DNA of 64,000 nt from Alphaproteobacteria bacterium (lineage in GTDB: Bacteria > Pseudomonadota > Alphaproteobacteria > SP197): NCBI GenBank assembly GCA_016869675.1, contig VGDP01000003.1, positions 62,001-126,000 on the forward strand, given 5' to 3'. Position numbers and translations under genes: made by a program. A model generated the notes under the pieces. It did no database searches. It saw only the letters and a program-made list of their open reading frames with translations, and was not told the DNA's origin. This document shows, piece by piece, positions 1 to 64,000 of this stretch. Each line of letters opens with the position of its first letter. Position 1 is the stretch's first letter.

Positions 1-232
1 CGCCCACCGGCGCCTCGGCCACCCGTTCCGCCACCGGGTGCAGGCGGGTGATCAGCGTGGCCAGGTTGCCGTGATAACTGCCGCTGGCGAGCTCGACATG
101 GGGCTCGGCATCGGTGCGCAGAGCCTCCGATTCGTGCTCCGACCATTCGGCCATGGCGGGCTGGGCGGTACCCTTGCGTGCCAGCAGCAAGCTTTCGAGC
201 ACGGCGAACTTCACTTTGCGCATGGCGCTCAT
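1..232 (-). CDS. Unknown protein, 3' end beyond window
   Basis: Reading on the minus strand from ATG at 232 gives 77 residues starting MSAMRKVKFAVLES before the window edge, with no stop. It begins 17 bp after the stop of the ParA-like gene, so the two are probably co-transcribed. The visible part is charged and soluble, with no signal peptide or membrane segment. I do not recognise the family. Its position after a ParA-like ATPase suggests a partner or cargo adaptor, but that is inference only. Confidence 0.55.
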   Translation of the reverse strand, partial: MSAMRKVKFAVLESLLLARKGTAQPAMAEWSEHESEALRTDAEPHVELASGSYHGNLATLITRLHPVAERVAEAPVG

Positions 233-249
233 CGTCTATCCCCTCGTCC

Positions 250-1011
250 TCAGGCGGTGTGGGCGGCACGGCAGCCGAAGGCGGCGTGCGCGTGGTCGAG
301 ATCGATGTCATCCGGCGGTTCGGCGCGGCCGATGGGCGTACGGTCGAGCCCGCCCTGGACGACCACCGGGCGCGGCTGGATGCGGCGCAGGCGGCCGGCC
401 AGGTAGTCCCACAGCGCGACGATCTCGGTGGTCGAGCGCGAGTCCGCGTCGCACTCCATGACCGTGCGGCCGTCAATCATGCTGGACGCAAAGTCGGTGC
501 GGTGGTGGATCGTGACCGGCGCGACGGTGCCGTGCTGGCTGAGCACGATGGCCGCGTCCGAGGTGATGCGCGCGCGCGGCGTCGCGTCGTTGACAACGAA
601 CATCAGCGGCTTGTTGCGCCCTTCGACGATGTCGAGCGCGGCGCCCACCGCGCGCAGGTCGTGCGGGCTGGGCCGGATCGGGATCACCACCAGGTCAGCG
701 AAGGCGACGACGTTGCGGATCGTGGCGGTGACGGCGGGTGGCGTATCGACGATGACCTGGCGCGTGCCCCGCGCACGCAGCTCCTCCAGGTCGGCGAACA
801 GGCGCTGCACGGTGGTCTGCACGAACACCGGCGTCTCCGCCCGGCGCGCGTTCCACCAGGCGGCCGGGCTGCCCTGGGGGTCGGTGTCGATCAGGGCGAC
901 CGGCCCTTCGCCGGCTCGCTCCGCTTGGACCGCGACGTGGCCGGACAGCGTGGTCTTGCCCGATCCGCCCTTCTGGGAGGTGAACACGACGACGCGCATC
1001 GACGACAACAT
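250..1011 (-). CDS. ParA/MinD-like P-loop ATPase behind a c-di-GMP riboswitch
   Basis: Encodes 253 residues. The deviant Walker A motif KGGSGKTT lies near residues 15-22, followed by a DTDPQGS switch-I/A' type motif and VDTPP (Walker B), as in single-domain ParA ATPases that position plasmids, chromosomes or protein cargo by ATP-dependent dimerisation. The ATG at 1011 is chosen because AAAGGAG lies just upstream with proper spacing; an internal ATG five codons on is less well placed. No ParB or parS is visible. The leader carries a GEMM-I aptamer ending a few bases before the ribosome site, so translation probably responds to c-di-GMP. The last 40 or so residues (after DYLAGRL) are unlike typical ParA and may be a specific extension. 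The substrate is unknown. Confidence 0.85.
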   Translation of the reverse strand: MLSSMRVVVFTSQKGGSGKTTLSGHVAVQAERAGEGPVALIDTDPQGSPAAWWNARRAETPVFVQTTVQRLFADLEELRARGTRQVIVDTPPAVTATIRNVVAFADLVVIPIRPSPHDLRAVGAALDIVEGRNKPLMFVVNDATPRARITSDAAIVLSQHGTVAPVTIHHRTDFASSMIDGRTVMECDADSRSTTEIVALWDYLAGRLRRIQPRPVVVQGGLDRTPIGRAEPPDDIDLDHAHAAFGCRAAHTA

Positions 1012-1021
1012 GGTGTTCTCC

Positions 1022-1108
1022 TTTCGGCAGCCCCGCTGCCTCGCCCCATCGGGGGCCTGAGGCCGGTGGCTTTGCGTCCCGCCGTTGCCGACGGTTTGCC
1101 TGTTCGAG
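1022..1108 (-). promoter_or_regulatory. Cyclic-di-GMP-I (GEMM-I) riboswitch upstream of the ParA-like gene
   Basis: Reading on the minus strand, the leader contains GGCAAACC (1100-1093), a hairpin closed by a GCAA tetraloop, then GGGACGCAAAGCCACCGG, CCUC, a P3 arm with two clean stems (GCCUC/GAGGC and GCCCC/GGGGC), and GCAGCGGGGCUGCCG. This order and these conserved blocks match the GEMM-I aptamer, including the GNRA tetraloop and its receptor region. The Shine-Dalgarno AAAGGAG follows the final conserved block within a few bases, which suggests control of translation initiation. Confidence 0.92.
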
Positions 1109-1192
1109 GATTTCCGCTTCGGCCCTGGGTGTCGGTCCCTGGTTCGCCGGGCGCCTCGTCCGCGACCCTATCGGAAGGCCGCGGACGCTTCA

Positions 1193-1206
1193 GTGACGCC
1201 GGTCAC
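1193..1206. promoter_or_regulatory. Inverted repeat GTGAC-GCCG-GTCAC ahead of riboswitch 1
   Basis: A perfect 5-bp inverted repeat with a 4-base spacer overlaps the stop codon of the membrane-protein gene and lies about 90 bp upstream of the first riboswitch. A near-identical element stands at the equivalent place ahead of the second riboswitch (1719-1732). The half-site and spacing resemble a CRP/FNR-superfamily operator, but no regulator is identified. Confidence 0.35.
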
Positions 1207-1547
1207 GACCGCACCGCCGCGATCAGGCCGACCATGACCATCACCGCGCAGCCGTTCAGGTAGTGGATAGCGCTGCCCGAGGCCAGGAAGTCGATCACCG
1301 GCTGCGCCAACTCGAGAACAAGGCGGCCAATGGCGGTGTCAGCGAGCTCGTCGCCGGCGGCGACGCCGAACAAGGCGCCAACCGCCGCCACCGCGAAGGG
1401 AAAGACCACGCCGAACAGCCAGTGGCCCTTGGTCTTCTCGCGGCGCAGCGCGTCGCCGAGCGCGCGGGCCCGGCGGTCCGCCAGAGCGACGGCGCGATCC
1501 TGGTCGATGATGTCGCTGGACAGGGAATGCACGTTAGTCAGTGACAC
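1203..1547 (-). CDS. Small two-helix membrane protein behind a c-di-GMP riboswitch
   Basis: Encodes 114 residues from a GTG at 1547, chosen because CAGGAGA lies 6 bp upstream directly after the riboswitch. Residues 1-40 are hydrophilic and charged and look helical. A hydrophobic segment spans about residues 43-64 (HWLFGVVFPFAVAAVG) and another about 95-113. The middle part is acidic and amphipathic. I do not recognise a family. The gene is followed 191 bp later by the riboswitch-controlled ParA-like gene, and the shared ligand control suggests joint action at the membrane. A membrane anchor or recruiter for the ATPase is one possibility, by inference. Confidence 0.75.
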   Translation of the reverse strand: MSLTNVHSLSSDIIDQDRAVALADRRARALGDALRREKTKGHWLFGVVFPFAVAAVGALFGVAAGDELADTAIGRLVLELAQPVIDFLASGSAIHYLNGCAVMVMVGLIAAVRS

Positions 1548-1557
1548 GTCGATCTCC

Positions 1558-1648
1558 TGTCGGTAGCCCCGCCGCCTGGCGACACGTCGTGGTCCTAGGC
1601 CGGTTGCTTTACGTTCCGCCGTCGCCGGCGGTTTGCCCTTTCGAGGTT
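1558..1648 (-). promoter_or_regulatory. Cyclic-di-GMP-I (GEMM-I) riboswitch upstream of the small membrane protein
   Basis: On the minus strand the leader has GGGCAAACC (GGCAAACC at 1637-1630), a GCCG/CGGC hairpin with a GCGA tetraloop, GGAACGUAAAGCAACCGG, CCUAGG with a P3 arm paired by GCCU/AGGC, then GCGGGGCUACCG (ending 1561). These blocks match GEMM-I closely. The ribosome site CAGGAGA starts 1-3 bases after the last conserved block, so ligand folding should affect access to it. It diverges from the first copy outside the conserved blocks, so this is not a recent duplication. Confidence 0.92.
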
Positions 1649-1718
1649 GGAGCGCCGCTTGTCCCCGCGCGCTCCTCTCGTCGCCCATGGTAAATAGCGC
1701 ATGGCGCCGCGGCGCCCA

Positions 1719-1732
1719 GTGATCGCCGTCAC
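1719..1732. promoter_or_regulatory. Inverted repeat GTGAT-CGCC-GTCAC ahead of riboswitch 2
   Basis: This is the second copy of the motif at 1193-1206, with one arm base changed. It lies about 75-80 bp upstream of the aptamer. On the minus strand the weak -10-like TATTTA at about 1690-1696 falls between it and the aptamer. Occurrence of the same motif at both leaders suggests a shared transcription factor site. Confidence 0.35.
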
Positions 1733-1771
1733 CCGCGCCGCGAATACCAGCTGGATCGTGGTGAACGCGCC

Positions 1772-3496
1772 TTAACCGTCGACGACGGGCAGCGTCACGT
1801 GGGAGGGGCGCCCGGCGTCGTGGAACAGGCGGACGGAGGCGGCGCGCGCATCGCGATAGCCGCCGTGGCGGTCGGCGCGGAAGGCGTTGAGCGTGCGTTC
1901 GTAGAGCGGGAAGTTCGTCCCCGCGATCTCGACGCGCACGCGGTGGCCGGCGCGGAGCCGCGCCGCCGTATTCCCGACGCGGAAGGCGTAGCGGTAGACC
2001 CGATCGGGCTCGATCGGCGTGGGTGCGGCGCCGGGCTCGCGATGGCTGGCTCGCAGGATGCCGTCCACCAGGTTGATCGCGCGGCCGCACGGGTGGACGT
2101 CGACCAGCTTGACCGCGAAGTCTGTGTCGTCGGTGGTGGCCGAGGCGTGCAGCACCACATCGACCGGGCCGACGATCTCGAGGTCGCGTTCGAGCACCGC
2201 GCCGGTGAACACCAGAACGTCGGGCCGCGCCTCAATGGCGCGCTGGTCGCGCGGGCCCATGGGCGCCAGCTCGGCCGGGCAGCAGCTCCGCCCGCCGGCG
2301 CTGGGCACCGGCGCGAACGGATCGACCACGTAGATGTCGTGCGGCTCGTCGGCGCCCGGCGCGGCGGCCTCAAGCAGGCCGTCGCCGTCGATGGCGTTGG
2401 CCCGGCCCCCGCCGCGCAGGTAGAGCCGCGTGGGCCACATGTCCTTGGGCGGGAAGTCATCGTCGGTGCGCCAGCGGTCGGCGCCCATGACGTAGACGTT
2501 CGACGCGGGCTCGGACCCGATGCCATCGTCGTCGTCGGCGAGCCACCTGCGGTACCAGCGCACGACGAGCTCGTCGGTGCGGTTGCGCCCTGAGGGCCCA
2601 AAGTCCAGATCGCCCGTCGCGCGTGACCAGGGCTGGTGGTACCACGGGCCGATCACCAGGCGCTGGGCGACGCGCGCCGCCGCCGAGCGGGCGCCTGCGC
2701 GCAGGCCCTGGAAGTTGCGGATCGTGCCATCGACGAAGATGTCGTACCAACCGCCCAGATGGAGCGCGGGGATGTCGATCTCGCCATAGCGCCCCGCGAT
2801 GTCGAACGGGCGCCAGAAGCCGTCGTGCAGCGGGTGCGCCAGCCAGTCGTAATAGAAGGGCGCGAAGCGCCGGTCGATCAGCGGGTGATCGTCGAGCGGC
2901 AGGTGACCGTAGGACCCAGCGATGGCGCCGGCGGCGTTGAGCGCCGTCGCGATGTCGGAATCGCTGCCCCGGCGGAACGCCTCGGGCACCGCGAGCGCGC
3001 TGGCCCAGGATTGGGCGAAGGCGAGTTGGAGAACGCCGTGGCGGTACGTCCAATCGGCATAGGTACCGTCGCAGGTGAACGAGGGCGCGATGGCGGCCAG
3101 CCCGTCGGGCCGGTGGATCGCGGCCATGAGCTGCACGATGCCGGGATAGGAAAAGCCGTACATGCCGACGCGGCCGTTGGCCTTGGGCAGGCGGCGGCAC
3201 GCAGCGATGGTGTCCACGCCGTCCTCGGCCTCCCCGTGGAACGGGTTGAACGTACCCTCCGAGGTGAAGCAGCCGCGCACGTCCTGGCTGACCACGATCA
3301 GGCCCTGCCGCGCGTACCATTCGGGGTGCAGGATCGAGAAGTACTCCGACGTGGTCTTGTCGTAGGGCGAGCGCATGAGCAGCACAGGGTACGGGCCCGG
3401 ACCCGTCGGGGTGTAGACGTCGGCCATCAGCCGCACGCCGTCGCGCATGGTCATGGCAACCTCGCGCGCGACCTCGACCGTGTGCAGTCCGCTCAT
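1772..3496 (-). CDS. CocE/NonD-family serine hydrolase (X-Pro dipeptidyl-peptidase S15 type)
   Basis: Encodes 574 residues, a usual length for the family, with no signal peptide. The N-terminal alpha/beta-hydrolase domain has the nucleophile motif GFSYPG (Ser at about 116), preceded by the family patterns SPYDK and SQDVRG. Downstream sequence fits the cap and the C-terminal jelly-roll domain of CocE and S15 peptidases. Such enzymes cleave esters, amides or N-terminal X-Pro bonds; the substrate is not predictable here. The ATG at 3496 follows AGGAGG and overlaps the stop of the hisN-like gene as ATGA, so the pair is translationally coupled. Confidence 0.88.
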   Translation of the reverse strand: MSGLHTVEVAREVAMTMRDGVRLMADVYTPTGPGPYPVLLMRSPYDKTTSEYFSILHPEWYARQGLIVVSQDVRGCFTSEGTFNPFHGEAEDGVDTIAACRRLPKANGRVGMYGFSYPGIVQLMAAIHRPDGLAAIAPSFTCDGTYADWTYRHGVLQLAFAQSWASALAVPEAFRRGSDSDIATALNAAGAIAGSYGHLPLDDHPLIDRRFAPFYYDWLAHPLHDGFWRPFDIAGRYGEIDIPALHLGGWYDIFVDGTIRNFQGLRAGARSAAARVAQRLVIGPWYHQPWSRATGDLDFGPSGRNRTDELVVRWYRRWLADDDDGIGSEPASNVYVMGADRWRTDDDFPPKDMWPTRLYLRGGGRANAIDGDGLLEAAAPGADEPHDIYVVDPFAPVPSAGGRSCCPAELAPMGPRDQRAIEARPDVLVFTGAVLERDLEIVGPVDVVLHASATTDDTDFAVKLVDVHPCGRAINLVDGILRASHREPGAAPTPIEPDRVYRYAFRVGNTAARLRAGHRVRVEIAGTNFPLYERTLNAFRADRHGGYRDARAASVRLFHDAGRPSHVTLPVVDG

Positions 3497-4302
3497 AGGG
3501 CCTCCTGAAGGATCGCCAATGCCTGGGCGTGGACGCGCCGATCGCCGGCGGCGATGACGCAGCCGCCGCCCGCCGCCGGGCCGCCGTCCCAGCCGGTGAC
3601 CACACCGCCAGCGCCCTCGACGATGGGGATCAACGCCTGGATGTCCCACGGTGCCAGATCGCCCTCGACCGCCAGGTCGAGCAGCCCGTGGGCGACCATG
3701 CAGTAGCTGTAGCAATCGCCGCCCGGTCGGACCAGCGCCACGCGCGCCTGCATCCGCTCGAACGCAGCCCTCTCCTCGGCGCGGCGGAACATGCGCACCG
3801 TGGTCATGCCGAGCCGCGCCTCGGCCAGCGTGGCGCAGGCGCGCACCCCGAGCGGTCGCCCGTTCAGCGCAGCCGTGCCGTCATGGCCGACGAAACGCTC
3901 GCGGGTGAACGGCTGGTCGGCGATGCCGAGGATCGGCCGGCCCCGGTCATTGAGCGCGATCAGGGTCCCCCAGGTGGGAAAGCCGGTGATGAACGCCTTG
4001 GTGCCGTCGATCGGGTCGAGCACCCAGGTGAGGCGAGCGTCGGTGTTGCTGTGGCCACCCTCCTCGCCCAACACGCCGTGGTCCGGGTGGGTCGCCAGGA
4101 TCAGCGCGCGCATGGCGGCCTCGGCATCGCGGTCAGCGCGGGTCACGGCCGAGACCTCGTGGACGCGGTCGCCCTTGTCGGCCACGTCCAGAGGCGTGCG
4201 GAACAGCGGCAGCGTGATCGCCGCCGCCACGTCCGCCAGGCGGTGGGCGAAGGCCAGCAGCGCGGCATCGACCGGCACGCCGTCATTCCTTGACTTGGTC
4301 AT
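3493..4302 (-). CDS. hisN: Histidinol-phosphatase-like IMPase-family protein
   Basis: Encodes 269 residues of the Mg-dependent inositol monophosphatase fold. Metal ligands appear as GEEG (residues 79-82) and DPIDGT (96-101), with a third site in APWDIQALIPIVEGAGG. The patterns GTKAFITGFP and GGDCYSY are typical of the HisN subgroup, which dephosphorylates histidinol-phosphate. No other his gene is nearby and the partner is a hydrolase, so another sugar- or inositol-phosphate substrate is possible. The start at MTKSRND (4302) is preferred; the upstream extension overlaps the divergent dehydrogenase promoter region. Confidence 0.8.
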   Translation of the reverse strand: MTKSRNDGVPVDAALLAFAHRLADVAAAITLPLFRTPLDVADKGDRVHEVSAVTRADRDAEAAMRALILATHPDHGVLGEEGGHSNTDARLTWVLDPIDGTKAFITGFPTWGTLIALNDRGRPILGIADQPFTRERFVGHDGTAALNGRPLGVRACATLAEARLGMTTVRMFRRAEERAAFERMQARVALVRPGGDCYSYCMVAHGLLDLAVEGDLAPWDIQALIPIVEGAGGVVTGWDGGPAAGGGCVIAAGDRRVHAQALAILQEAL

Positions 4303-4361
4303 GCCCGGTGCGCCATGGTCGCTCCACAAATTCCCACAGAAAACCCACATCGAGACCCTGG

Positions 4362-6809
4362 ATGACCGCTTCGCCTCCGGATCAAGCCCGCATCGTCGTG
4401 ATCGGCGGCGGCATCATGGGTTGTTCGACGGCCTACCACCTCGCCAAGCTCGGCGGCAAGGACGTCGTCCTGCTGGACAAGGACAAGCTGACCTCGGGCT
4501 CGACGTGGCACGCGGCGGGCATGGTGGGCCAGCTGCGCAACAACGCCAACATCACGCGCCTGCTGGGCCAATCGGTCGCGGTCTACGACGCGATCGCGCG
4601 CGAGACCGACCAGCCGGCCGGCTGGCGCACCACCGGCTCGCTCCGGCTGGCGTGCACCAGGGACCGTGTCGTCGAGTACGAGCGCCTGGCGACCACGGCG
4701 CGTTCGTTCGGCCTGGTGTTGGAGCTGATCGGACCGGCCGAGGCGAAACGGCGCATGCCGACCATGAACGTGGACGACGTGATCGCCGCCGCGTGGCTGC
4801 CGAGCGACGGCGTCGCCAACCCCTCGGACCTGACCCAGGCCTTCGCCAAGGCGGCGCGCCGCCAAGGCGCGCGCCTGCTCGAGGACACCGCCGTGACTGG
4901 TTTCCGGCGCGCGCGCGGGCGGATTACGGCGGTCGAGACGGCGCGCGGCGCGATCCGCTGCGAGACGGTGGTGCTGTGCGCCGGCATCTGGACGCGCGAG
5001 CTGGCGCGCCGGCTGGGCGTCAACGTGCCGCTGCAGCCGTCACACCACCAGTACGTGGTGACCGAGCGCATCGAGGGGTTGGAGCGCGGCGCCCCCGGCG
5101 TGCGCGACCCGGACCACCTGACGTACTTCAAGGAGGAGGTCGGCGGCCTGGTCTTCGGAGGCTACGAGACGACCCCGCGCGCCTTCACGGCCTCGCCGAT
5201 CCCCGAAGACCACGCCTTCAAGCTGCTGCCCGAGGATGTCGACCAGTTCGAGGTGCTGATGCGCGGCGCAGTGCATCGGTTCCCGGCGCTCGAGACCACT
5301 GGCATCAAGCGCTGGTTCAACGGCATCGAGAGCTTCACTGAGGACGGCATGTTCATCCTGGGCAAAACGCCCGAGGTGCCGGGCCTGTTCGTCGGCTGCG
5401 GCTTCAACTCGTTCGGCATTGCGGCGGCCGGCGGTGCCGGCCAGGTGTTGGCCGAATGGATCCTGGAGGGCGAGCCGACCTACGACCTGTGGCCCGCCGA
5501 CATCCGCCGCTTCGGCGCGCATCTGCGCTCGGACATCCAGGTGCGCGAACGCGCGCTGGAGGGCCAGGCGCACCACTACCTGATCGCGTGGCCCGGCGAG
5601 GAAACCCTGGCGGGCCGGCCGCTGCGCCGCAGCGCTCTCTACGACCGGCTGAAGGCGGCGGGCGCCGTCTACGGCGCCAAGGCCGGCTGGGAACGGCCCA
5701 ACTGGTTCGCGCCCAAGGGTGTCGAGCCGGTCGATCGCTACAGCTTCGAGCGGCCCAACTGGTTCGCCCCCGTCGCCGCCGAGCACCGCGCGTGCCGCGA
5801 GGCCGCCGCCCTGTTTGACCAGAGCTTCTTCTCCAAGTTCGCGCTGGTCGGACGCGACGCGGAACGGGTGCTGCAGACGATCTGCGCCGGCGACGTGGGC
5901 CGCGCGCCCGGCCGTGTCGTCTACACCCAGATGCTGAACCGGCGCGGCGGCATCGAGTGCGACCTGACGGTGACACGCATCGCCGAGCATGAGTACTTCA
6001 TCGTCACCGGCACAGCGTTCGCCAACCACGACGGCACCCATATCCGCCGCCACATCCCGGCGGACGCCGACGCGCACCTGATCGACGTGACTTCGGCCTA
6101 CGGCACGCTCGCCCTGATGGGTCCGCGCGCGCGCGACATCCTGGCCGCCGTCGCCGAGGACGACGTCGCGAACGCCGCATTCCCGTTCGGCACGCACCGG
6201 TCCCTCACGCTGGCGGGCGCCCCGGCGCGCGCGCTACGCATCACCTTCGTGGGCGAGCTCGGCTGGGAGCTGCACATCCCGACCGAGTTCATGGCGACGG
6301 CCTATGACGCGCTGCGCCAGGCGGGCGCGCCACACGGCCTGCGCGACGCCGGCTACCGGGCGATCGACAGCCTGCGGCTGGAGAAGGGCTATCGTGTGTG
6401 GGCCGGCGACATCGGCCCCGACTACACGCCCTACGAGGCGGGGCTCGGCTTCGCCGTCGCGCTCGACAAGAACACCGGCTTCATCGGCCGCGACGCCCTG
6501 GTCGCGCAGAAGGGCAAGCCGCTGACCAAGCGCCTGGCCACCTTCACGGTCGAGGACCCGGACGTGGTGCTGTGGGGCCGCGAGACGATCCTGCGCGACG
6601 GCCAGGTGGTGGGCTGGATCGCCTCGGCTGGGCACGGCCACACCATCGACAAGGAGGTCGGGCTCGGCTACGTGCGCCGCGCCGAGGGACTCGACGATGC
6701 CTGGCTGGTGGCCGGCCGCTACGAGCTGGAGGTGCGCACGCGCCGCGTGCCGGCGACCATGACCCTGCGCCCGCTCTACGACCCCAAGGGCGAACGCATC
6801 AAGGCGTAG
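4362..6809 (+). CDS. Dimethylglycine/sarcosine dehydrogenase-like flavoprotein with GcvT domain
   Basis: Encodes 815 residues, the expected length for the dimethylglycine dehydrogenase group. A DAO-type FAD domain starts with GGGIMG (about 15-20). GSTWHAAG contains the His (about 50) that in this family carries covalent FAD. The C-terminal half is a GcvT/folate-binding aminomethyltransferase domain, entered after the duplicated RPNWFAP block. Reactions in the family demethylate dimethylglycine or sarcosine and pass the methylene unit to tetrahydrofolate. It is divergent from the hisN-like gene and its end overlaps the convergent IMPase gene by 11 bp. Exact substrate unproven. Confidence 0.88.
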   Translation: MTASPPDQARIVVIGGGIMGCSTAYHLAKLGGKDVVLLDKDKLTSGSTWHAAGMVGQLRNNANITRLLGQSVAVYDAIARETDQPAGWRTTGSLRLACTRDRVVEYERLATTARSFGLVLELIGPAEAKRRMPTMNVDDVIAAAWLPSDGVANPSDLTQAFAKAARRQGARLLEDTAVTGFRRARGRITAVETARGAIRCETVVLCAGIWTRELARRLGVNVPLQPSHHQYVVTERIEGLERGAPGVRDPDHLTYFKEEVGGLVFGGYETTPRAFTASPIPEDHAFKLLPEDVDQFEVLMRGAVHRFPALETTGIKRWFNGIESFTEDGMFILGKTPEVPGLFVGCGFNSFGIAAAGGAGQVLAEWILEGEPTYDLWPADIRRFGAHLRSDIQVRERALEGQAHHYLIAWPGEETLAGRPLRRSALYDRLKAAGAVYGAKAGWERPNWFAPKGVEPVDRYSFERPNWFAPVAAEHRACREAAALFDQSFFSKFALVGRDAERVLQTICAGDVGRAPGRVVYTQMLNRRGGIECDLTVTRIAEHEYFIVTGTAFANHDGTHIRRHIPADADAHLIDVTSAYGTLALMGPRARDILAAVAEDDVANAAFPFGTHRSLTLAGAPARALRITFVGELGWELHIPTEFMATAYDALRQAGAPHGLRDAGYRAIDSLRLEKGYRVWAGDIGPDYTPYEAGLGFAVALDKNTGFIGRDALVAQKGKPLTKRLATFTVEDPDVVLWGRETILRDGQVVGWIASAGHGHTIDKEVGLGYVRRAEGLDDAWLVAGRYELEVRTRRVPATMTLRPLYDPKGERIKA

Positions 6810-7614
6810 GCGCGAGGCCAAGAGCGTCGCGCAGCGCCGCCCACAACGCGCGATCCGGCGCCAGCAGGTAGCCCTGCCCCAGGGGCAGCGCGAACGGATC
6901 GTACGCCGTGCCGTCGACGTGCGCGGCGTACCCGCCGGCCTCGGCGTGCAGCAACGCGCCGGCCACGTGGTCCCACGGGTAAAGCCGGCGGTAGAGCGCG
7001 TAGTGCAGGCGTCCCGAGGCGAGCCACAGATAGGTCAGGGCGGCGCAACGCGGCTGCATGACGAAGCCGACGCGGTCGAAGCGTTCGGCGACGGCCCCGG
7101 CGGCACCGCCCTTGAAGAAGCGGAGCGCAATCGCCCCTTCAATGCGCGCCGGTGCCTCGGGCGCGGCGACCGCCAGCCGTTCGCCGTCAAGCAAGGCACC
7201 CGTGCCAAGCCCGGCCCATGCCATCTGGCCGCCCAGCGCATCGAGGATCCACGCGGCGCGCGTCCGCCCGCCCACCACCTTGGCGATCATGGCATCGAAC
7301 AACGGGATGCCGGCGGCGAAGTTGTTGGTGCCGTCCAGGGGATCGACGAACCAGACGGTCTCGTGGTCGCGCGCGCGTTCGAGGAACGCGGGTTCGGCGG
7401 ACGCCGCCTCCTCGCCGACCACCAGCGAGTCGGGTGCCATTTGGCGCAGGCCCGCCTCGATGATCGCCTCCGCCTCGCGATCGGCGGCGGTGACCGCGTC
7501 GCCCGGCCCCTTCTCGTGGCGCTCGTGATCGGCGAGCCGCCGGTAGCTCGGCACCACCGCGCTATCGACGGCCGAACGCAGCAGGTCGGCGACCGTCCGA
7601 TCCTCGTCGGTCAT
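6799..7614 (-). CDS. Inositol monophosphatase-family phosphatase
   Basis: Encodes 271 residues. Metal-binding motifs are GEEA (67-70), DPLDGT (91-96) and YPWDHVAGALLHAEAGG towards the end, so the active site is complete. It is only distantly like the HisN-type paralogue at 3493-4302. Its stop lies inside the convergent dehydrogenase gene. It starts 6 bp after the decarboxylase stop on the same strand, so the two probably form an operon. Confidence 0.85.
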   Translation of the reverse strand: MTDEDRTVADLLRSAVDSAVVPSYRRLADHERHEKGPGDAVTAADREAEAIIEAGLRQMAPDSLVVGEEAASAEPAFLERARDHETVWFVDPLDGTNNFAAGIPLFDAMIAKVVGGRTRAAWILDALGGQMAWAGLGTGALLDGERLAVAAPEAPARIEGAIALRFFKGGAAGAVAERFDRVGFVMQPRCAALTYLWLASGRLHYALYRRLYPWDHVAGALLHAEAGGYAAHVDGTAYDPFALPLGQGYLLAPDRALWAALRDALGLAPTP

Positions 7615-7620
7615 GATCGC

Positions 7621-8892
7621 TCAGCCGCGCGTGTAGACCGCCGCCGTGGCCGAGCGCCGGCGCCCGGCGCGCGCCGCCACGACGGCCGCTTCCAAGTCGT
7701 CCAGGTAGGCGTCGATCGAGCCGGCGTTGATCGGGTTGATCAGGTTGATGATGCGGTCGGGTTCCAGCCCGCGGCCGATAGACCATCGGCGTTCGTCGAT
7801 CACGTCCGCCACCGCCGCCATGTCGAGTGTGTCGGAGCCGTAGCTGACCAGCCCGAGTTCGGGCCGCCCGTGGACGCGAAGCCCGAGCCGATCGAGCCCG
7901 GTGTAGAGGCGATCGCGCGTCGCCATGATGGTGCGCGCGGCCTCCAGGTACCCCACCTCGCCCAGCACGTGGAACAGCGCCCAGGTCGCCGCGATCGGCC
8001 CGCCGGTGCGCGAGCCGCCCATGCCCGCCGTGGTGTAGGCACCGGCGGGCCAATCCCGGAACGAGAAGGTCGAAAGCTCGCGCAAGGCGCCGTCGCGGTA
8101 GAGCACGCTCGACAGGTTCTTGGGCGCGAAGCCGTACTTGTGTAGATCGGCGGAGAGCGACCACACGCCGGCCAGCCCGAGGTCGAAGTCGGGCACGGGG
8201 TGCCCGAGACGCCTGACGAACGGCGCCAGGTAGCCGCCGACGCAGGCGTCGACGTGGAACCAGATGCCCCGCCCCTCGGCGAGCCGCGCGAGGTCCGCCA
8301 GCGGATCGAAGACGCCGAACGGGTAGCACGGCGCCGAGCCCACCATCATGATCACGTCGTCGTCGAGCGCGTCGGCGGTGGCCTGGACGTCGGCGCGGCC
8401 GTCGCGGCCGTGGGCCACGCGCGTAACCGCCAGACCGAAGTAGAACGCCGCCTTGTCGAAGGCCGCGTGCGCCGTGCGCGGCACGACGATGCGCGGCGCG
8501 CGCGCCTTCGGGCGATGGCGCTTCGCCCATTCGCGCGCGCCCAGCACAGCGAGCAGGATGCTTTCGGTGCCGCCGCTGGTCAGCGTGCCGCCGGCCCCCG
8601 CCGGCGCGTTGAACAGCTCGAGCACCATGGCGAGCAGTTCGTCGCGCAGGCCGACCAGGCTGCCGAACCCGGTGCCTGGCTTGCTGGCGAACTCTCCGGC
8701 GTAGATCGCGTTCTCGACCAGGAAGTCGGCGCTCGCCTCGCGCAGGAGCAGCACGTGGTCGCCGTCGATGACGTAGGACGACGTGAGCATGCGCCCTTCG
8801 TTCCAGCGCACGTCGTCGGCCTGGCGCGCGTGCAGTTCGGCGCGCACCTCCGGCCACGGCCGGCCCTCGGCCGGGAACAGGGCGTTGCGCAT
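7621..8892 (-). CDS. PLP-dependent decarboxylase / sphingosine-1-phosphate-lyase-like enzyme
   Basis: Encodes 423 residues of fold-type I PLP enzyme, group II decarboxylase superfamily. Visible features are the cofactor loop TSGGTES (105-111), the PLP-ring Asp in HVDACVGGY (Asp about 215) and the Schiff-base lysine in SADLHKYGFAPKN (Lys about 252). Overall it resembles bacterial sphingosine-1-phosphate lyase or tyrosine-decarboxylase-like proteins. The substrate could be an amino acid or a phosphorylated amino alcohol. No membrane segment is seen, unlike eukaryotic lyases. Confidence 0.8.
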   Translation of the reverse strand: MRNALFPAEGRPWPEVRAELHARQADDVRWNEGRMLTSSYVIDGDHVLLLREASADFLVENAIYAGEFASKPGTGFGSLVGLRDELLAMVLELFNAPAGAGGTLTSGGTESILLAVLGAREWAKRHRPKARAPRIVVPRTAHAAFDKAAFYFGLAVTRVAHGRDGRADVQATADALDDDVIMMVGSAPCYPFGVFDPLADLARLAEGRGIWFHVDACVGGYLAPFVRRLGHPVPDFDLGLAGVWSLSADLHKYGFAPKNLSSVLYRDGALRELSTFSFRDWPAGAYTTAGMGGSRTGGPIAATWALFHVLGEVGYLEAARTIMATRDRLYTGLDRLGLRVHGRPELGLVSYGSDTLDMAAVADVIDERRWSIGRGLEPDRIINLINPINAGSIDAYLDDLEAAVVAARAGRRRSATAAVYTRG

Positions 8893-8952
8893 GGCGATCC
8901 TCGCGCGGCACGGGGCCGCGCCAACCGACGCGGCCCTGACCCAGGCTCGTGT

Positions 8953-9516
8953 TTAGTGCACGCCCTTGGACTTCGCCACGTGGGTCGCGATGGCGTCCAT
9001 CAGCGGCGGCGACAGGCAGTCATAGGGTTCGAGCTTGAGCTCGCGCAGACGCGAGAGCACCGCGCCAATCTGGTCGGGCTTGGCACCCGATTCGATGATC
9101 GAGGGGACGAACGCGGCGAACTCGGCGGGCGCCCAACCGCTGTCCTTCGACAGCTCGGTATGGATGAAGTCGAGGCCGTAGAACGGGCGCGCCTTGTTCT
9201 CGATGCGGCCGTACATGTGCACGCCGCAGTCCTTGCAAGCGTGGCGCTGGATCGCGGCCGCGGCGTCGACGGCCTTGAGCTTGTCGGCGCCGGCGCTGAC
9301 CTTGACGTTGTCGCGCGGCACCACGGCGACCTGGGAGAACAGGGCACCCTTGGGCTTCCAGCACTTGGTGCAGCCGCACACGTGGTTATGGGCGCACTGG
9401 CCCTTGATGGTCACCTGCACCGGGTTCTGCTTGCACTGGCAACTCAGGGTGCCGCCGGCGAAGCCACTCGCAGCGGGCTTCAGGCCGCCGTCAACTGAAG
9501 GATGAATGGAGAGCAT
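8953..9516 (-). CDS. gfa: S-(hydroxymethyl)glutathione synthase (Gfa)
   Basis: Encodes 187 residues, matching the family. Zinc-binding cysteines are present as [12 protein letters not shown] and HACKDCG. Gfa promotes the condensation of formaldehyde with glutathione, feeding glutathione-dependent formaldehyde oxidation. The start at [10 protein letters not shown] has an AGAGAGG ribosome site. No adhI-type formaldehyde dehydrogenase is adjacent. Formaldehyde released by the methylamine-type dehydrogenase nearby would be a natural source, by inference. Confidence 0.9.
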
Positions 9517-9650
9517 GGGAGACCCTCTCTGGAGGCGCCCGGGCTGGGACTCGGCCCGTGCCGGGCGCGGTCCGGAGCGGCCAAGGGAGACGATAGGCTT
9601 CTCGCTCCCCAATCACAATCCCCTATGTGTCTTGCGGTTACCGTCGCCGT

Positions 9651-11373
9651 TCAACGCTCCGGCACGCCGGCGGCGAGCAGGGCCGCCCTGAAGCGCGCGA
9701 CAACGGCGGGATCGTGCAGGGGTTCGCTGCGCAGAACCCCCCTGACCGTGCCATCCGTCGACGTCTCTCGATACGTCGACGCGCAATCGCGCGCTTCGTC
9801 GAGCCGCCCGAGACCGACATGACAGATGGCGAGATAAGCGTGCGCCCAAGGGGTGATCTCGACGGCCCGCTCGATGGCGCCAATCGCGCTTTCGTACTGC
9901 TCCGCGACGACGAGGGGTACCGAGTAGACGTCCCAGTACCAGTCCAAAGGGAATGGGTCGCGACGCAGCACGGCTTCCATTTCGGTGAGGGATTCGTCAT
10001 TGCGGCCGATGTAGTTGAGCCACATGGCATGCAGCACGAGAAAGAACGGGTCGTTCGGATTGAGCGCCACGGCCGGTCCAGATAGGGATCAGTTTCGTCC
10101 AGACGGTTCAAGAAGACGAGCGGGTGGCCCATGGCCATATGGCACCACGCCTCCTGGCGGTCGAGCTCGATGGCGTTCCTGGCATGACCGAGCGCGACCT
10201 CCAAGAATCTTGGATCGCCCTCGACAAAGAACCTGACCACATTGACGGGGCTCAACAAGGCGTGGGCCAAGGCAAACCGCGGGTCGGGCTCGATCGCCCT
10301 CAACAGGAACGGCTCGGCCTTGGGGGCATTCTCGTAGCCCCGCATGTGCTCGCGGGCGCGGAGGTAGTTCTCGTGGGCGGACAGGCTGTCGGTCGGCCGC
10401 CGATGGGCGCGCTCGGCGCCCACCGCCTTGGCTCGGCCGGCGACGATCGTTGCGATGGTACGCGCGACCTCGTCCTGGACCTCGAAGACGTCGGCCAGGT
10501 CGCGGTCGTAGCGCTCGGCCCACACGTGCTTGGTGGTCTCGGCGTCGATGAGCTGCGCCGTAATGCGCACGCGTTTGCCCGCCTTGCGCACGCTGCCCTC
10601 GACCACGTAGTGCACGCCGAGCTTGGCGGCCGCGTCCTTGACGTCGACATTGTGGCCCTTGAACACGAATGATGAGTTGCGTGCCGTCACCAGCAGTTCG
10701 TGGGACCGGCTGAGCTGGGCGATGATGTCCTCGGTGATGCCGTCGGAGAAGAACTCCTGGTCCGCATCGCCACCCATGTTGGCGGAGGGCAGGATTGCGA
10801 CCGACGCCTTATCTTCATCGGACAGCCGTGGCTGGTTCGGCGTCTCGATGGCGACGGCCTCGACTTGAAACACACGCACCGGCTTGGCGATGTTCTTGAC
10901 CGCGTGCTCGCCTAGGCCCTTGAACCGGCAAGGTACCTTGCCCTCGACCTGCTCGTGGACGTTCTGCGCGACGCAGATGCCGCCGGCCGGGGTCAGCTTT
11001 TCGATGCGGGCGGCGACATTGACGCCATCGCCATGGATATCTGCGCCATCGACCACGATGTCGCCGAGGTTGATGCCGATGCGGTACGCCATGCGGAGGT
11101 CCGCGGGTAACGCCGTGTTGCGCGCGCGGAGATCGTCCTGGACGGAGATGGCGCAGGCCACGGCTTTGACCGCGCTGCCGAACTCGATCAGCAGGCTGTC
11201 TCCCGCGCTACCGACGATGCGGCCCTTATGGGCGCCGCCACATGGCCGTCGATGACGGCGCGGTACGCCGCAATGCACCTTAGCGTGCCGGCCTCGTCGG
11301 CGCCCATCAGCCGGCTGTAGCCTTCCACATCCGCCGCGAGGATGGCGGCGAGCCGACGGTCCTGACGTTCCAC
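9651..11373 (-). pseudogene. Class III adenylate/guanylate cyclase-TolB-like-TPR protein, two frameshifts
   Basis: The gene starts at GTG 11373 after GGGAGG and reads as the cyclase opening ERQDRRLAAILAADVEGYSRLM, then loses frame at about 11229-11238. The next frame continues GRIVGSAGDSLLIEF and the rest of the cyclase domain, a TolB-N-like middle (VAILPSANMG, FFSDGITEDIIAQLS) and TPRs. A second loss at about 10071-10076 moves the TPR end into another frame, closing at VPER. Each site is mended by adding one G/C base. Intact relatives are soluble cAMP signalling proteins common in alphaproteobacteria. The gene is presumably inactive unless these are sequencing errors. Confidence 0.8.
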
Positions 11374-11433
11374 GAGCGGCCTCCCAGCGATCGCGGGAGT
11401 GTAGACCAGCGCCCGCGCCGATCAGAAACAAGT

Positions 11434-11461
11434 GGGGCCGCGCGGTTGCCCGCGCGGCCCC
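11434..11461 (-). terminator. Terminator of groESL
   Basis: A perfect 12-bp GC stem (GGGGCCGCGCGG / CCGCGCGGCCCC) with a 4-base loop lies 24 bp after the groL stop. On the minus strand it is followed by ACTTGTTTCTG. This fits an intrinsic terminator for the groESL transcript, with a weak T-run. Confidence 0.75.
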
Positions 11462-11484
11462 ATTCGTAGGCTCGTTCGACTGGA

Positions 11485-13149
<1,665 letters not shown>

Positions 13150-13467
13150 CTAGGCGGCCTTCTTCTTGGATTTCACGGCACCGGTGATGATGCCCATGAT
13201 GTCGGACTCCTTCATGATGAGGAGCTCCTCGCCATCGAGCTTGACCTCGGTGCCCGACCACTTGCCGAACAGCACGCGGTCGCCCGCCTTGACGTCGAGC
13301 GGGACGAGCTTGCCTGCGTCGTCGCGCCCGCCGGGGCCGACGGCGATGACTTCGCCCTGCATCGGCTTCTCCTTGGCGGTGTCGGGGATGATGATGCCGC
13401 CCACGGTGCGCTCGCCCTCTTCGATGCGGCGAACCACAACGCGGTCATGCAAAGGCCTGAATTCCAT
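13150..13467 (-). CDS. groS: Co-chaperonin GroES
   Basis: Encodes 105 residues beginning [14 protein letters not shown] with the mobile loop [20 protein letters not shown]. This heptameric lid of GroEL is slightly longer than usual because of a lysine-rich tail (KSKKKAA). It is the first gene of the groESL operon and is preceded by AGGAAAAA, a weak ribosome site, and by the CIRCE operator. Confidence 0.98.
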
Positions 13468-13527
13468 GGATTTTTCCTCCCAACAGCTGGTTCGTGTCCA
13501 GAGTGCGGACGTAGCCGGAGGCTCTTG

Positions 13528-13554
13528 TTAGCACTCTCCCCCGGCGAGTGCTGG
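13528..13554. promoter_or_regulatory. CIRCE operator of groESL
   Basis: The element reads TTAGCACTC, nine bases, GAGTGCTGG. It matches the CIRCE consensus (TTAGCACTC-N9-GAGTGCTAA) except for the last two bases. It sits between the promoter and groS and is the binding site for the HrcA repressor, which is not encoded in this window. Confidence 0.95.
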
Positions 13555-13556
13555 GG

Positions 13557-13585
13557 AGTTAGTGGTCCCGAGGGCGTCTGTCAAG
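13557..13585 (-). promoter_or_regulatory. groESL promoter
   Basis: On the minus strand CTTGACA (perfect TTGACA) is followed after 16 bases by CTAACT. This fits both a housekeeping promoter and the alphaproteobacterial RpoH pattern (CTTGAC, then a T/A-rich -10). The CIRCE operator starts directly downstream and would cover the start site. Confidence 0.65.
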
Positions 13586-13886
13586 CCCCCTGCGACGCAT
13601 CTGAGGCTGGATCGGCGCGATGCGGACCCATCGGATGGAGGCCCTCGCGTTCGGTTAGGGGTCCGCTAAACGATCGCGTGTCCAATCGCGGAATGCCCAA
13701 GACAAACAGACCGGTTCACACCCCCGCCGTCAGCAGCCGCGCCGGTCGATTGCCAATGTTCGACCACGACCGTGACGGCCGTTGCTGTGGTCGTGCCGCG
13801 TTAAGCATGTTCTTTGCATGGGCGGTGCCAGGGGACGTCGCCTGCGCGACGACAACGACGGTTTCGTACCCGGAGGTACCGAGCCC
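13586..13886. other. Intergenic region between groES promoter and usg
   Basis: About 300 bp between divergent genes. It has no convincing coding frame. The only clear signal is GGAGG at 13872-13876 serving usg. Apart from the groESL promoter next to it I see no recognisable operator or RNA. Confidence 0.5.
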
Positions 13887-14156
13887 ATGACCACCAGTGA
13901 CCTCGCCTGCCAGCTTGAAGGCTATCGCCTGACCACGGCCGAGATTCTCTATCGCATGCCCGACCACCCGCCCCTGCTGCAAACCTTCGTCTGGCAGGCG
14001 CTCGACCTGGCGCCGCGCTATCCGGTCCTGCACCCGTTCCTGGAGTTCTGGCAGAGGAATCTGGATGGGCCGCTGCATTCCGTCCGCGTGGCCCAGGCGC
14101 CGCTGATCCGCCCGGCGCGCGTGCGCCACGCCGAGGCCCTGCTGCGCATCCACTGA
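13887..14156 (+). CDS. usg: Usg family protein
   Basis: Encodes 89 residues. The core LEGYRLTTAEILYRMPDH, LQTFVWQALDLAPRYP and GPLHSVRVA are the hallmark of the small alphaproteobacterial Usg family, first seen beside tryptophan biosynthesis genes in Caulobacter. Function is unknown. No trp gene is near; here it lies between groESL and hsp20. The ATG is preceded by GGAGG about 10 bases upstream. Confidence 0.85.
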   Translation: MTTSDLACQLEGYRLTTAEILYRMPDHPPLLQTFVWQALDLAPRYPVLHPFLEFWQRNLDGPLHSVRVAQAPLIRPARVRHAEALLRIH

Positions 14157-14197
14157 TCCCGGTCCGGCGCACGAGCACGTGCGAACGACTCGCGGGC

Positions 14198-14225
14198 CTT
14201 GACGGTCCGATCGAGCGACCTACAT
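14198..14225 (+). promoter_or_regulatory. Candidate RpoH-type promoter of hsp20
   Basis: CTTGAC (14198-14203) is followed after 16 bases by CTACAT (14220-14225). This resembles alphaproteobacterial heat-shock promoters and would give a leader of about 95 nt. That length is normal for ROSE-controlled small heat-shock genes. Confidence 0.5.
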
Positions 14226-14302
14226 GGAGGGTGTCGGGCGCCGTAACGGGCCCGACGGCGCGGTCCCGGCCCAAGCGGTGGCTCGCGCGGACCCTTAAAT
14301 GT

Positions 14303-14325
14303 CATGTTGCTCGATGGAGGATGTG
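14303..14325 (+). promoter_or_regulatory. ROSE-type RNA thermometer hairpin
   Basis: CAUGUUGCUC (14303-14312), loop GAUG and GAGGAUGUG (14317-14325) form a hairpin that sequesters the ribosome site four bases before the hsp20 ATG. Pairing is complete if the G of UUGCU is bulged. That UUGCU-with-bulged-G against the Shine-Dalgarno is the diagnostic ROSE feature. Melting at high temperature would free the GGAGG. Confidence 0.8.
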
Positions 14326-14328
14326 ACC

Positions 14329-14802
14329 ATGCGTGCCTACGATCTTTCCCCCCTGTTCCGCTCGACCGTCGGCTTCGACCGACTGAGCGACCTGTTCGAC
14401 GCGGCGTTCGGCGGCGAGGAGCCGACCAACGGTTATCCGCCGTACAACATCGAGAAGACCGGCGAGGACGCCTATCGCATCACCATGGCGGTGGCGGGCT
14501 TCGGCGAGAGCGATCTGACCGTGACCGCGCAGGAGAATCTTCTGGTCATCGCGGGCCGGCTTCAGGGCGCGGCCGAAGGCGAGCGCCGGTTCCTGCATCG
14601 CGGCATCGCGACGCGCGCCTTCGAGCGCAAGTTCAGCCTGGCCGACCACATCAAGGTCGCCGGCGCGTCCTTGGTCAACGGACTGCTGAACGTCGACCTC
14701 GTACGCGAGGTGCCCGAGGCCATGAAGCCCCGCCAGATCAAGATCGGCATCAAGGCGGCGAAGGAGCCGCAGGTGATCGAGGGCTCCAGGTCCGCGGCCT
14801 GA
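14329..14802 (+). CDS. Small heat-shock protein Hsp20 (IbpA type)
   Basis: Encodes 157 residues: MRAYDLSPLFRSTVGFDRL followed by an alpha-crystallin domain (YNIEKTGEDAYRITMAVAGF, RGIATRAFERKFSLADHI) and a C-terminal extension with an IKIGI motif. It is a holdase that binds unfolding proteins. It appears to be controlled at two levels, by an RpoH-like promoter and by the ROSE hairpin over its ribosome site. Confidence 0.93.
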   Translation: MRAYDLSPLFRSTVGFDRLSDLFDAAFGGEEPTNGYPPYNIEKTGEDAYRITMAVAGFGESDLTVTAQENLLVIAGRLQGAAEGERRFLHRGIATRAFERKFSLADHIKVAGASLVNGLLNVDLVREVPEAMKPRQIKIGIKAAKEPQVIEGSRSAA

Positions 14803-14832
14803 CGCGAACCACAGCACGACGACAACGACCCA

Positions 14833-14860
14833 GCGGGGCGCCAAGGCGCCCCGCTTTCGT
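14833..14860 (+). terminator. Intrinsic terminator of hsp20
   Basis: A perfect 10-bp stem, GCGGGGCGCC / GGCGCCCCGC with an AA loop, is followed by TTTCGTT. It lies 30 bp after the hsp20 stop. Confidence 0.85.
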
Positions 14861-14936
14861 TCCACCACCCCAATGCGCCGTTGACGGCGCGGCCCGGCGG
14901 GCGTCATCCTCCGCGCCCCGCGGCAAGGAGGTTCAC

Positions 14937-15323
14937 ATGCTCGCCTACGTCATGGTCGGTTCCAACAACATCAAGAAGTCCCAGAAGTTCTACGACGCTG
15001 CGCTGGCGCCGCTTGGTCTCGCGCGCACGCAGAGCGATAAGCGCTACATCGGCTACGGGCCGAAGGCCGCGCCCAAGAAGTCGGCGTTCTTCGTGACCAA
15101 GCCGTTCAACAAGAAGGCCGCGAGCTTCGGCAACGGCACCATGATCTCGCTGGCCGCGAAGTCGAAGAAGGCGGTCGCCGCGTTCCACGCCGCCGCGCTG
15201 GCCAACGGCGGCACCGACGAGGGCAAGCCCGGCCCGCGCCCGGCCGACGGCAGCAACTACGTCGCCTACGCTCGCGATCCCGATGGCAACAAGATCTGCG
15301 CCTACTGCGCTAAGGCGAAGTAG
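14937..15323 (+). CDS. VOC-superfamily protein (glyoxalase/bleomycin-resistance fold)
   Basis: Encodes 128 residues with the single-VOC pattern: MLAYVMVGSNNIKKSQKFYDAAL at the start and NYVAYARDPDGNKICAYC at the end. The ATG follows AAGGAGG. It is tandem with a paralogue of identical length starting 7 bp downstream. VOC proteins are metal-dependent lyases, dioxygenases or resistance proteins; the substrate is unknown. Lysine-rich, unlike the paralogue. Confidence 0.8.
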   Translation: MLAYVMVGSNNIKKSQKFYDAALAPLGLARTQSDKRYIGYGPKAAPKKSAFFVTKPFNKKAASFGNGTMISLAAKSKKAVAAFHAAALANGGTDEGKPGPRPADGSNYVAYARDPDGNKICAYCAKAK

Positions 15324-15330
15324 GCCGCCG

Positions 15331-15717
15331 ATGTTCTACTACATCACCATCGGCACCAACGACGTGGCGCGCGGGACCCGGTTCTACGACCCGGTCATGA
15401 AGGCCCTGGGGTTCGAGCGCAACATGGCCGACGACACCGAAATCGGCTACGGCGCGCCGGGTTCCAAGACGACCGTGTTCTACATCACGCGCCCGTTCGA
15501 CAAATCGCGCCCCGCCGGGCACGGCAACGGCACCATGCTGGCGTTCCCCGCCAAGACCCGCCCCATGGTGGACGCGTTCCACGCCGCCGCGCTGGCCAAC
15601 GGCGGCAGCGACGACGGCAAGCCGGGCCTGCGCCCCTACGCGCCGGACTGGTACGCCTGCTATGTGCGCGACCCGGACGGCAACAAGCTGAGCGCCGTCT
15701 GCCGCGACGGGTTCTAG
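15331..15717 (+). CDS. VOC-superfamily protein, tandem paralogue
   Basis: Encodes 128 residues: MFYYITIGTNDVARGTRFYD to YVRDPDGNKLSAVCRDGF. It shares the framework FHAAALANGG and DEGKPG/DDGKPG with the preceding VOC gene, so the pair is a tandem duplication that has since diverged. It is co-transcribed with the first copy (7 bp gap). No specific reaction can be assigned. Confidence 0.8.
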   Translation: MFYYITIGTNDVARGTRFYDPVMKALGFERNMADDTEIGYGAPGSKTTVFYITRPFDKSRPAGHGNGTMLAFPAKTRPMVDAFHAAALANGGSDDGKPGLRPYAPDWYACYVRDPDGNKLSAVCRDGF

Positions 15718-15731
15718 CGATCCTGGGCCAG

Positions 15732-15760
15732 GCCGGCACCGCGCGCGCCGCGGTGCCGGC
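15732..15760 (+). terminator. Strong hairpin after the VOC pair
   Basis: GCCGGCACCGCG and CGCGGTGCCGGC form a perfect 12-bp stem with a 5-base loop, 14 bp after the VOC stop. It lacks a T-run, so it may act with Rho or protect the 3' end rather than as a classical terminator. Confidence 0.5.
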
Positions 15761-15778
15761 ATCCCGGGGGTTGGCGCC

Positions 15779-16648
15779 GTGACGCCCCATACCCTGAACC
15801 GGATTCCTGGGCCGGCGCTCGTGCTGCTGGCGATCGTCTCGATCCAGGGCGGCTCGGCCCTGGCGATCGCCCTGTTCGCAATCTACGACCCGCTGGCGCT
15901 GCTCGCGCTGCGCATGGCGTTTGGCGCCGCGGTGCTGTGCCTCGCGCACCGGCGCGCGATCATCGGCGCCGCGCGGTCGTCGCCCGCGGGCATCGTGGCG
16001 CTCGGCCTGACCATGGTCGCCCAGAGCGGCGCGTTCTATGGTGCGATCGACCGCATCCCGCTCGGCATCGCCGCGTCCATCGAACTGCTGGGTCCGTTGG
16101 TCCTCGCGCTCGCCACTTCACGCCGGACGATCGACATCGCCACTGTTCTGCTCGCGGGCGCGGGCGTAGCGGTGCTGGCACCCGACGTGGGTGAGAGGCT
16201 CGATCCCATAGGCGTCGCGTGCGCGGCCGGGGCCGCAGCCGGCTGGGCCGCGTTTATCCTGATCGGGCGGCGGCTCGGGCGCACGTTGGACGGCGGTGTC
16301 GGGCTCACGTTGGCGATGGCGGTGGCGGCGTTGGTGCTGCTGCCCTTCGTCGGGCCCCGTGCCCTGGCCACGGCCGCCGGCGCGCCGCACACCATGGTCG
16401 CGGTCGTTGGCGTCGCGCTGTTCGCGTCGGCATTGCCGCTTCTGTTCGAGTATCTCGCGCTCAAGACCGTGTCGCCCACGCGCTACGGCGTTCTGCTGTC
16501 GATCGAGCCGGTGGCCGCGACCTTGGTCGGGCTCGTCGCGCTTGGGCAAAGGGTCGCGCCCGACGCCTGGGTCGCCGTCGGCCTAATCTCGGGGGCCTCC
16601 ATGCTGGCCGCGTGGTTCGCACGCAGCCAGCCGCCCACATCGGGATAG
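15779..16648 (+). CDS. EamA-family transporter (RhtA-like exporter)
   Basis: Encodes 289 residues with about ten hydrophobic segments and two EamA repeats, the layout of RhtA-type threonine/homoserine exporters in the drug/metabolite superfamily. The end of the second repeat reads LKTVSPTRYGVLLSIEPVAATLVG, typical of RhtA. It starts at GTG 15779. The substrate is not certain. Confidence 0.8.
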   Translation: MTPHTLNRIPGPALVLLAIVSIQGGSALAIALFAIYDPLALLALRMAFGAAVLCLAHRRAIIGAARSSPAGIVALGLTMVAQSGAFYGAIDRIPLGIAASIELLGPLVLALATSRRTIDIATVLLAGAGVAVLAPDVGERLDPIGVACAAGAAAGWAAFILIGRRLGRTLDGGVGLTLAMAVAALVLLPFVGPRALATAAGAPHTMVAVVGVALFASALPLLFEYLALKTVSPTRYGVLLSIEPVAATLVGLVALGQRVAPDAWVAVGLISGASMLAAWFARSQPPTSG

Positions 16649-16685
16649 AGTCCTCATCCGCCCACGCCAACCGAGGGAGAACGAC

Positions 16686-17639
16686 ATGACCGCGCTCACC
16701 CACTATCCACAGGGCTTCCAAGGATTCCTGGACGCGCCGCGCGTCGCGGACCTGGATCGGCTGGAGGCCGACATCGCCGTCCTCGGCATCCCCCATGGCG
16801 TGCCTTACCGCGACAACACGTACACCTACGCCGCCAGTTCCATCGGCATGGCGCGCGCGGTGCGGCGCGAGACCACGTACAACCCCGGCTACCTGAAGCA
16901 CTGGGACTTCGACCTCGGCGGTCCGCTGTTCGGCGGCCGCGACGTGCGCCTGGTGGACTGCGGCGACGTACCCCACGACCCCACCGACGTCGCTGGGTCC
17001 TCGCGCCTGGCCACGGCTGCGGCGCGCAAGATCGTGGATTCAGGTGCCCTGCCCATCATGATCGGTGGCGACGACAGCGTGCCGATCCCGTTCTTCCGGG
17101 CATTCGCGGACAAGGGGCCGATCACCCTGGTGCAGGTCGACAGCCACATCGACTGGCGCCACGAGGTGGGCGGCATCACCGAAGGCTATTCCTCGACCAT
17201 GCGGCGGGCCTCCGAGATGCCGTGGTTCATGCGCATGGTGCAGATCGGCCAGCGCGGCGTGGGCAGCGCCCGCGAGGCCGAGGTCAAGGACGCCTTGGCC
17301 CACGGCGTGCGCTTCGTCGGGGCCCGCGATGTGCACGCAAAGGGTGCCGCCTGGGTCGTCGACCAGGTGCCCGGCGATCGCTTCCTGGTGACCATCGATT
17401 GCGATGGCCTGGACCCATCGGTGATCCCGGCAGTCAACGCGCCCAACCCTGGCGGGCTGTCGTTCCACCAGACCGTCGATATCCTGCACGGCCTGGCGCG
17501 CAAGGGCCGCATCGTCGGTTTCGACATCGTCGAGCTGGCGCCGCACCGCGATCCGGACGGCATGTCGGCCATGACGGTCGCGCGCATCGTGCTCAATATG
17601 ATCGGCGCGGTCGCGCGCAACGGCCAGCTCGGACGCTAG
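16686..17639 (+). CDS. Ureohydrolase-family enzyme (agmatinase/guanidinobutyrase-like)
   Basis: Encodes 317 residues of the arginase fold. Metal-site motifs are GGDDS (127-131), DSHID (152-156) and DCDGLDPS (238-245). The canonical first motif is GGDHS, so the usual metal-ligand His is replaced by Asp; the other ligands are kept. It could be a variant agmatinase-like enzyme with altered metal binding. It precedes a polyamine-type ABC operon by 143 bp, which fits guanidino-compound or putrescine metabolism, by inference. GAGGGAG supplies the ribosome site. Confidence 0.8.
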   Translation: MTALTHYPQGFQGFLDAPRVADLDRLEADIAVLGIPHGVPYRDNTYTYAASSIGMARAVRRETTYNPGYLKHWDFDLGGPLFGGRDVRLVDCGDVPHDPTDVAGSSRLATAAARKIVDSGALPIMIGGDDSVPIPFFRAFADKGPITLVQVDSHIDWRHEVGGITEGYSSTMRRASEMPWFMRMVQIGQRGVGSAREAEVKDALAHGVRFVGARDVHAKGAAWVVDQVPGDRFLVTIDCDGLDPSVIPAVNAPNPGGLSFHQTVDILHGLARKGRIVGFDIVELAPHRDPDGMSAMTVARIVLNMIGAVARNGQLGR

Positions 17640-17782
17640 GACGGCGCCCCGATCACGATCGCGCCAGCCCTTCGGAGGTCGCGATCATGGCGCTTGCGGG
17701 GGCGTCGCGAAAGGGATCAGTATCGTCGTCAATCGCAGGCCCTAGGGCCCGATCCATGAACAAAGACCGGGAGGCATACCCA

Positions 17783-18907
17783 ATGAACTGCATCAAGTTT
17801 GTCGACCGCATGGCCCAGGGGCGCGTGGCACGGCGCGACATGATTCGTGCCGCCGCCGCCTTCGGTGTCGGCGTCACCGCCATGCCCGTGCACGTGCGCG
17901 CCTCGGACCAGATCACCGTGTTCGAGTGGAGCGGCTACGATATCCCCGAGCTGATGCCCGGCTACGCCGAGAAGCACGGCAGCCCGCCGGATTTTGCCAT
18001 CTTCGCCAGCGAGGAGGAGGCGTTCCAGAAGATCCGCACGGGCTTCAAGTGCGACGTCATGCACCCCTGCACCTACTCCGTCTACCAGTTCAAGGACGGC
18101 GGCATGACGGTTCCCGTGGACACGTCCAAGCTGTCCAACTGGCCGAACGTCATCCCGGCGCTGCAAACGGCTGAAGGCGTGGTGATCGAGGGCGCCGTGC
18201 ACATGGTGCCGACCGACTGGGGCAACTCGTCGGTCATCTACCGCACCGACATGGTCGACCCGGCGTTCCAGCACGACGAGTCCTGGGGCATCCTGTTCGA
18301 CGAAACCTACGCGGGCAAGATCGCGCCGTCGGACGGCGAGTCGAACATCGAGATCGCCGGGCTGCTGATCGGGTTGGACCGCAATCAGATTTTCCGCATG
18401 ACCGACGAGCAGCTCGAGCAGGTGCGCCCGCTGCTCGAGAAGCAGGCCAAGATCGCGCGCTTCTACTGGTCCGACCCCTCCGAGTTCGGCCAGGCGATGG
18501 CGGCCGGCGAGGTCGTCGCGGCCTACGCCTGGAACGAGGCGGTCAAGAGCCTCACGGAACAGGGCATCCCGGTGAAGTACGCCAACCCGAAGGAAGGCAT
18601 CTTCACGTGGCTGTGCGGCCTGAGCGCGCTGAACACCGGCGAAGGCGACAGTGCCATGGTGCACGACTTCATCGACGCCTGGATCTCGCCCGAGGCCGGC
18701 AAGTTCCTCATCGAGGAATACGGCTACGGTCACAGCAACAAGGTGGCCTTCGAGATCGCCTCGCCCGAATCGCTCGCGGCTCTGGGTTTCTCGACCGACC
18801 CCAGCGAAATGCTGGCCGACGGCATCCTGTTCCAGCCGTTGGTGGGCGAACTGAACGACAAGTACGTGAACTTCTTCAACGACATCAAGGCCAACGCGGC
18901 GATCTGA
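17783..18907 (+). CDS. Polyamine-type ABC substrate-binding protein (PotD/PotF-like)
   Basis: Encodes 374 residues from ATG 17783, chosen because GGGAGG lies 7-8 bp upstream. The N-terminus carries twin arginines (ARRDMIRAAAAFGVG), suggesting Tat export to the periplasm. The mature part has ITVFEWSGYDIPELM and LIGLDRNQIF, as in extracellular solute-binding family 1 proteins for spermidine/putrescine. It is the first gene of a four-gene ABC operon. The ligand may be a polyamine or a related cation. Confidence 0.85.
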   Translation: MNCIKFVDRMAQGRVARRDMIRAAAAFGVGVTAMPVHVRASDQITVFEWSGYDIPELMPGYAEKHGSPPDFAIFASEEEAFQKIRTGFKCDVMHPCTYSVYQFKDGGMTVPVDTSKLSNWPNVIPALQTAEGVVIEGAVHMVPTDWGNSSVIYRTDMVDPAFQHDESWGILFDETYAGKIAPSDGESNIEIAGLLIGLDRNQIFRMTDEQLEQVRPLLEKQAKIARFYWSDPSEFGQAMAAGEVVAAYAWNEAVKSLTEQGIPVKYANPKEGIFTWLCGLSALNTGEGDSAMVHDFIDAWISPEAGKFLIEEYGYGHSNKVAFEIASPESLAALGFSTDPSEMLADGILFQPLVGELNDKYVNFFNDIKANAAI

Positions 18908-18934
18908 GCGTGGCCAGTTGCCGCCGCTCTCGCT

Positions 18935-18961
18935 AACCAGCCATCGATGCGATGGCCGGTT
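18935..18961 (+). promoter_or_regulatory. Stable hairpin between binding-protein and permease genes
   Basis: AACC-A-GCCATCG, loop ATG, CGATGGC-C-GGTT make a 12-step stem with one A/C mismatch. It lies 27 bp after the binding-protein stop in a 248-bp gap. Such hairpins often protect the upstream mRNA segment so that the binding protein is made in excess of the membrane parts. No other signal is seen in the gap. Confidence 0.5.
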
Positions 18962-19155
18962 GCGCGATGGCACTCCAGCGGCTAAGAGTCCTGACGAGGC
19001 CGGCAAATGACGGCCCGTGGCGGCTGCGTCCGCCCGCGGGACCGCGGCTCGGGGGACAGGAGGCACGGTGACGACCCAGAACCATCGACACATCACGCGT
19101 GGCCGCCGGTAGCCGGCGGCGGATGGCCCTTCGTGAAAGGATAAAGGATAACGTA

Positions 19156-20109
19156 ATGGCAGACCGAGCAGGGGTGTTGACGTCGCCCGCGCCGATCGTG
19201 CGGCAGGACAGCAGGATCCAAAGGTTCTTCCTGCGCCATGAATGGGCGCGCGGCTATGCCCTGCTGTCACCGACGCTCGCGGTGATGGTCCTGGCCATGT
19301 GCCTGCCGGTGTTCATGCTGGCGGCGCACAGCTTCTGGACCCAGAACTACCTGACCATCGACGAGACGTTCACCCTGGCCAACTACGAGCAGGCGCTCGG
19401 TTGGCTGTGGGGCGCCGAAGGCGCCAAGCCGATCTACATCCGGCTGCTCTGGAAATCGATGCAGATCTCGTTCGGCGTCACGGTCACGACGCTGATCCTG
19501 GCCTACCCGTTCGCCTACTTCCTGGCGTTCAAGGTTCGCCGCAACAAGAACCTGTGGATCATCCTGATCAGCGTGCCGTTCCTGACCAGCTATCTGCTGC
19601 GAGTGTTTACCTGGAAGATCATCCTTGGCTTCAACGGCGTGATCAATTCGGGCCTGATGTCGCTGGGCATCATCTCAGAGCCGCTGGAATTCCTGCTCTA
19701 CAACCCGACCGCGGTGCTGATCGTGCTGGCGCACGCATGGGCCGCGTTCGCGATCCTGCCGATCTACGTCTCGCTCGAGAAGATCGACCGTTCGCTGCTC
19801 GAGGCGGCGACCGACCTGGGCGACGGCCCGTTCCGCCGCTTCTGGCGTATCACGTGGCCGCTCTCGGTCCCGGGTGTCATCGCCTCGGGGCTCCTGGTGT
19901 TCATCCCCACGGTTGGTGACTACGTGACGCCCAAGCTGGTGGGCGGCACCGAAGGCATCATGATCGGCAACATCATCCAGTCGCAGTTCGGCAAGGCGAA
20001 CAACTGGCCGCTCGGCTCGGCGCTGTCGATCGTGATGGCCATCGCCATCACCATCGTGGTGCTGATCTTCCTCTACGTCATGAGCCTCGGCCGAGTGAGG
20101 GCGAAATGA
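19156..20109 (+). CDS. Polyamine-type ABC permease (PotB-like)
   Basis: Encodes 317 residues with six membrane segments and the EAA loop (LLEAATDLGDGPFRRFWRIT). ATG 19156 has AAGGA upstream. It pairs with the next permease through a 4-bp ATGA overlap. Confidence 0.88.
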   Translation: MADRAGVLTSPAPIVRQDSRIQRFFLRHEWARGYALLSPTLAVMVLAMCLPVFMLAAHSFWTQNYLTIDETFTLANYEQALGWLWGAEGAKPIYIRLLWKSMQISFGVTVTTLILAYPFAYFLAFKVRRNKNLWIILISVPFLTSYLLRVFTWKIILGFNGVINSGLMSLGIISEPLEFLLYNPTAVLIVLAHAWAAFAILPIYVSLEKIDRSLLEAATDLGDGPFRRFWRITWPLSVPGVIASGLLVFIPTVGDYVTPKLVGGTEGIMIGNIIQSQFGKANNWPLGSALSIVMAIAITIVVLIFLYVMSLGRVRAK

Positions 20110-20963
20110 GCACGCGCGCTGACGCCGGGCAACCGGTCGAGTACTCCCCCTCCAAGGTGGTGGAGGGCAACCGGTACGGGTGGCTCTTCGTGTACGCGGT
20201 GCTCTACATCGCGTTTCTCTACGTGCCGCCGCTCTTTCTGCCGCTGTTCTCGTTCAACGACTCGATCTACGTGGCGTTCCCGATCAAGGGTTTCACGTTC
20301 GAGTGGTACCGCCAGATGGCCAAGAGCACGGGCCTGCTCGACGCGCTCTACAACAGCCTCAAGGTCGGCGCGGTGGTGTGCCTGGCCAGCACGCTCTTCG
20401 GCATGCTGGCCGCCAAGGCCATGACGCGTTACACGATGCCGGGCAAGGGGCCGATGGCCAGCTTCATCATGCTGCCGCTGGTGGTGCCGGGCATCATCCT
20501 GGGCATCGCGCTGCTGGTGCTGACCAATCAGGTCGGGCTGGAACTCTCGCTGTTCACCATCGGCGTCAGCCACGTGCTGATCTGCGTGCCTTTCGGCATG
20601 CTGGTGCTGATCTCTCGGCTCGAAGGCTTCGACAAGAGCCTGGAGGAAGCGTCGCTCGACCTGGGGGTCAACGCGTGGAAGACCTTCTGGCGGGTCACGG
20701 TGCCGCTGGCGCTGCCGGGCATCATCGCCAGCATCATGCTGACGTTCCTGATCTCGTTCGACGAATTCATCCTGGCCTTCTTCCTGGCCGGCAACGAGGT
20801 CACCTTGCCGATCTATATCTGGAGCCAGTTGCGCTTCCCGGCGAAGCTGCCGAGCGTGCTGGCCCTTGGGACCTTGATCCTGACGGTGACCATGGTCCTC
20901 GTCGCGGTGGCCGAGTGGATCCGGCGTCGCGGCACCGCCACCACCAAGCCCACGGCAGGATAG
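20106..20963 (+). CDS. Polyamine-type ABC permease (PotC-like)
   Basis: Encodes 285 residues with six membrane segments and the EAA loop SLEEASLDLGVNAWKTFWRVT. It is the second half of the heteromeric transmembrane channel and is translationally coupled to the PotB-like gene. The ATPase gene follows after 12 bp. Confidence 0.88.
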   Translation: MSTRADAGQPVEYSPSKVVEGNRYGWLFVYAVLYIAFLYVPPLFLPLFSFNDSIYVAFPIKGFTFEWYRQMAKSTGLLDALYNSLKVGAVVCLASTLFGMLAAKAMTRYTMPGKGPMASFIMLPLVVPGIILGIALLVLTNQVGLELSLFTIGVSHVLICVPFGMLVLISRLEGFDKSLEEASLDLGVNAWKTFWRVTVPLALPGIIASIMLTFLISFDEFILAFFLAGNEVTLPIYIWSQLRFPAKLPSVLALGTLILTVTMVLVAVAEWIRRRGTATTKPTAG

Positions 20964-20975
20964 GGATAGACAGTC

Positions 20976-22079
20976 ATGGCCACGAGCGACGCGATTATCA
21001 AGATCACCAGTTGCTCCAAGCACTTTGGACCCGTCCGCGCGATCGACGACGTATCCTTCGACATCGCGCGCGGCGAGTTCTTTTCGCTGCTGGGTGCCTC
21101 GGGTTGTGGCAAGACCACGCTTCTTCGCCTGCTCGCGGGCTTCGAGCAGCCGACCAAGGGCAACATTTTCATCGACGGCCAGGGCATGGCGGGCGTCGCA
21201 CCGAACCACCGGCCGACCAACATGGTGTTCCAGAGCTACGCGATCTTCCCGCACCTCGATGTGCGCCGGAACATCGGCTACGGCTTGCGCGACGCAGGCC
21301 TGTCGAAGAAGGAGCTGGACGGCAAGATCGACCAGATGCTCGAGCTCATCAAGCTGCCGGGTTTCGGCAGCCGCGCGGCGCACCAGCTTTCGGGCGGCCA
21401 GCGCCAGCGCATCGCGCTCGCCCGCGCCCTGATCAAGCGGCCCAAGGTGTTGCTGCTCGACGAACCGCTCGGCGCGCTCGACAAGAAGCTGCGCGAGGAG
21501 ATGCAGCTTGAGCTGCGCGCGCTTCAGCGCAACGTCGGCATCACCTTCGTGTTCGTGACCCACGACCAGGAGGAAGCGCTCACCATGTCCGACCGCATCG
21601 CGGTCATTTCCCAGGGCAAGGTGCTGCAGATCGATACGCCGACCAGCCTCTACGAATCGCCCAACTGCAAGGAAGTGGCCGGGTTCATCGGCACCATGAA
21701 TTTCTTCGACGGCACAGTGAAGAGCATGGAGGAGGCCAACGCCGTGGTGGACGCGGGCCCGCTGGGCGATGTCCGGACCCGTCCTTTCGCCGCCAAGTTG
21801 CCGGCGTCGGGCGCGTCGATCACGGTCGCGATCCGGCCGGAAAAGATCAATCTGAACCCCAGCCGTCCCTCGGCGAGCCATAACGTCATCGAGGGCCGCA
21901 TGAGCGCCGCAGCCTATCTCGGCGATCGCAGCCACTACTACGTCGCGGTCAAGGGGCGCAATGCGCCCATCGCCGTGGCCGCCCAGAACGTCAACGCGGC
22001 GCGCAGCTGGCTGGGCGGGCAGGATCAGCCGGTGTGGTTGAGCTGGCGCGAGGATTCGGTCATTCTGCTTGATCGCTGA
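20976..22079 (+). CDS. Polyamine-type ABC ATPase (PotA-like)
   Basis: Encodes 367 residues. Walker A is GASGCGKTT (about 40-48), the signature is LSGGQRQR, Walker B is LLLDEPLGALD and the switch His is in THDQEEA. A C-terminal TOBE-like domain follows (VAIRPEKINL). It energises the two permeases. It is the last gene of the operon. Confidence 0.92.
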   Translation: MATSDAIIKITSCSKHFGPVRAIDDVSFDIARGEFFSLLGASGCGKTTLLRLLAGFEQPTKGNIFIDGQGMAGVAPNHRPTNMVFQSYAIFPHLDVRRNIGYGLRDAGLSKKELDGKIDQMLELIKLPGFGSRAAHQLSGGQRQRIALARALIKRPKVLLLDEPLGALDKKLREEMQLELRALQRNVGITFVFVTHDQEEALTMSDRIAVISQGKVLQIDTPTSLYESPNCKEVAGFIGTMNFFDGTVKSMEEANAVVDAGPLGDVRTRPFAAKLPASGASITVAIRPEKINLNPSRPSASHNVIEGRMSAAAYLGDRSHYYVAVKGRNAPIAVAAQNVNAARSWLGGQDQPVWLSWREDSVILLDR

Positions 22080-22448
22080 TCGCGGTCGGCGTCGATTGAC
22101 GCCACGCGGCCGGCGCTTGGCGGGCGGCTTTGGCCTCATAGTTAACGTATCCTGACGGCGTCGGGGCCGCTGAACCTGGTTGCATGCGCAACCAGCGTGC
22201 CTCGCGCCGTGGTGTAGTCCTGTATGCTGATTGGTTGGACCGACATGCCGGTCGGGCCCAAGATCACGTCGGTGAGCCGATCGCGGCTTGCCGAGGCTCC
22301 GACTACGTACGCGCATGATTTTCGCGGTTTCGCGAGTTGCGTGGTCCGTCGCACGGCAATACTTCAACTGTGGCGGCGGGCACCCGAGGCAAGGCTGCCG
22401 TTCCGCGTAGGATCAGTGCTTCGGATACGTCATGCGGGAGTTGATATC
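22080..22448. other. Intergenic region with one perfect hairpin
   Basis: About 370 bp with no supported gene. A perfect 8-bp hairpin (CTGGTTGC-ATGC-GCAACCAG, 22176-22195) lies about 100 bp after the potA-like stop and may end or process that transcript. The local base composition is more A/T-rich than in the neighbouring genes, and a weak promoter for the OmpA gene presumably lies in the right-hand part. Confidence 0.45.
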
Positions 22449-23288
22449 ATGAGCTTCATTCGACTGCTGGGCGCCGGCGCGCTCGCGGTTCTGGTCAGCA
22501 GCTGCGCCTTCGTCGACGTCGACGATGTGCGCGCGCTCGATCCCCAGGGCAGCGATTTCGCCAAGGCGCTGTTCGCGGAGTACGTCACGCTGGCCGACAA
22601 GTCGGTCGCGGAGTACGATTTCGAGGATGCTTCCAAGTACGCCGCCAAGGCGTAGCTTGCCGCGGGCGGCGAGGAAGTGTTGCCGTGGGAGCCGTCGGCC
22701 TGGGACCTTCCCGCCGACATGCTGCCTGACTTCGAGGACGCGAGCGCGCGTCTGATCGCGGCGCTCGATGCCGGTGGCCGCGCGGCCGCCCCAGCCGACG
22801 TGGCGCACGCGCAAGCCATGTACGACTGCTGGATCGAGCAGCAGGAGGAAGGTCACCAGCCCGAGGACATCAACCGCTGCCGTGGCGCCTTCGAGCCGGC
22901 GCTCGCCAACGTGCTGAAGGCCCTCGAGCCCGCGCCGATGGCCGAGGAAATGGGTCCGGTGAAGTACATCATCTACTTCGGCTTCGACGTCGCGACGACC
23001 GCGGACAGCGCCGTGGGCGTGATCAGCGAGATCGCGGCCGCGGCGGCCGAGATGGGCCCGGCTTCGATCACGGTCCAAGGTCACGCGGACCGCGCCGGCA
23101 GCGACGACTACAACCTGGCGCTCTCCGCCCGGCGCGCGGCCAACGTGGCCGAGGCCCTGGCGGCGGCCGGCGTGTCGTCGGACCTGATGCAGGTCAGCGA
23201 GTTCGGCGAAGGCGCGCCGCTGGTGCCGACCGACGACGGCGTGCGCAATCCGGAGAACCGGCGCGTCGAGATCGAGTTCATCAAGTAG
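22449..23288 (+). pseudogene. OmpA-family lipoprotein interrupted by an amber codon
   Basis: The frame starts MSFIRLLGAGALAVLVSSC, a lipoprotein signal with the lipidated Cys at residue 19. It runs to codon 69, which is TAG (22653-22655). The same frame continues without further stops through LAAGGEEVLPWEP to a complete OmpA/Pal-type peptidoglycan-binding domain (VQGHADRAGSDDYNLALSARRAANV) ending EIEFIK. A single C-to-T change of CAG would explain it. Without suppression only a 68-residue stub is made. Intact relatives anchor the outer membrane to peptidoglycan. Confidence 0.8.
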
Positions 23289-23507
23289 AGCGAACTCGAA
23301 ACGACGTCACGACCTCGGGGGCGGCGTTCGGCCTTCGATACGGCCCCCTCGCGGGCTCGGGGGTCACTCGGGCCGAACGGACCGTCTTGGCCGTTCTCGG
23401 TGAGAGGCCGCGGAACGCGGCCGTATCGATCCACGGAAGGCCACGTGGCGAGCCCGCACCGAGCCAGTCGAAACCTTGTATCTTTGAACCGTCGGTGAGT
23501 TGGCGGT
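23289..23507. repeat. Structured intergenic element with nested inverted repeats
   Basis: This stretch has no credible gene but much pairing. CGATACGGCC (23336-23345) is the exact complement of GGCCGTATCG (23419-23428). Within it, CCGAACGG pairs imperfectly with CCGTTCTCGG, and GGCCGCG-GAA-CGCGGCC (23406-23422) is a perfect hairpin. It separates the broken OmpA gene from the truncated DoeA-like gene on the other strand. It could be a dispersed palindromic repeat or a bidirectional terminator/structured RNA. Confidence 0.5.
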
Positions 23508-23942
23508 TTATGAGAGCGGCGCGCGCCCCAGTGCCGCGACGAGGCGCACGTAATCCTGGTGCGAGAAGCCCTTGGCCCCCGGCTCGATGGCGATGGTGCC
23601 GCCGCGTGCGATCTCGAGCACGCGCTTGCCGATGACATCCCACGGCGAGCGTTCCGCGGTGCCGATGTAGCGTTCCGGGTAGCACTCGATGCGCGCGTCA
23701 TCGAGATAGACGGTCGGATACGCGCAGTGAATGTCCATCTCGCGCAGGATCATGATCGGGTCGGTGTCGCCGGCGCGCACGATGACCACCTGGGGCACGT
23801 AGTCCGACCGCCCCTCGTAGCCGGCCAGGTAGCACATGTGGGCTTCGCCCAAGACGACCAGAACGTCGATGCCCCTGGCCTGCATGGCCTTCGACACCGC
23901 CGCCACCGGCGCGCGGTACTCCGCCGTCTCGAACGCCGCCAT
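23508..23942 (-). pseudogene. Truncated DoeA-like (M24/creatinase N-domain) protein
   Basis: Encodes 144 residues from ATG 23942 (AGGAGA upstream). They align with the N-terminal creatinase domain of ectoine hydrolase DoeA and other M24 proteins: MQARGIDVLVVLGEAHMCYLAGYEGRSDYVPQ is the typical start. Full-length relatives are near 390 residues, and the whole metal-binding pita-bread domain is missing. The frame stops next to the structured repeat. It starts 14 bp after the DoeB-like gene. Probably a remnant, though a stand-alone N-domain protein is possible. Confidence 0.7.
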
Positions 23943-23956
23943 GGCACGCTCTCCTG

Positions 23957-24988
23957 TCATCGGTCGCTGTCGCGGGCGACGATCGCCACCCATTCGCGTC
24001 GCGCGATCAGCCCGAAGGCGTGGCGCATGAACACCCGTCCAGCCACCGGCGCGTGCTGGATCGCGGGCGCCGGCCGCGCCGTGCCCAGCGGATGGATCTG
24101 GCCGATCGGCTGGCCCTTCGCCACCCTGGCCTCCAGGTCGACGAACGGCTCGAAGATGCCGCCGACCGAGGCCTTGGCGTAGCAGTCGTAGCTCAAGGCC
24201 TCGAGCACGCGGCTGCGTCGGCGCCCAAGCCACGGCGCCGTCACGGGCCGTCCGGCCATGATGCCGAAGTGCTTGAGCACGTTGCGCACGCCGGTCTCGG
24301 CGATGCCGACCGTCTCGGGCGTGACCATGCCCGCGCCGCCCAGTTCGCAGCAGCCGAAGATCAGGCCCATGCGTTCGGCGGTGGTGTCGATCATGCCGCG
24401 CGTCTCGTACTCCTTGATCAGGATGCCGGCCGGCGCGCGGAACGCCTTCATGGCGTCGACGGTGCGGCGCGTGCACTGGGCGTCGCGGAAGACGTGGGCC
24501 ATGACGCTGGGGATCATGACCGAGGTCCGGCCGCCCGCGTGCAGGTCGAACAGCGCCACCGCGTGCGGCAGCACGGCTGTGGTGATGGCGTGGGCGATGC
24601 GCTCGGTCGGCGTGCCGTTCGCGCACCCGGGAAACGATCGATTGAGGTTCCGGCCGTCGAGCGGCGAGGTGCGCGTGCCGGCCGCGATGGCCGGCGGGTT
24701 GATCGCTGGCATGAAGATCGCGCCACCCTGGACCAGGTCGCGCGGTTCCAGCGCGCGGGCGATCTTCATCAGGGCGATCGGCCCTTCAAACTCGTCACCG
24801 TGGTTGCCGCCGGTGAACAGGACCAGCGGGCCGGGGCCGCGCCGCACCACCGTCACGGGCAACGCGATGGGTGCCTTGCCGCGCAGCGGAATCGCGATGC
24901 GACCGTGGCGTTTGCCGGGGCGGAACGGATCGATCCCGGTCAATCGCCCGAAAGCGTCGAGATCGTGTGACTCCTGCCTAGGCGCCAT
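23957..24988 (-). CDS. DoeB-like N-acyl-diaminobutyrate deacylase (AstE/aspartoacylase family)
   Basis: Encodes 343 residues of the zinc carboxypeptidase-like succinylglutamate desuccinylase/aspartoacylase family. Zinc ligands are GNHGDEFEG and, later, FDLHAGG; SPLDGRNLNRSFPG is the substrate-site signature. The combination resembles DoeB, which deacetylates N-alpha-acetyl-diaminobutyrate in ectoine breakdown. The neighbouring DoeA-like fragment supports this. ATG 24988 follows GGGAGG. The gene itself looks intact. Confidence 0.78.
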   Translation of the reverse strand: MAPRQESHDLDAFGRLTGIDPFRPGKRHGRIAIPLRGKAPIALPVTVVRRGPGPLVLFTGGNHGDEFEGPIALMKIARALEPRDLVQGGAIFMPAINPPAIAAGTRTSPLDGRNLNRSFPGCANGTPTERIAHAITTAVLPHAVALFDLHAGGRTSVMIPSVMAHVFRDAQCTRRTVDAMKAFRAPAGILIKEYETRGMIDTTAERMGLIFGCCELGGAGMVTPETVGIAETGVRNVLKHFGIMAGRPVTAPWLGRRRSRVLEALSYDCYAKASVGGIFEPFVDLEARVAKGQPIGQIHPLGTARPAPAIQHAPVAGRVFMRHAFGLIARREWVAIVARDSDR

Positions 24989-25063
24989 GGCTGCCTCCCG
25001 CGCGCAGGATACCCCGCCGGCGCGATCACCGGGAGTGGGAGTCCCGGCGCTCAACCGGCGTGA

Positions 25064-25739
25064 TCAGCGGGCGGGCGCGCGGCCTTCGTGGAGGTCCATC
25101 TCCCAGCTCGCGGCGCGGCGCGCGTAGGCTTCGGGGTCGCGCATGCGCTGTTCGTAGGCGGCGCGCAGCAACCGGCAATCCTCGAACAGCCGACGCAGCG
25201 GGCCGATGGCATCGGCGTCGTAATCGACGCGCAGGTCGAGCACCGCCGAACGCCCATCCCCGTAGACGAAGGGGTCGACCGCGCTGTTGAAGACGCGCAC
25301 GAAGGCCGAGAGCTCGGGCTTGTGGTGCCCGTCCGTGTCGGCCTGCCCGCCGGCCGCGGCACCGCGCTCGAGGGCGTCCACAAGCCGCCCGGCGAGCGTG
25401 GCTCCCGGGTCCGCCGCGTAGCCCTCGGCCATGGCCTGAACCGGTGAAGACGAACGACGGTCCGTTCTTCTCGATGATCCCGAGCTGGCGCCACTCCAGG
25501 TGGGGGTCCGACCGCCGCAGTGCGTCCTCCAGCGCCTCGAAGGACATGCCGTTGCGCAAAGCGTCGCCGGCCTCGAAGCCGAGGCCCGGGCGCGCGACCG
25601 CTTGGGAGGCGATCATCCACTCGCGCCCGCGCGCGACCACCCACTGGCCGAGGCGTCCGCCGACGGCGATCGAGGTGGTGGTGGAGGCCAGGCCGATCTC
25701 GCCGCTCCGCCGACAGAAACCCAGCATCGTGAAGGTCAC
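25064..25739 (-). pseudogene. DUF1028 family protein with out-of-frame internal deletion
   Basis: GTG 25739 opens a typical DUF1028 N-terminus (MTFTMLGFCRRSGEIGLASTTT, later ALRRSDPHLEWRQLGIIEKNG, FVFTGS). At about 25436-25441 the coding sequence jumps to another frame at VQAMAEGYAADPG, which is the second half of the family (AERLLDALE-like helix, ALDLRVDYDADAI). The Cys/Trp-rich block that normally joins the halves, roughly 25-30 codons, is absent. A deletion of non-multiple-of-three length would explain it. It lies upstream of the DoeB-like gene on the same strand. Confidence 0.75.
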
Positions 25740-25776
25740 GGCGCCCTCCCCGCACGGCCGGCCGCCGGCGCGCCGG

Positions 25777-26121
25777 TCAGTTCAGCGTCAGGCCGCCCCG
25801 GCCGGACGTGAGGCGATAGCAGCCGTCGTCGACGACAGGGCCGAACGCCTCGGTCACCTTCGGGTGGCGCACCGGCCCGTTCTCGGCGTCGGGCAGCAGG
25901 TTCTGCTCGCTCACGTACGCCTCGTAGCAGGTCTGCTCGTTCTCGGCGTACAGGTGATAGAAGGGCTGGTCCTTGCGCGGCCGGATCTCCTCCGGGATTG
26001 CCGCGTACCATTCCTCGGTGTTGTTGAACTCGGGATCCACGTCGTAGATCACGCCGCGGAACGGGAACAGCCGGTGGCGCACGATCTGGCCGATGCGGAA
26101 CTTCGCTACCCTGGTCGCCAT
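25777..26121 (-). CDS. hspQ: Heat-shock protein HspQ
   Basis: Encodes 114 residues: AKFRIGQIVRHRLFPFRGVIYDVDPEF and FYHLYAENEQTCYEAYVSEQNLLPD are the HspQ/YccV core. In enterobacteria HspQ helps degrade certain proteins via Lon and binds hemimethylated DNA in vitro. The start at MATRVAKF is favoured by alignment; its ribosome site is weak. No heat-shock promoter was evident. Confidence 0.9.
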   Translation of the reverse strand: MATRVAKFRIGQIVRHRLFPFRGVIYDVDPEFNNTEEWYAAIPEEIRPRKDQPFYHLYAENEQTCYEAYVSEQNLLPDAENGPVRHPKVTEAFGPVVDDGCYRLTSGRGGLTLN

Positions 26122-26346
26122 GGCCCCGAGGCGCCGATCCTTCGCCGTGGAGGTCGCGCGAGTCGGGCCCGCACGGACGTCATCTCTACAATCCCAGCTC
26201 CCGGCCGGCAAGCGACGGCCCGCACGGGGTGCGGAAATTGCCGTTTTGTTCATGATGTAGTAAACATCCTACTTGTGTGCGCCATGGCAAATTGACCGCT
26301 TCGAATCCGATACGGTGCCCATGACGGGCCCGAGGATCCATTTCGC

Positions 26347-28128
26347 ATGAACTTTGCGTTTCCTCAGCTGCGGGCGAATCGCCGCGAAGGCCGATCCGTC
26401 TTGCCGGCGCTTGTCGGATTGATCATCGCCGTCGCGGCCTGCGCCCAGACGACCGGCGGCAACGCCCCGATCGTGGCGAACTCCGACGAATCCAATGACT
26501 TAGTGATCGATTCGGCGATCAGCGGCGCACCATCGCCCTTCGGCAGCTATCTGGCTGGACGGTTCGCGCGCAACGAACGGGACCTGGACGGCGCGGCCGA
26601 CTTCCTGGTTCAGGCGCTGGCGATCGACCCGGACAATCACGACCTGCGGTTCCAGGCGTTCCGCGCGCTGGTCGCGGCTGGGCGCCTCGACGAGGCGCTG
26701 CCCCTCGCCGAGGAACTCGTGGCGGTCGACCCTGAGGCGCCAGGCCTAGTGCTCGCCCTCGCGGCCTTCAAGGACGGCCAGTACGAGGACGCCCGGGGCT
26801 TCCTCTCCCAGCTTTCGCCCAGCGGCTACAACGCCTTGCTGGTACCCCTCGTCGAGGCTTGGCTCACCTTTGCCGAGGGCGACGCGCCGGCGGCTCAGGG
26901 CATCCTCGGGTCGATGCCGGAGAGCGCTGGATTCACGGCGTTCCGCGCCCTGCATCAGGGTCTGATGTACGAGCTGGCCGACGAGAGCGACGCTGCCGAG
27001 GCCGCCTACAAGGTGGCGGCGAACGCCCAGCCGGGCGCGTTCCGTGTCGCCCTGGCCCTGGGCGGGCTCTACGAACGGCTCGACCGACTGGACGACGCGC
27101 GCGCGGTCTACGACGCCTTCGTCGAGGCCAACCCCGACGCGCCCTGGCTCGATGACACCATCGCGTCGCTGGGCGCGCGCGCGACGCCCGCGCCCCTGAT
27201 CGCCACTCCGGTCGAGGGCGCGGCTGATGTTCTGTTCGGCCTGGCGGACGCCCTGCAGGGCGAGGACGAAAGCGGAGAGGCGCTGGTCTACGCGCGCCTG
27301 GCCGACTACCTGCGCCCCGACCACGACGCGACGCAGTTGCTGTTGGGCGAGGTGTTTGAGCTGCAGGGGCTGCCACACGAAGCCATCGCCGCCTACGGCC
27401 GCGTGGCGCCCGGGTCGCCCCTGGCCTGGACCGCGCGCCTGCGCGTCGCGACCAACCTCGACGCCCTTGATCGCAGCGCCGAGGCGGTCGCCAACCTCGA
27501 AATCATGGCATCCGAACGGCCGGCCCGGCCGGACCCCTGGGTCACCTTGGGTGACGTTCGGCGCGGCGCCCGGGAGTGGGCCGCGGCGGCGGCGGCCTAC
27601 GACAAGGCCATCGCGTTGTCGGGCGAGGCCCAGCCGCGGCATTGGCGGCTCTACTACGTGCGGGGCATCGCCTTCGAGCGCGCCCAGCAATGGCCGCGCG
27701 CCGAGGCCGATTTCCTGAAGGCGCTCGAACTAGAGCCCGAGCAGCCCTACGTGCTGAACTACCTTGGCTACTCCTGGGTCGATCAGGGCATCAACCTGGC
27801 CGAGGCGCTCGACATGATCGAGAGCGCCGTCGACCAGCGGCCCAACGACGGGTTCATCGTCGACAGCCTGGGCTGGGCCCTTTACCGACTCGGCGACTAC
27901 CGCGAGGCCGTGCGGCACCTCGAACGAGCGCTCGAACTGGAGCCGGACGACCCGACCATTAACGACCACCTTGGCGACGCCTTGTGGCAGGTCGGCCGGG
28001 TCGTGGAGGCCGAGTTCCAGTGGCGACGCACGTTGTCGCTGAATCCGGACGAGGCGCTTGCCGCGTCGATCAAGGCGAAACTGGAACGCGGCCTGGTGGT
28101 GGCGTCGCCGTCGAACGGTGACGGCTGA
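26347..28128 (+). CDS. TPR-repeat lipoprotein
   Basis: Encodes 593 residues. A type II signal peptide ends at a lipobox (IAVAAC, Cys about 31). The rest is a series of TPR-like helical hairpins, clearest near the end (PYVLNYLGYSWVDQG, DGFIVDSLGWALYRLGDY). Alphaproteobacteria often carry such a gene directly before ispE. It is probably attached to the outer membrane as a protein-interaction scaffold. Its stop overlaps the ispE start. Confidence 0.85.
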   Translation: MNFAFPQLRANRREGRSVLPALVGLIIAVAACAQTTGGNAPIVANSDESNDLVIDSAISGAPSPFGSYLAGRFARNERDLDGAADFLVQALAIDPDNHDLRFQAFRALVAAGRLDEALPLAEELVAVDPEAPGLVLALAAFKDGQYEDARGFLSQLSPSGYNALLVPLVEAWLTFAEGDAPAAQGILGSMPESAGFTAFRALHQGLMYELADESDAAEAAYKVAANAQPGAFRVALALGGLYERLDRLDDARAVYDAFVEANPDAPWLDDTIASLGARATPAPLIATPVEGAADVLFGLADALQGEDESGEALVYARLADYLRPDHDATQLLLGEVFELQGLPHEAIAAYGRVAPGSPLAWTARLRVATNLDALDRSAEAVANLEIMASERPARPDPWVTLGDVRRGAREWAAAAAAYDKAIALSGEAQPRHWRLYYVRGIAFERAQQWPRAEADFLKALELEPEQPYVLNYLGYSWVDQGINLAEALDMIESAVDQRPNDGFIVDSLGWALYRLGDYREAVRHLERALELEPDDPTINDHLGDALWQVGRVVEAEFQWRRTLSLNPDEALAASIKAKLERGLVVASPSNGDG

Positions 28129-29014
28129 ACGCCGGGCACTGTCGATCGACGCGCCAGCCAAGGTCAATCTCTATCTTCACGTTCTGGGGCGCCGGGCCGA
28201 CGGCTATCACAACCTGGACAGCCTCGTCGCTTTCGTTGACGTGGCCGACACGCTGGTCGTTCGACCGTCGGACCGGCTGCGCCTGACCATCACCGGCCCC
28301 GAGGGCCGCGGCGTCGACGCGGGCGCCGACAACTTGGTGCTGCGCGCGGCCCGGCTGCTGGCCGAACACGCCGGTCGCAACACTGGCGCCGATATCCGAC
28401 TGGTCAAGCGGCTGCCCGTGGCAGCCGGCCTCGGCGGCGGTTCGGCGGACGCCGCCGCCACACTCCGCCTGCTCGACCGGCTGTGGACGACGCGCGCGAG
28501 CGACGTGGATCTGGCGCGGCTCGGCGCCAAGCTCGGTGCGGACGTGCCGGTGTGCCTGGCGGGCCGCGCGACCCTGGTGCGCGGCGTCGGCGCGCGCCTG
28601 CGACCAGCGGCGCCATTGCCGCCCGCCTCAGTCGTCCTGGTCAACCCACGACGACCCTTGGCCACGGTGCGGGTTTTCGGCGCGCACGATCCGCGACCCC
28701 GGCGGCCGGCACGGCCCTTCGGCGCCATCGCCGACGTGCGCGACCTAGCGCGTCGCTTGGCCCGGCGACGCAACGACCTTACGGGAGCTTCGTCGCGACT
28801 CGAACCCGCCGTGCCCGTCGTGCTGGCCGAACTGGCGACGGCTGGGGCCTTGCTCGCGCGCATGTCGGGCAGCGGCGCCACGTGCTTTGGCCTGTTTGGT
28901 GACGAGCACGAAGCGTCGGCAGCGGCCGCCTGGCTGTCCGACCGTCACGAGGAATGGTGGATCCAGGCCACGCGCTTCAAGATCTCGGCTCCACCGATCG
29001 AGGGTGTGACATGA
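28118..29014 (+). CDS. ispE: 4-diphosphocytidyl-2-C-methyl-D-erythritol kinase
   Basis: Encodes 298 residues from GTG 28118, which overlaps the TPR stop. GHMP-kinase motifs are APAKVNLYLHVLGRRADGYH, the ATP loop PVAAGLGGGSADAAA and the C-terminal MSGSGATCFGLF. IspE phosphorylates CDP-methylerythritol in the MEP isoprenoid pathway. It is somewhat Arg-rich in the middle but complete. Confidence 0.93.
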   Translation: MTAERRALSIDAPAKVNLYLHVLGRRADGYHNLDSLVAFVDVADTLVVRPSDRLRLTITGPEGRGVDAGADNLVLRAARLLAEHAGRNTGADIRLVKRLPVAAGLGGGSADAAATLRLLDRLWTTRASDVDLARLGAKLGADVPVCLAGRATLVRGVGARLRPAAPLPPASVVLVNPRRPLATVRVFGAHDPRPRRPARPFGAIADVRDLARRLARRRNDLTGASSRLEPAVPVVLAELATAGALLARMSGSGATCFGLFGDEHEASAAAAWLSDRHEEWWIQATRFKISAPPIEGVT

Positions 29015-29235
29015 TTGCCACATACCTTTCGTTTGGCGCGCTGGCGCGACCATGGGCTTGACGGATCGCGCGCCGAAACTAGGTTATGCCCCGGTTCTGG
29101 TACGCGTTTAACGATTTTCGTCCGGATCCTTTTTTTGGTTCTGTCATCGCGGCGGAACAAGGGTTGGGAACGAAGCGTTAAGGGATAGAGGGCATGGTGC
29201 CCGCGTTTTCGTCGCCGAGACACGCGGCCTGATAG

Positions 29236-29576
29236 ATGGGGGAGACAACGTACATCGTCGGACACAAGATCAAGGCCCTGGCCCTGGCTGCGGCTATCGT
29301 GCTGGCGCCCACCTTGGCCCTTGCTCAGGAAGAAGGGGTCGCGGCTGGCGAAGAGGCATGATCAACACGCCTTTCGGCGCGGCGAGCCCGGTCGTTGTGG
29401 GTGGTGTCGTGCTCGGCGCGGTGATCGGTCTGACGATCGCTCTCGATGACAATGGCGACAGCGACGAGGCCAGGGGCGCCACGGGCGCCGGCGGCACGGG
29501 CGCAGGCGGCACCAGTCGTCGCGACTCCTACAGAAATTCGCGAAGTGGCGGCCTCTGGCCACCGCTTCTCGTTTGA
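29236..29576 (+). pseudogene. Possible small secreted protein split by a frameshift
   Basis: ATG 29236 gives 41 residues with a clean signal peptide (KIKALALAAAIVLAPTLALAQEE) and ends at TGA 29359. A second frame opens at ATG 29358, overlapping as ATGA, with a hydrophobic glycine-rich segment (ASPVVVGGVVLGAVIGLTIAL) and a Gly/Ala/Thr tail. Joined, they look like one small alphaproteobacterial secreted or membrane protein of about 110 residues. They could instead be two coupled peptides. I do not recognise a family. The 220 bp before it (29015-29235) hold no gene. Confidence 0.35.
29545..29574 (+). terminator. Terminator-like hairpin
   Basis: GTGGCGGCC, loop TCT, GGCCACCGC (one mismatch and one G-T pair) is followed by TTCTCGTTT. 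It lies at the end of the small split gene and before the convergent ABC ATPase gene. Confidence 0.4.
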
Positions 29577-29621
29577 GGGTCCCGTGTCGCGCTGGGGGCC
29601 CCAGGCTGACGAGATCGGTAT

Positions 29622-30707
29622 CTAGGCTCGGCGCCCGGCCGAGTCGTCGGTCGTGCTTGCCAGGGCATGCAGCACGCCGCGCGCCGTGACGCGGCCGATT
29701 TGGGAGCCATCGGCGCCGCGCACGGGGATGGCCTCGGTCCGGTCGCCGAAGCGCGGCAGGAGCTGCTCGAGCGAAAGGTCCGCCGCGACCGCCTCGACGC
29801 CGTGGATCGCAGCGGTGCCGGGCTCCATGGCTTCGCGCACCGTCAGGACCTTGACCCTCGGCACATCGCGCGTGAACTCGGTGACGTACGCGGTCGCCGG
29901 ACGCATGACCACGTTGGCCGGCGAGTCGATCTGCACCACCTCGCCGTCCTTCATGATGGCGATGCGGTCGGCAAGTCGCAGCGCCTCGAGGAAGTCGTGG
30001 GTGATGAACACGATGGTCTTTCGCAACACCTTCTGCAAGCGCAGGAACTCGTCCTGCATCTGGCGGCGGATCAGTGGATCGAGCGCACTGAACGGCTCGT
30101 CGAGGAACCACAGCGCCGGCTCCACGGCCAGGCTGCGCGCGAGGCCGACACGCTGCTGCTGACCCCCCGACAGCTCGCGCGGGTACGACCGTTCGCGCCC
30201 GGCCAGGCCGACCAGTTCGATCATCTCGAGCGCCCGCTTCGTGCGCGCGCCGCGCGCCAGGCCCTGCACCTTGAGCGGGAAGGCCACGTTCTCCAGCACG
30301 GTCAAATGCGGCAGCAGACCGAAGTTCTGAAACACCATGCCTATCTTGTGGCGGCGGATGTCGATGAGCTGGGTGTGCGACACGCGCAGCAGGTCCTCGC
30401 CGTCCAGCATGATCTCGCCGGCCGTCGGTTCGACCAGGCGCGACAGGCAGCGCACGACCGTCGACTTGCCCGAGCCGGACAGCCCCATGATGACGAAGAT
30501 CTCGCTCTGGTGGACGTCGAAGCTGACATCGCACGCGGCCGCGATGTGCTGGGCGCCCCGGATGCGCCCGATGGTCTTGGCCCGGTCAACGACCGCGCCA
30601 TTGCCGGAGACGAAGAACTGCGCGGGATCGGGGCCGTACACTTTCCAGACGTGCCGGCACGAAAGCTTGACTTCGCGGGACGCCGAGCCCGCCGCCGTAT
30701 CCACCAT
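29622..30707 (-). CDS. Glycine betaine/proline-type ABC ATPase (OpuAA/ProV-like)
   Basis: Encodes 361 residues. Walker A is GLSGSGKST (75-83), the signature is LSGGQQQR, Walker B is LWFLDEPFSALD and the His switch is ITHDFLEA. The extended N-terminus and the C-terminal CBS-like region (KVLTVREAM to IGRVTARGVLHALA) are typical of osmolyte-type importers. It lies 196 bp after the binding-protein gene, with no permease between them, which is unusual. Confidence 0.9.
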   Translation of the reverse strand: MVDTAAGSASREVKLSCRHVWKVYGPDPAQFFVSGNGAVVDRAKTIGRIRGAQHIAAACDVSFDVHQSEIFVIMGLSGSGKSTVVRCLSRLVEPTAGEIMLDGEDLLRVSHTQLIDIRRHKIGMVFQNFGLLPHLTVLENVAFPLKVQGLARGARTKRALEMIELVGLAGRERSYPRELSGGQQQRVGLARSLAVEPALWFLDEPFSALDPLIRRQMQDEFLRLQKVLRKTIVFITHDFLEALRLADRIAIMKDGEVVQIDSPANVVMRPATAYVTEFTRDVPRVKVLTVREAMEPGTAAIHGVEAVAADLSLEQLLPRFGDRTEAIPVRGADGSQIGRVTARGVLHALASTTDDSAGRRA

Positions 30708-30903
30708 GCCCCTGATCTCCCGTCGCGAAGCCCCGTCGTCGCTTGATTTTTCGTTGTGCTTCGCGCCGGCGAAGGGATTGTTTCGGCTCGGCCGCGGCGG
30801 GTCAACCCAACAATGAGTTTCGGCCTTCCCGCCGTCGCCTTCGTGGCAGCGGTGGCAAGGCCGAAAACCTGCATGCCATCGCCGACAAGCGCCGGCGCGC
30901 CGA

Positions 30904-31875
30904 CTACATCATGGCGGCGTCAACCCACGCCTGCCACTTGTCCTTGTTGTTCTCGACCCACTCATCCGCGATCTCGTCGACAGTGTGACCCTGCGAATCG
31001 ACCGCGTAGAGCATGGGAAGCTGCTCCTCGGTGGTGAGCTGGAAGGCCTTGAGGAACTTGTAGGCGGCGGGCCAGGTGTCCTTCATGCCGGCCCACGCGA
31101 TCTTGAAGACGGGCCGGCCTTCCGGCCAGTCGCAGTCAAACGTCTCGTCAGGGTTCATGCCCCAGGCCGGGTCCGAGACGCACGCGTCCTCGTAGGGCGG
31201 CAGCTTGACCTGGTGCATCTCGATTTCGGCATGCACCCAGTGCGGCGACCACAACTGTGTCAGGATCGGCTGCTTCTTCTCGACCGCCGACTTCAGCTCG
31301 GCGACTATGTTGCCCTCGCTGCCGGCCGGAATGGTCACGAAGTCGAGGCCCAGCGCCTTCATGCGCGGAGCGTTGAGGTCGCCCCAGTCGGCCGGGTAGT
31401 CGACGAAGCGGCCCGAGGGCATGGTATCGGGCGTGGCGAAGATCTCGGTGCACTCCTTGAGCGCCGTCCAATCCGGCAAGCCTGGGCACATCTCCTCGAC
31501 ATAGGCCGGGTACCACCACGTTTCGCGCGTGACCAAGCCCAGGTCGCCCAGTTCCTCTACCTTGCCGGACCCGACCGCCTCGCCGTAGCCGTCGCCGATG
31601 TTGCTCATCCAGATCTCGAGCGACGCGGTGACGTCGTTGTCGGCGAGGCCCTGGAGCTGCGGATAGTAGCCGGCGGTGATGTACTCGACCGCATAGCCCA
31701 TGCGCTCGAGGATCTTGCCCGCGATCTTCGTGGTCAGATGCTGGCCGGTCCATTCGTTGATGGCGAGCTTGATCGGCTCGGACGATTCCGGCACCGAGCC
31801 GGCCTGCGCGCCGCCGGCGCCCACCAACGCGGCCACGGCCAGACTGCCGAGCCAAGCGGACGTCCTGCGGTTCAT
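30904..31875 (-). CDS. Glycine betaine/choline-type ABC substrate-binding protein
   Basis: Encodes 323 residues with a signal peptide ending near AGGAQAGS. The mature sequence has IKLAINEWTGQHLTTKIAGKIL and ITAGYYPQLQGLADNDV, with aromatic-rich stretches (ETWWYPAYVE, QLWSPHWVHAEIE) like the cage that binds trimethylammonium groups in ProX/OpuAC proteins. It is the first gene of the pair with the ATPase at 29622-30707. The ligand may be betaine, choline or another methylated amine. Confidence 0.88.
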   Translation of the reverse strand: MNRRTSAWLGSLAVAALVGAGGAQAGSVPESSEPIKLAINEWTGQHLTTKIAGKILERMGYAVEYITAGYYPQLQGLADNDVTASLEIWMSNIGDGYGEAVGSGKVEELGDLGLVTRETWWYPAYVEEMCPGLPDWTALKECTEIFATPDTMPSGRFVDYPADWGDLNAPRMKALGLDFVTIPAGSEGNIVAELKSAVEKKQPILTQLWSPHWVHAEIEMHQVKLPPYEDACVSDPAWGMNPDETFDCDWPEGRPVFKIAWAGMKDTWPAAYKFLKAFQLTTEEQLPMLYAVDSQGHTVDEIADEWVENNKDKWQAWVDAAMM

Positions 31876-31969
31876 TCCTAACCTACCTCCGTGTGGTTCC
31901 GCCGCGTAGGCCGGCGGATCGAGGTGCCATTGGAACCTCCCGCACCTGCCCTGGCAAGGACTTTGTAGC

Positions 31970-33304
31970 TTACGTTTGCGGGTGCATACGACCGTCGACG
32001 CCCAGGAACGCGCGTCCTTCGGCGTCGTAGAAGCGCGTGCGCCCCGCCGCGCACAGCACGCCCAGCATGGCCGGCACCGGCTGCCTGGCCGCCTCGAGTC
32101 GCTGCGCGACGTCCAACGGGTCGAGCTCGTCCAAGAGCTCGAACGGCCCCTTGGCCCAGGCGTAGCCCCAACGCATGGCACGGTCGACGTTGACGATGTC
32201 GTCGGCGATGCCGGGTACCAACCCGGCCGCGTAAGCCAGCGTGCCGCCCACCACGTCCCAGGCCAGCCGGCCCAGCGGCCCCTGGGACACGATAAGGTCC
32301 CGGGCGGTCCGCTCCCGATCGCCGAGCACCGCCTTCGCTTCGGCCCGCCACGCCCCGGTCCGCAGATCGAACGTCTCGCGCACGCGCGAACCATCGGCCG
32401 CCTTGCCCATGCGGTAGAACCCGGCGCCCGCCTTGCGGCCGATCTGGCCGCGCTCGGCCATGGCCTGCACCGGCGCCGGGAAGCGCAGATAGGCACGGCC
32501 CGCGTCGCCTTGGGGCAGGTTGGCGGCCAGGTTCTTGGCCACGAAGTCCATGACGTCCAGGCCGATCAGGTCGATCAGGCCGAACAACCCGGTCGAGGGC
32601 AGCCCGACCGGTTCGCCGAGCGCCGCGTCGATCGCCTCGGCGCTGGCACCCGCCTCCAGCGCGTCCATGGCCTTGTGCAGGCCCATGAGCATGAAGAAGC
32701 AGCCGATGCGGTTGGCGATGAAGTTGACCGTGTCCTTGGCGTGGACGATGCCCTTGCCGAGGCGCACGCCGATGAACGCCTCGAACGCGGGGACCACGTC
32801 CGGCGCCGTCTCGGGCCCCGGCACGATCTCGCAAAGACGCATGACGGCGACCGGGTTGAAGAAGTGGGTGACGACGATGTCGCGCCGCAGATGCGCGGGC
32901 ATGTCGCGCACCAGGTCGCGCAGCGGGATGCCCGAGGTGTTGGTGCTGACCACGGAGCCCGCGCGCCGCGCGGCCTCGATGCGCGCGAGCAGGTCGCGCT
33001 TGGTGGCGAGGTCCTCGAACACCGCCTCGCACACCCAGTCGCAGTCCGCGATCCGGCCGAGGTCGTCCTCGACATTCCCTGGCGTGATCAACGCCGCCTT
33101 CTCGAGCCTCTTCATGGCCGCCGGGCGCAAGCCGGGCAGCCGTTCGATCGCGGCGCGCGCCGGCCCCGCCCGGTCGCCGGCCGGCCCCGCCCGGTCGAGC
33201 AGCACCACCGGAACGTCGCGGTCCGCGCACAGCGCCGCGATGCTAAGCCCCATGGTGCCCGCACCGATCACCGCGACCTTGCCGATCGTCAGCCCGCCGC
33301 TCAT
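31970..33304 (-). CDS. 3-hydroxyacyl-CoA dehydrogenase (stand-alone)
   Basis: Encodes 444 residues. The NAD-binding loop GAGTMG is at 14-19. STNTSGIPLRDL, HFFNPV and the C-terminal helical dehydrogenase domain are all present. It has no fused enoyl-CoA hydratase. A 21-bp in-frame tandem repeat doubles DRAGPAG near residues 37-50. It acts in beta-oxidation or aromatic degradation on L-3-hydroxyacyl-CoA. Divergent from the metY-like gene with 91 bp between starts. Confidence 0.88.
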   Translation of the reverse strand: MSGGLTIGKVAVIGAGTMGLSIAALCADRDVPVVLLDRAGPAGDRAGPARAAIERLPGLRPAAMKRLEKAALITPGNVEDDLGRIADCDWVCEAVFEDLATKRDLLARIEAARRAGSVVSTNTSGIPLRDLVRDMPAHLRRDIVVTHFFNPVAVMRLCEIVPGPETAPDVVPAFEAFIGVRLGKGIVHAKDTVNFIANRIGCFFMLMGLHKAMDALEAGASAEAIDAALGEPVGLPSTGLFGLIDLIGLDVMDFVAKNLAANLPQGDAGRAYLRFPAPVQAMAERGQIGRKAGAGFYRMGKAADGSRVRETFDLRTGAWRAEAKAVLGDRERTARDLIVSQGPLGRLAWDVVGGTLAYAAGLVPGIADDIVNVDRAMRWGYAWAKGPFELLDELDPLDVAQRLEAARQPVPAMLGVLCAAGRTRFYDAEGRAFLGVDGRMHPQT

Positions 33305-33395
33305 GGCCGTCTCCCTCGCCGCCGCACGCCCCGGTTGGACGCGCTTCGCGGCTCGTGTACGCTGCCCGGCGTCCTCTCCGCAACCGGCTTCGCCC

Positions 33396-34700
33396 GTGGC
33401 CTCCGACCCCGATCAGCCATCCTTCGACACGCTCAGCCTGCACGCGGGCCAGGAACCCGACCCCGCGACCGGCGCGCGCGCCGTGCCGATCTACCAGACC
33501 ACATCCTACGTGTTCCGCGACGTGGACCACGCGGCGGCGCTGTTCAACATGGAGCGGGTCGGCCATATCTATTCGCGCATCTCGAACCCGACCGTCGCGG
33601 TGCTGGAGGAACGCATCGCCGCGCTCGAAGGCGGTGTCGGCGCCGTGGCCACGTCCAGCGGCCAGGCCGCCCTGCACCTGGCGATCGTGACCCTGATGGG
33701 CGCCGGAAGGCACATCGTCGCCTCGGCCTCGCTCTACGGCGGGTCGCACAACCTGCTCAACTACACCCTGCCGCGCTTCGGCATCGCCACGACGTTCGTC
33801 GACGTGCGCAAGCCCGAGGCGTTCGCCGCCGCGATCCGCCCCGAGACGCGGCTGGTGTTCGGCGAGGTCATCGGCAACCCCCGGCTCGAGGTGCTGGACA
33901 TCCCGGCGATCGCCCGCGTCGCGCACAGCGAGGGCCTGCCGCTGCTGGTCGACGGCACGTTCGCCACGCCCTATCTGCTGCGTCCCTTCGACCACGGCGC
34001 CGATCTGGTGTTCCATTCGGCGACCAAGTTCCTGGGCGGGCACGGGGTCGCCATCGCCGGCATGCTGGTGGACGGCGGCCGGTTCGACTGGGCGGCGTCA
34101 GGCAAGTTCCCGACACTGACCGAGCCCTACGCCGGCTACCACGGTCTCGCCTTCGCCGAGACCTTCGGGCCCCAGGCCTTCGTCATGCGAGCCCGCGCCG
34201 AGGGCCTGCGCGATTTCGGCGGATGCCTGAGCCCCGCGAACGCGTTCCACATCCTGCAAGGGGTCGAGACCCTGCCGTTGCGCATGGCGCGCCACGTCGC
34301 CAACGCCGAGCGGGTAGCCGCGTTCCTGGACGGCCACGACGCGGTCGCCTGGGTCGCCTACCCGGGCCTGCCCAGCCATACCGATCACGCCCTGGCCAAG
34401 CGCCTGCTGACCAAGGGGGCCGGTGCCATCCTGTCGTTCGGCATCAAGGGCGGCCGGGCCGCCGGCGCGCGGTTCATCGAGCGGCTGCGCCTTTGGTCGC
34501 ACCTGGCCAACGTGGGCGATGCCAAGTCGCTGGTGATCCATCCGGCCTCGACCACGCATCAGCAGATGGACGCGGCGGCGCTGGCCGCGGCGGGAGTCGG
34601 GGAGGATCTGGTCCGCCTGTCGGTGGGCCTGGAGGATGCGGGTGACCTGATCGCCGACCTGGACCAGGCGCTGCGCGCGGCGCGCAAGGCGGCGGCATGA
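33396..34700 (+). CDS. metY: O-acetylhomoserine sulfhydrylase (MetY-like)
   Basis: Encodes 434 residues from GTG 33396. Cys/Met-metabolism PLP family: ALHAGQ-type start, YSRISNPTVAVLEERIAALEGG, the PLP lysine in HSATKFLGGHG and VIHPASTTHQQM. It converts O-acetylhomoserine and sulfide to homocysteine. Its stop overlaps the next gene (ATGA). The leader is too short for, and does not resemble, a SAM riboswitch. Confidence 0.92.
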   Translation: MASDPDQPSFDTLSLHAGQEPDPATGARAVPIYQTTSYVFRDVDHAAALFNMERVGHIYSRISNPTVAVLEERIAALEGGVGAVATSSGQAALHLAIVTLMGAGRHIVASASLYGGSHNLLNYTLPRFGIATTFVDVRKPEAFAAAIRPETRLVFGEVIGNPRLEVLDIPAIARVAHSEGLPLLVDGTFATPYLLRPFDHGADLVFHSATKFLGGHGVAIAGMLVDGGRFDWAASGKFPTLTEPYAGYHGLAFAETFGPQAFVMRARAEGLRDFGGCLSPANAFHILQGVETLPLRMARHVANAERVAAFLDGHDAVAWVAYPGLPSHTDHALAKRLLTKGAGAILSFGIKGGRAAGARFIERLRLWSHLANVGDAKSLVIHPASTTHQQMDAAALAAAGVGEDLVRLSVGLEDAGDLIADLDQALRAARKAAA

Positions 34701-35488
34701 GGATCGGGGTTCCGAGCCACCCCGGTTTCGCCGCGACCGGCGGCCGCCCCTGGTCGCGCGCCGCCGAGACCATCGTCTTCGTCCACGGCGCCGGCATGGA
34801 CCACACGGTGTGGTCGCTGCCGGCGCGCCACTTCGCCCACGCGGGACGCGCCGTGCTGGCCCCGGACCTGCCCGGTCACGGCCGCTCGGGCGGCGCCGCG
34901 CTCGGCGACATCGGCGCCATGGCCGACTGGCTGATCGCGTGCCTCGACGGGCTCGAGGTCGCGCGCGCCGCCCTGGTCGGCCACAGCATGGGCGCCCTGT
35001 TGGCGCTGGAGGCCGCGTCGCGGCGGCCCGAGCGGATCGCGCGGCTGGCGCTGTTCGGCGCCGCCCCGCGCATGCCGGTGCATCCCAGCCTGCTGGGCGC
35101 GGCGCGCGACGATCCGGCACGCGCCCACGCCATGATCGCGGGCTGGGGCCATGGCCGGCGCGGCCGGATCGGCGGCCATCCCGGCCCCGGGCTGTGGGCG
35201 CGCGGCGGCACGGTCACGCTGCTTGCGCGCGCCGGCACGGGCGTGCTCGCCGGCGACTTGGCGGCGTGCAATGGCTACGACGGCGCGGCGGCCGCGGCGC
35301 GGGTGCGTTGCCCGACGCTCGTCGTGATCGGCGCCGAGGACCGCATGACGCCGCCGCGCGAGGGCCGCGCCTTGGCCAAGGGGATCGCCGACGCCCGCCT
35401 GGTCGAAGTCCCGCGCGCCGGGCACATGATGGTGGTCGAGGATTCCGACGTTACGCTCGACGCACTGCGAGGCTTCATGCTGGCCTGA
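34697..35488 (+). CDS. Alpha/beta-fold hydrolase
   Basis: Encodes 263 residues. It has the oxyanion region FVHGAGMDHTVW, the nucleophile elbow GHSMG, an acid in VVIGAEDRMTP and the His in RAGHMMVVED. It is translationally coupled to metY, but it lacks MetX character, so it is not the acetylhomoserine-forming enzyme by sequence. The ester substrate is unknown. Confidence 0.85.
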   Translation: MRIGVPSHPGFAATGGRPWSRAAETIVFVHGAGMDHTVWSLPARHFAHAGRAVLAPDLPGHGRSGGAALGDIGAMADWLIACLDGLEVARAALVGHSMGALLALEAASRRPERIARLALFGAAPRMPVHPSLLGAARDDPARAHAMIAGWGHGRRGRIGGHPGPGLWARGGTVTLLARAGTGVLAGDLAACNGYDGAAAAARVRCPTLVVIGAEDRMTPPREGRALAKGIADARLVEVPRAGHMMVVEDSDVTLDALRGFMLA

Positions 35489-35490
35489 CC

Positions 35491-36108
35491 ATGGACGCGG
35501 CGATCCTCGTCTCGGCGGTGCTGGCGGGCGGCATCGTCGTGCTGACCCCTGGCCCCGCCGTGGTCGCCCTGATCGGCATCGGCGCCGCCCAGGGGCGGCG
35601 CGCCGGCGCGGGCTTCATCCTCGGCCACCTGGCCGGCGACCTGCTGTGGTCGATCCTGGCGCTGGTCGCCCTGGTCGGCGCGCACCTGATCGCGCCGGCG
35701 GTCTTTCAGGTGCTGGCCGTCGCGTGCGGCGGCTATCTGCTGTACCTGGGCACGCGGTCGCTGCTGGCCCGGCGCGGGCCGGACGGCGTGGCCGGCGCGC
35801 GGGTCGAACGGCCGCTGATGCGCGGGCTCGCCTTCGGCCTGACCAATCCCAAGAGCTACCCCGTCACGCTCGCGATCTTCACAGCCCTGCTGGCGGACAA
35901 GCTGGAGGCGTTTGACGCCACCAGCGCGCCGGCGCTGCTGGCCGCATGCTTCGCCGGGTTCCTGGTGGCCGATGCGATCCTGGTTTGGTTCGTCGGGCTG
36001 CCGCCGCTGCGCCGGCTCTATCTCAGCCACGGGGTGTGGCTGGTGCGCGCGACCGGCGCGCTGTTCATCGGCTTCGCCATCGTCACTCTCTGGGACGCCT
36101 TCGCGTAG
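35491..36108 (+). CDS. LysE/RhtB-family translocator
   Basis: Encodes 205 residues with about six membrane helices. The family start VLTPGPAVVALIGIGAAQGRRAG and the LTNPKSYPVTLAIF motif are present. Such proteins export amino acids or their derivatives. It starts 2 bp after the hydrolase stop, so metY, hydrolase and exporter form one operon, perhaps relieving excess methionine-pathway intermediates (inference). Confidence 0.88.
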   Translation: MDAAILVSAVLAGGIVVLTPGPAVVALIGIGAAQGRRAGAGFILGHLAGDLLWSILALVALVGAHLIAPAVFQVLAVACGGYLLYLGTRSLLARRGPDGVAGARVERPLMRGLAFGLTNPKSYPVTLAIFTALLADKLEAFDATSAPALLAACFAGFLVADAILVWFVGLPPLRRLYLSHGVWLVRATGALFIGFAIVTLWDAFA

Positions 36109-36109
36109 C

Positions 36110-36466
36110 TCAGCGCTCGATGACGCTCTTGCGGCCCGGCCGCGCGGCGACCGTGGGCGTGGCGGCCGAACGTACCGGTTCGGCGGGTGGCCGAGCGTCC
36201 GGAGGCGGTTGAGGGGTCGCTTTCGCCGGCGCCGCCGTGGTCGAGCCGGCCCTGGCGGCGGCCCCGCGCGCCGCGATCTGTCGGATCAGGCCAATCATGC
36301 TGTCCGGCTTTGCGGCCGATTGCTTCAGGCGCGAGGCGATGAACAGCACAACGGCGCCGGGCAGCGCGTTGTCGACCAGCAGGCCGACGACGGTGCCGAA
36401 CAGGTCGTCATCGCCCAGCGAACCCGACGTGGCGCGGCCCGCCACGATCACGACGGCCCCGACCAC
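36110..36466 (-). CDS. Small membrane protein, paralogue B, start unclear
   Basis: The first usable start is GTG 36466 (118 residues), but the frame continues upstream through KEKIARILRWVGIGWIVIGVV to an AAGGAG at which the matching codon is ATT (36514) rather than ATG. The start may have decayed. It has two hydrophobic segments, a Pro/Ala-rich tail and ends RKSVIER. The same ending and layout occur in the gene at 36685-37125, so the two are paralogues. Function unknown. Confidence 0.45.
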   Translation of the reverse strand: MVGAVVIVAGRATSGSLGDDDLFGTVVGLLVDNALPGAVVLFIASRLKQSAAKPDSMIGLIRQIAARGAAARAGSTTAAPAKATPQPPPDARPPAEPVRSAATPTVAARPGRKSVIER

Positions 36467-36560
36467 GCCGATGACGATCCAGCCGATACCGACCCAGCGG
36501 AGAATCCGTGCAATCTTCTCCTTCGCAGTGCCTCCGAACCTTGGGCGCGGACCATGCCTG

Positions 36561-36644
36561 CTTGATCGTACAGCCGCCGTCGACCATCAGGTTTTGCCCG
36601 CGGACGCACGACGCCTCGGTTGAGGTCGCCGGCGCATTATTCAC
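36561..36644 (-). pseudogene. Remnant of a short-chain dehydrogenase C-terminus
   Basis: About 28 codons read VNNAPATSTEASC followed by GQNLMVDGGCTIK. They match the end of the intact SDR at 37134-37901 (GHNLMVDGGYTIK). A 40-bp core (36561-36600) is identical at 38 of 40 positions to 37137-37176. No start or upstream SDR sequence is left. It lies directly ahead of membrane-protein copy B, as the intact SDR does ahead of copy A. Confidence 0.75.
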
Positions 36645-36684
36645 CGGGCTTGCCATCGCGACGCCTTGGAGTGTGTCACGTGGC

Positions 36685-37125
36685 TCAACGCTCGATGACG
36701 CTCTTGCGCGCGGACCCGGCGGCGATGGTGGGCCACTCGACGGGCCGGATGGTCCCGGCGCGGGCCCCGTAGGCCCGCTTGCCAACGGGCGCCGGGTGGG
36801 AACCGCGCGCCCTAGCCTCGGTCATGCGGCGGATCGCCTCGTCGAGTCGGGCCGTGGTGGCGCCGTGCCGGGCGCCCCATCGACGGAGACCACGCGCCGC
36901 GAGCATCAGGCCCGCCCCAGGCACGGCGAGGACCAACGCGTCTGCAATAGCCGCCCACATGACAACGCCTTCGGGCGCGCCGCGTGGGGCATCGCCCATC
37001 AAGGCGATGAACCCGCCAAACAGGATGCCGATGCCGATCAGCAGCATGCCGATGACGCGCACGAGCGTCGCGAGGCGCTCCAGGACCAGCGTGCGGATCG
37101 TGACAGCGTCCGTGCCGTCCGCCAT
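36685..37125 (-). CDS. Small membrane protein, paralogue A
   Basis: Encodes 146 residues from ATG 37125; a GTG at 37137 overlapping the SDR stop as GTGA would add four codons. There are two hydrophobic segments (about 20-40 and 60-80), then an amphipathic helix LDEAIRRMTEA and a tail ending RKSVIER, shared with paralogue B. I do not recognise the family. Coupling to the SDR suggests co-transcription. Confidence 0.6.
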   Translation of the reverse strand: MADGTDAVTIRTLVLERLATLVRVIGMLLIGIGILFGGFIALMGDAPRGAPEGVVMWAAIADALVLAVPGAGLMLAARGLRRWGARHGATTARLDEAIRRMTEARARGSHPAPVGKRAYGARAGTIRPVEWPTIAAGSARKSVIER

Positions 37126-37133
37126 GTGCCGGG

Positions 37134-37901
37134 TCACTTGATCGTATAGCCGCCGTCGACCATCAGGTTGTGCCCGGTGATGAACGACGCGGCGTCGGAG
37201 GCGAGGAAGATCGCCGCGTTGACGAACTCCTCGATGCGGCCGCGCCGCTGCAGGGGCGTGGTGCGGCGGATTTCCTCCTCCAGGTCGCCTTCACCCGGGT
37301 TGACGTCGCCCTCGGGCGGCAGATGGTCGGTGTAGCCACAGTTGACGCTGTTGATGCGGACGTTGCGATCGCCCCACTCGACCGCGCAGTTGCGCACGAT
37401 CTGGTCGACGCCGCCCTTGGCCGCGGCGGTCGCCGCCAGGTTGCGGTAGCCGACCACGCTGGAGTTGGCCGTGAACATCACGACCGCGCCATGACGCTGG
37501 GCCAGCATGGGGCGAGCCGCCGCGACCGCCAGGCGGAAATAGCCGGTCAGCTCGGTCGCCAGGCAGGCGTCCCACATGGCGTCGGTCATGGCCTCGGCCG
37601 AACCCATGGACTCGGTCGCCGCGTTGGCCACGGCGATGTCGAGCCGCCCGTAGTGGTCGAGCGTCGCCTCAACCACGGCATGGCAATCGGCCGAGCGCGT
37701 GATGTCGCACCGGCGCGCGATGGCATCGCCGCCAGTCGCGCCGATCGCCTTGGCCGTCGCTTCCACGTCGGCGAGCGTGCGGGCGCACACCATGACCTTG
37801 GCGCCGGCGCGGGCGAGGCCCAGCGCGACCGCCCTGCCCAGCCCCTTGCCGGCGCCGGAGACCAGCGCGACCTTGCCCGCGAGCGAGAATGGATTGGTCA
37901 C
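37134..37901 (-). CDS. Short-chain dehydrogenase/reductase lacking the catalytic Tyr
   Basis: Encodes 255 residues from GTG 37901 (AAGGGG upstream). The NAD(P) loop GAGKGLG (16-22), the NAA motif and LMVDGG end are normal. In the active site the Ser (about 147-148) and Lys (162) are kept, but the Tyr of the usual Y-x3-K is Thr158 (TAAAK). It may be catalytically impaired or use another mechanism. It follows the LysR gene by 28 bp. Confidence 0.85.
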   Translation of the reverse strand: MTNPFSLAGKVALVSGAGKGLGRAVALGLARAGAKVMVCARTLADVEATAKAIGATGGDAIARRCDITRSADCHAVVEATLDHYGRLDIAVANAATESMGSAEAMTDAMWDACLATELTGYFRLAVAAARPMLAQRHGAVVMFTANSSVVGYRNLAATAAAKGGVDQIVRNCAVEWGDRNVRINSVNCGYTDHLPPEGDVNPGEGDLEEEIRRTTPLQRRGRIEEFVNAAIFLASDAASFITGHNLMVDGGYTIK

Positions 37902-37929
37902 GTCTGATCCCCTTCTTAGTCGGTGTTCT

Positions 37930-38856
37930 TCATATTTCATCGGCTTTGGCAGCCATTGTGCAATCACCGAGTGCCGCGGTGATCGATGGCACGGCAAATT
38001 CGATGAACGCACGGACGGCCGGCGCGACATGGTGGCCCGAAGCCATCACCAGGTGCACCGGAACCTCTGGCGGTGCGAAGGCGCCAAGCACGGGCACCAA
38101 ATCGCCACGCCGCAACGCCTTGGTGACCATGTAGGACAGCGCCACGGTGATTCCGTACCCCGCCGCGGCGCTGCTGAGCGCCGACGCGGTGTCGTTCACG
38201 GTCAGGCGCGGAGCGAGCGCGATCGAACGCGGCCGGCCCGCCGACACGTGGTGCCACGCTCCAGCCGGCATCAAGCCGGTCACGGCGATGACCGCATGGT
38301 CGCGCAGATCGGCTGGCACCGCCGGCGAGCCACGGCGCGCCAGATAGTCGGGGCTGGCGACGAGCAAGCGGCGCACCGCGCCGACCCGGCGCGCCACCAG
38401 AGAGGAATCGGGCAGATGGCTGATGCGTATCGCCAGGTCGACGCCTTCCTCGACCATGTCGACGATTCGGTCGACCATCAGCACCGTCACGGTCACGAGG
38501 GGGTGAACGTCGAGAAACCCGGCAATGATCGGCATCAGGACCGTTCGGCCGAACATGGCCGAGGCGGTGACGGTCAGGTGCCCGCGCGGCATGACGCCCG
38601 CACCGGAGGCGTCGTTCTCCGCATGCTCGATGTCGGCGAGCAGGCGTTGGGCATTCGCCAGGAACCGGATACCGGCGTCCGTCAGGCTCAGGCTGCGCGT
38701 CGTACGGTGGAACAGCCACGTGTCGATCCGCGATTCGAGCGCGGCCAAGGCGCGGGTCACTGCGGGCGGCGACAGCCCGAGCGTGCGCGCGACCCTGGAC
38801 AGTCCGCCCTCGGCGGCGACCGCGACGAACACCTCCATCTCGCGCAGGCGATCCAT
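37930..38856 (-). CDS. LysR-family transcriptional regulator
   Basis: Encodes 308 residues. The N-terminal winged helix (MEVFVAVAAEGGLSRVARTLGLSPPAVTRALAALE, given here in pieces: MEVFVAVAAEGG, LSPPAVTRALAALE) is followed by a periplasmic-binding-like effector domain. It is divergent from the flavin-binding gene at 38959 and is likely to control it and itself through the TATTCC motif between them. It is probably co-transcribed with the SDR. Confidence 0.9.
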   Translation of the reverse strand: MDRLREMEVFVAVAAEGGLSRVARTLGLSPPAVTRALAALESRIDTWLFHRTTRSLSLTDAGIRFLANAQRLLADIEHAENDASGAGVMPRGHLTVTASAMFGRTVLMPIIAGFLDVHPLVTVTVLMVDRIVDMVEEGVDLAIRISHLPDSSLVARRVGAVRRLLVASPDYLARRGSPAVPADLRDHAVIAVTGLMPAGAWHHVSAGRPRSIALAPRLTVNDTASALSSAAAGYGITVALSYMVTKALRRGDLVPVLGAFAPPEVPVHLVMASGHHVAPAVRAFIEFAVPSITAALGDCTMAAKADEI

Positions 38857-38860
38857 GGAT

Positions 38861-38879
38861 TATTCCGATTTCAGGAATA
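38861..38879. promoter_or_regulatory. Candidate LysR operator
   Basis: TATTCC-N7-GGAATA is a perfect inverted repeat 4 bp upstream of the LysR start. A third TATTCC half-site follows at 38899-38904. Its position between divergent genes is typical for a LysR-type binding site. Confidence 0.55.
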
Positions 38880-38958
38880 GTCACTTCCGCAAGAAGCGTA
38901 TTCCTATCGATGGCATTGGCCGCCATGGTGTCGGTGTTCAACCGCGCCGAGGCTCGAA

Positions 38959-39510
38959 ATGGCCCACCGCTACGCCGCCATCGCGTTCACGCCACAAGTC
39001 CGTGCCGTCCAGGACAAGCTGAGCAGCCGCAAGTCCTACGCCCGCATGGACGACGGCGAGGCCCGGGGGCATGTCCTGGAACAGGACGAAACCGACTTCA
39101 TCGCCTCGCAGGAGAGCTTCTACATGGCGACCGTCGGCGCCACGGGCTGGCCCTACGTCCAGCATCGAGGCGGACCGGTCGGTCTCGTCCAAGCGCTCGA
39201 CGCGACCATTATCGGCTTCGCCGACTTCCGCGGCAATCGCCAGTACATCAGTGTCGGAAACCTGACGACCGACGACCGCGTGTCGCTGTTCTCCATGGAC
39301 TACGTGAACCGGCGCCGACTCAAGCTGTTCGGCCGTGCGGCGATGATCGGCGCCGAGCGCCAGGATCTGCTGGGCCGGCTCGAACTGCCGGGCTACCGGG
39401 CACGTGTCGAACGCGGCGTGATCATCACGGTCGAGGCGTTCGACTGGAATTGTCCCCAACACATCACGCCGCGCTACACCCTGGCCGAGATGGAGGTCCT
39501 CCCTCGCTAG
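38959..39510 (+). CDS. Pyridoxamine-5'-phosphate-oxidase-family flavin-binding protein
   Basis: Encodes 183 residues with the split-barrel fold. Motifs include FYMATVGATGWPYVQHRGGPVG, FADFRGNRQYISVGNL and RLKLFGRA, as in FMN-binding proteins found near redox stress genes. It probably binds FMN; the substrate is unknown. Its stop overlaps that of the convergent rhodanese gene (shared CTAG). Confidence 0.85.
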   Translation: MAHRYAAIAFTPQVRAVQDKLSSRKSYARMDDGEARGHVLEQDETDFIASQESFYMATVGATGWPYVQHRGGPVGLVQALDATIIGFADFRGNRQYISVGNLTTDDRVSLFSMDYVNRRRLKLFGRAAMIGAERQDLLGRLELPGYRARVERGVIITVEAFDWNCPQHITPRYTLAEMEVLPR

Positions 39511-39896
39511 CCCTTGAACGGCTCGGTGGCACCGCCCGCCTGCAACCACGCGTTCATGCCGCCGGTCAGGTTGACCACGTCGGCGTAGCCCATCTCCTGG
39601 AGCGTGCGGCAGGCGAGCGCCGAGCGGCCACCCGCTGCGCAGTTGACCACCAGGCGCTTGGCGCCGCCGATGGCGGCCTTGTGGCTCGGGCTGGCCGGGT
39701 CGGCGTAGACCTCGAGCATGCCGCGCGAGGCGTTCACCGCGCCGGGTATCGTGCCGGTCTTGCGCAGTTCGTCCGCGTCGCGCACGTCGAGGAAAACGAC
39801 GCCGGGCTGGCCGACCAGCTTCTTGGCATCGTCGACCGAGACCGCCTTGATGACCGCGTTCGCCTCGGCGACCATCTGTTGATAGCCCTTGGGCAT
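39507..39896 (-). CDS. Rhodanese-like domain protein
   Basis: Encodes 129 residues as one rhodanese domain: VFLDVRDADEL at the start, then LVVNCAAGGRSALA carrying the active-site Cys in the CAAGGRS loop, and NLTGGMNAWLQAGG at the end. It is cytoplasmic, with no signal. It could transfer sulfane sulfur. The start at MPKGYQQM is supported by alignment. Confidence 0.9.
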   Translation of the reverse strand: MPKGYQQMVAEANAVIKAVSVDDAKKLVGQPGVVFLDVRDADELRKTGTIPGAVNASRGMLEVYADPASPSHKAAIGGAKRLVVNCAAGGRSALACRTLQEMGYADVVNLTGGMNAWLQAGGATEPFKG

Positions 39897-40038
39897 ACTG
39901 TCCTCGCTCGTGGTTACTGGCCAAGAATAGGCTAATGGCGGCGCCAACGTCACCCCGTGCTTGATCGCGGGGCTCCGGAGCGGCAGATTGCGCGGCCCCA
40001 CGCGCCTCCCTACATGGTGCTAGAACCCCAGGATATCC

Positions 40039-41862
<1,824 letters not shown>

Positions 41863-41922
41863 ACGTGCGCGGTGCGCGCCAGCGGGCTACCTTGACGGTG
41901 TGACCAGGGCGCCCTCGATTCC

Positions 41923-42567
41923 GTGACGCTCGAACCGCGCTTCCTCGACGGGCTGCGCGGCCGGCTGTTCGTCGTGCGCCGCGCGCCTGCGGCGGACGAT
42001 CGCGGCATCGACGTCGTGATCGCCCCGCCGTTCGCCGAGGAAATGAACCGCTCGCGCCGCATGATGGTGCTGCTGGCGATCGCCCTGGCCGAGCGGGGCT
42101 TCGGCTGCCTGGCCGTCGACCCCTTCGGCACCGGCGACAGCGACGGCGATTTCGCCGACGCCCGCTGAGACGGCTGGGTCGAGGACATGCTGGTGGTGGC
42201 GCGCGCGGGCGGTCGGCGCGTCGCGGTGCTGGGACCCCGGCTCAGCGCGCTGCTCGCGGCCGAGCTGGCGCAGCGCAGCGCGGCTGAACGCCTGGTGCTG
42301 TGGCAGCCGGTGGTCAACGGCGAGGCGTTCATGACCCAGGTTCTGCGCCTGCGCCTGGCCGGCGACCTGGCCCAGGGCGACGGCGAGCGCACGTCCACCA
42401 AGGACGTGCGCGCCCGGCTCGGCGCCGGCGAGGTGCTGGAGTTGGCCGGCTACCCATTTGCGCCCGAGCTGGTGGCGGGCGAGCCGTTCTGGACACTGCA
42501 GGAGACGACCGTGGCGCCGGCCGTGGTCGCGGCCACCGTGGCGCGCCTGACAGGAGGCACGCCATGA
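41923..42567 (+). pseudogene. Exosortase A-associated hydrolase 2 with in-frame opal codon
   Basis: The frame starts at GTG 41923 and reads IAPPFAEEMNRSRRMM and DPFGTGDSDGDFADAR, the family signature. Codon 82 is then TGA (42166-42168), where relatives have Trp (ARW). The same frame resumes DGWVEDMLVVARAGG and runs to GGTP, overlapping the next gene by ATGA. One G-to-A change of TGG explains it. Neighbours use TGA as an ordinary stop, so recoding is unlikely. Intact members belong to PEP-CTERM/exosortase polysaccharide loci. Confidence 0.82.
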
Positions 42568-43409
42568 CGGCGGGCGCGGAAAAGGCGTTCGTCCTCGACC
42601 TCGGCGGCGACGCCATGGTCGGCATCCTGCACCCCGCGGCGGCGGCCGATGGGCTGGGCGTCGTGCTGCCGATGGGCGGGCCGCAGTACCGCGTCGGCAG
42701 CCACCGCCAGTTCGTCCTGATCGCCCGCGCCCTCGCCGGGCGCGGGCATCCGGTCGTGCGCTTCGACACGCGCGGCATGGGCGACAGCGACGGCGGCTTT
42801 CCGGGCTTCGAGGCGATCGACGACGACCAGCGCGCCGCCGTGGACGCCCTGATGGTTCGTTCCCCCGCCGTACGCCGCGTCGTGCTGTGGGGCCTGTGCG
42901 ACGCGGCCTCGGCGATCCTGTTCTACGCGCACCAGGATCCGCGCATCGTCGGCGGCGTCCTGGTCAACCCGTGGGTGTGCACCCTGGAGGGTCAGGCCAA
43001 GGCCGAGGTGCGCCACTACTACGGTGGCCGGCTGGCCAGCGGCGCCTTCTGGCGCAAGCTCGCTCGCGACGAGGTGGCCGTAGGCGCAAGCCTGCGGTCG
43101 CTCGTGGGCACGCTCGCGCGCGCCGCGCGCGGCCGGCCGTCGGGCGCACCGAACGCACCCACGCTGCCCGAACGCATGGCGCACGGCTTCCGCCGTTTCG
43201 CCGGTCCGGCCTTGGTCGCCCTGTCGGGCAAGGTCCTGACGGCGCGCGAGTTCGAGGACGCGACGCGCGGGCCCGCCTGGCAAGGCCTTCTGGAGAACTG
43301 GCGCGTCGCGCTGCACCGGTTGCCCAACGCCGACCACACGTTTTCCCAGGCCGCCTGGCGCGCCGAGGTGATCGACTGGACCGCCGCGTTCCTGCGCGAC
43401 CTGCGCTGA
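42564..43409 (+). CDS. Exosortase A-associated hydrolase 1
   Basis: Encodes 281 residues of an alpha/beta-hydrolase-like protein of the exosortase-A group: GVVLPMGGPQYRVGSHRQFV, RFDTRGMGDSDG and LWGLCDAASAILFYA are characteristic. It is coupled to the interrupted hydrolase 2. GGAGG precedes the ATG. The exosortase itself and PEP-CTERM proteins are not in this window. The reaction is unknown. Confidence 0.85.
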   Translation: MTAGAEKAFVLDLGGDAMVGILHPAAAADGLGVVLPMGGPQYRVGSHRQFVLIARALAGRGHPVVRFDTRGMGDSDGGFPGFEAIDDDQRAAVDALMVRSPAVRRVVLWGLCDAASAILFYAHQDPRIVGGVLVNPWVCTLEGQAKAEVRHYYGGRLASGAFWRKLARDEVAVGASLRSLVGTLARAARGRPSGAPNAPTLPERMAHGFRRFAGPALVALSGKVLTAREFEDATRGPAWQGLLENWRVALHRLPNADHTFSQAAWRAEVIDWTAAFLRDLR

Positions 43410-43412
43410 TCG

Positions 43413-44240
43413 TTACAGACGGTCGAGCAGGCCGAGGGCGCCTTCGGCGTCGCCCTCGCCCACCGCGAGCCACGGCAGCCGGCCCGATTCCGCGTAGGGC
43501 TTCAGTGCGCGCACCAGCACCATGGGCGAGGCCATGCCCGTCGTGCCCGACGGCACCAGCTGGCCCAGCGCGTCGGCCACCGAGATCGTACCCAACGAAC
43601 TGCGCGGCCCGCGCCCCCGCTCGATCAGCAGCACGGCGCGCGTCGCGTACGCGCCGCCGTAACCGGCGAAGCCCGGCAGCGAGCGGGCCAGCACGGCACG
43701 GCGGTCATCGCCGTGGCGCGCGGCGAACAGCGCGGACCCCGCGCCCCCCGGTACCGCGTCGGCAGCCTTGATGCCCTCGTCCAGGCGCAGCTTGAGGCAC
43801 TTGGGAAACGCCGCCAGCGACAGGCCGGCCAGCGCGATGCGGTCATCGCCCAGCACGGTGCGGCCCTGGCACCAGGCGGCGTGGGCCAGGTAGCTCTTGC
43901 CGGCGCGCGGCGCGCCGAGACATGCGACGGCGCCGCCGTTCACGGCGTAGGCACCGGCGTGCAGCACCGTGGTCCCGCCTGCGTGGACGAAGGCGTGACC
44001 GACGGCCTCGAGCAGCAGCATGCGCGCCGCGGCCAGCGTGGTCGCGTGCACCGTCTGCCCGGCGACGCTGACGCGGTAGCCTGAACCGTCGCGGCGCGCG
44101 ACGACGTGGGCTGAACCCGCGTCGTCCGCCGCGACCGCGTCCAGCGCCAGGAAGCGCGCGAGGAACGGACCCGTGTCGGGCCGGTCCGCCTCGACCAGGA
44201 CCGACTGGCCGCGCCAGCCGAGCCGCCAGCGACGGATCAT
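43413..44240 (-). CDS. HprK-related kinase A (HPr-rel-A system)
   Basis: Encodes 275 residues. The P-loop GAPRAGKSYLAHA and LGDDRIAL resemble HPr kinase/phosphorylase, but the HPr-kinase N-domain is absent. It matches the HprK-related A group found with a PqqD-like protein. Its ATG overlaps the stop of that gene (ATGA). The target of phosphorylation is unknown; an atypical carrier or peptide modification is proposed for such systems. Confidence 0.85.
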   Translation of the reverse strand: MIRRWRLGWRGQSVLVEADRPDTGPFLARFLALDAVAADDAGSAHVVARRDGSGYRVSVAGQTVHATTLAAARMLLLEAVGHAFVHAGGTTVLHAGAYAVNGGAVACLGAPRAGKSYLAHAAWCQGRTVLGDDRIALAGLSLAAFPKCLKLRLDEGIKAADAVPGGAGSALFAARHGDDRRAVLARSLPGFAGYGGAYATRAVLLIERGRGPRSSLGTISVADALGQLVPSGTTGMASPMVLVRALKPYAESGRLPWLAVGEGDAEGALGLLDRL

Positions 44241-44503
44241 GGCCCGCGCACGGCCAGCCCCGCCTCCACCAGCCGATCGAGCGTCGCCGCCACGTCGGCG
44301 CGCACGCTGGCGGCATCGGCGCCCGCCGCCGCGAACACCGCGACGAGGTCGTCGAGGCTGGCGCCTTCGGCCAGCGCGTCCCACACCAGCTGGGCGGTGG
44401 CGTTGAGCACCACCACGGCGCGGCTGTCGGGGTTCATGAGGATCAGGTCGTCGGCCAGCGTCTCGCGGTCGAAGCGCGCCGCCCGGCGATAGATCGCGCT
44501 CAC
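44237..44503 (-). CDS. PqqD-family protein of the HPr-rel-A system
   Basis: Encodes 88 residues from GTG 44503. The fold pattern LILMNPDSRAVVVLNATAQLVWDAL is that of PqqD peptide chaperones, which present a precursor to a modifying enzyme. It overlaps both neighbours by 4 bp. With the HprK-related kinase it forms the recognisable core of the HPr-rel-A module. Confidence 0.88.
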   Translation of the reverse strand: MSAIYRRAARFDRETLADDLILMNPDSRAVVVLNATAQLVWDALAEGASLDDLVAVFAAAGADAASVRADVAATLDRLVEAGLAVRGP

Positions 44504-45454
44504 GCCGGGCAGGCCTTGCGCAGCACCCCGGCGCGCGCCGCGACCCACGCAGCCACTGCGTCGCGCCCGGCGCCTTGCAACGCGGCCGGGAACGCGTAGC
44601 GGCGGTCGCAGTGGCCGCCCAGCCGGCCGGCAAGTGCGGCGAGCAGCGCCGTGTCCTCGCGGCCCTCGGCCGTCTCGGCCACCAGCAACGCCAGCGCCGG
44701 TGGGACGATATCGGGGTTCTCGGCCAGCAGCAGGCGCGCAGGCGCGACGTAGCCCATGGCGGCCAGGGCCACGGCCGCCTCGACCCGGCCGTCGATGTCC
44801 CCGGACCGCGCGGGGCGCGCCTCGGGGTGGTTGAACGCAGCGAGCCAGGCACGGAACGCGTCGCCGCCGGTCGCCTGGGCGTAGCGCGCGTCCTCCAGCG
44901 CCAGCACCCGGGAATCTTCGCCCCGCCGGCGCGCCGCGGCCGCCAGGGTGGTTGCGCTCCCGTTTGGCGCGCATGGTCGCGGCGTCGGCGTAGCCGTCGT
45001 GCTCGATGATCACGCCGTCCAGGATGAAGGGGTCGCCATCGCCCAGTCCCGTGAGCGTCTCGTGGACCGTGCCCGCCCAACGCACGCCTGCGGCGCGCTG
45101 CTGTAGCCGGACGATGGGCCGTGGCGTCAGGTCGGCGCGATCGCGGATCCACACGCCGTACGCCGCGTCGCCCAGCCGCGCGAGGTCGACCGCGCACGCG
45201 ACCAGCCGCTCGTCGTCGTCGAGCCACAGAAGCCACGGCGCGTCGACCTGGTCGAGCACTTGGTTGCGCGCGTCGGCGACGTCCTCGCGCCACGTCACCG
45301 GCACGACGCGTACCGCGGCGTCGAACGAACCCACGACCCGCTGGCAGGTGGAACCGACCACCACCGGCAGGCCGAACGCGGCAGCCGAGGCGATCGCGGG
45401 TCCGGCGGCGGGCTCGTCGCCGGGCGACAGGATGGCCGCCGTCGGTCCGGTCAC
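44500..45454 (-). pseudogene. Glycosyltransferase-like protein of the HPr-rel-A cluster, frameshifted
   Basis: From GTG 45454 the frame gives a GT2-like half: VTWREDVADARNQVLDQVD, LWLDDDERL, WAGTVHETLTG. At about 44946-44953 (minus strand AACCACCC) it leaves frame and the other frame picks up TLAAAARRRGED, then LALEDARYAQATGG and a helical end at VLRKACPA. One extra base (probably a C) explains this. The enzyme resembles glycosyltransferases that recognise glycan or peptide acceptors. It is coupled to the phosphatase upstream and PqqD-like gene downstream. Confidence 0.75.
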
Positions 45455-46221
45455 GGACCCTTGCCGGTCTGAAGCAGGGCGCGGCTGTCGTCCTGCAGCA
45501 CCAGACACGTCAGCACGCCGCTGAAGTAGGCGCCGGTGTCGATACCGATGCGGTTGCCGGCGTCCACGGCCTCGGGGTTAATCGAGTGGCCGTGCACCAC
45601 CACGTGCCCGTGATCGCCGCGCGCGGCTAGAAATTCGTCGCGGATCCACATTAGGTCGAACGGGTCCTGCGAAGCCAGATCGCCCCCCGGCCGGACGCCG
45701 GCGTGGACGAACAGGTAGTCCCCTTCGACGTGATGCAAAGCGAGCGAGCGGTAGAACGCCAAGTGCGCCGGCGGCAGGGCCGCGCGCAACGACTGCTGCA
45801 CGTCGTAGGCGGCGCGCATGGCCGCGGCTTCGGTACGTGGGGTCACACCATAGCTGGCCAGGGTCGCGAGCCCGCCGTTGTAGAACCAGTTGGGCGCGGC
45901 GGCGTGATCGTCGAGGAACGCGAGCATCAGGCCCTCGTGGTTGCCCTTGAGGCAGACGCGCTCGAAGCCGTCATCGTGGGGTCCGAGGATCGCGTCGACG
46001 ACGCCGCGTGTGTCCAAACCCCGGTCCACATAGTCGCCGAGGTACACGATGACGCGCCGCGCCGCCGGGTTGGCCAGGGCGTCGGCGCGGATCATGGTGT
46101 GCAGTTCGGCCAGCAGATCGGACCGCCCATGGATGTCGCCGATGGCCCAGAGGCGCGTCCCCGGCGGCAGGATCGCCGCGCGGGGCGGTCGCACAGGGCG
46201 TCCGAACAGGCGGCTGAGCAC
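45451..46221 (-). CDS. Metallophosphoesterase (PP2A-like Ser/Thr phosphatase family)
   Basis: Encodes 256 residues. PPP-family motifs GDIHGRSDLL, GDYVDRGLDTRG, KGNHE and VVHGH are complete. It resembles bacterial serine/threonine phosphatase 1 types. Next to an HprK-related kinase it could reverse that phosphorylation, by inference from context. Its stop overlaps the glycosyltransferase-like gene by GTGA. Confidence 0.9.
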   Translation of the reverse strand: MLSRLFGRPVRPPRAAILPPGTRLWAIGDIHGRSDLLAELHTMIRADALANPAARRVIVYLGDYVDRGLDTRGVVDAILGPHDDGFERVCLKGNHEGLMLAFLDDHAAAPNWFYNGGLATLASYGVTPRTEAAAMRAAYDVQQSLRAALPPAHLAFYRSLALHHVEGDYLFVHAGVRPGGDLASQDPFDLMWIRDEFLAARGDHGHVVVHGHSINPEAVDAGNRIGIDTGAYFSGVLTCLVLQDDSRALLQTGKGP

Positions 46222-46224
46222 CGC

Positions 46225-47703
46225 CTAGGCCCCACCCACGGGCTCGCCGATGCGCGACCATTCGGCGGCGGCGGCGCGGTTGGCGACACGGTTGGCCAGG
46301 GCCAGCACCACGTTGGGATCGAAGATCTGACCGCGATCGGTCATGAGCCGGTCGACCGCGTTCCCGACGGCCAAGCCCGCGCGCCATGAACGCGGGCTGA
46401 CCATGCCGACGAAGGCGTTGGCCACGGCGATGATGCGCGCGGGCAGCAGGATGCCGTCGCCCCGCAGGCCGTCCGGCTGGCCCTGGTCGTCCCAGCGTTC
46501 GTGAAGCTGGCGCAAGGTGGCGGCGACGGGCCCGTCGAACTCGACGCCGGCGACCAGATCCGCACCCATGCGGAGCGATTCGCGCACTTGGCCGAGTTCC
46601 GCCTCGGTCAGCCGGCCGCCCCGCGTCAGCGGCGCCTCGGGCACCAGGATCTTGCCCAGGTTCATGAGCTGGCCGGCGATGGTGACGGTCTCGACTATCG
46701 AGGGCTCCAGCTCCATCTCCTCGGCGATCGCCTGGGCGACCGTCGAGACCCAGGCGGAATGGTCGGCGGCGAAGGGGTCGCGCCGGTCGATCACCTTGAC
46801 CAGGGTGGCAACGAGCTGGCGCATCAGGCGCACGCGCTTCTCGCGCGCCTCGACCACCGGTGTCACTTCCTCGGCCACAAGGAGGACCCGGTCCACCGTG
46901 GGCTCGGTGCCGAACGGGACGAACTGGGCGCGCACCACCGCCTGGCCCTTCGGGCCCGCCAGGTTCAGGGTCGACTCGACGGTCGCTTGCCCGGCGCGCG
47001 CCTGACGCGCAGCATCGTCGATGACGCGCGCGGGCAACGGCCCGAAGGCGTTGGCCACGGGCTTGCCGGTCAGGCCCGCGGCGTCGGACCCGGCGAGCGC
47101 GCTGAGTGCGCGGTTGACCCAAGAGACCCCCTGGTCGGCCTCAAGCACGGCGAGGCCCACAGGCTGGCTTTCGGTGACCAGTTCGAGGAAGCGGTTCTGG
47201 ACGTCGAGGCGCACCGCCAGCTCGCGCGCGCGCCGGGCCGCCAGCGCCTCGCGCCGCGAGGTGCCGTGTCGCCACGCGGCGACCAGGATGGCGGCCAAGC
47301 CAACGATCACCAGGAGGGAGATCGCCACCAGGGCGGTACGACGCCCGCGCGCCGCGGTCGCCAGAAGGAGGTTGCGCAGGTACGTGCGCTGGGCCGCCTC
47401 GTCGGTAACCCCGGCCGCGATGGCGCCGGCGACCCGGGCGATCCAGTAGGGCACGATCTGACCCGCCGGAAATCGACCTCCGGCCCACAGGCCGAGCGTG
47501 ACCGCCGGGTTGAAGTGGCCGCCCGAGATGTGGCCGACGGCGTAGGCCATGGTCAGCACGGTCAGGCCGAAGGCGAGCGAGGCACCGGCCAAGCCGATGC
47601 CGAGATCGGGGACGGCCGCCGCGAGCACGGCGCTGCCGCAGCCGCCGAACATTAGCCAGAACGTGCCGAGGAACTCGGCACCCAGTTTCCGCGTCATGGA
47701 CAT
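46225..47703 (-). CDS. Fusion of half an aquaporin Z to a PAS/degenerate HD-GYP protein
   Basis: The 492-residue frame opens with a near-canonical AqpZ N-terminus ([19 protein letters not shown], first NPA at 65-67) that breaks off at about residue 98. It passes in frame into [13 protein letters not shown], a membrane helix (about 121-144), a PAS-like region and an HD-GYP-like domain (from about 290). HD is replaced by MN (LMNLGK) and GYP by GQP, so c-di-GMP hydrolysis is unlikely. Second aquaporin half and the sensor N-terminus are both missing. This looks like a deletion fusion. Confidence 0.82.
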
Positions 47704-47775
47704 GGTCGTCTCTCGTTCATCGCCGAAGTACGCACGTATACGAACACAGGCCGTTTCCCACGGCCGAACGGAACG

Positions 47776-49188
47776 CTAGATCGGCGGCCGGCGCCGCGCC
47801 CAGGGCCGCGCCAGTTCCATGGCCTTGCCGATGCGCAGCACGCCGAGTTCGTCGAACCTTCGGCCGATGATCTGTAGGCCCAGCGGCAGCCCGGCATGAG
47901 TGAACCCGGCGGGCACGCTGAGCGCCGGGCACTGCGGCACGTTGTTGAACACCTCGGTCATGTCGAGCGCGACGATCCGACCCGCTGCGTTGCGATGGCC
48001 GAAGTCGGCGTCGGACTTGGTCACCTCGGGCGCGGGGCGCGCCATGGTCGGGCACAGCAGCACGTCATGGGTCTCGAACACCTTGGCCAGCGCGCGCCAC
48101 TGCTCGGTGCGCACGATCTCGGTCTTTTTGTAGTCGACCGCCGAGACCTTGAAACCGGCGTCCATCAGCGCGGCCACGTTGGGGTCCATGCGATCCCGCC
48201 ACGCGGGCAGCAGGTGGCCGAAGTAGGTGGCCATGAACACCTGCCACAGCACGTACCAGGCGTCGCGGATCGCCACCGACCAGCCCAGGTCGACCTCCTC
48301 GACGATCGCCCCCGCCGCGCGCAGGGCGTCCGCGGCGGCGCGCACCTGCGCCTCGACCTCGGGGTCGACGTCGTAAAAGCCGAGATCGACATCGAGCGCG
48401 AGCCGCAGCCCCTTGACCGAGGCCGGGACGGTGGCCGGAAGACGCAGGTTCGTGCCGATCGACTGGATGTCCGCGTCGCTCGGCCCGTGCGCTACCTTGA
48501 GGAACAGCGCGGCGTCGTCGACCGTGCGGGCGAGCGGCCCGAAGTGCGAGATGCCGTCGAACTGGCTAGCCAGGATGTCCATGGGGATGCGGCCGAGGCT
48601 CGGCTTGAGCCCGACCAAGCCGCAGTGGGACGCCGGGATGCGCACCGAGCCGCCCATGTCGGTGCCCTCGGCGAGCGGCACGCAGCCGCTGGCCACCGCC
48701 GCGCCCGAACCGCCGGACGAGCCGCCGGGCGTGCGCTGCGTATCCCACGGGTTGCGCGTGATTCCCCACAGCGGGCTCTGGGTGAAGCTCGCGTGGGCGA
48801 ACTCAGGCGTCGTGGTCTTGCCGATCACGATCGCGCCGGCGGCCTTGAGCCGTTCGACGATCAGGGCGCTCCGTTCAGGCACCCAGTGCTCGTGGGTGCG
48901 CGAGCCCAGCGTGGTGCGCTTGCCCTTGGTCGGCGTCAGGTCCTTGATGGCGATGGGCACGCCGTGCAGCGGCCCCAGCGCGTCGCCACGCATCACGGCA
49001 GCCTCGGCCTCGCGCGCCTTGCGCAGCGCCTCGTCGGGATAGACGAAGCAGAAGCAGTTGAGCCGCGCGTTGGCCGCCTCGATGCGCTCGAGCGCGTTCT
49101 TGACCAGGACGACCGGCGAAAGATCGCGCGACCGGATGCGCTTGGCGAGCTGAGTCGCCGACGTGAAGCAGAGATCGAGGTCGGTCAT
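47776..49188 (-). CDS. Amidase-signature-family amidase
   Basis: Encodes 470 residues. The catalytic Lys is in VPIAIKDL, the cis-Ser loop is PGGSSGGSGAAVA and the nucleophile Ser is in GTDMGGSVRIPA. The whole AS domain is present. No signal peptide. Substrate unknown. It overlaps the stop of the upstream cupin gene (ATGA). Confidence 0.9.
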   Translation of the reverse strand: MTDLDLCFTSATQLAKRIRSRDLSPVVLVKNALERIEAANARLNCFCFVYPDEALRKAREAEAAVMRGDALGPLHGVPIAIKDLTPTKGKRTTLGSRTHEHWVPERSALIVERLKAAGAIVIGKTTTPEFAHASFTQSPLWGITRNPWDTQRTPGGSSGGSGAAVASGCVPLAEGTDMGGSVRIPASHCGLVGLKPSLGRIPMDILASQFDGISHFGPLARTVDDAALFLKVAHGPSDADIQSIGTNLRLPATVPASVKGLRLALDVDLGFYDVDPEVEAQVRAAADALRAAGAIVEEVDLGWSVAIRDAWYVLWQVFMATYFGHLLPAWRDRMDPNVAALMDAGFKVSAVDYKKTEIVRTEQWRALAKVFETHDVLLCPTMARPAPEVTKSDADFGHRNAAGRIVALDMTEVFNNVPQCPALSVPAGFTHAGLPLGLQIIGRRFDELGVLRIGKAMELARPWARRRPPI

Positions 49189-49535
49189 GCCGGTTTCCAG
49201 TCAAAGCCGATCAGGACGCAGCCGGTCTCGGTGCGCGTGTTGTGCCGCGTGCCCGGCGCGTAGGAGACGACGTCGCCGGCGCGCAGCACGGTGCCGTCGC
49301 TCTCGATCACCTCGCCCTCCAGGATCAGGAAGTCCTCGAACCCGGCGTGGGTGTGCTCGATCGTGACGGCGCCAGGCGACATGCGCATGAAGTAGACGCC
49401 CTCGCCACGGGCGCGGTCGTAACTCAGGTTGAGCAGGCCGATCTCCGGCTGGACCGGACCCTCCAGGTCGTAGACCTCGAGCGGCGCGGTGTTGATGGCT
49501 ACCACGCGCCGATCCTTGCGATCCTTGACCCCCAT
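49185..49535 (-). CDS. Small cupin protein
   Basis: Encodes 116 residues from ATG 49535 (GGGAGG upstream). The cupin core is TIEHTHAGFEDFLILEGEVIESDG and VVSYAPGTRHNTRTETG, giving the usual His/Glu metal site. It forms an operon with the amidase, and may act on or sense the same compound. Confidence 0.85.
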   Translation of the reverse strand: MGVKDRKDRRVVAINTAPLEVYDLEGPVQPEIGLLNLSYDRARGEGVYFMRMSPGAVTIEHTHAGFEDFLILEGEVIESDGTVLRAGDVVSYAPGTRHNTRTETGCVLIGFDWKPA

Positions 49536-49590
49536 GCCGGCCTCCCACCACAGTCCGGCGAAGCCTACCACAGCGGCGGCGAGGTGTTTC

Positions 49591-49755
49591 ATGCCCTACG
49601 ACACCGTTGACTACGGCGTCGAGGACGGCGTCGCGACGCCGCTGCGCCGCGCGTTCATGGCGATCGCGAGCAAGGACGGCCTGAAGGCGGCGATCGCCTG
49701 GCGCGACGCCCGTTTCGCCGGCCGCCGCGACGAGGCCTTCGAACCGGAGGAGTAG
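49591..49755 (+). CDS. Short ORF resembling an enoyl-CoA-hydratase C-terminus
   Basis: ATG 49591 with GAGG nearby gives 54 residues: MPYDTVDYGVEDGVATPL at the start and KAAIAWRDARFAGRRDEAFEPEE at the end. The second half weakly resembles C-termini of crotonase proteins. It could be a real small protein or the tail of a lost gene. Confidence 0.35.
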   Translation: MPYDTVDYGVEDGVATPLRRAFMAIASKDGLKAAIAWRDARFAGRRDEAFEPEE

Positions 49756-49764
49756 AGGCGCCGG

Positions 49765-51096
49765 TCAGGGCGCACGTGCCAATGTGTCGTAGAGGTGATC
49801 GCACGGCCCGGGCGATGGGGCCGCCGAGCCCGGCAGGTTGTCCATCAGGAACCGAAGCACGTGGAGACCGGCGATAACCTTGATCGCATCTTTTGGTACG
49901 TCACGCTCCGCGAGCGCCGGAGCCAGGAGAGGCAACCCCGTCGCGTCGAAACCGAACTGCTCGTAGCCGTCGAAGTCGGAGCCAAGCGCGATGAATCGTG
50001 CGTCAAACTCCTTCTTGATCATGAAGTCGACGCGATCGGCGAATCGTCGTGCGTAGGTGTCATCGACATCTTGGGGAGCGGTACCCTCCTCGATGATCGG
50101 ACACAGGGCGTCGTCCCACAGGCCAGGCCCGATCAGCCCGCCTGTGTTCGCGATGAGATGCGCGTCCTCAACTTTGAGATTCCGCGCCGGGCTGCACGCG
50201 TCGTCGTCGGGTGCCGGATTGATTCCCGTGTGCGACACGACGATCGGAAAGGACCCCTCCACGCGGAGGTCGATCACGGCCCGAATGAGCTCCTTCGACG
50301 CGTGGGCCAAGTCGATGATCATGCCCCGCCTGGCCGCCTCGACAATGACGGCCTCGCCCGCATCCGTCAAACCACGCTTGTGCTCTTTCCCCTCGTGCTG
50401 GGAACTTCCGTATGCGTTGTCGAAGAAGTGCACGAGCCCCAGCAGAACGAACCCGCTTTTCCTCAAGACTCCGATGCTCTCGGCACCATGTGTCAGCGCC
50501 TGCGCGCCTTCCAGTCCGAGCAGGCCACCGATCACCTCGGGATCCTTGAGCTTGCGCTCGCAGAACTCATCGAGCGTCGGCCGATCGCGCACGAGCACGA
50601 GCTTGTTGTCCGGGTCGGCCGCCAGGTTCGCGAGCCTATGGGCCTGATGCAGCGCGAGCGCCTCGTAGTCGAACCAGGTCTCGGGCGGCCACAGAGCGCT
50701 GATCGCCAGCGCGCTGATCATGTTGGGATGCTCGCCGCAATCCTCATTGTCCTTGCACCAGGTCTTGTTCGTTGGCACGCCGAACACCTGGAGCCCGACC
50801 CCGCCCTGGCGCAGCCGCAGAATGTCAGTGTGGCCGACGGGTTCGCGCGCCATTGGCGCGTCCACGCCGATGTCACGCAACGCCAGCAGGGGGTCGGCAT
50901 GGATATCGGCGAAGAACAGGCGCGGTCCGGTGTTGGGCGCATCGCCCCACTGGAATGGTCGGCTGCCTTCGACCGTGTTGTAGCGTTGTTCGACCAGTCC
51001 GGCATCCACGGCACACGCACCAAGTGCCGCGACGACAGCAAGCGCCACGACCACGATCCAGCAACGGTGCCCCTTGGCCAAACTGCCCCGCGGCAC
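49765..51096 (-). CDS. Membrane dipeptidase-family (M19) lipoprotein
   Basis: Encodes 443 residues. A signal peptide ends at a lipobox (ALGAC, Cys about 28). Metal ligands include DIHADPLL (HxD), LGLEGAQAL and VSHTGINP. The family cleaves dipeptides, often with a D-residue. It has less GC-rich codons than neighbouring genes, which may indicate separate origin. Complete. Confidence 0.82.
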   Translation of the reverse strand: MPRGSLAKGHRCWIVVVALAVVAALGACAVDAGLVEQRYNTVEGSRPFQWGDAPNTGPRLFFADIHADPLLALRDIGVDAPMAREPVGHTDILRLRQGGVGLQVFGVPTNKTWCKDNEDCGEHPNMISALAISALWPPETWFDYEALALHQAHRLANLAADPDNKLVLVRDRPTLDEFCERKLKDPEVIGGLLGLEGAQALTHGAESIGVLRKSGFVLLGLVHFFDNAYGSSQHEGKEHKRGLTDAGEAVIVEAARRGMIIDLAHASKELIRAVIDLRVEGSFPIVVSHTGINPAPDDDACSPARNLKVEDAHLIANTGGLIGPGLWDDALCPIIEEGTAPQDVDDTYARRFADRVDFMIKKEFDARFIALGSDFDGYEQFGFDATGLPLLAPALAERDVPKDAIKVIAGLHVLRFLMDNLPGSAAPSPGPCDHLYDTLARAP

Positions 51097-51148
51097 GCCG
51101 AGTTTCGTAGACGAGCGCCCTGGGACTCGGCAGCGGCTCGTTTAGGAG

Positions 51149-51799
51149 CTAGACGATGTCGAGGATGCTGGCGCCGAACTGCTTCGGTTGCCAGTCGTGG
51201 GGCAGGCTGGCGTGCTTGCTCGCGCTCGACTTCAGGACCGCGCGGAACGCCTCGACGATCTGCCATGGTCGGGCCTGGTACTGGTGCAGCGCGACATCGT
51301 GATGAGCGATCCACAGCGCCGCCGCCCCCGAGACATGGACCGTGGCGTAGGACGCGCCGTCGCCGTCATTACCGTAAACGAACTGTGGATGGGGCCAGGA
51401 GCCGATGGTCGTCGCACGCCAGATTTCGACCGCGGGCGCCGAAACGTCGACCCACTCGCCGCGGCTCGACCCGGTCCACGGTCGTCCACGGTTGGTGACG
51501 CCCGCGATGACCCCCGCCGCGATGATCTTGCCGAGCGTGATCCAACCGTCTGGCGCCGACTTCTGCATGAGGATCGCGAGCACGTCGAGGTTCATGTAGT
51601 CAGCCGCGGCCCACGCCACGACCAAAGCGATCGGCGCCCTGATCTTAAATTTTATGAAGACATCGACCAGAGGGCCCCATTCGAACAGCACGGAAAGTGC
51701 ACGTTCGAGAAACATCGCCATGACGACGATGATGATCAGAAGGCTGATCAACCGCTCGAAATTCGCCTGCTCAAAAATATTCAACGAAGACAGTTCCAT
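51149..51799 (-). CDS. Chimera: small membrane protein N-terminus + subtilase C-terminal fragment
   Basis: Of 216 residues, 1-98 have hydrophobic segments (about 17-32, 56-68, 88-100) and resemble small holin-like membrane proteins. From about residue 99 the sequence becomes the last third of a subtilisin-type S8 protease: GRPWTGSSRGEWVDVSAPA and GASYATVHVSGAAALW, with the catalytic Ser at about 150. The Asp and His of the triad are missing. The joint lies in IIAAGVIAGVTN, where both parents have similar sequence. It is A/T-richer than its surroundings. Confidence 0.7.
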   Translation of the reverse strand: MELSSLNIFEQANFERLISLLIIIVVMAMFLERALSVLFEWGPLVDVFIKFKIRAPIALVVAWAAADYMNLDVLAILMQKSAPDGWITLGKIIAAGVIAGVTNRGRPWTGSSRGEWVDVSAPAVEIWRATTIGSWPHPQFVYGNDGDGASYATVHVSGAAALWIAHHDVALHQYQARPWQIVEAFRAVLKSSASKHASLPHDWQPKQFGASILDIV

Positions 51800-51886
51800 G
51801 AATCTCTTCGCGCCCTATGCTGGCGTTAGAGGTTTCAGCAGATCTTCTAGGGGCGTCAACATGGATTCTAGCGCCCAAGGGGCCGG

Positions 51887-53014
51887 TCAAGCGACGGCGG
51901 GCGGTTGGTGCGGCAGGGCGATGTAGGCGGCCGATTGCATCTCGGCCAGGCGGCTGACCGTGCGGGCGAACTCGAAGGCGCCGTCGCCCTCGGTGTAGAG
52001 CGCCTCGGGCGCGGCCGCCGCCGTGCACAGGAGCTTCACCTTGTGCTCGTAGAGCACGTCAATCAGGGTGATGAAGCGGCGCGCCGCGTTGCGCTGGTCC
52101 GCGCCCAGCGCGGGAACCCGGTCGAGCACCAGGGTGTGGAACGCGCCGGCCAGCGCCAGGTAATCCGCCGCGCCGAGCGGCCGTTCGCAGAGCTCGGCGA
52201 AGGACGCGCGCGCGACGCCACGCGCCGCCGCCGGCACGACGACCTGGCGACCCTGCACCTCGAGCGTGACCGGTGCCGGCGTCTCGTCGCCGATCAGGTG
52301 GCGGAAGTCGGCCTCGAGCCTGCTCTGGTTCTCGGCCGTGAGCGGCGCGAGGTAGACCGCCTCGTGGGTCAGGAACGAGGTGCGGTAGTCGGTCGGCCCG
52401 TCCAGGTGAAGAACGTCGAGCTTCTCCTTGAGGAGATCAATGAACGGCAGGAAGAGCTGGCGGTTGAGCCCGTCCTTGTAGAGGTCGTCGGGCGGCCGGT
52501 TCGAGGTGGCGACGACGACCGCGCCCTGCTCGAACAGGCGCGCGAACAGCCGCCCCAGGATCATGGCGTCCGCGATGTCGCTGACCTGGAACTCGTCGAA
52601 GCAGAGCAGCGCCGCGCCGGCGGCGACGCGCTGCGCCACCGGCGGGATCGCGTCGCGGGTGTGGCTGCCCGGGTTCTCCTGGCGGCGGAACGCGTGGATG
52701 GCGCCGTGCACCTCCTGCATGAAGGCGTGGAAGTGCACGCGCCGCTTGGCTGCGACCGGCGCGTGGTCGAAGAACAGGTCCATCAGGAACGACTTGCCGC
52801 GCCCGACCCCGCCGAACATGTAGAGCCCGGTCGGCGGCGCCGCCTTGGGCGCGCGGGCGAACCAGCGCTTCACGCGGCCCTGGGCCGGCGCGTAGCCGTC
52901 GAGCCGACGTGCCAGAAGCTCGAGCTTCTCGACCGCCAGCTCCTGGGCGGGGTCACGCTCGATCGCGCCCTTGGCCAGCAGCGCGCGATAGCCCGCGATG
53001 GGCGATCCGGCCAC
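51887..53014 (-). CDS. zapE: Cell-division ATPase ZapE (AFG1 family)
   Basis: Encodes 375 residues from GTG 53014. Walker [31 protein letters not shown] (Walker B) and [19 protein letters not shown] are the AFG1/ZapE signature. ZapE is an ATPase linked to Z-ring stability and protein turnover. It is followed upstream by the dehydrogenase at 53035 after 20 bp. Confidence 0.93.
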
Positions 53015-53034
53015 GGGCCGGGCTCCCGCGCGGC

Positions 53035-54009
53035 TCAGGCGGGCTTGGCCTTTCGCGGCGCCGCCGGCCGGCCCTCGCGCGTCACGGTGCGGATGAACGA
53101 GCCGACGCAGGAGTCGCGGAACGCCTCGAGATCGCGCACGGAACGCCCGGCGGCCTCGCGCCGGGTGCCGTCGATCAGCGCCTTGCGCGTCTTGGCGCTG
53201 AGCCTCGTCGGCTTGAGCGTCGCCCATTTGCCGACCGAATCGCCGAAATGAGCGAGTGTCGCGGTCATGCCGCCCTCGCCGCCGGTCAGGTGGTAAGTCA
53301 GGCACGGGCCCATGACCGCCCAACGCAGGCCGGGACCCTGGGCGATGGCGATGTCGATCTGCTCCGGCGTGGCGACTCCTGCTTCGATCAGATGGACGCA
53401 TTCGGCCCACACCGCGTCCTGGATGCGGTTGGCCAGGAAGCCGGGTACCTCCTTCTTCAAGAGGAGCGGCGTCTTGCCGATGGCGGCGTAGAACTTCATG
53501 GCCCAGGCCAGCACCGCGGGCGAGGTCTTGGCGCAGCCCAGCAGCTCGACCAGTGGGATCAGGTAGGGCGGGTTGAACGGGTGGGCGATCAGGAACCGCT
53601 CGGGCCGCTTCATGCGCCGGGCGATGCGCGTAGGCAGGAGCCCCGAGGTCGACGACGCGATCACCGCGTCGCGCGGCGCGGCGGCATCCAGCCGGGCGAG
53701 CAGGTCGATCTTGAGCGCCTCGTTCTCAAGGGCGTTCTCCTGAACCAGCTCGGCCTGGGCGACCGCGGCCTCGGGCGTCGCGGTGAAGATCAAGCGGTCG
53801 GGCCGGCGACCCTTGGCCAGGCCGAGCTTGGTCAGCTTCGGCCAGATCTTGGAAAGCTGGGCGTCCAGTCTGGCCGCCGCACCGGGCGCCGGGTCCCACG
53901 CGGTGACGGTCATGCCGCGCGCCAGGAACAGCGCCACCCAGGCCGAACCGATGGTGCCGGTTCCGATGACGGCGGCGCGAAGGACCTTGTCGGGAGCTGG
54001 GCGTGCCAT
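53035..54009 (-). CDS. L-carnitine dehydrogenase-like NAD-dependent dehydrogenase
   Basis: Encodes 324 residues of the 3-hydroxyacyl-CoA-dehydrogenase superfamily: [55 protein letters not shown]. This subgroup includes L-carnitine dehydrogenase, which oxidises carnitine to dehydrocarnitine. The thioesterase and cleavage enzyme that usually accompany it are not adjacent, although a hot-dog thioesterase lies at 59813. Substrate assignment is moderate. Confidence 0.8.
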
Positions 54010-54068
54010 GACCTACCTCGCTGTTGCGGCGCCGGCAATCTATGGGTTTTCGCGCCGCGCCGGCAATG

Positions 54069-55442
54069 TCAGCGACCGCCCCGGGCCACGGCAACGAAGC
54101 GCGCAAACGGCCGGCGATCGCGCAGCGCGGCGAGCGGTGCACTGAAGTGGCCCCCGGGCAGGACGATCCGGTTCACCGTCGGCAGACCCCAGGCCTCGCA
54201 CAGGGCCTCGCCGCCCGCGAAGGGTGTCACCGCGTCGCGCCGCCCCAGCAGCGAGACGATGCGGTCCGGCGCGATGGCCGGTCGGGCCGTGGGCGCGATC
54301 GCCTTGGAGAAGGGTTCCAGGCGTTGTGCCGTCCAGCCGGCGGTGGCCAGCGCGCCATCGGCGCCAAGCCCGGTCGCCAGCCGGCTCGACCATAGGAGTT
54401 GGCCGGGATCGCCGTGGTGCACCACCAGGAGCGCCGCGTCGGGGCGCATCGCCGCGGGCCACGCCGCGCAGTGGCTGACCACGAGCTGGGTCGCGAACGA
54501 GCTCATGCTGACGCCGCCGACCGCGACCGGTCCGCCGAAGACCTCGCGACACCAGCCGACGATGGTCGCCGTCTCGTGCACCTGCGCTTGCAGCAGAGCC
54601 AAGGGACCCACGGGTGCGGTCGCGATGAACGGCTCGCCACCGTAGTGCCCCGGCACCGTGCGCCGGCCGTGCCACGGCGACGTCGGCTCGACGACACGGC
54701 ACCCCAGCGCGACGAACGCATCGGCGGCGCCGATGGTCGTGCGCCACAGCTCGGCGTCGACGAGCAGGCCGTGCCCCACGATCACCGTGGCCACGGCCGG
54801 GCCTTGCGGCTCGGTCACGCGCGCCGTCACCACGTCGCCCATGGTGGGCGAGGCGAAGCGCAGCCACGAGACGGCAGCGGAAGCGGCCTCGTACCCGGAT
54901 GAACGGCTGACGGCCTGCGCCGACCGGGGTGGCCGGTACGCCTGGGCGGGGTCCGCGATGACCGCTTGCCACTCGGCCGCCGCGCGATCGGGCGTCGGCA
55001 CGGCCCAACGCACCTTGGGCGGATCGACACCGCGCAACAGGGGCAGGAAACGCAGCCGCTGCATCATGAAGGCGTGGCTGGCAGCACGCCGCTCCACCTC
55101 CAAGTCCCGGACCCGCTCAGGCGCCAGTCGCGTCGCGCCGAACAGCGCCGCCTCCCAGCGCGCGTCCAACGCGCTCGCGGTACGCGCCGCGGCCGCGTGC
55201 TGGTCGAGCAGCACTCGCGCGAAGCCGCGCCGGGGACCGGCGAGGCGCTCGAGTCCCGACTCGGCGGCGAAGCGGTCCACGTCGGCGGTAGCCGCCGCCG
55301 CCCACAGGCGCGACAGCGGTACGTACCAACGCAACAGGCCCCACAGCGCGAACCGGTCGAACCAGGGGCGTGTGGTCAAATCGCCGAGCGGCGTGGCGAG
55401 GACCGCCTCGAGCGTGCGGTCCATGTCGCGCGGCTGGCGCAT
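54069..55442 (-). CDS. Alpha/beta-hydrolase-like protein
   Basis: Encodes about 457 residues. The N-terminal 190 residues are helical and unfamiliar. The rest is hydrolase-like with VIVGHGLLVDAELW, nucleophile motif GVSMSS and a final LPGGHFSA. GTG 55448 is an alternative start, overlapping the exporter stop as TAGTG. It is coupled to the ABC exporter upstream, so it may act on the same compound. Confidence 0.65.
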   Translation of the reverse strand: MRQPRDMDRTLEAVLATPLGDLTTRPWFDRFALWGLLRWYVPLSRLWAAAATADVDRFAAESGLERLAGPRRGFARVLLDQHAAAARTASALDARWEAALFGATRLAPERVRDLEVERRAASHAFMMQRLRFLPLLRGVDPPKVRWAVPTPDRAAAEWQAVIADPAQAYRPPRSAQAVSRSSGYEAASAAVSWLRFASPTMGDVVTARVTEPQGPAVATVIVGHGLLVDAELWRTTIGAADAFVALGCRVVEPTSPWHGRRTVPGHYGGEPFIATAPVGPLALLQAQVHETATIVGWCREVFGGPVAVGGVSMSSFATQLVVSHCAAWPAAMRPDAALLVVHHGDPGQLLWSSRLATGLGADGALATAGWTAQRLEPFSKAIAPTARPAIAPDRIVSLLGRRDAVTPFAGGEALCEAWGLPTVNRIVLPGGHFSAPLAALRDRRPFARFVAVARGGR

Positions 55443-55447
55443 GGGCA

Positions 55448-57175
55448 CTACGGCCCTGACGTCACCAACGCACCGCCGTCGGGCGCGGGGCGCACCTCGA
55501 GCGCCCGGTCATGGTACTGCTCGAGCGAGGCGCGATGGCCGATGCTGACCACCGTGGTCGCGGGCAGGCGTTCGCGGATCAGCCGGTAGACCCGATCCTC
55601 GGTCGCCTGGTCGAGCGCCGAGCTTGCCTCGTCCAGGAACAGCCAATCGGGCTTGATGACCAGGGCCCGGGCGAAGGCGATGCGTTGCTGTTCGCCCTGC
55701 GACAGGCGCAGCGACCAGTTGTGCGCCTCGTCGAGCTTGTCCGTGAAGGCGCCGAGGCCGCACGCCTCCATGACCGCCCGGAGTTCGGCGTCGCCGACCG
55801 CGCCCTCGGCGGCCGGGTAGCAGATCACGGCGCGCAACGTGCCGATGGGCAGATAGGGCCGCTGCGGCAGGAACAGGACGCGCGCGTCCCTGGGCCAATG
55901 CACCGTACCGCCGCCATAGGGCCAGATGCCCGCGATGGCGCGGAACAGCGTGCTCTTGCCCGAGCCGCTGGGACCCCTGACCAGCACCGCCTCGCCCGGC
56001 GCAACCGTGGCGTCCGCGTGGCGCAGCAGCGTGCTTCCGTCCGGCAGCGCCACGCCGACGTCCTCGAGCCGGAGCGCGCCCGCCGCGTCCTGGGCGACCA
56101 CGATGTCCGAGGGCCGCGTGGCCGCACGCTCGATCGCCGCCGCGAAGCCGTTGATGCGATCGACCGTGGCCTTCCACTCGGTCAGCCCGGCGTAAGCGTC
56201 GACGAACCAGCTGAGCGCGCCCTGCACCTGACCGAAGGCGTTGCCCGTCTGCAGCAGAATTCCGATCTGCGCGTTGGGGTCCGCGAAGTAGCGCGGCGCC
56301 GCGACGACATAGGGGAAGATCACCGCGAGCTGACCGTAGGTGGAGGTCAGCATGTTCAGCAGCTTCTGGCGCTTCATGATCGCCCAGAAGTTGGCCAGCA
56401 CGTTGCCAAATCGCTCGACCAGGCCGCGCTTCTCGCCGGCCTCGCCGCCATAGAGCGCGATGCCCTCGGCGTTCTCGCGGAAGCGGATCAGGGAGAAGCG
56501 GAAGTCCGCCTCGAAGCGCTGCTGGTCGAAGTTGAGCCGCACCAGCCGCCGGCCGACCAGATGCGTCAGCCAAGTGCCGATCACGGCATACAGCACCGCC
56601 GCCCACATCATGAAGCCAGGGAAGGCAACGTCGACGCCCCAGACGAAGAACTGCATGTCCTTGCTGAGGCCCCAGAGGATTGTCATGAACGAGACGAGCG
56701 TCACGACCTCGCGCAGCAGGCTCAGCGTGTAGCCTATGGTCTGGCCGACGAACATGCGCAGATCCTCGGCGATGCGCTGGTCCGGGTTGTCGGTGCCACG
56801 GTCGACGAGCTGCATGTGGTAGTAGGCGCGTCGCGCCATCCAGTGGTCAAGGAACGCCGTGGTCAGCCACCGACGCCAGCGGATCTCGAGCATCTGGTTG
56901 AGGTAGATGCGGTAGACGATGAGCGCGATGAACAAGAACGCCAGAACCAGGAAGCGCAGAAGCTGGTGATAGAATTCCGCTTCGTTGCGTTCCTGCAGGG
57001 CGTTGTAGAAGAGGTTGTACCACTCGTTGAACTGGACGCTCAGGTAGACCTGCCCCAGGTTGAACCCGACGATGACGGCCAGCAGCCCGCGCGCCGACCA
57101 GCGTTCCTCGGACTTGAAGTAGGGCCAAGTCAGGGTCCAGGTATCGCGCAGGAACTTGGCGACGGTCGTACGCAT
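55448..57175 (-). CDS. SbmA/BacA-type ABC exporter (fused permease-ATPase)
   Basis: Encodes 575 residues. An SbmA/BacA-like membrane domain (EWYNLFYNALQERNEAEFYHQL, DNPDQRIAEDLRMFV) precedes a nucleotide-binding domain with GPSGSGKST near residue 410, SLRLSQGEQQR and LFLDEASSALD. Family members move peptides, cobalamin or fatty acyl compounds. It lies 3 bp after a LysR gene's stop, in one likely operon. Confidence 0.88.
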   Translation of the reverse strand: MRTTVAKFLRDTWTLTWPYFKSEERWSARGLLAVIVGFNLGQVYLSVQFNEWYNLFYNALQERNEAEFYHQLLRFLVLAFLFIALIVYRIYLNQMLEIRWRRWLTTAFLDHWMARRAYYHMQLVDRGTDNPDQRIAEDLRMFVGQTIGYTLSLLREVVTLVSFMTILWGLSKDMQFFVWGVDVAFPGFMMWAAVLYAVIGTWLTHLVGRRLVRLNFDQQRFEADFRFSLIRFRENAEGIALYGGEAGEKRGLVERFGNVLANFWAIMKRQKLLNMLTSTYGQLAVIFPYVVAAPRYFADPNAQIGILLQTGNAFGQVQGALSWFVDAYAGLTEWKATVDRINGFAAAIERAATRPSDIVVAQDAAGALRLEDVGVALPDGSTLLRHADATVAPGEAVLVRGPSGSGKSTLFRAIAGIWPYGGGTVHWPRDARVLFLPQRPYLPIGTLRAVICYPAAEGAVGDAELRAVMEACGLGAFTDKLDEAHNWSLRLSQGEQQRIAFARALVIKPDWLFLDEASSALDQATEDRVYRLIRERLPATTVVSIGHRASLEQYHDRALEVRPAPDGGALVTSGP

Positions 57176-57178
57176 CGA

Positions 57179-58087
57179 TCAGGTCTCCGTGACGGTGCGT
57201 GGGAGCGGGGTGTCGCGGCCGGCCAGCCGGTCGCGCTGGGCGAGCAGCGCCGTGGCCAGCCCATCGAGCAGGGCGCGCACGCGCGCGGTGGCGCTCAGGT
57301 CCTCGTGGTGCAGAAGCCACAGGTCGGTGTCCCAGCCTTCGAGCGGCGGCGTCAGCGCGGTCAGGCCGTGGTGCCGGCCGATCAAGCACGGCAGCAGCGC
57401 CAAGCCCAGCCCGGCGCGCGCCATGGCGCCCAGCACCGAAACGTTGTCGGCGCGCAGGACGATGCGTTCCGTGGGCACGTGCTGGCGCACCCAGCGCGCC
57501 ATGACCGTGGACGCCAGGCTGTCGTCGGGCACCAGCCAGTCGTGCGCCGACGGGTCGAGCGTACCGGTCGGTTCGAACCCCGGCGCGGCAAAGACCGCGT
57601 GGGCGATCGGCGCGATGCGCCGGCCGATCAGGGTCTCGGGCGGCTCGTTGGTCACGCGCAGCGCCACGCCAGCCTCGCGCCGGGTCAGGCTGGCGTGGGT
57701 GCCGGCGATGGCGAGCTCCACGTGGATACCGGGATGGGCGGCACGGAACGCCGCGAGCGGCGCCGGCAGGATCAGGGTGGCGAGCGTGTCGGTGGTGGCC
57801 AGCCGGACCGTCCCGGTCAGCCGCAGGTCGCGCCCGACGATCCTGCGGCCCAGCGCCGCCACGTCGTCGTCTATACGTCCGGCCGTCTCGGCGACCCCCT
57901 GGCCGGCCGCGGTGGGCACGTAGCCGCTGGGCAGCCGATCGAACAGGCGGACGCCGAGCCGCTGCTCGATCACCCCGAGCCGGCGGAACACGGTCGCGTG
58001 GTGCACGCCCAGCTTGCGCGCGGCCGCCGACAACGACCCGGCCCGGGCGATGGCCGCGACGAAGCGCAGGTCGTCCCACGACTTCAT
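57179..58087 (-). CDS. LysR-family transcriptional regulator
   Basis: Encodes 302 residues from ATG 58087. The HTH region is LRFVAAIARAGSLSAAARKL followed by GVHHATVFRRLGVIE. It diverges from the DoxX gene, a common arrangement where the regulator controls the small membrane protein. A GCAA-N7-TTGC repeat (58098-58112) lies between them. Confidence 0.9.
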   Translation of the reverse strand: MKSWDDLRFVAAIARAGSLSAAARKLGVHHATVFRRLGVIEQRLGVRLFDRLPSGYVPTAAGQGVAETAGRIDDDVAALGRRIVGRDLRLTGTVRLATTDTLATLILPAPLAAFRAAHPGIHVELAIAGTHASLTRREAGVALRVTNEPPETLIGRRIAPIAHAVFAAPGFEPTGTLDPSAHDWLVPDDSLASTVMARWVRQHVPTERIVLRADNVSVLGAMARAGLGLALLPCLIGRHHGLTALTPPLEGWDTDLWLLHHEDLSATARVRALLDGLATALLAQRDRLAGRDTPLPRTVTET

Positions 58088-58196
58088 GTGCGGCCCTGCA
58101 AGCGTGTGTTGCGACCTTGGCGCCTTGCTGTGCACGGATTCGCGGGCCAAGTCGAGGACTTCGACCCAACCACGCGACCCTTCAGAGGATACCGCC

Positions 58197-58607
58197 ATGC
58201 TGCCCGCGCCCAACCCCGCCTACGTCGCCCTGATCCTGCGCCTCGCGCTGGGCGCCATGTACCTCGCCCATAGCGTGATCCTGAAGCTGGTGGTGTTCAC
58301 GTTGCCGGGAACCGCCCAGTTCTTCGCCGGCCTGGGCCTGCCTGCGGCGGGCGCGTATCTGGTGTTCGCGGCCGAGGCGGTGGGCGGCGCGCTCCTGGTG
58401 CTCGGCATCGGCACGCGCTACGTGGCCCTGGTCCTGATCCCGGTGCTGCTGGGCGCGACCTGGGTGCACGCGGGCAACGGCTGGGTGTTCAGCGCCGCCG
58501 GAGGCGGCTGGGAGTACCTGGTGTTCCTGATCGTCGCCAGCCTGGCCCTGGCGGCCCTGGACGACGGCGCGCACGCCCTGCGCCTGGGCCGGGCGGCGAA
58601 GTCCTAG
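58197..58607 (+). CDS. DoxX-family membrane protein
   Basis: Encodes 136 residues with four hydrophobic segments (LALGAMYLAHSVILKLVVF at the start). AGAGGA precedes ATG 58197. DoxX proteins are linked to redox or thiol stress. Its stop overlaps the convergent PLP-enzyme gene by 4 bp. Confidence 0.88.
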   Translation: MLPAPNPAYVALILRLALGAMYLAHSVILKLVVFTLPGTAQFFAGLGLPAAGAYLVFAAEAVGGALLVLGIGTRYVALVLIPVLLGATWVHAGNGWVFSAAGGGWEYLVFLIVASLALAALDDGAHALRLGRAAKS

Positions 58608-59809
58608 GCGGTCCTGAACAGCGCATGGACGCGCCGGCCGATAAGCGCCGGCGCGTCGGGCTCCAGACACGTCGGCCCGAACAGCACGACGCCCGCGTCG
58701 AGGCGGTGCGGGTCGACGTGGATGCTGGGCTCGCCGTCCTGCAAGGCCGTGGCGAGCGCGAGCGCGGTCATCGGCGCATCGGGCGCCAGCGCCAGTTCGA
58801 CCATGGGAACGCTGCCGTCGACGCCGGCGTCGCGCAGGCTGACGCTGGCACCGTTGAGCCCGCGCAGCGCCGCGACGAGATCGGTCGCGAGGCCGCGCCA
58901 GCGCCGGGTGCGCGCCGCGTCGCCCTCGGCCAGGAACAGGCGCAGCGCCGCGACCAGGCCGACGATCTCCTCCTTGCCGGCCTTGCACGGTCGGCCGATG
59001 CCGTGGGGCGGCGCGCCGACCAGCCGCGCCTTGTCGATCAGCGACGGCGGCGGCGACCATTGGGCAAACACCACGTCCATGTCGAGCATCTGCAACGCCG
59101 CGGCCATGACCAGATCACGCCGGCCGCACAGGATGCCCGAGGCCTGCGGCCCGCCGATCGCCTTGCCGCCGCTGTAGGCGACCAGATCGGCGCCCTCGGC
59201 GATGAACCGGCGCAGGTTCACCGCCGGCGGCAACTGCGCCGCCGCGTCGACGATGACGGGAACGCGCGCCGCGTGGGCAACGCGCGCCACCTCGGCCAGG
59301 GCTGGGCGCGCCTCCCCTTGGGCGACGTAGAGCACGGCCGCCGTGCGTTCGCCGATGGCCGCGGCGTACTCCCACGACTCGGCGTCGCGCACGCCGGCGC
59401 CGCTGACCCTATCGGGCAGGCCGACCTCGACCAGCCGCGCCCCGGCCGCGCGCACCGCATGGTCGTACTGATTGCGCTGGGAACGGGCGACCACCACCTC
59501 GTTGGCGAAACCCGTGGTGTCGGGGAGCCGCGCCATGCGCGCCGGATCGAGCCCGGTCAGCGCCGCCGCCGTGCCCAGCAGCAGCGCCGCCGCCGCGCCC
59601 GAGGTGACCAACCCGGCCTCGGCGCCCGTCGCCTCGGCGATCGCCCGGCCCGCCGCCGCCTGCAGCTCGGCGATGTCGACGCAGGCGCGCGACGCCTCGG
59701 CTATGGCGGCGGCGACCTCGGGGCGCATCAGGCCGCCCGACAGCCGGGTGGACGGCCCCTTGGCGTTGATGATCGTGCGCACGCCGAGCGATTCGTAGAC
59801 TCCGGTCAT
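58604..59809 (-). CDS. SelA-like PLP-dependent lyase/transferase
   Basis: Encodes 401 residues of the SelA/DgaE-like class: VRTIINAKGPSTRLSGGLM, VTSGAAAALLLG and the PLP lysine in VAYSGGKAIGGPQASG. Members include D-glucosaminate-6-phosphate ammonia-lyase; true SelA is less likely because selB and tRNA-Sec are not seen. It lies 3 bp after the thioesterase gene. Confidence 0.82.
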   Translation of the reverse strand: MTGVYESLGVRTIINAKGPSTRLSGGLMRPEVAAAIAEASRACVDIAELQAAAGRAIAEATGAEAGLVTSGAAAALLLGTAAALTGLDPARMARLPDTTGFANEVVVARSQRNQYDHAVRAAGARLVEVGLPDRVSGAGVRDAESWEYAAAIGERTAAVLYVAQGEARPALAEVARVAHAARVPVIVDAAAQLPPAVNLRRFIAEGADLVAYSGGKAIGGPQASGILCGRRDLVMAAALQMLDMDVVFAQWSPPPSLIDKARLVGAPPHGIGRPCKAGKEEIVGLVAALRLFLAEGDAARTRRWRGLATDLVAALRGLNGASVSLRDAGVDGSVPMVELALAPDAPMTALALATALQDGEPSIHVDPHRLDAGVVLFGPTCLEPDAPALIGRRVHALFRTA

Positions 59810-59812
59810 CGG

Positions 59813-60244
59813 TCAATTCTTGGTTGGGTCGACGATATGGTCGGCCAGGCGGGCACGCACGTCCTCGGGGATCGGCAGCTTGGTCCGCGCCACCAGATCG
59901 AAGTGGACGGCGATCATCTCGCAACGGGCGGCCAGAAGGCCGGTCGCGGCGAGGCGCATGCGGTGGACCAAGCCGATCGAGGAGGTGCCGATGCGCGAGA
60001 ATGCGCTTGCCACCTCGACCAGCGCGCCGACGCGCAGCTCGGTCACGTATTCGATGGTGTCCTTGGCGTCCACATAGCCGCGCCCGGCGTCGGCCAGCGC
60101 CTCGGGCCCCAGGCCGTGGCGGTTTAACAGGTGCCAGCCCGCCTGATCGAAGATGCCCAGGTAGTGCATGGTCGTAAGGTGCCCTTGGTGGTCGCACTGC
60201 CAGGGATAGACCATGCCCCGATAGGTATCGCACCAGCCCGCCAT
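59813..60244 (-). CDS. Hot-dog acyl-CoA thioesterase (4HBT family)
   Basis: Encodes 143 residues from ATG 60244 (GGAGG upstream). YPWQCDHQGHLTTMHYLGIFDQAGW has the catalytic D-x-x-G-H-x-x of 4-hydroxybenzoyl-CoA thioesterases. In some bacteria a similar enzyme works with carnitine dehydrogenase. Partner enzyme here is the SelA-like protein. Confidence 0.85.
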   Translation of the reverse strand: MAGWCDTYRGMVYPWQCDHQGHLTTMHYLGIFDQAGWHLLNRHGLGPEALADAGRGYVDAKDTIEYVTELRVGALVEVASAFSRIGTSSIGLVHRMRLAATGLLAARCEMIAVHFDLVARTKLPIPEDVRARLADHIVDPTKN

Positions 60245-60311
60245 GCGCCCCTCCGCCCCGCTGACCGGGCGGACCGTAGGGCCGGGCGCCGGACCGGTCA
60301 AACCCCGGACG

Positions 60312-61172
60312 TCACAACCGGTCGATCGGCAGCTTCATGTAGACGACGCCGTTGGATTCCGGTTCCGGGAAGCGGCCGGCGCGCATGTTGACCTGGATCG
60401 CCGGCAGGATGAGGACCGGCATGTCCAGCTTGGCGTCGCGCGCCTGGCGCATGGCGACGAACGCGGCCTCGTCGATGCCGTCGCGGATGTGGACATTGCC
60501 GGCGCGTTGGGCGGCCACCGTGGTCTCCCAGGCGAACACATCCCGCCCCGGCGCCTTGTAGTCGTGGCAGACGAAGACGCGGGTCGCGTGCGGCAGATCC
60601 AGGATGCGCCGGATCGAACCGTAGAGCTGGGCCGCGTCGCCGCCGGGAAAGTCGCAACGCGCCGTGCCGTAGTCCGGCATGAACATGGTGTCGCCGACGA
60701 ACGCCGCGTCGCCCGCCACGTACGTCACGCACGCCGGGGTGTGGCCGGGCGTGTGCATCACCCGGACCGCCAGGCCGCCCACCGTGACCGTCTGGCCGTC
60801 GTCGAGCAGCCGGTCGAACTGCGAGCCGTCGATCGCCACGTCGGGCAAGTTGTAGACGGCGCGGAACGTGCGCTGCACCGTGGTGACGTGGCGACCGATG
60901 GCAACCGGCGCCCCGGTGCGCCCCTTGAGGAACGGGGCCGCGGTCAGGTGATCGGCGTGGACATGGGTATCGAGGATCAGGGCGATGCGTACGCCCGACG
61001 CCTGGGCGGCCGCCAGGATCGCCTCGACCGACCGAGTGCCGGTACGCCCCGACTTAACGTCGAAGTCGAGCACAGGGTCGATCACGACCCCCTGGCCACT
61101 CGCCGAATCGCTGACCAGGTACGACACCGTGAAGGTCGGCTCGTGGAAAAAGGCCTGGACGTTCGGTCTCAT
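60312..61172 (-). CDS. MBL-fold hydrolase (Blh/ETHE1-like persulfide dioxygenase family)
   Basis: Encodes 286 residues. The metal motif is THVHADHL (69-76), followed by MHTPGHTPACVTYV and FVGDTMFMPDYGTARCDFPGG, which is typical of the beta-lactamase-hydrolase-like group that oxidises persulfides. It is divergent from a rhodanese-membrane protein, a common sulfide-detoxification pair. Confidence 0.88.
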   Translation of the reverse strand: MRPNVQAFFHEPTFTVSYLVSDSASGQGVVIDPVLDFDVKSGRTGTRSVEAILAAAQASGVRIALILDTHVHADHLTAAPFLKGRTGAPVAIGRHVTTVQRTFRAVYNLPDVAIDGSQFDRLLDDGQTVTVGGLAVRVMHTPGHTPACVTYVAGDAAFVGDTMFMPDYGTARCDFPGGDAAQLYGSIRRILDLPHATRVFVCHDYKAPGRDVFAWETTVAAQRAGNVHIRDGIDEAAFVAMRQARDAKLDMPVLILPAIQVNMRAGRFPEPESNGVVYMKLPIDRL

Positions 61173-61291
61173 CGGGCTCTCCCGCACGTTCTCCGCGTGG
61201 AACCGCTTGATCCGCCCCCAAATACGTGCTTACTTGAGGAGTTGATCCTTGTCTCGCGCGTGGACCCTACACCATAGACAGCCAGACAACC

Positions 61292-61822
61292 TTGCGCTCG
61301 ATCAACGCGGAGGATGCCCGCGCCCGGCTCGAGGCCGGCCAGGCCGTCCTGCTCGATGTCCGCGAGGCCGACGAATTCGCCCGCGAACGCATCGCAGGCT
61401 CTTGCTCAACGCCGCTCTCCGGGTTCGACCGGCTCGACCCGGCCGTGGCCGAGGGGCGGTCCGTGATCGTCGCCTGCCGCAGCGGCGCGCGCACGGCCAT
61501 GAACGCCCAGCGTCTGCTGGCCAAGGGTTTTGCCGACGTGGCGGTGCTCGACGGCGGCCTGGATGCCTGGAAACGCGCCGGGTTGCCGGTGCAGGTGGAC
61601 CGGCGGGTGCCGATCGACCTGATCCGCCAGGTGCAGATCGTGGTCGGAACCATGGTGCTGGGCGGCACGCTGCTGGCCCTGCTGGTCTCGCCCTGGTTCG
61701 CGATTGTGCCCGCCTTCGCCGGGGCCGGGCTGCTGGTCGCCGGGACCACCGGGTTCTGCGGCATGGCGCGTATGCTGCGGCACGCGCCGTGGAACCGGGC
61801 GCTGTTCGCGCCCGGACCGTAG
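61292..61822 (+). CDS. Rhodanese domain fused to two-helix DUF2892-type membrane domain
   Basis: Encodes 176 residues from TTG 61292 (no ATG or GTG is available in frame). A rhodanese domain with CRSGART carries the catalytic Cys. It is followed by two membrane helices (IVVGTMVLGGTLLALLV, AIVPAFAGAGLLVAG) and a GFCGMARML segment. Such proteins handle sulfane sulfur at the inner membrane beside Blh. Confidence 0.88.
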   Translation: MRSINAEDARARLEAGQAVLLDVREADEFARERIAGSCSTPLSGFDRLDPAVAEGRSVIVACRSGARTAMNAQRLLAKGFADVAVLDGGLDAWKRAGLPVQVDRRVPIDLIRQVQIVVGTMVLGGTLLALLVSPWFAIVPAFAGAGLLVAGTTGFCGMARMLRHAPWNRALFAPGP

Positions 61823-61829
61823 CTTCGCG

Positions 61830-62597
61830 TCACGCCGCCCCGGTCACCGCGCCGAGCAAGGGGCCGATTTCGGCGCGCACCACCAGATCCGCCGCCGCGT
61901 CGAGGGGCGTGGGTTCGCGGTTGACGATGACCAACCGCGCCCCATTGCGCTTGGCCAGCAGGGGAAATCCGGCCGCCGGATAGACCACCAGCGACGTACC
62001 CATGGCCAGGAACAAGTTCGCGGCCAGGGTCTCCTCCCTCGCCCGGCGCATGGGCTCCGCCGGCATGACCTGGCCGAACGCGATCGTGGCGGTCTTGACC
62101 AGGCCGCCGCACCCGCAACGGGGCGTCGTGCCGTGCGTCTCGAAGGCGACGCGGATCGGCTCCAGTTCGAAACGTGCCGCGCAATCCAGGCACTCCGCGT
62201 AGGTCGTGTTGCCGTGCAGCTCGATGACGCGATCGGCCGCGACGCCGGCGCGCTGGTGCAGGCCATCGATGTTCTGGGTGACGATGGCGGCGAGCCGCCC
62301 GGCCGCGACCAAGGCGGCCAGCGCCCGGTGGCCGCGGTTGGGCTGGGCGCCGGCCACGGTGGGGTGGGTCGCGAACTTGCGTTCCCAGAAGGCGCGCCGG
62401 GCGTCCTCGGAGGCGAGGAAATCGGCGTACTCGATCGGTTTGAAGCGGTCCCAGATGCCGCCCGTGCTGCGGAAATCGGGAATGCCGGATTCGGTGGAGA
62501 GCCCGGCTCCGGTGAACGCCACCGCGTGGCGTGCCGCGCCGATCAGGTCGGCGAGCCTAGCCGCCGCGTCGCCATCGGCCATCGAGGACCGCGCCAT
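61830..62597 (-). CDS. cobB: Sir2-family NAD-dependent protein deacylase
   Basis: Encodes 255 residues. The NAD motif GAGLSTESGIPDFRS, TQNIDGLHQRAG, the catalytic His in ELHG and a zinc knuckle (CLDC...CGCGG) are complete. It removes acyl groups from lysines. ATG 62597 is used because GAGG lies 8 bp upstream; ATG 62603 is an alternative. Confidence 0.92.
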   Translation of the reverse strand: MARSSMADGDAAARLADLIGAARHAVAFTGAGLSTESGIPDFRSTGGIWDRFKPIEYADFLASEDARRAFWERKFATHPTVAGAQPNRGHRALAALVAAGRLAAIVTQNIDGLHQRAGVAADRVIELHGNTTYAECLDCAARFELEPIRVAFETHGTTPRCGCGGLVKTATIAFGQVMPAEPMRRAREETLAANLFLAMGTSLVVYPAAGFPLLAKRNGARLVIVNREPTPLDAAADLVVRAEIGPLLGAVTGAA

Positions 62598-62700
62598 CGC
62601 CATGGCCTCGTGGTAGCCCGGCGAAGGCCTCCGCACAAGCCGTCGGCTTGATCGGGGCCCATGCGCCGGGGCAGTGTGGCCGGCCACCGGGGAGGCGACG

Positions 62701-63696
62701 ATGGATGCCAAGGCGCGCGCGCTTTTCGACGGGGTGTTGGTGTGGGACGCCCACTCCTGCCTGCCTCTGAAGCCGGGCATCGACGTGGACGTGCTGGAGC
62801 GCCACCGCGCCGCAGGTATCGACTACGTCTCAATCAACGTAGGGATGGACTTCAACCCGTGGCCCGACTGCCTGCGCGTGCTGGCCGCGTTCCGCGCCCA
62901 CCTGCAGCGCCACCCGAACCGTTACGTCCTGGTCGACACCACCGCCGACGTCGCGCGCGCCCAGCGCGAGGGCAAGCTGGCCGTCGCCTTCGACCTGGAA
63001 GGGTCGGACATGCTGGACGGTGACCTGGACATGCTGCGGCTCTACCACGACCTGGGCGTGCGCCAGATCCACTTCGCCTACAACCGCGACAACGCCGTCG
63101 GCGGCGGCTGCCACGGCGCCGACGTGGGCCTGACCGCGTTCGGCCGGCGCCTGGTGCGCGAGGTCAACGAGGTCGGCCTGATCATGGACTGCTCGCACAC
63201 GGGGCACCGATCGAGCCTCGAGATTATTGCGGCCTCGGCCAAGCCCGTGGTCTTCTCCCACACTTGCGTCGCCGCCCTGAAGGCGCACCCGCGCAACGTG
63301 CGCGACGACCAGATCGACGCCTGCGCCGCGAACGGCGGCGTGGTCGGCATCACCGGCATCGGCGTGTTCCTGGGCGCCAACCAGACCGAGACCGCAATCG
63401 TGCTGGATCACGTGGCCTACGTCGCCGACCGGGTCGGCCCGCGCCACGTGGGCATCGGGCTCGACTTCGAGTTCCTGGCCGGCGTCGACGACTTCCCCAA
63501 GACGGCCAAGCGCGGCGACTGGTGGCCGGCCGCCCATTACGGCGGCGCGGGCCTCGGCCCAGTAAAGTTCGTCCAGCCCGAGCAGATGGCCGAGATCGCC
63601 GAGGGCCTCCTGGCGCGCGGCTGGCCCGAGGCGGACGTCGCCGGCGTTCTGGGCGGCAACTTCCTGCGCGTCGCCGAGGCGACCTGGCGGGCGTGA
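62701..63696 (+). CDS. Membrane dipeptidase-family (M19) protein with altered HxD motif
   Basis: Encodes 331 residues from ATG 62701 (GGGGAGG upstream). Later metal ligands look normal (AFDLEGSDML, MDCSHTGHRSS, VFSHTCVAAL). The first motif is WDAHSC, so the usual Asp of HxD (residue 20) is Cys. No signal peptide. It may use one metal or another ligand set. Otherwise complete. Confidence 0.85.
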   Translation: MDAKARALFDGVLVWDAHSCLPLKPGIDVDVLERHRAAGIDYVSINVGMDFNPWPDCLRVLAAFRAHLQRHPNRYVLVDTTADVARAQREGKLAVAFDLEGSDMLDGDLDMLRLYHDLGVRQIHFAYNRDNAVGGGCHGADVGLTAFGRRLVREVNEVGLIMDCSHTGHRSSLEIIAASAKPVVFSHTCVAALKAHPRNVRDDQIDACAANGGVVGITGIGVFLGANQTETAIVLDHVAYVADRVGPRHVGIGLDFEFLAGVDDFPKTAKRGDWWPAAHYGGAGLGPVKFVQPEQMAEIAEGLLARGWPEADVAGVLGGNFLRVAEATWRA

Positions 63697-63705
63697 CGCG
63701 GCGCC

Positions 63706-64000
63706 TCAGCGCTGCTTGGTGCGCCAGTCGGGATTGACCCAGGTGGGCGCGTTCGATGGCGGCAGCGCCGGGCGGCCGAGGATCATGTCGGCTGCCTTCT
63801 CGCCGATCATGATGGTCGGCGCGTTAAGGTTGCCGGACGGGACCGACGGCATGATCGAGGCGTCGACCACGCGCAAGGCTTCGAGCCCGTGCACCCGGCA
63901 TTCGGGGTCGACCACCGCCATGGGATCGACGCCCATCTTGCACGTGCCGCACGGGTGGTAGGCACTTTCCGCGTGCTTCCGTAGGAAGGCGTCGATGTCG
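63706..64000 (-). CDS. GMC oxidoreductase, choline-dehydrogenase-like C-terminus (5' end outside)
   Basis: The last 97 residues are visible. [12 protein letters not shown] holds the catalytic His of GMC enzymes, and [30 protein letters not shown] is the conserved end with the catalytic Asn. It closely resembles BetA, which oxidises choline to betaine aldehyde. The rest lies beyond the window. Confidence 0.85.

Follow-up and report, generated by a model that had tools for sequence, protein, structure and literature searches.

Deletion-fusion pseudogenes are a general class in bacterial genomes, in which neighbouring same-strand genes are joined by an internal deletion and then degrade further. 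The open reading frame at 51149-51799 on the minus strand of the window (the whole 64,000-nt stretch of DNA analysed) has the same features and no difference of principle from this class; what sets it apart is only which two genes took part. This 216-residue frame is very probably a pseudogene that arose by one deletion within a two-gene operon, and deletion fusion with later decay is an ordinary kind of event. The second system for comparison is the subtilase family, Peptidase S8 (PF00082). The C-terminal part of the fusion, with its Ser motif GASYAT, fits the profile and the intact relatives, whereas the N-terminal two-thirds, which carry the catalytic Asp and His, are absent and the tail is cut by a stop.

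Membrane protein joined to a subtilase remnant

The preliminary description of this locus had read the frame as a membrane protein fused to a subtilase fragment, and the PF00082 match and the separate parental genes of two relatives (G141 and G286) bear this out. Residues 1-100 of a small membrane protein run on, without a change of frame, into the final third of an S8 subtilase, as listed below.

51500..51799, minus strand: N-terminal 100 residues of the membrane protein (homology to the intact 171-residue gene of G141 and 151-residue gene of G286; hydropathy)
51496..51503, minus strand: fusion joint, ATC GCG GGC / GTC ACC, placed with an uncertainty of about 4 nt (comparison with the two parental genes in L014 and L015)
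51152..51499, minus strand: C-terminal fragment of an S8 subtilase with catalytic Ser150 only (PF00082; identity to the G286 subtilase)
51149..51151, minus strand: premature TAG stop within the subtilase remnant (in-frame homology runs on past it)
51080..51148, minus strand: subtilase tail left untranslated behind the stop, LLNEPLPSPRALVYETRRAAGQF, in the same frame (aligns with the subtilase C-termini of G286, G141, G012 and G013)
49765..51096, minus strand: intact M19 membrane dipeptidase, directly downstream (PF01244, E 2e-34; in G012 the subtilase gene has an M19 gene beside it)

The first 100 residues had no Pfam match. From about residue 98, the frame matched the C-terminal part of the Peptidase_S8 profile (positions 168-274 of 288, E 3e-6), and with residues 300-432 of the subtilase of G286 it shared 48% identity (E 5e-28). 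The fusion keeps the Ser motif, GASYAT, with the catalytic Ser150 (GTSxA-type, near the C-terminal part). In the alignment with intact relatives, the fusion lacked any equivalent of the catalytic Asp (DTG) and His (HGT) motifs; in the G286 subtilase the triad Asp and His are D146 and H193, and both were invariant across the intact subtilase set. The claim that Ser is the sole triad residue left was thus correct. Without the triad Asp and His the fusion product cannot be a working protease, and its membrane part lacks the conserved C-terminal part. The membrane part ends just before the conserved GSKGA..LFQGVLGFGK part, and its third hydrophobic stretch is cut.

Intact parents and the joint

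The first 100 residues were searched against 385 genomes of the class to which the window belongs. The membrane part was a separate gene in G141 (52% identity, E 1e-17) and G286 (39%, E 1e-16), and G188 carried a remote relative. The membrane-protein family is rare, with members in 4 of the 385 genomes, the window's own included. G141 and G286 are metagenome-assembled Alphaproteobacteria from families other than that of the window. In both, the membrane gene is directly followed on its strand by the gene for an S8 subtilase about 445 residues long. In G286 the start codon of the subtilase gene (ATG) overlaps the stop codon of the membrane gene (TGA), and in G141 at most 10 bp separate the two genes. 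The parents are therefore neighbours, so arranged that a single deletion could produce the fusion, as expected from the proposed origin. The intact membrane genes run beyond the joint position into GSKGA..LFQGVLGFGK and then a Pro/Ala-rich tail, both absent from the window. Nor does the window have the roughly 300 residues, with the DTG and HGT motifs among them, that the intact subtilases carry ahead of the joint. Because no intact membrane-protein/subtilase operon was found in the genus or family of the window, we infer the ancestral state in its lineage from relatives that are 39-52% identical.

When the joint of the window was placed on these relatives, it corresponded to a single deletion of 1,088 bp (G286) or 1,144 bp (G141). 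The joint reads ATC GCG GGC GTC ACC, and the corresponding codons in G286 are GCG GGC GGC AGC in the membrane gene and GTC GGC GGC GTC ACG in the subtilase gene. The preliminary description had both parents reading roughly IxAGV here, which did not hold: the intact membrane proteins read LIAGGSK and VVAGGSK, the subtilases AIGVGGVT and TVAAGGIT, and what the two have in common is a short Gly-Gly motif. Provided that the lost parents used the codons of these relatives, about 4 nt (GGCG) would be common to both at the joint. Such a short GC-rich similarity may have helped the event. However, a crossover within the aligned GGC GGC would have put one further Gly codon into the joint, and random joints between the two genes shared at least 4 nt in 2.8-4.0% of cases; on these grounds, recombination at short similarity is only possible.

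The surroundings were also compared within the family. In G012, which belongs to the window's family, a related subtilase gene has an M19 gene (31% identical) as its neighbour; there, the M19 gene comes first and the subtilase gene second. The subtilase gene of G012 (L016 4913-5950) is broken by a TAA stop, and that of G013, another genome of the family, is apparently frameshifted near the Ser motif (L017 6090-7058). Since these copies are also broken, the subtilase gene is apparently undergoing decay in this family. The GC3 of the M19 gene and the fusion (49765-51799) was 0.78-0.84, lower than the 0.89-0.93 of those neighbours that were measured in the correct frame, and this segment was perhaps acquired by transfer.

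Missing sequence, premature stop and alternative readings

To account for the missing part, the full G286 subtilase was searched against the window's own genome. Only residues 300-432 were returned, in the window and with one TAG inside; residues 1-299 were not found elsewhere in the assembly, which is rated 100% complete. This negative search speaks against a move of the missing part to another place in the genome. The frame halts at the TAG after ILDIV and the same frame goes on as LLNEPLPSPRALVYETRRAAGQF, which could be aligned with the C-terminal ends of four related subtilases, that of G012 (LLRAQLPAPSKLVYEKRKAADE) giving the best match; in these alignments, 0-1 of 2000 shuffles scored equally high. 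This stop, with in-frame homology beyond it, is a second lesion and marks the frame as a decaying pseudogene.

The fused two-part protein was not found in 61 relatives, in the 385 genomes of the class, in 398 genomes drawn from the phylum or in the genome_contigs collection, which was scanned for close relatives. The whole fusion protein had no match at all among phage records, and only its subtilase part matched plasmid records. A conserved two-domain family was considered and rejected, with no member among the relatives, the genomes of the class or phylum, phages, plasmids or viral contigs. The preliminary description would have been contradicted by the same protein conserved in unrelated genomes, and the fusion was in no other genome searched.

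An assembly artefact, in which the chromosome keeps a complete operon that the assembler collapsed, is improbable. It would suit a draft genome of 97 contigs with a second fusion, AqpZ/HD-GYP, about 4 kb away. But neither the missing subtilase part nor the missing AqpZ part was found on any other contig, and the remnant bears an independent nonsense lesion; because an assembly join alone would not make such a stop, the TAG argues against an artefact as the whole explanation. Moreover, besides the two fusions, 19 of the 20 other window proteins scanned had a Pfam domain and none was a comparable two-family chimera, so fused genes look not to be widespread within the window. Assemblers do not join on overlaps as short as about 4 nt, and the common sequence deduced at the joint is far too short for such a join.

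The second fusion is the minus-strand frame at 46225-47703, whose first 99 residues are 83% identical to the AqpZ of G003 and are followed by a PAS/HD-GYP protein. A search of the window's own genome did not recover the remainder of this AqpZ, and an AqpZ paralogue on C89 is distinct (only 33% identical). The likeness of the two joints claimed in the preliminary description stood at the peptide level, with GVT in both, and failed at the DNA level (GCGGGCGTCACC versus GCGGCCGGGGTTACC). Intact G003 AqpZ reads GVTDKRA further on and the fusion reads GVTDEAA at its joint; because of this resemblance, the joint may be more complex than one cut and have formed in more than one step. The AqpZ/HD-GYP frame looks like the result of an event similar to that at 51149-51799.

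A functional new protein with a membrane-anchored, non-catalytic subtilase-like domain is the least likely reading. The frame is kept over the joint and its GC3 (0.78 and 0.84) is still coding-like, but the fusion has neither the catalytic Asp nor the catalytic His, its third hydrophobic stretch is cut, the stop truncates a tail whose homology runs on past it and the fusion was not found elsewhere. The coding-like GC3 counts against a pseudogene, yet a recent pseudogene would show the same.

For the preferred reading, a pseudogene left by a deletion, three ancestral genes would have stood in a row: one for a small membrane protein, one for an S8 subtilase starting almost directly after it, and, downstream of these, one for an M19 dipeptidase. 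Probably in a single event, a deletion of some 1.1 kb would have taken the end of the membrane gene and the first two-thirds of the subtilase gene. The reading frame would have been kept by chance, so that the remains are read as one frame, and a nonsense change, before or after the deletion, would have cut the subtilase tail. Nothing would be expected to depend on the product.

The intact gene pair and its neighbours

The intact membrane gene was also examined in its neighbourhood. In G141, the gene ahead of it encodes a lytic transglycosylase (PF01464, E 3.5e-17), and in G178 a similar transglycosylase precedes the subtilase, with no membrane gene. Genes for an SLT lytic transglycosylase, a small holin-like membrane protein and an S8 subtilase recur as neighbours in different alphaproteobacterial families, with all three genes in G141 and two of three in G178 and G286 (L014 2819-5344; L060 280-2499; L015 4456-6239). 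Furthermore, a viral contig with a Mu gp27 gene carries a relative of the membrane protein (41%) directly after an endolysin-like gene (L054 4486-5390), which itself matched at E 0.078 only. The transglycosylase neighbour in G141 and the holin position in the Mu-like viral contig suggest a holin-like role for the membrane protein.

Phage holin and type 10 secretion cassettes (holin plus cell-wall hydrolase) are the closest described systems for this arrangement. The membrane family seems to have about three hydrophobic stretches (by Kyte-Doolittle only), and its gene likewise follows a lytic transglycosylase gene in G141 and an endolysin-like gene in the Mu-like contig. It differs from these systems in its profile matches. 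The intact relatives had no match among Pfam and PHROG holin profiles, the best holin profile match of the window N-terminus was at E 0.22, and filing the membrane protein as a holin is unsupported by profiles. A transglycosylase remnant in the window's own genome was not found at E 0.001, in a search run without a positive control. As a tentative and rather doubtful proposal, the lytic transglycosylase, holin-like protein, S8 subtilase and sometimes M19 could form a chromosomal cassette, undescribed so far, that serves export or lysis and stems from the lysis genes of phages; of this cassette the window would hold the inactivated remains. The open-access literature searched contained nothing on the membrane-protein/subtilase gene pair.

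These results indicate that 51149-51799 should be annotated as a pseudogene remnant and not as a new two-domain protein. The intact operon is more interesting than the fusion and is a modest lead: the fusion points to a rare membrane-protein/subtilase gene pair, accompanied in one genome by a cell-wall hydrolase.
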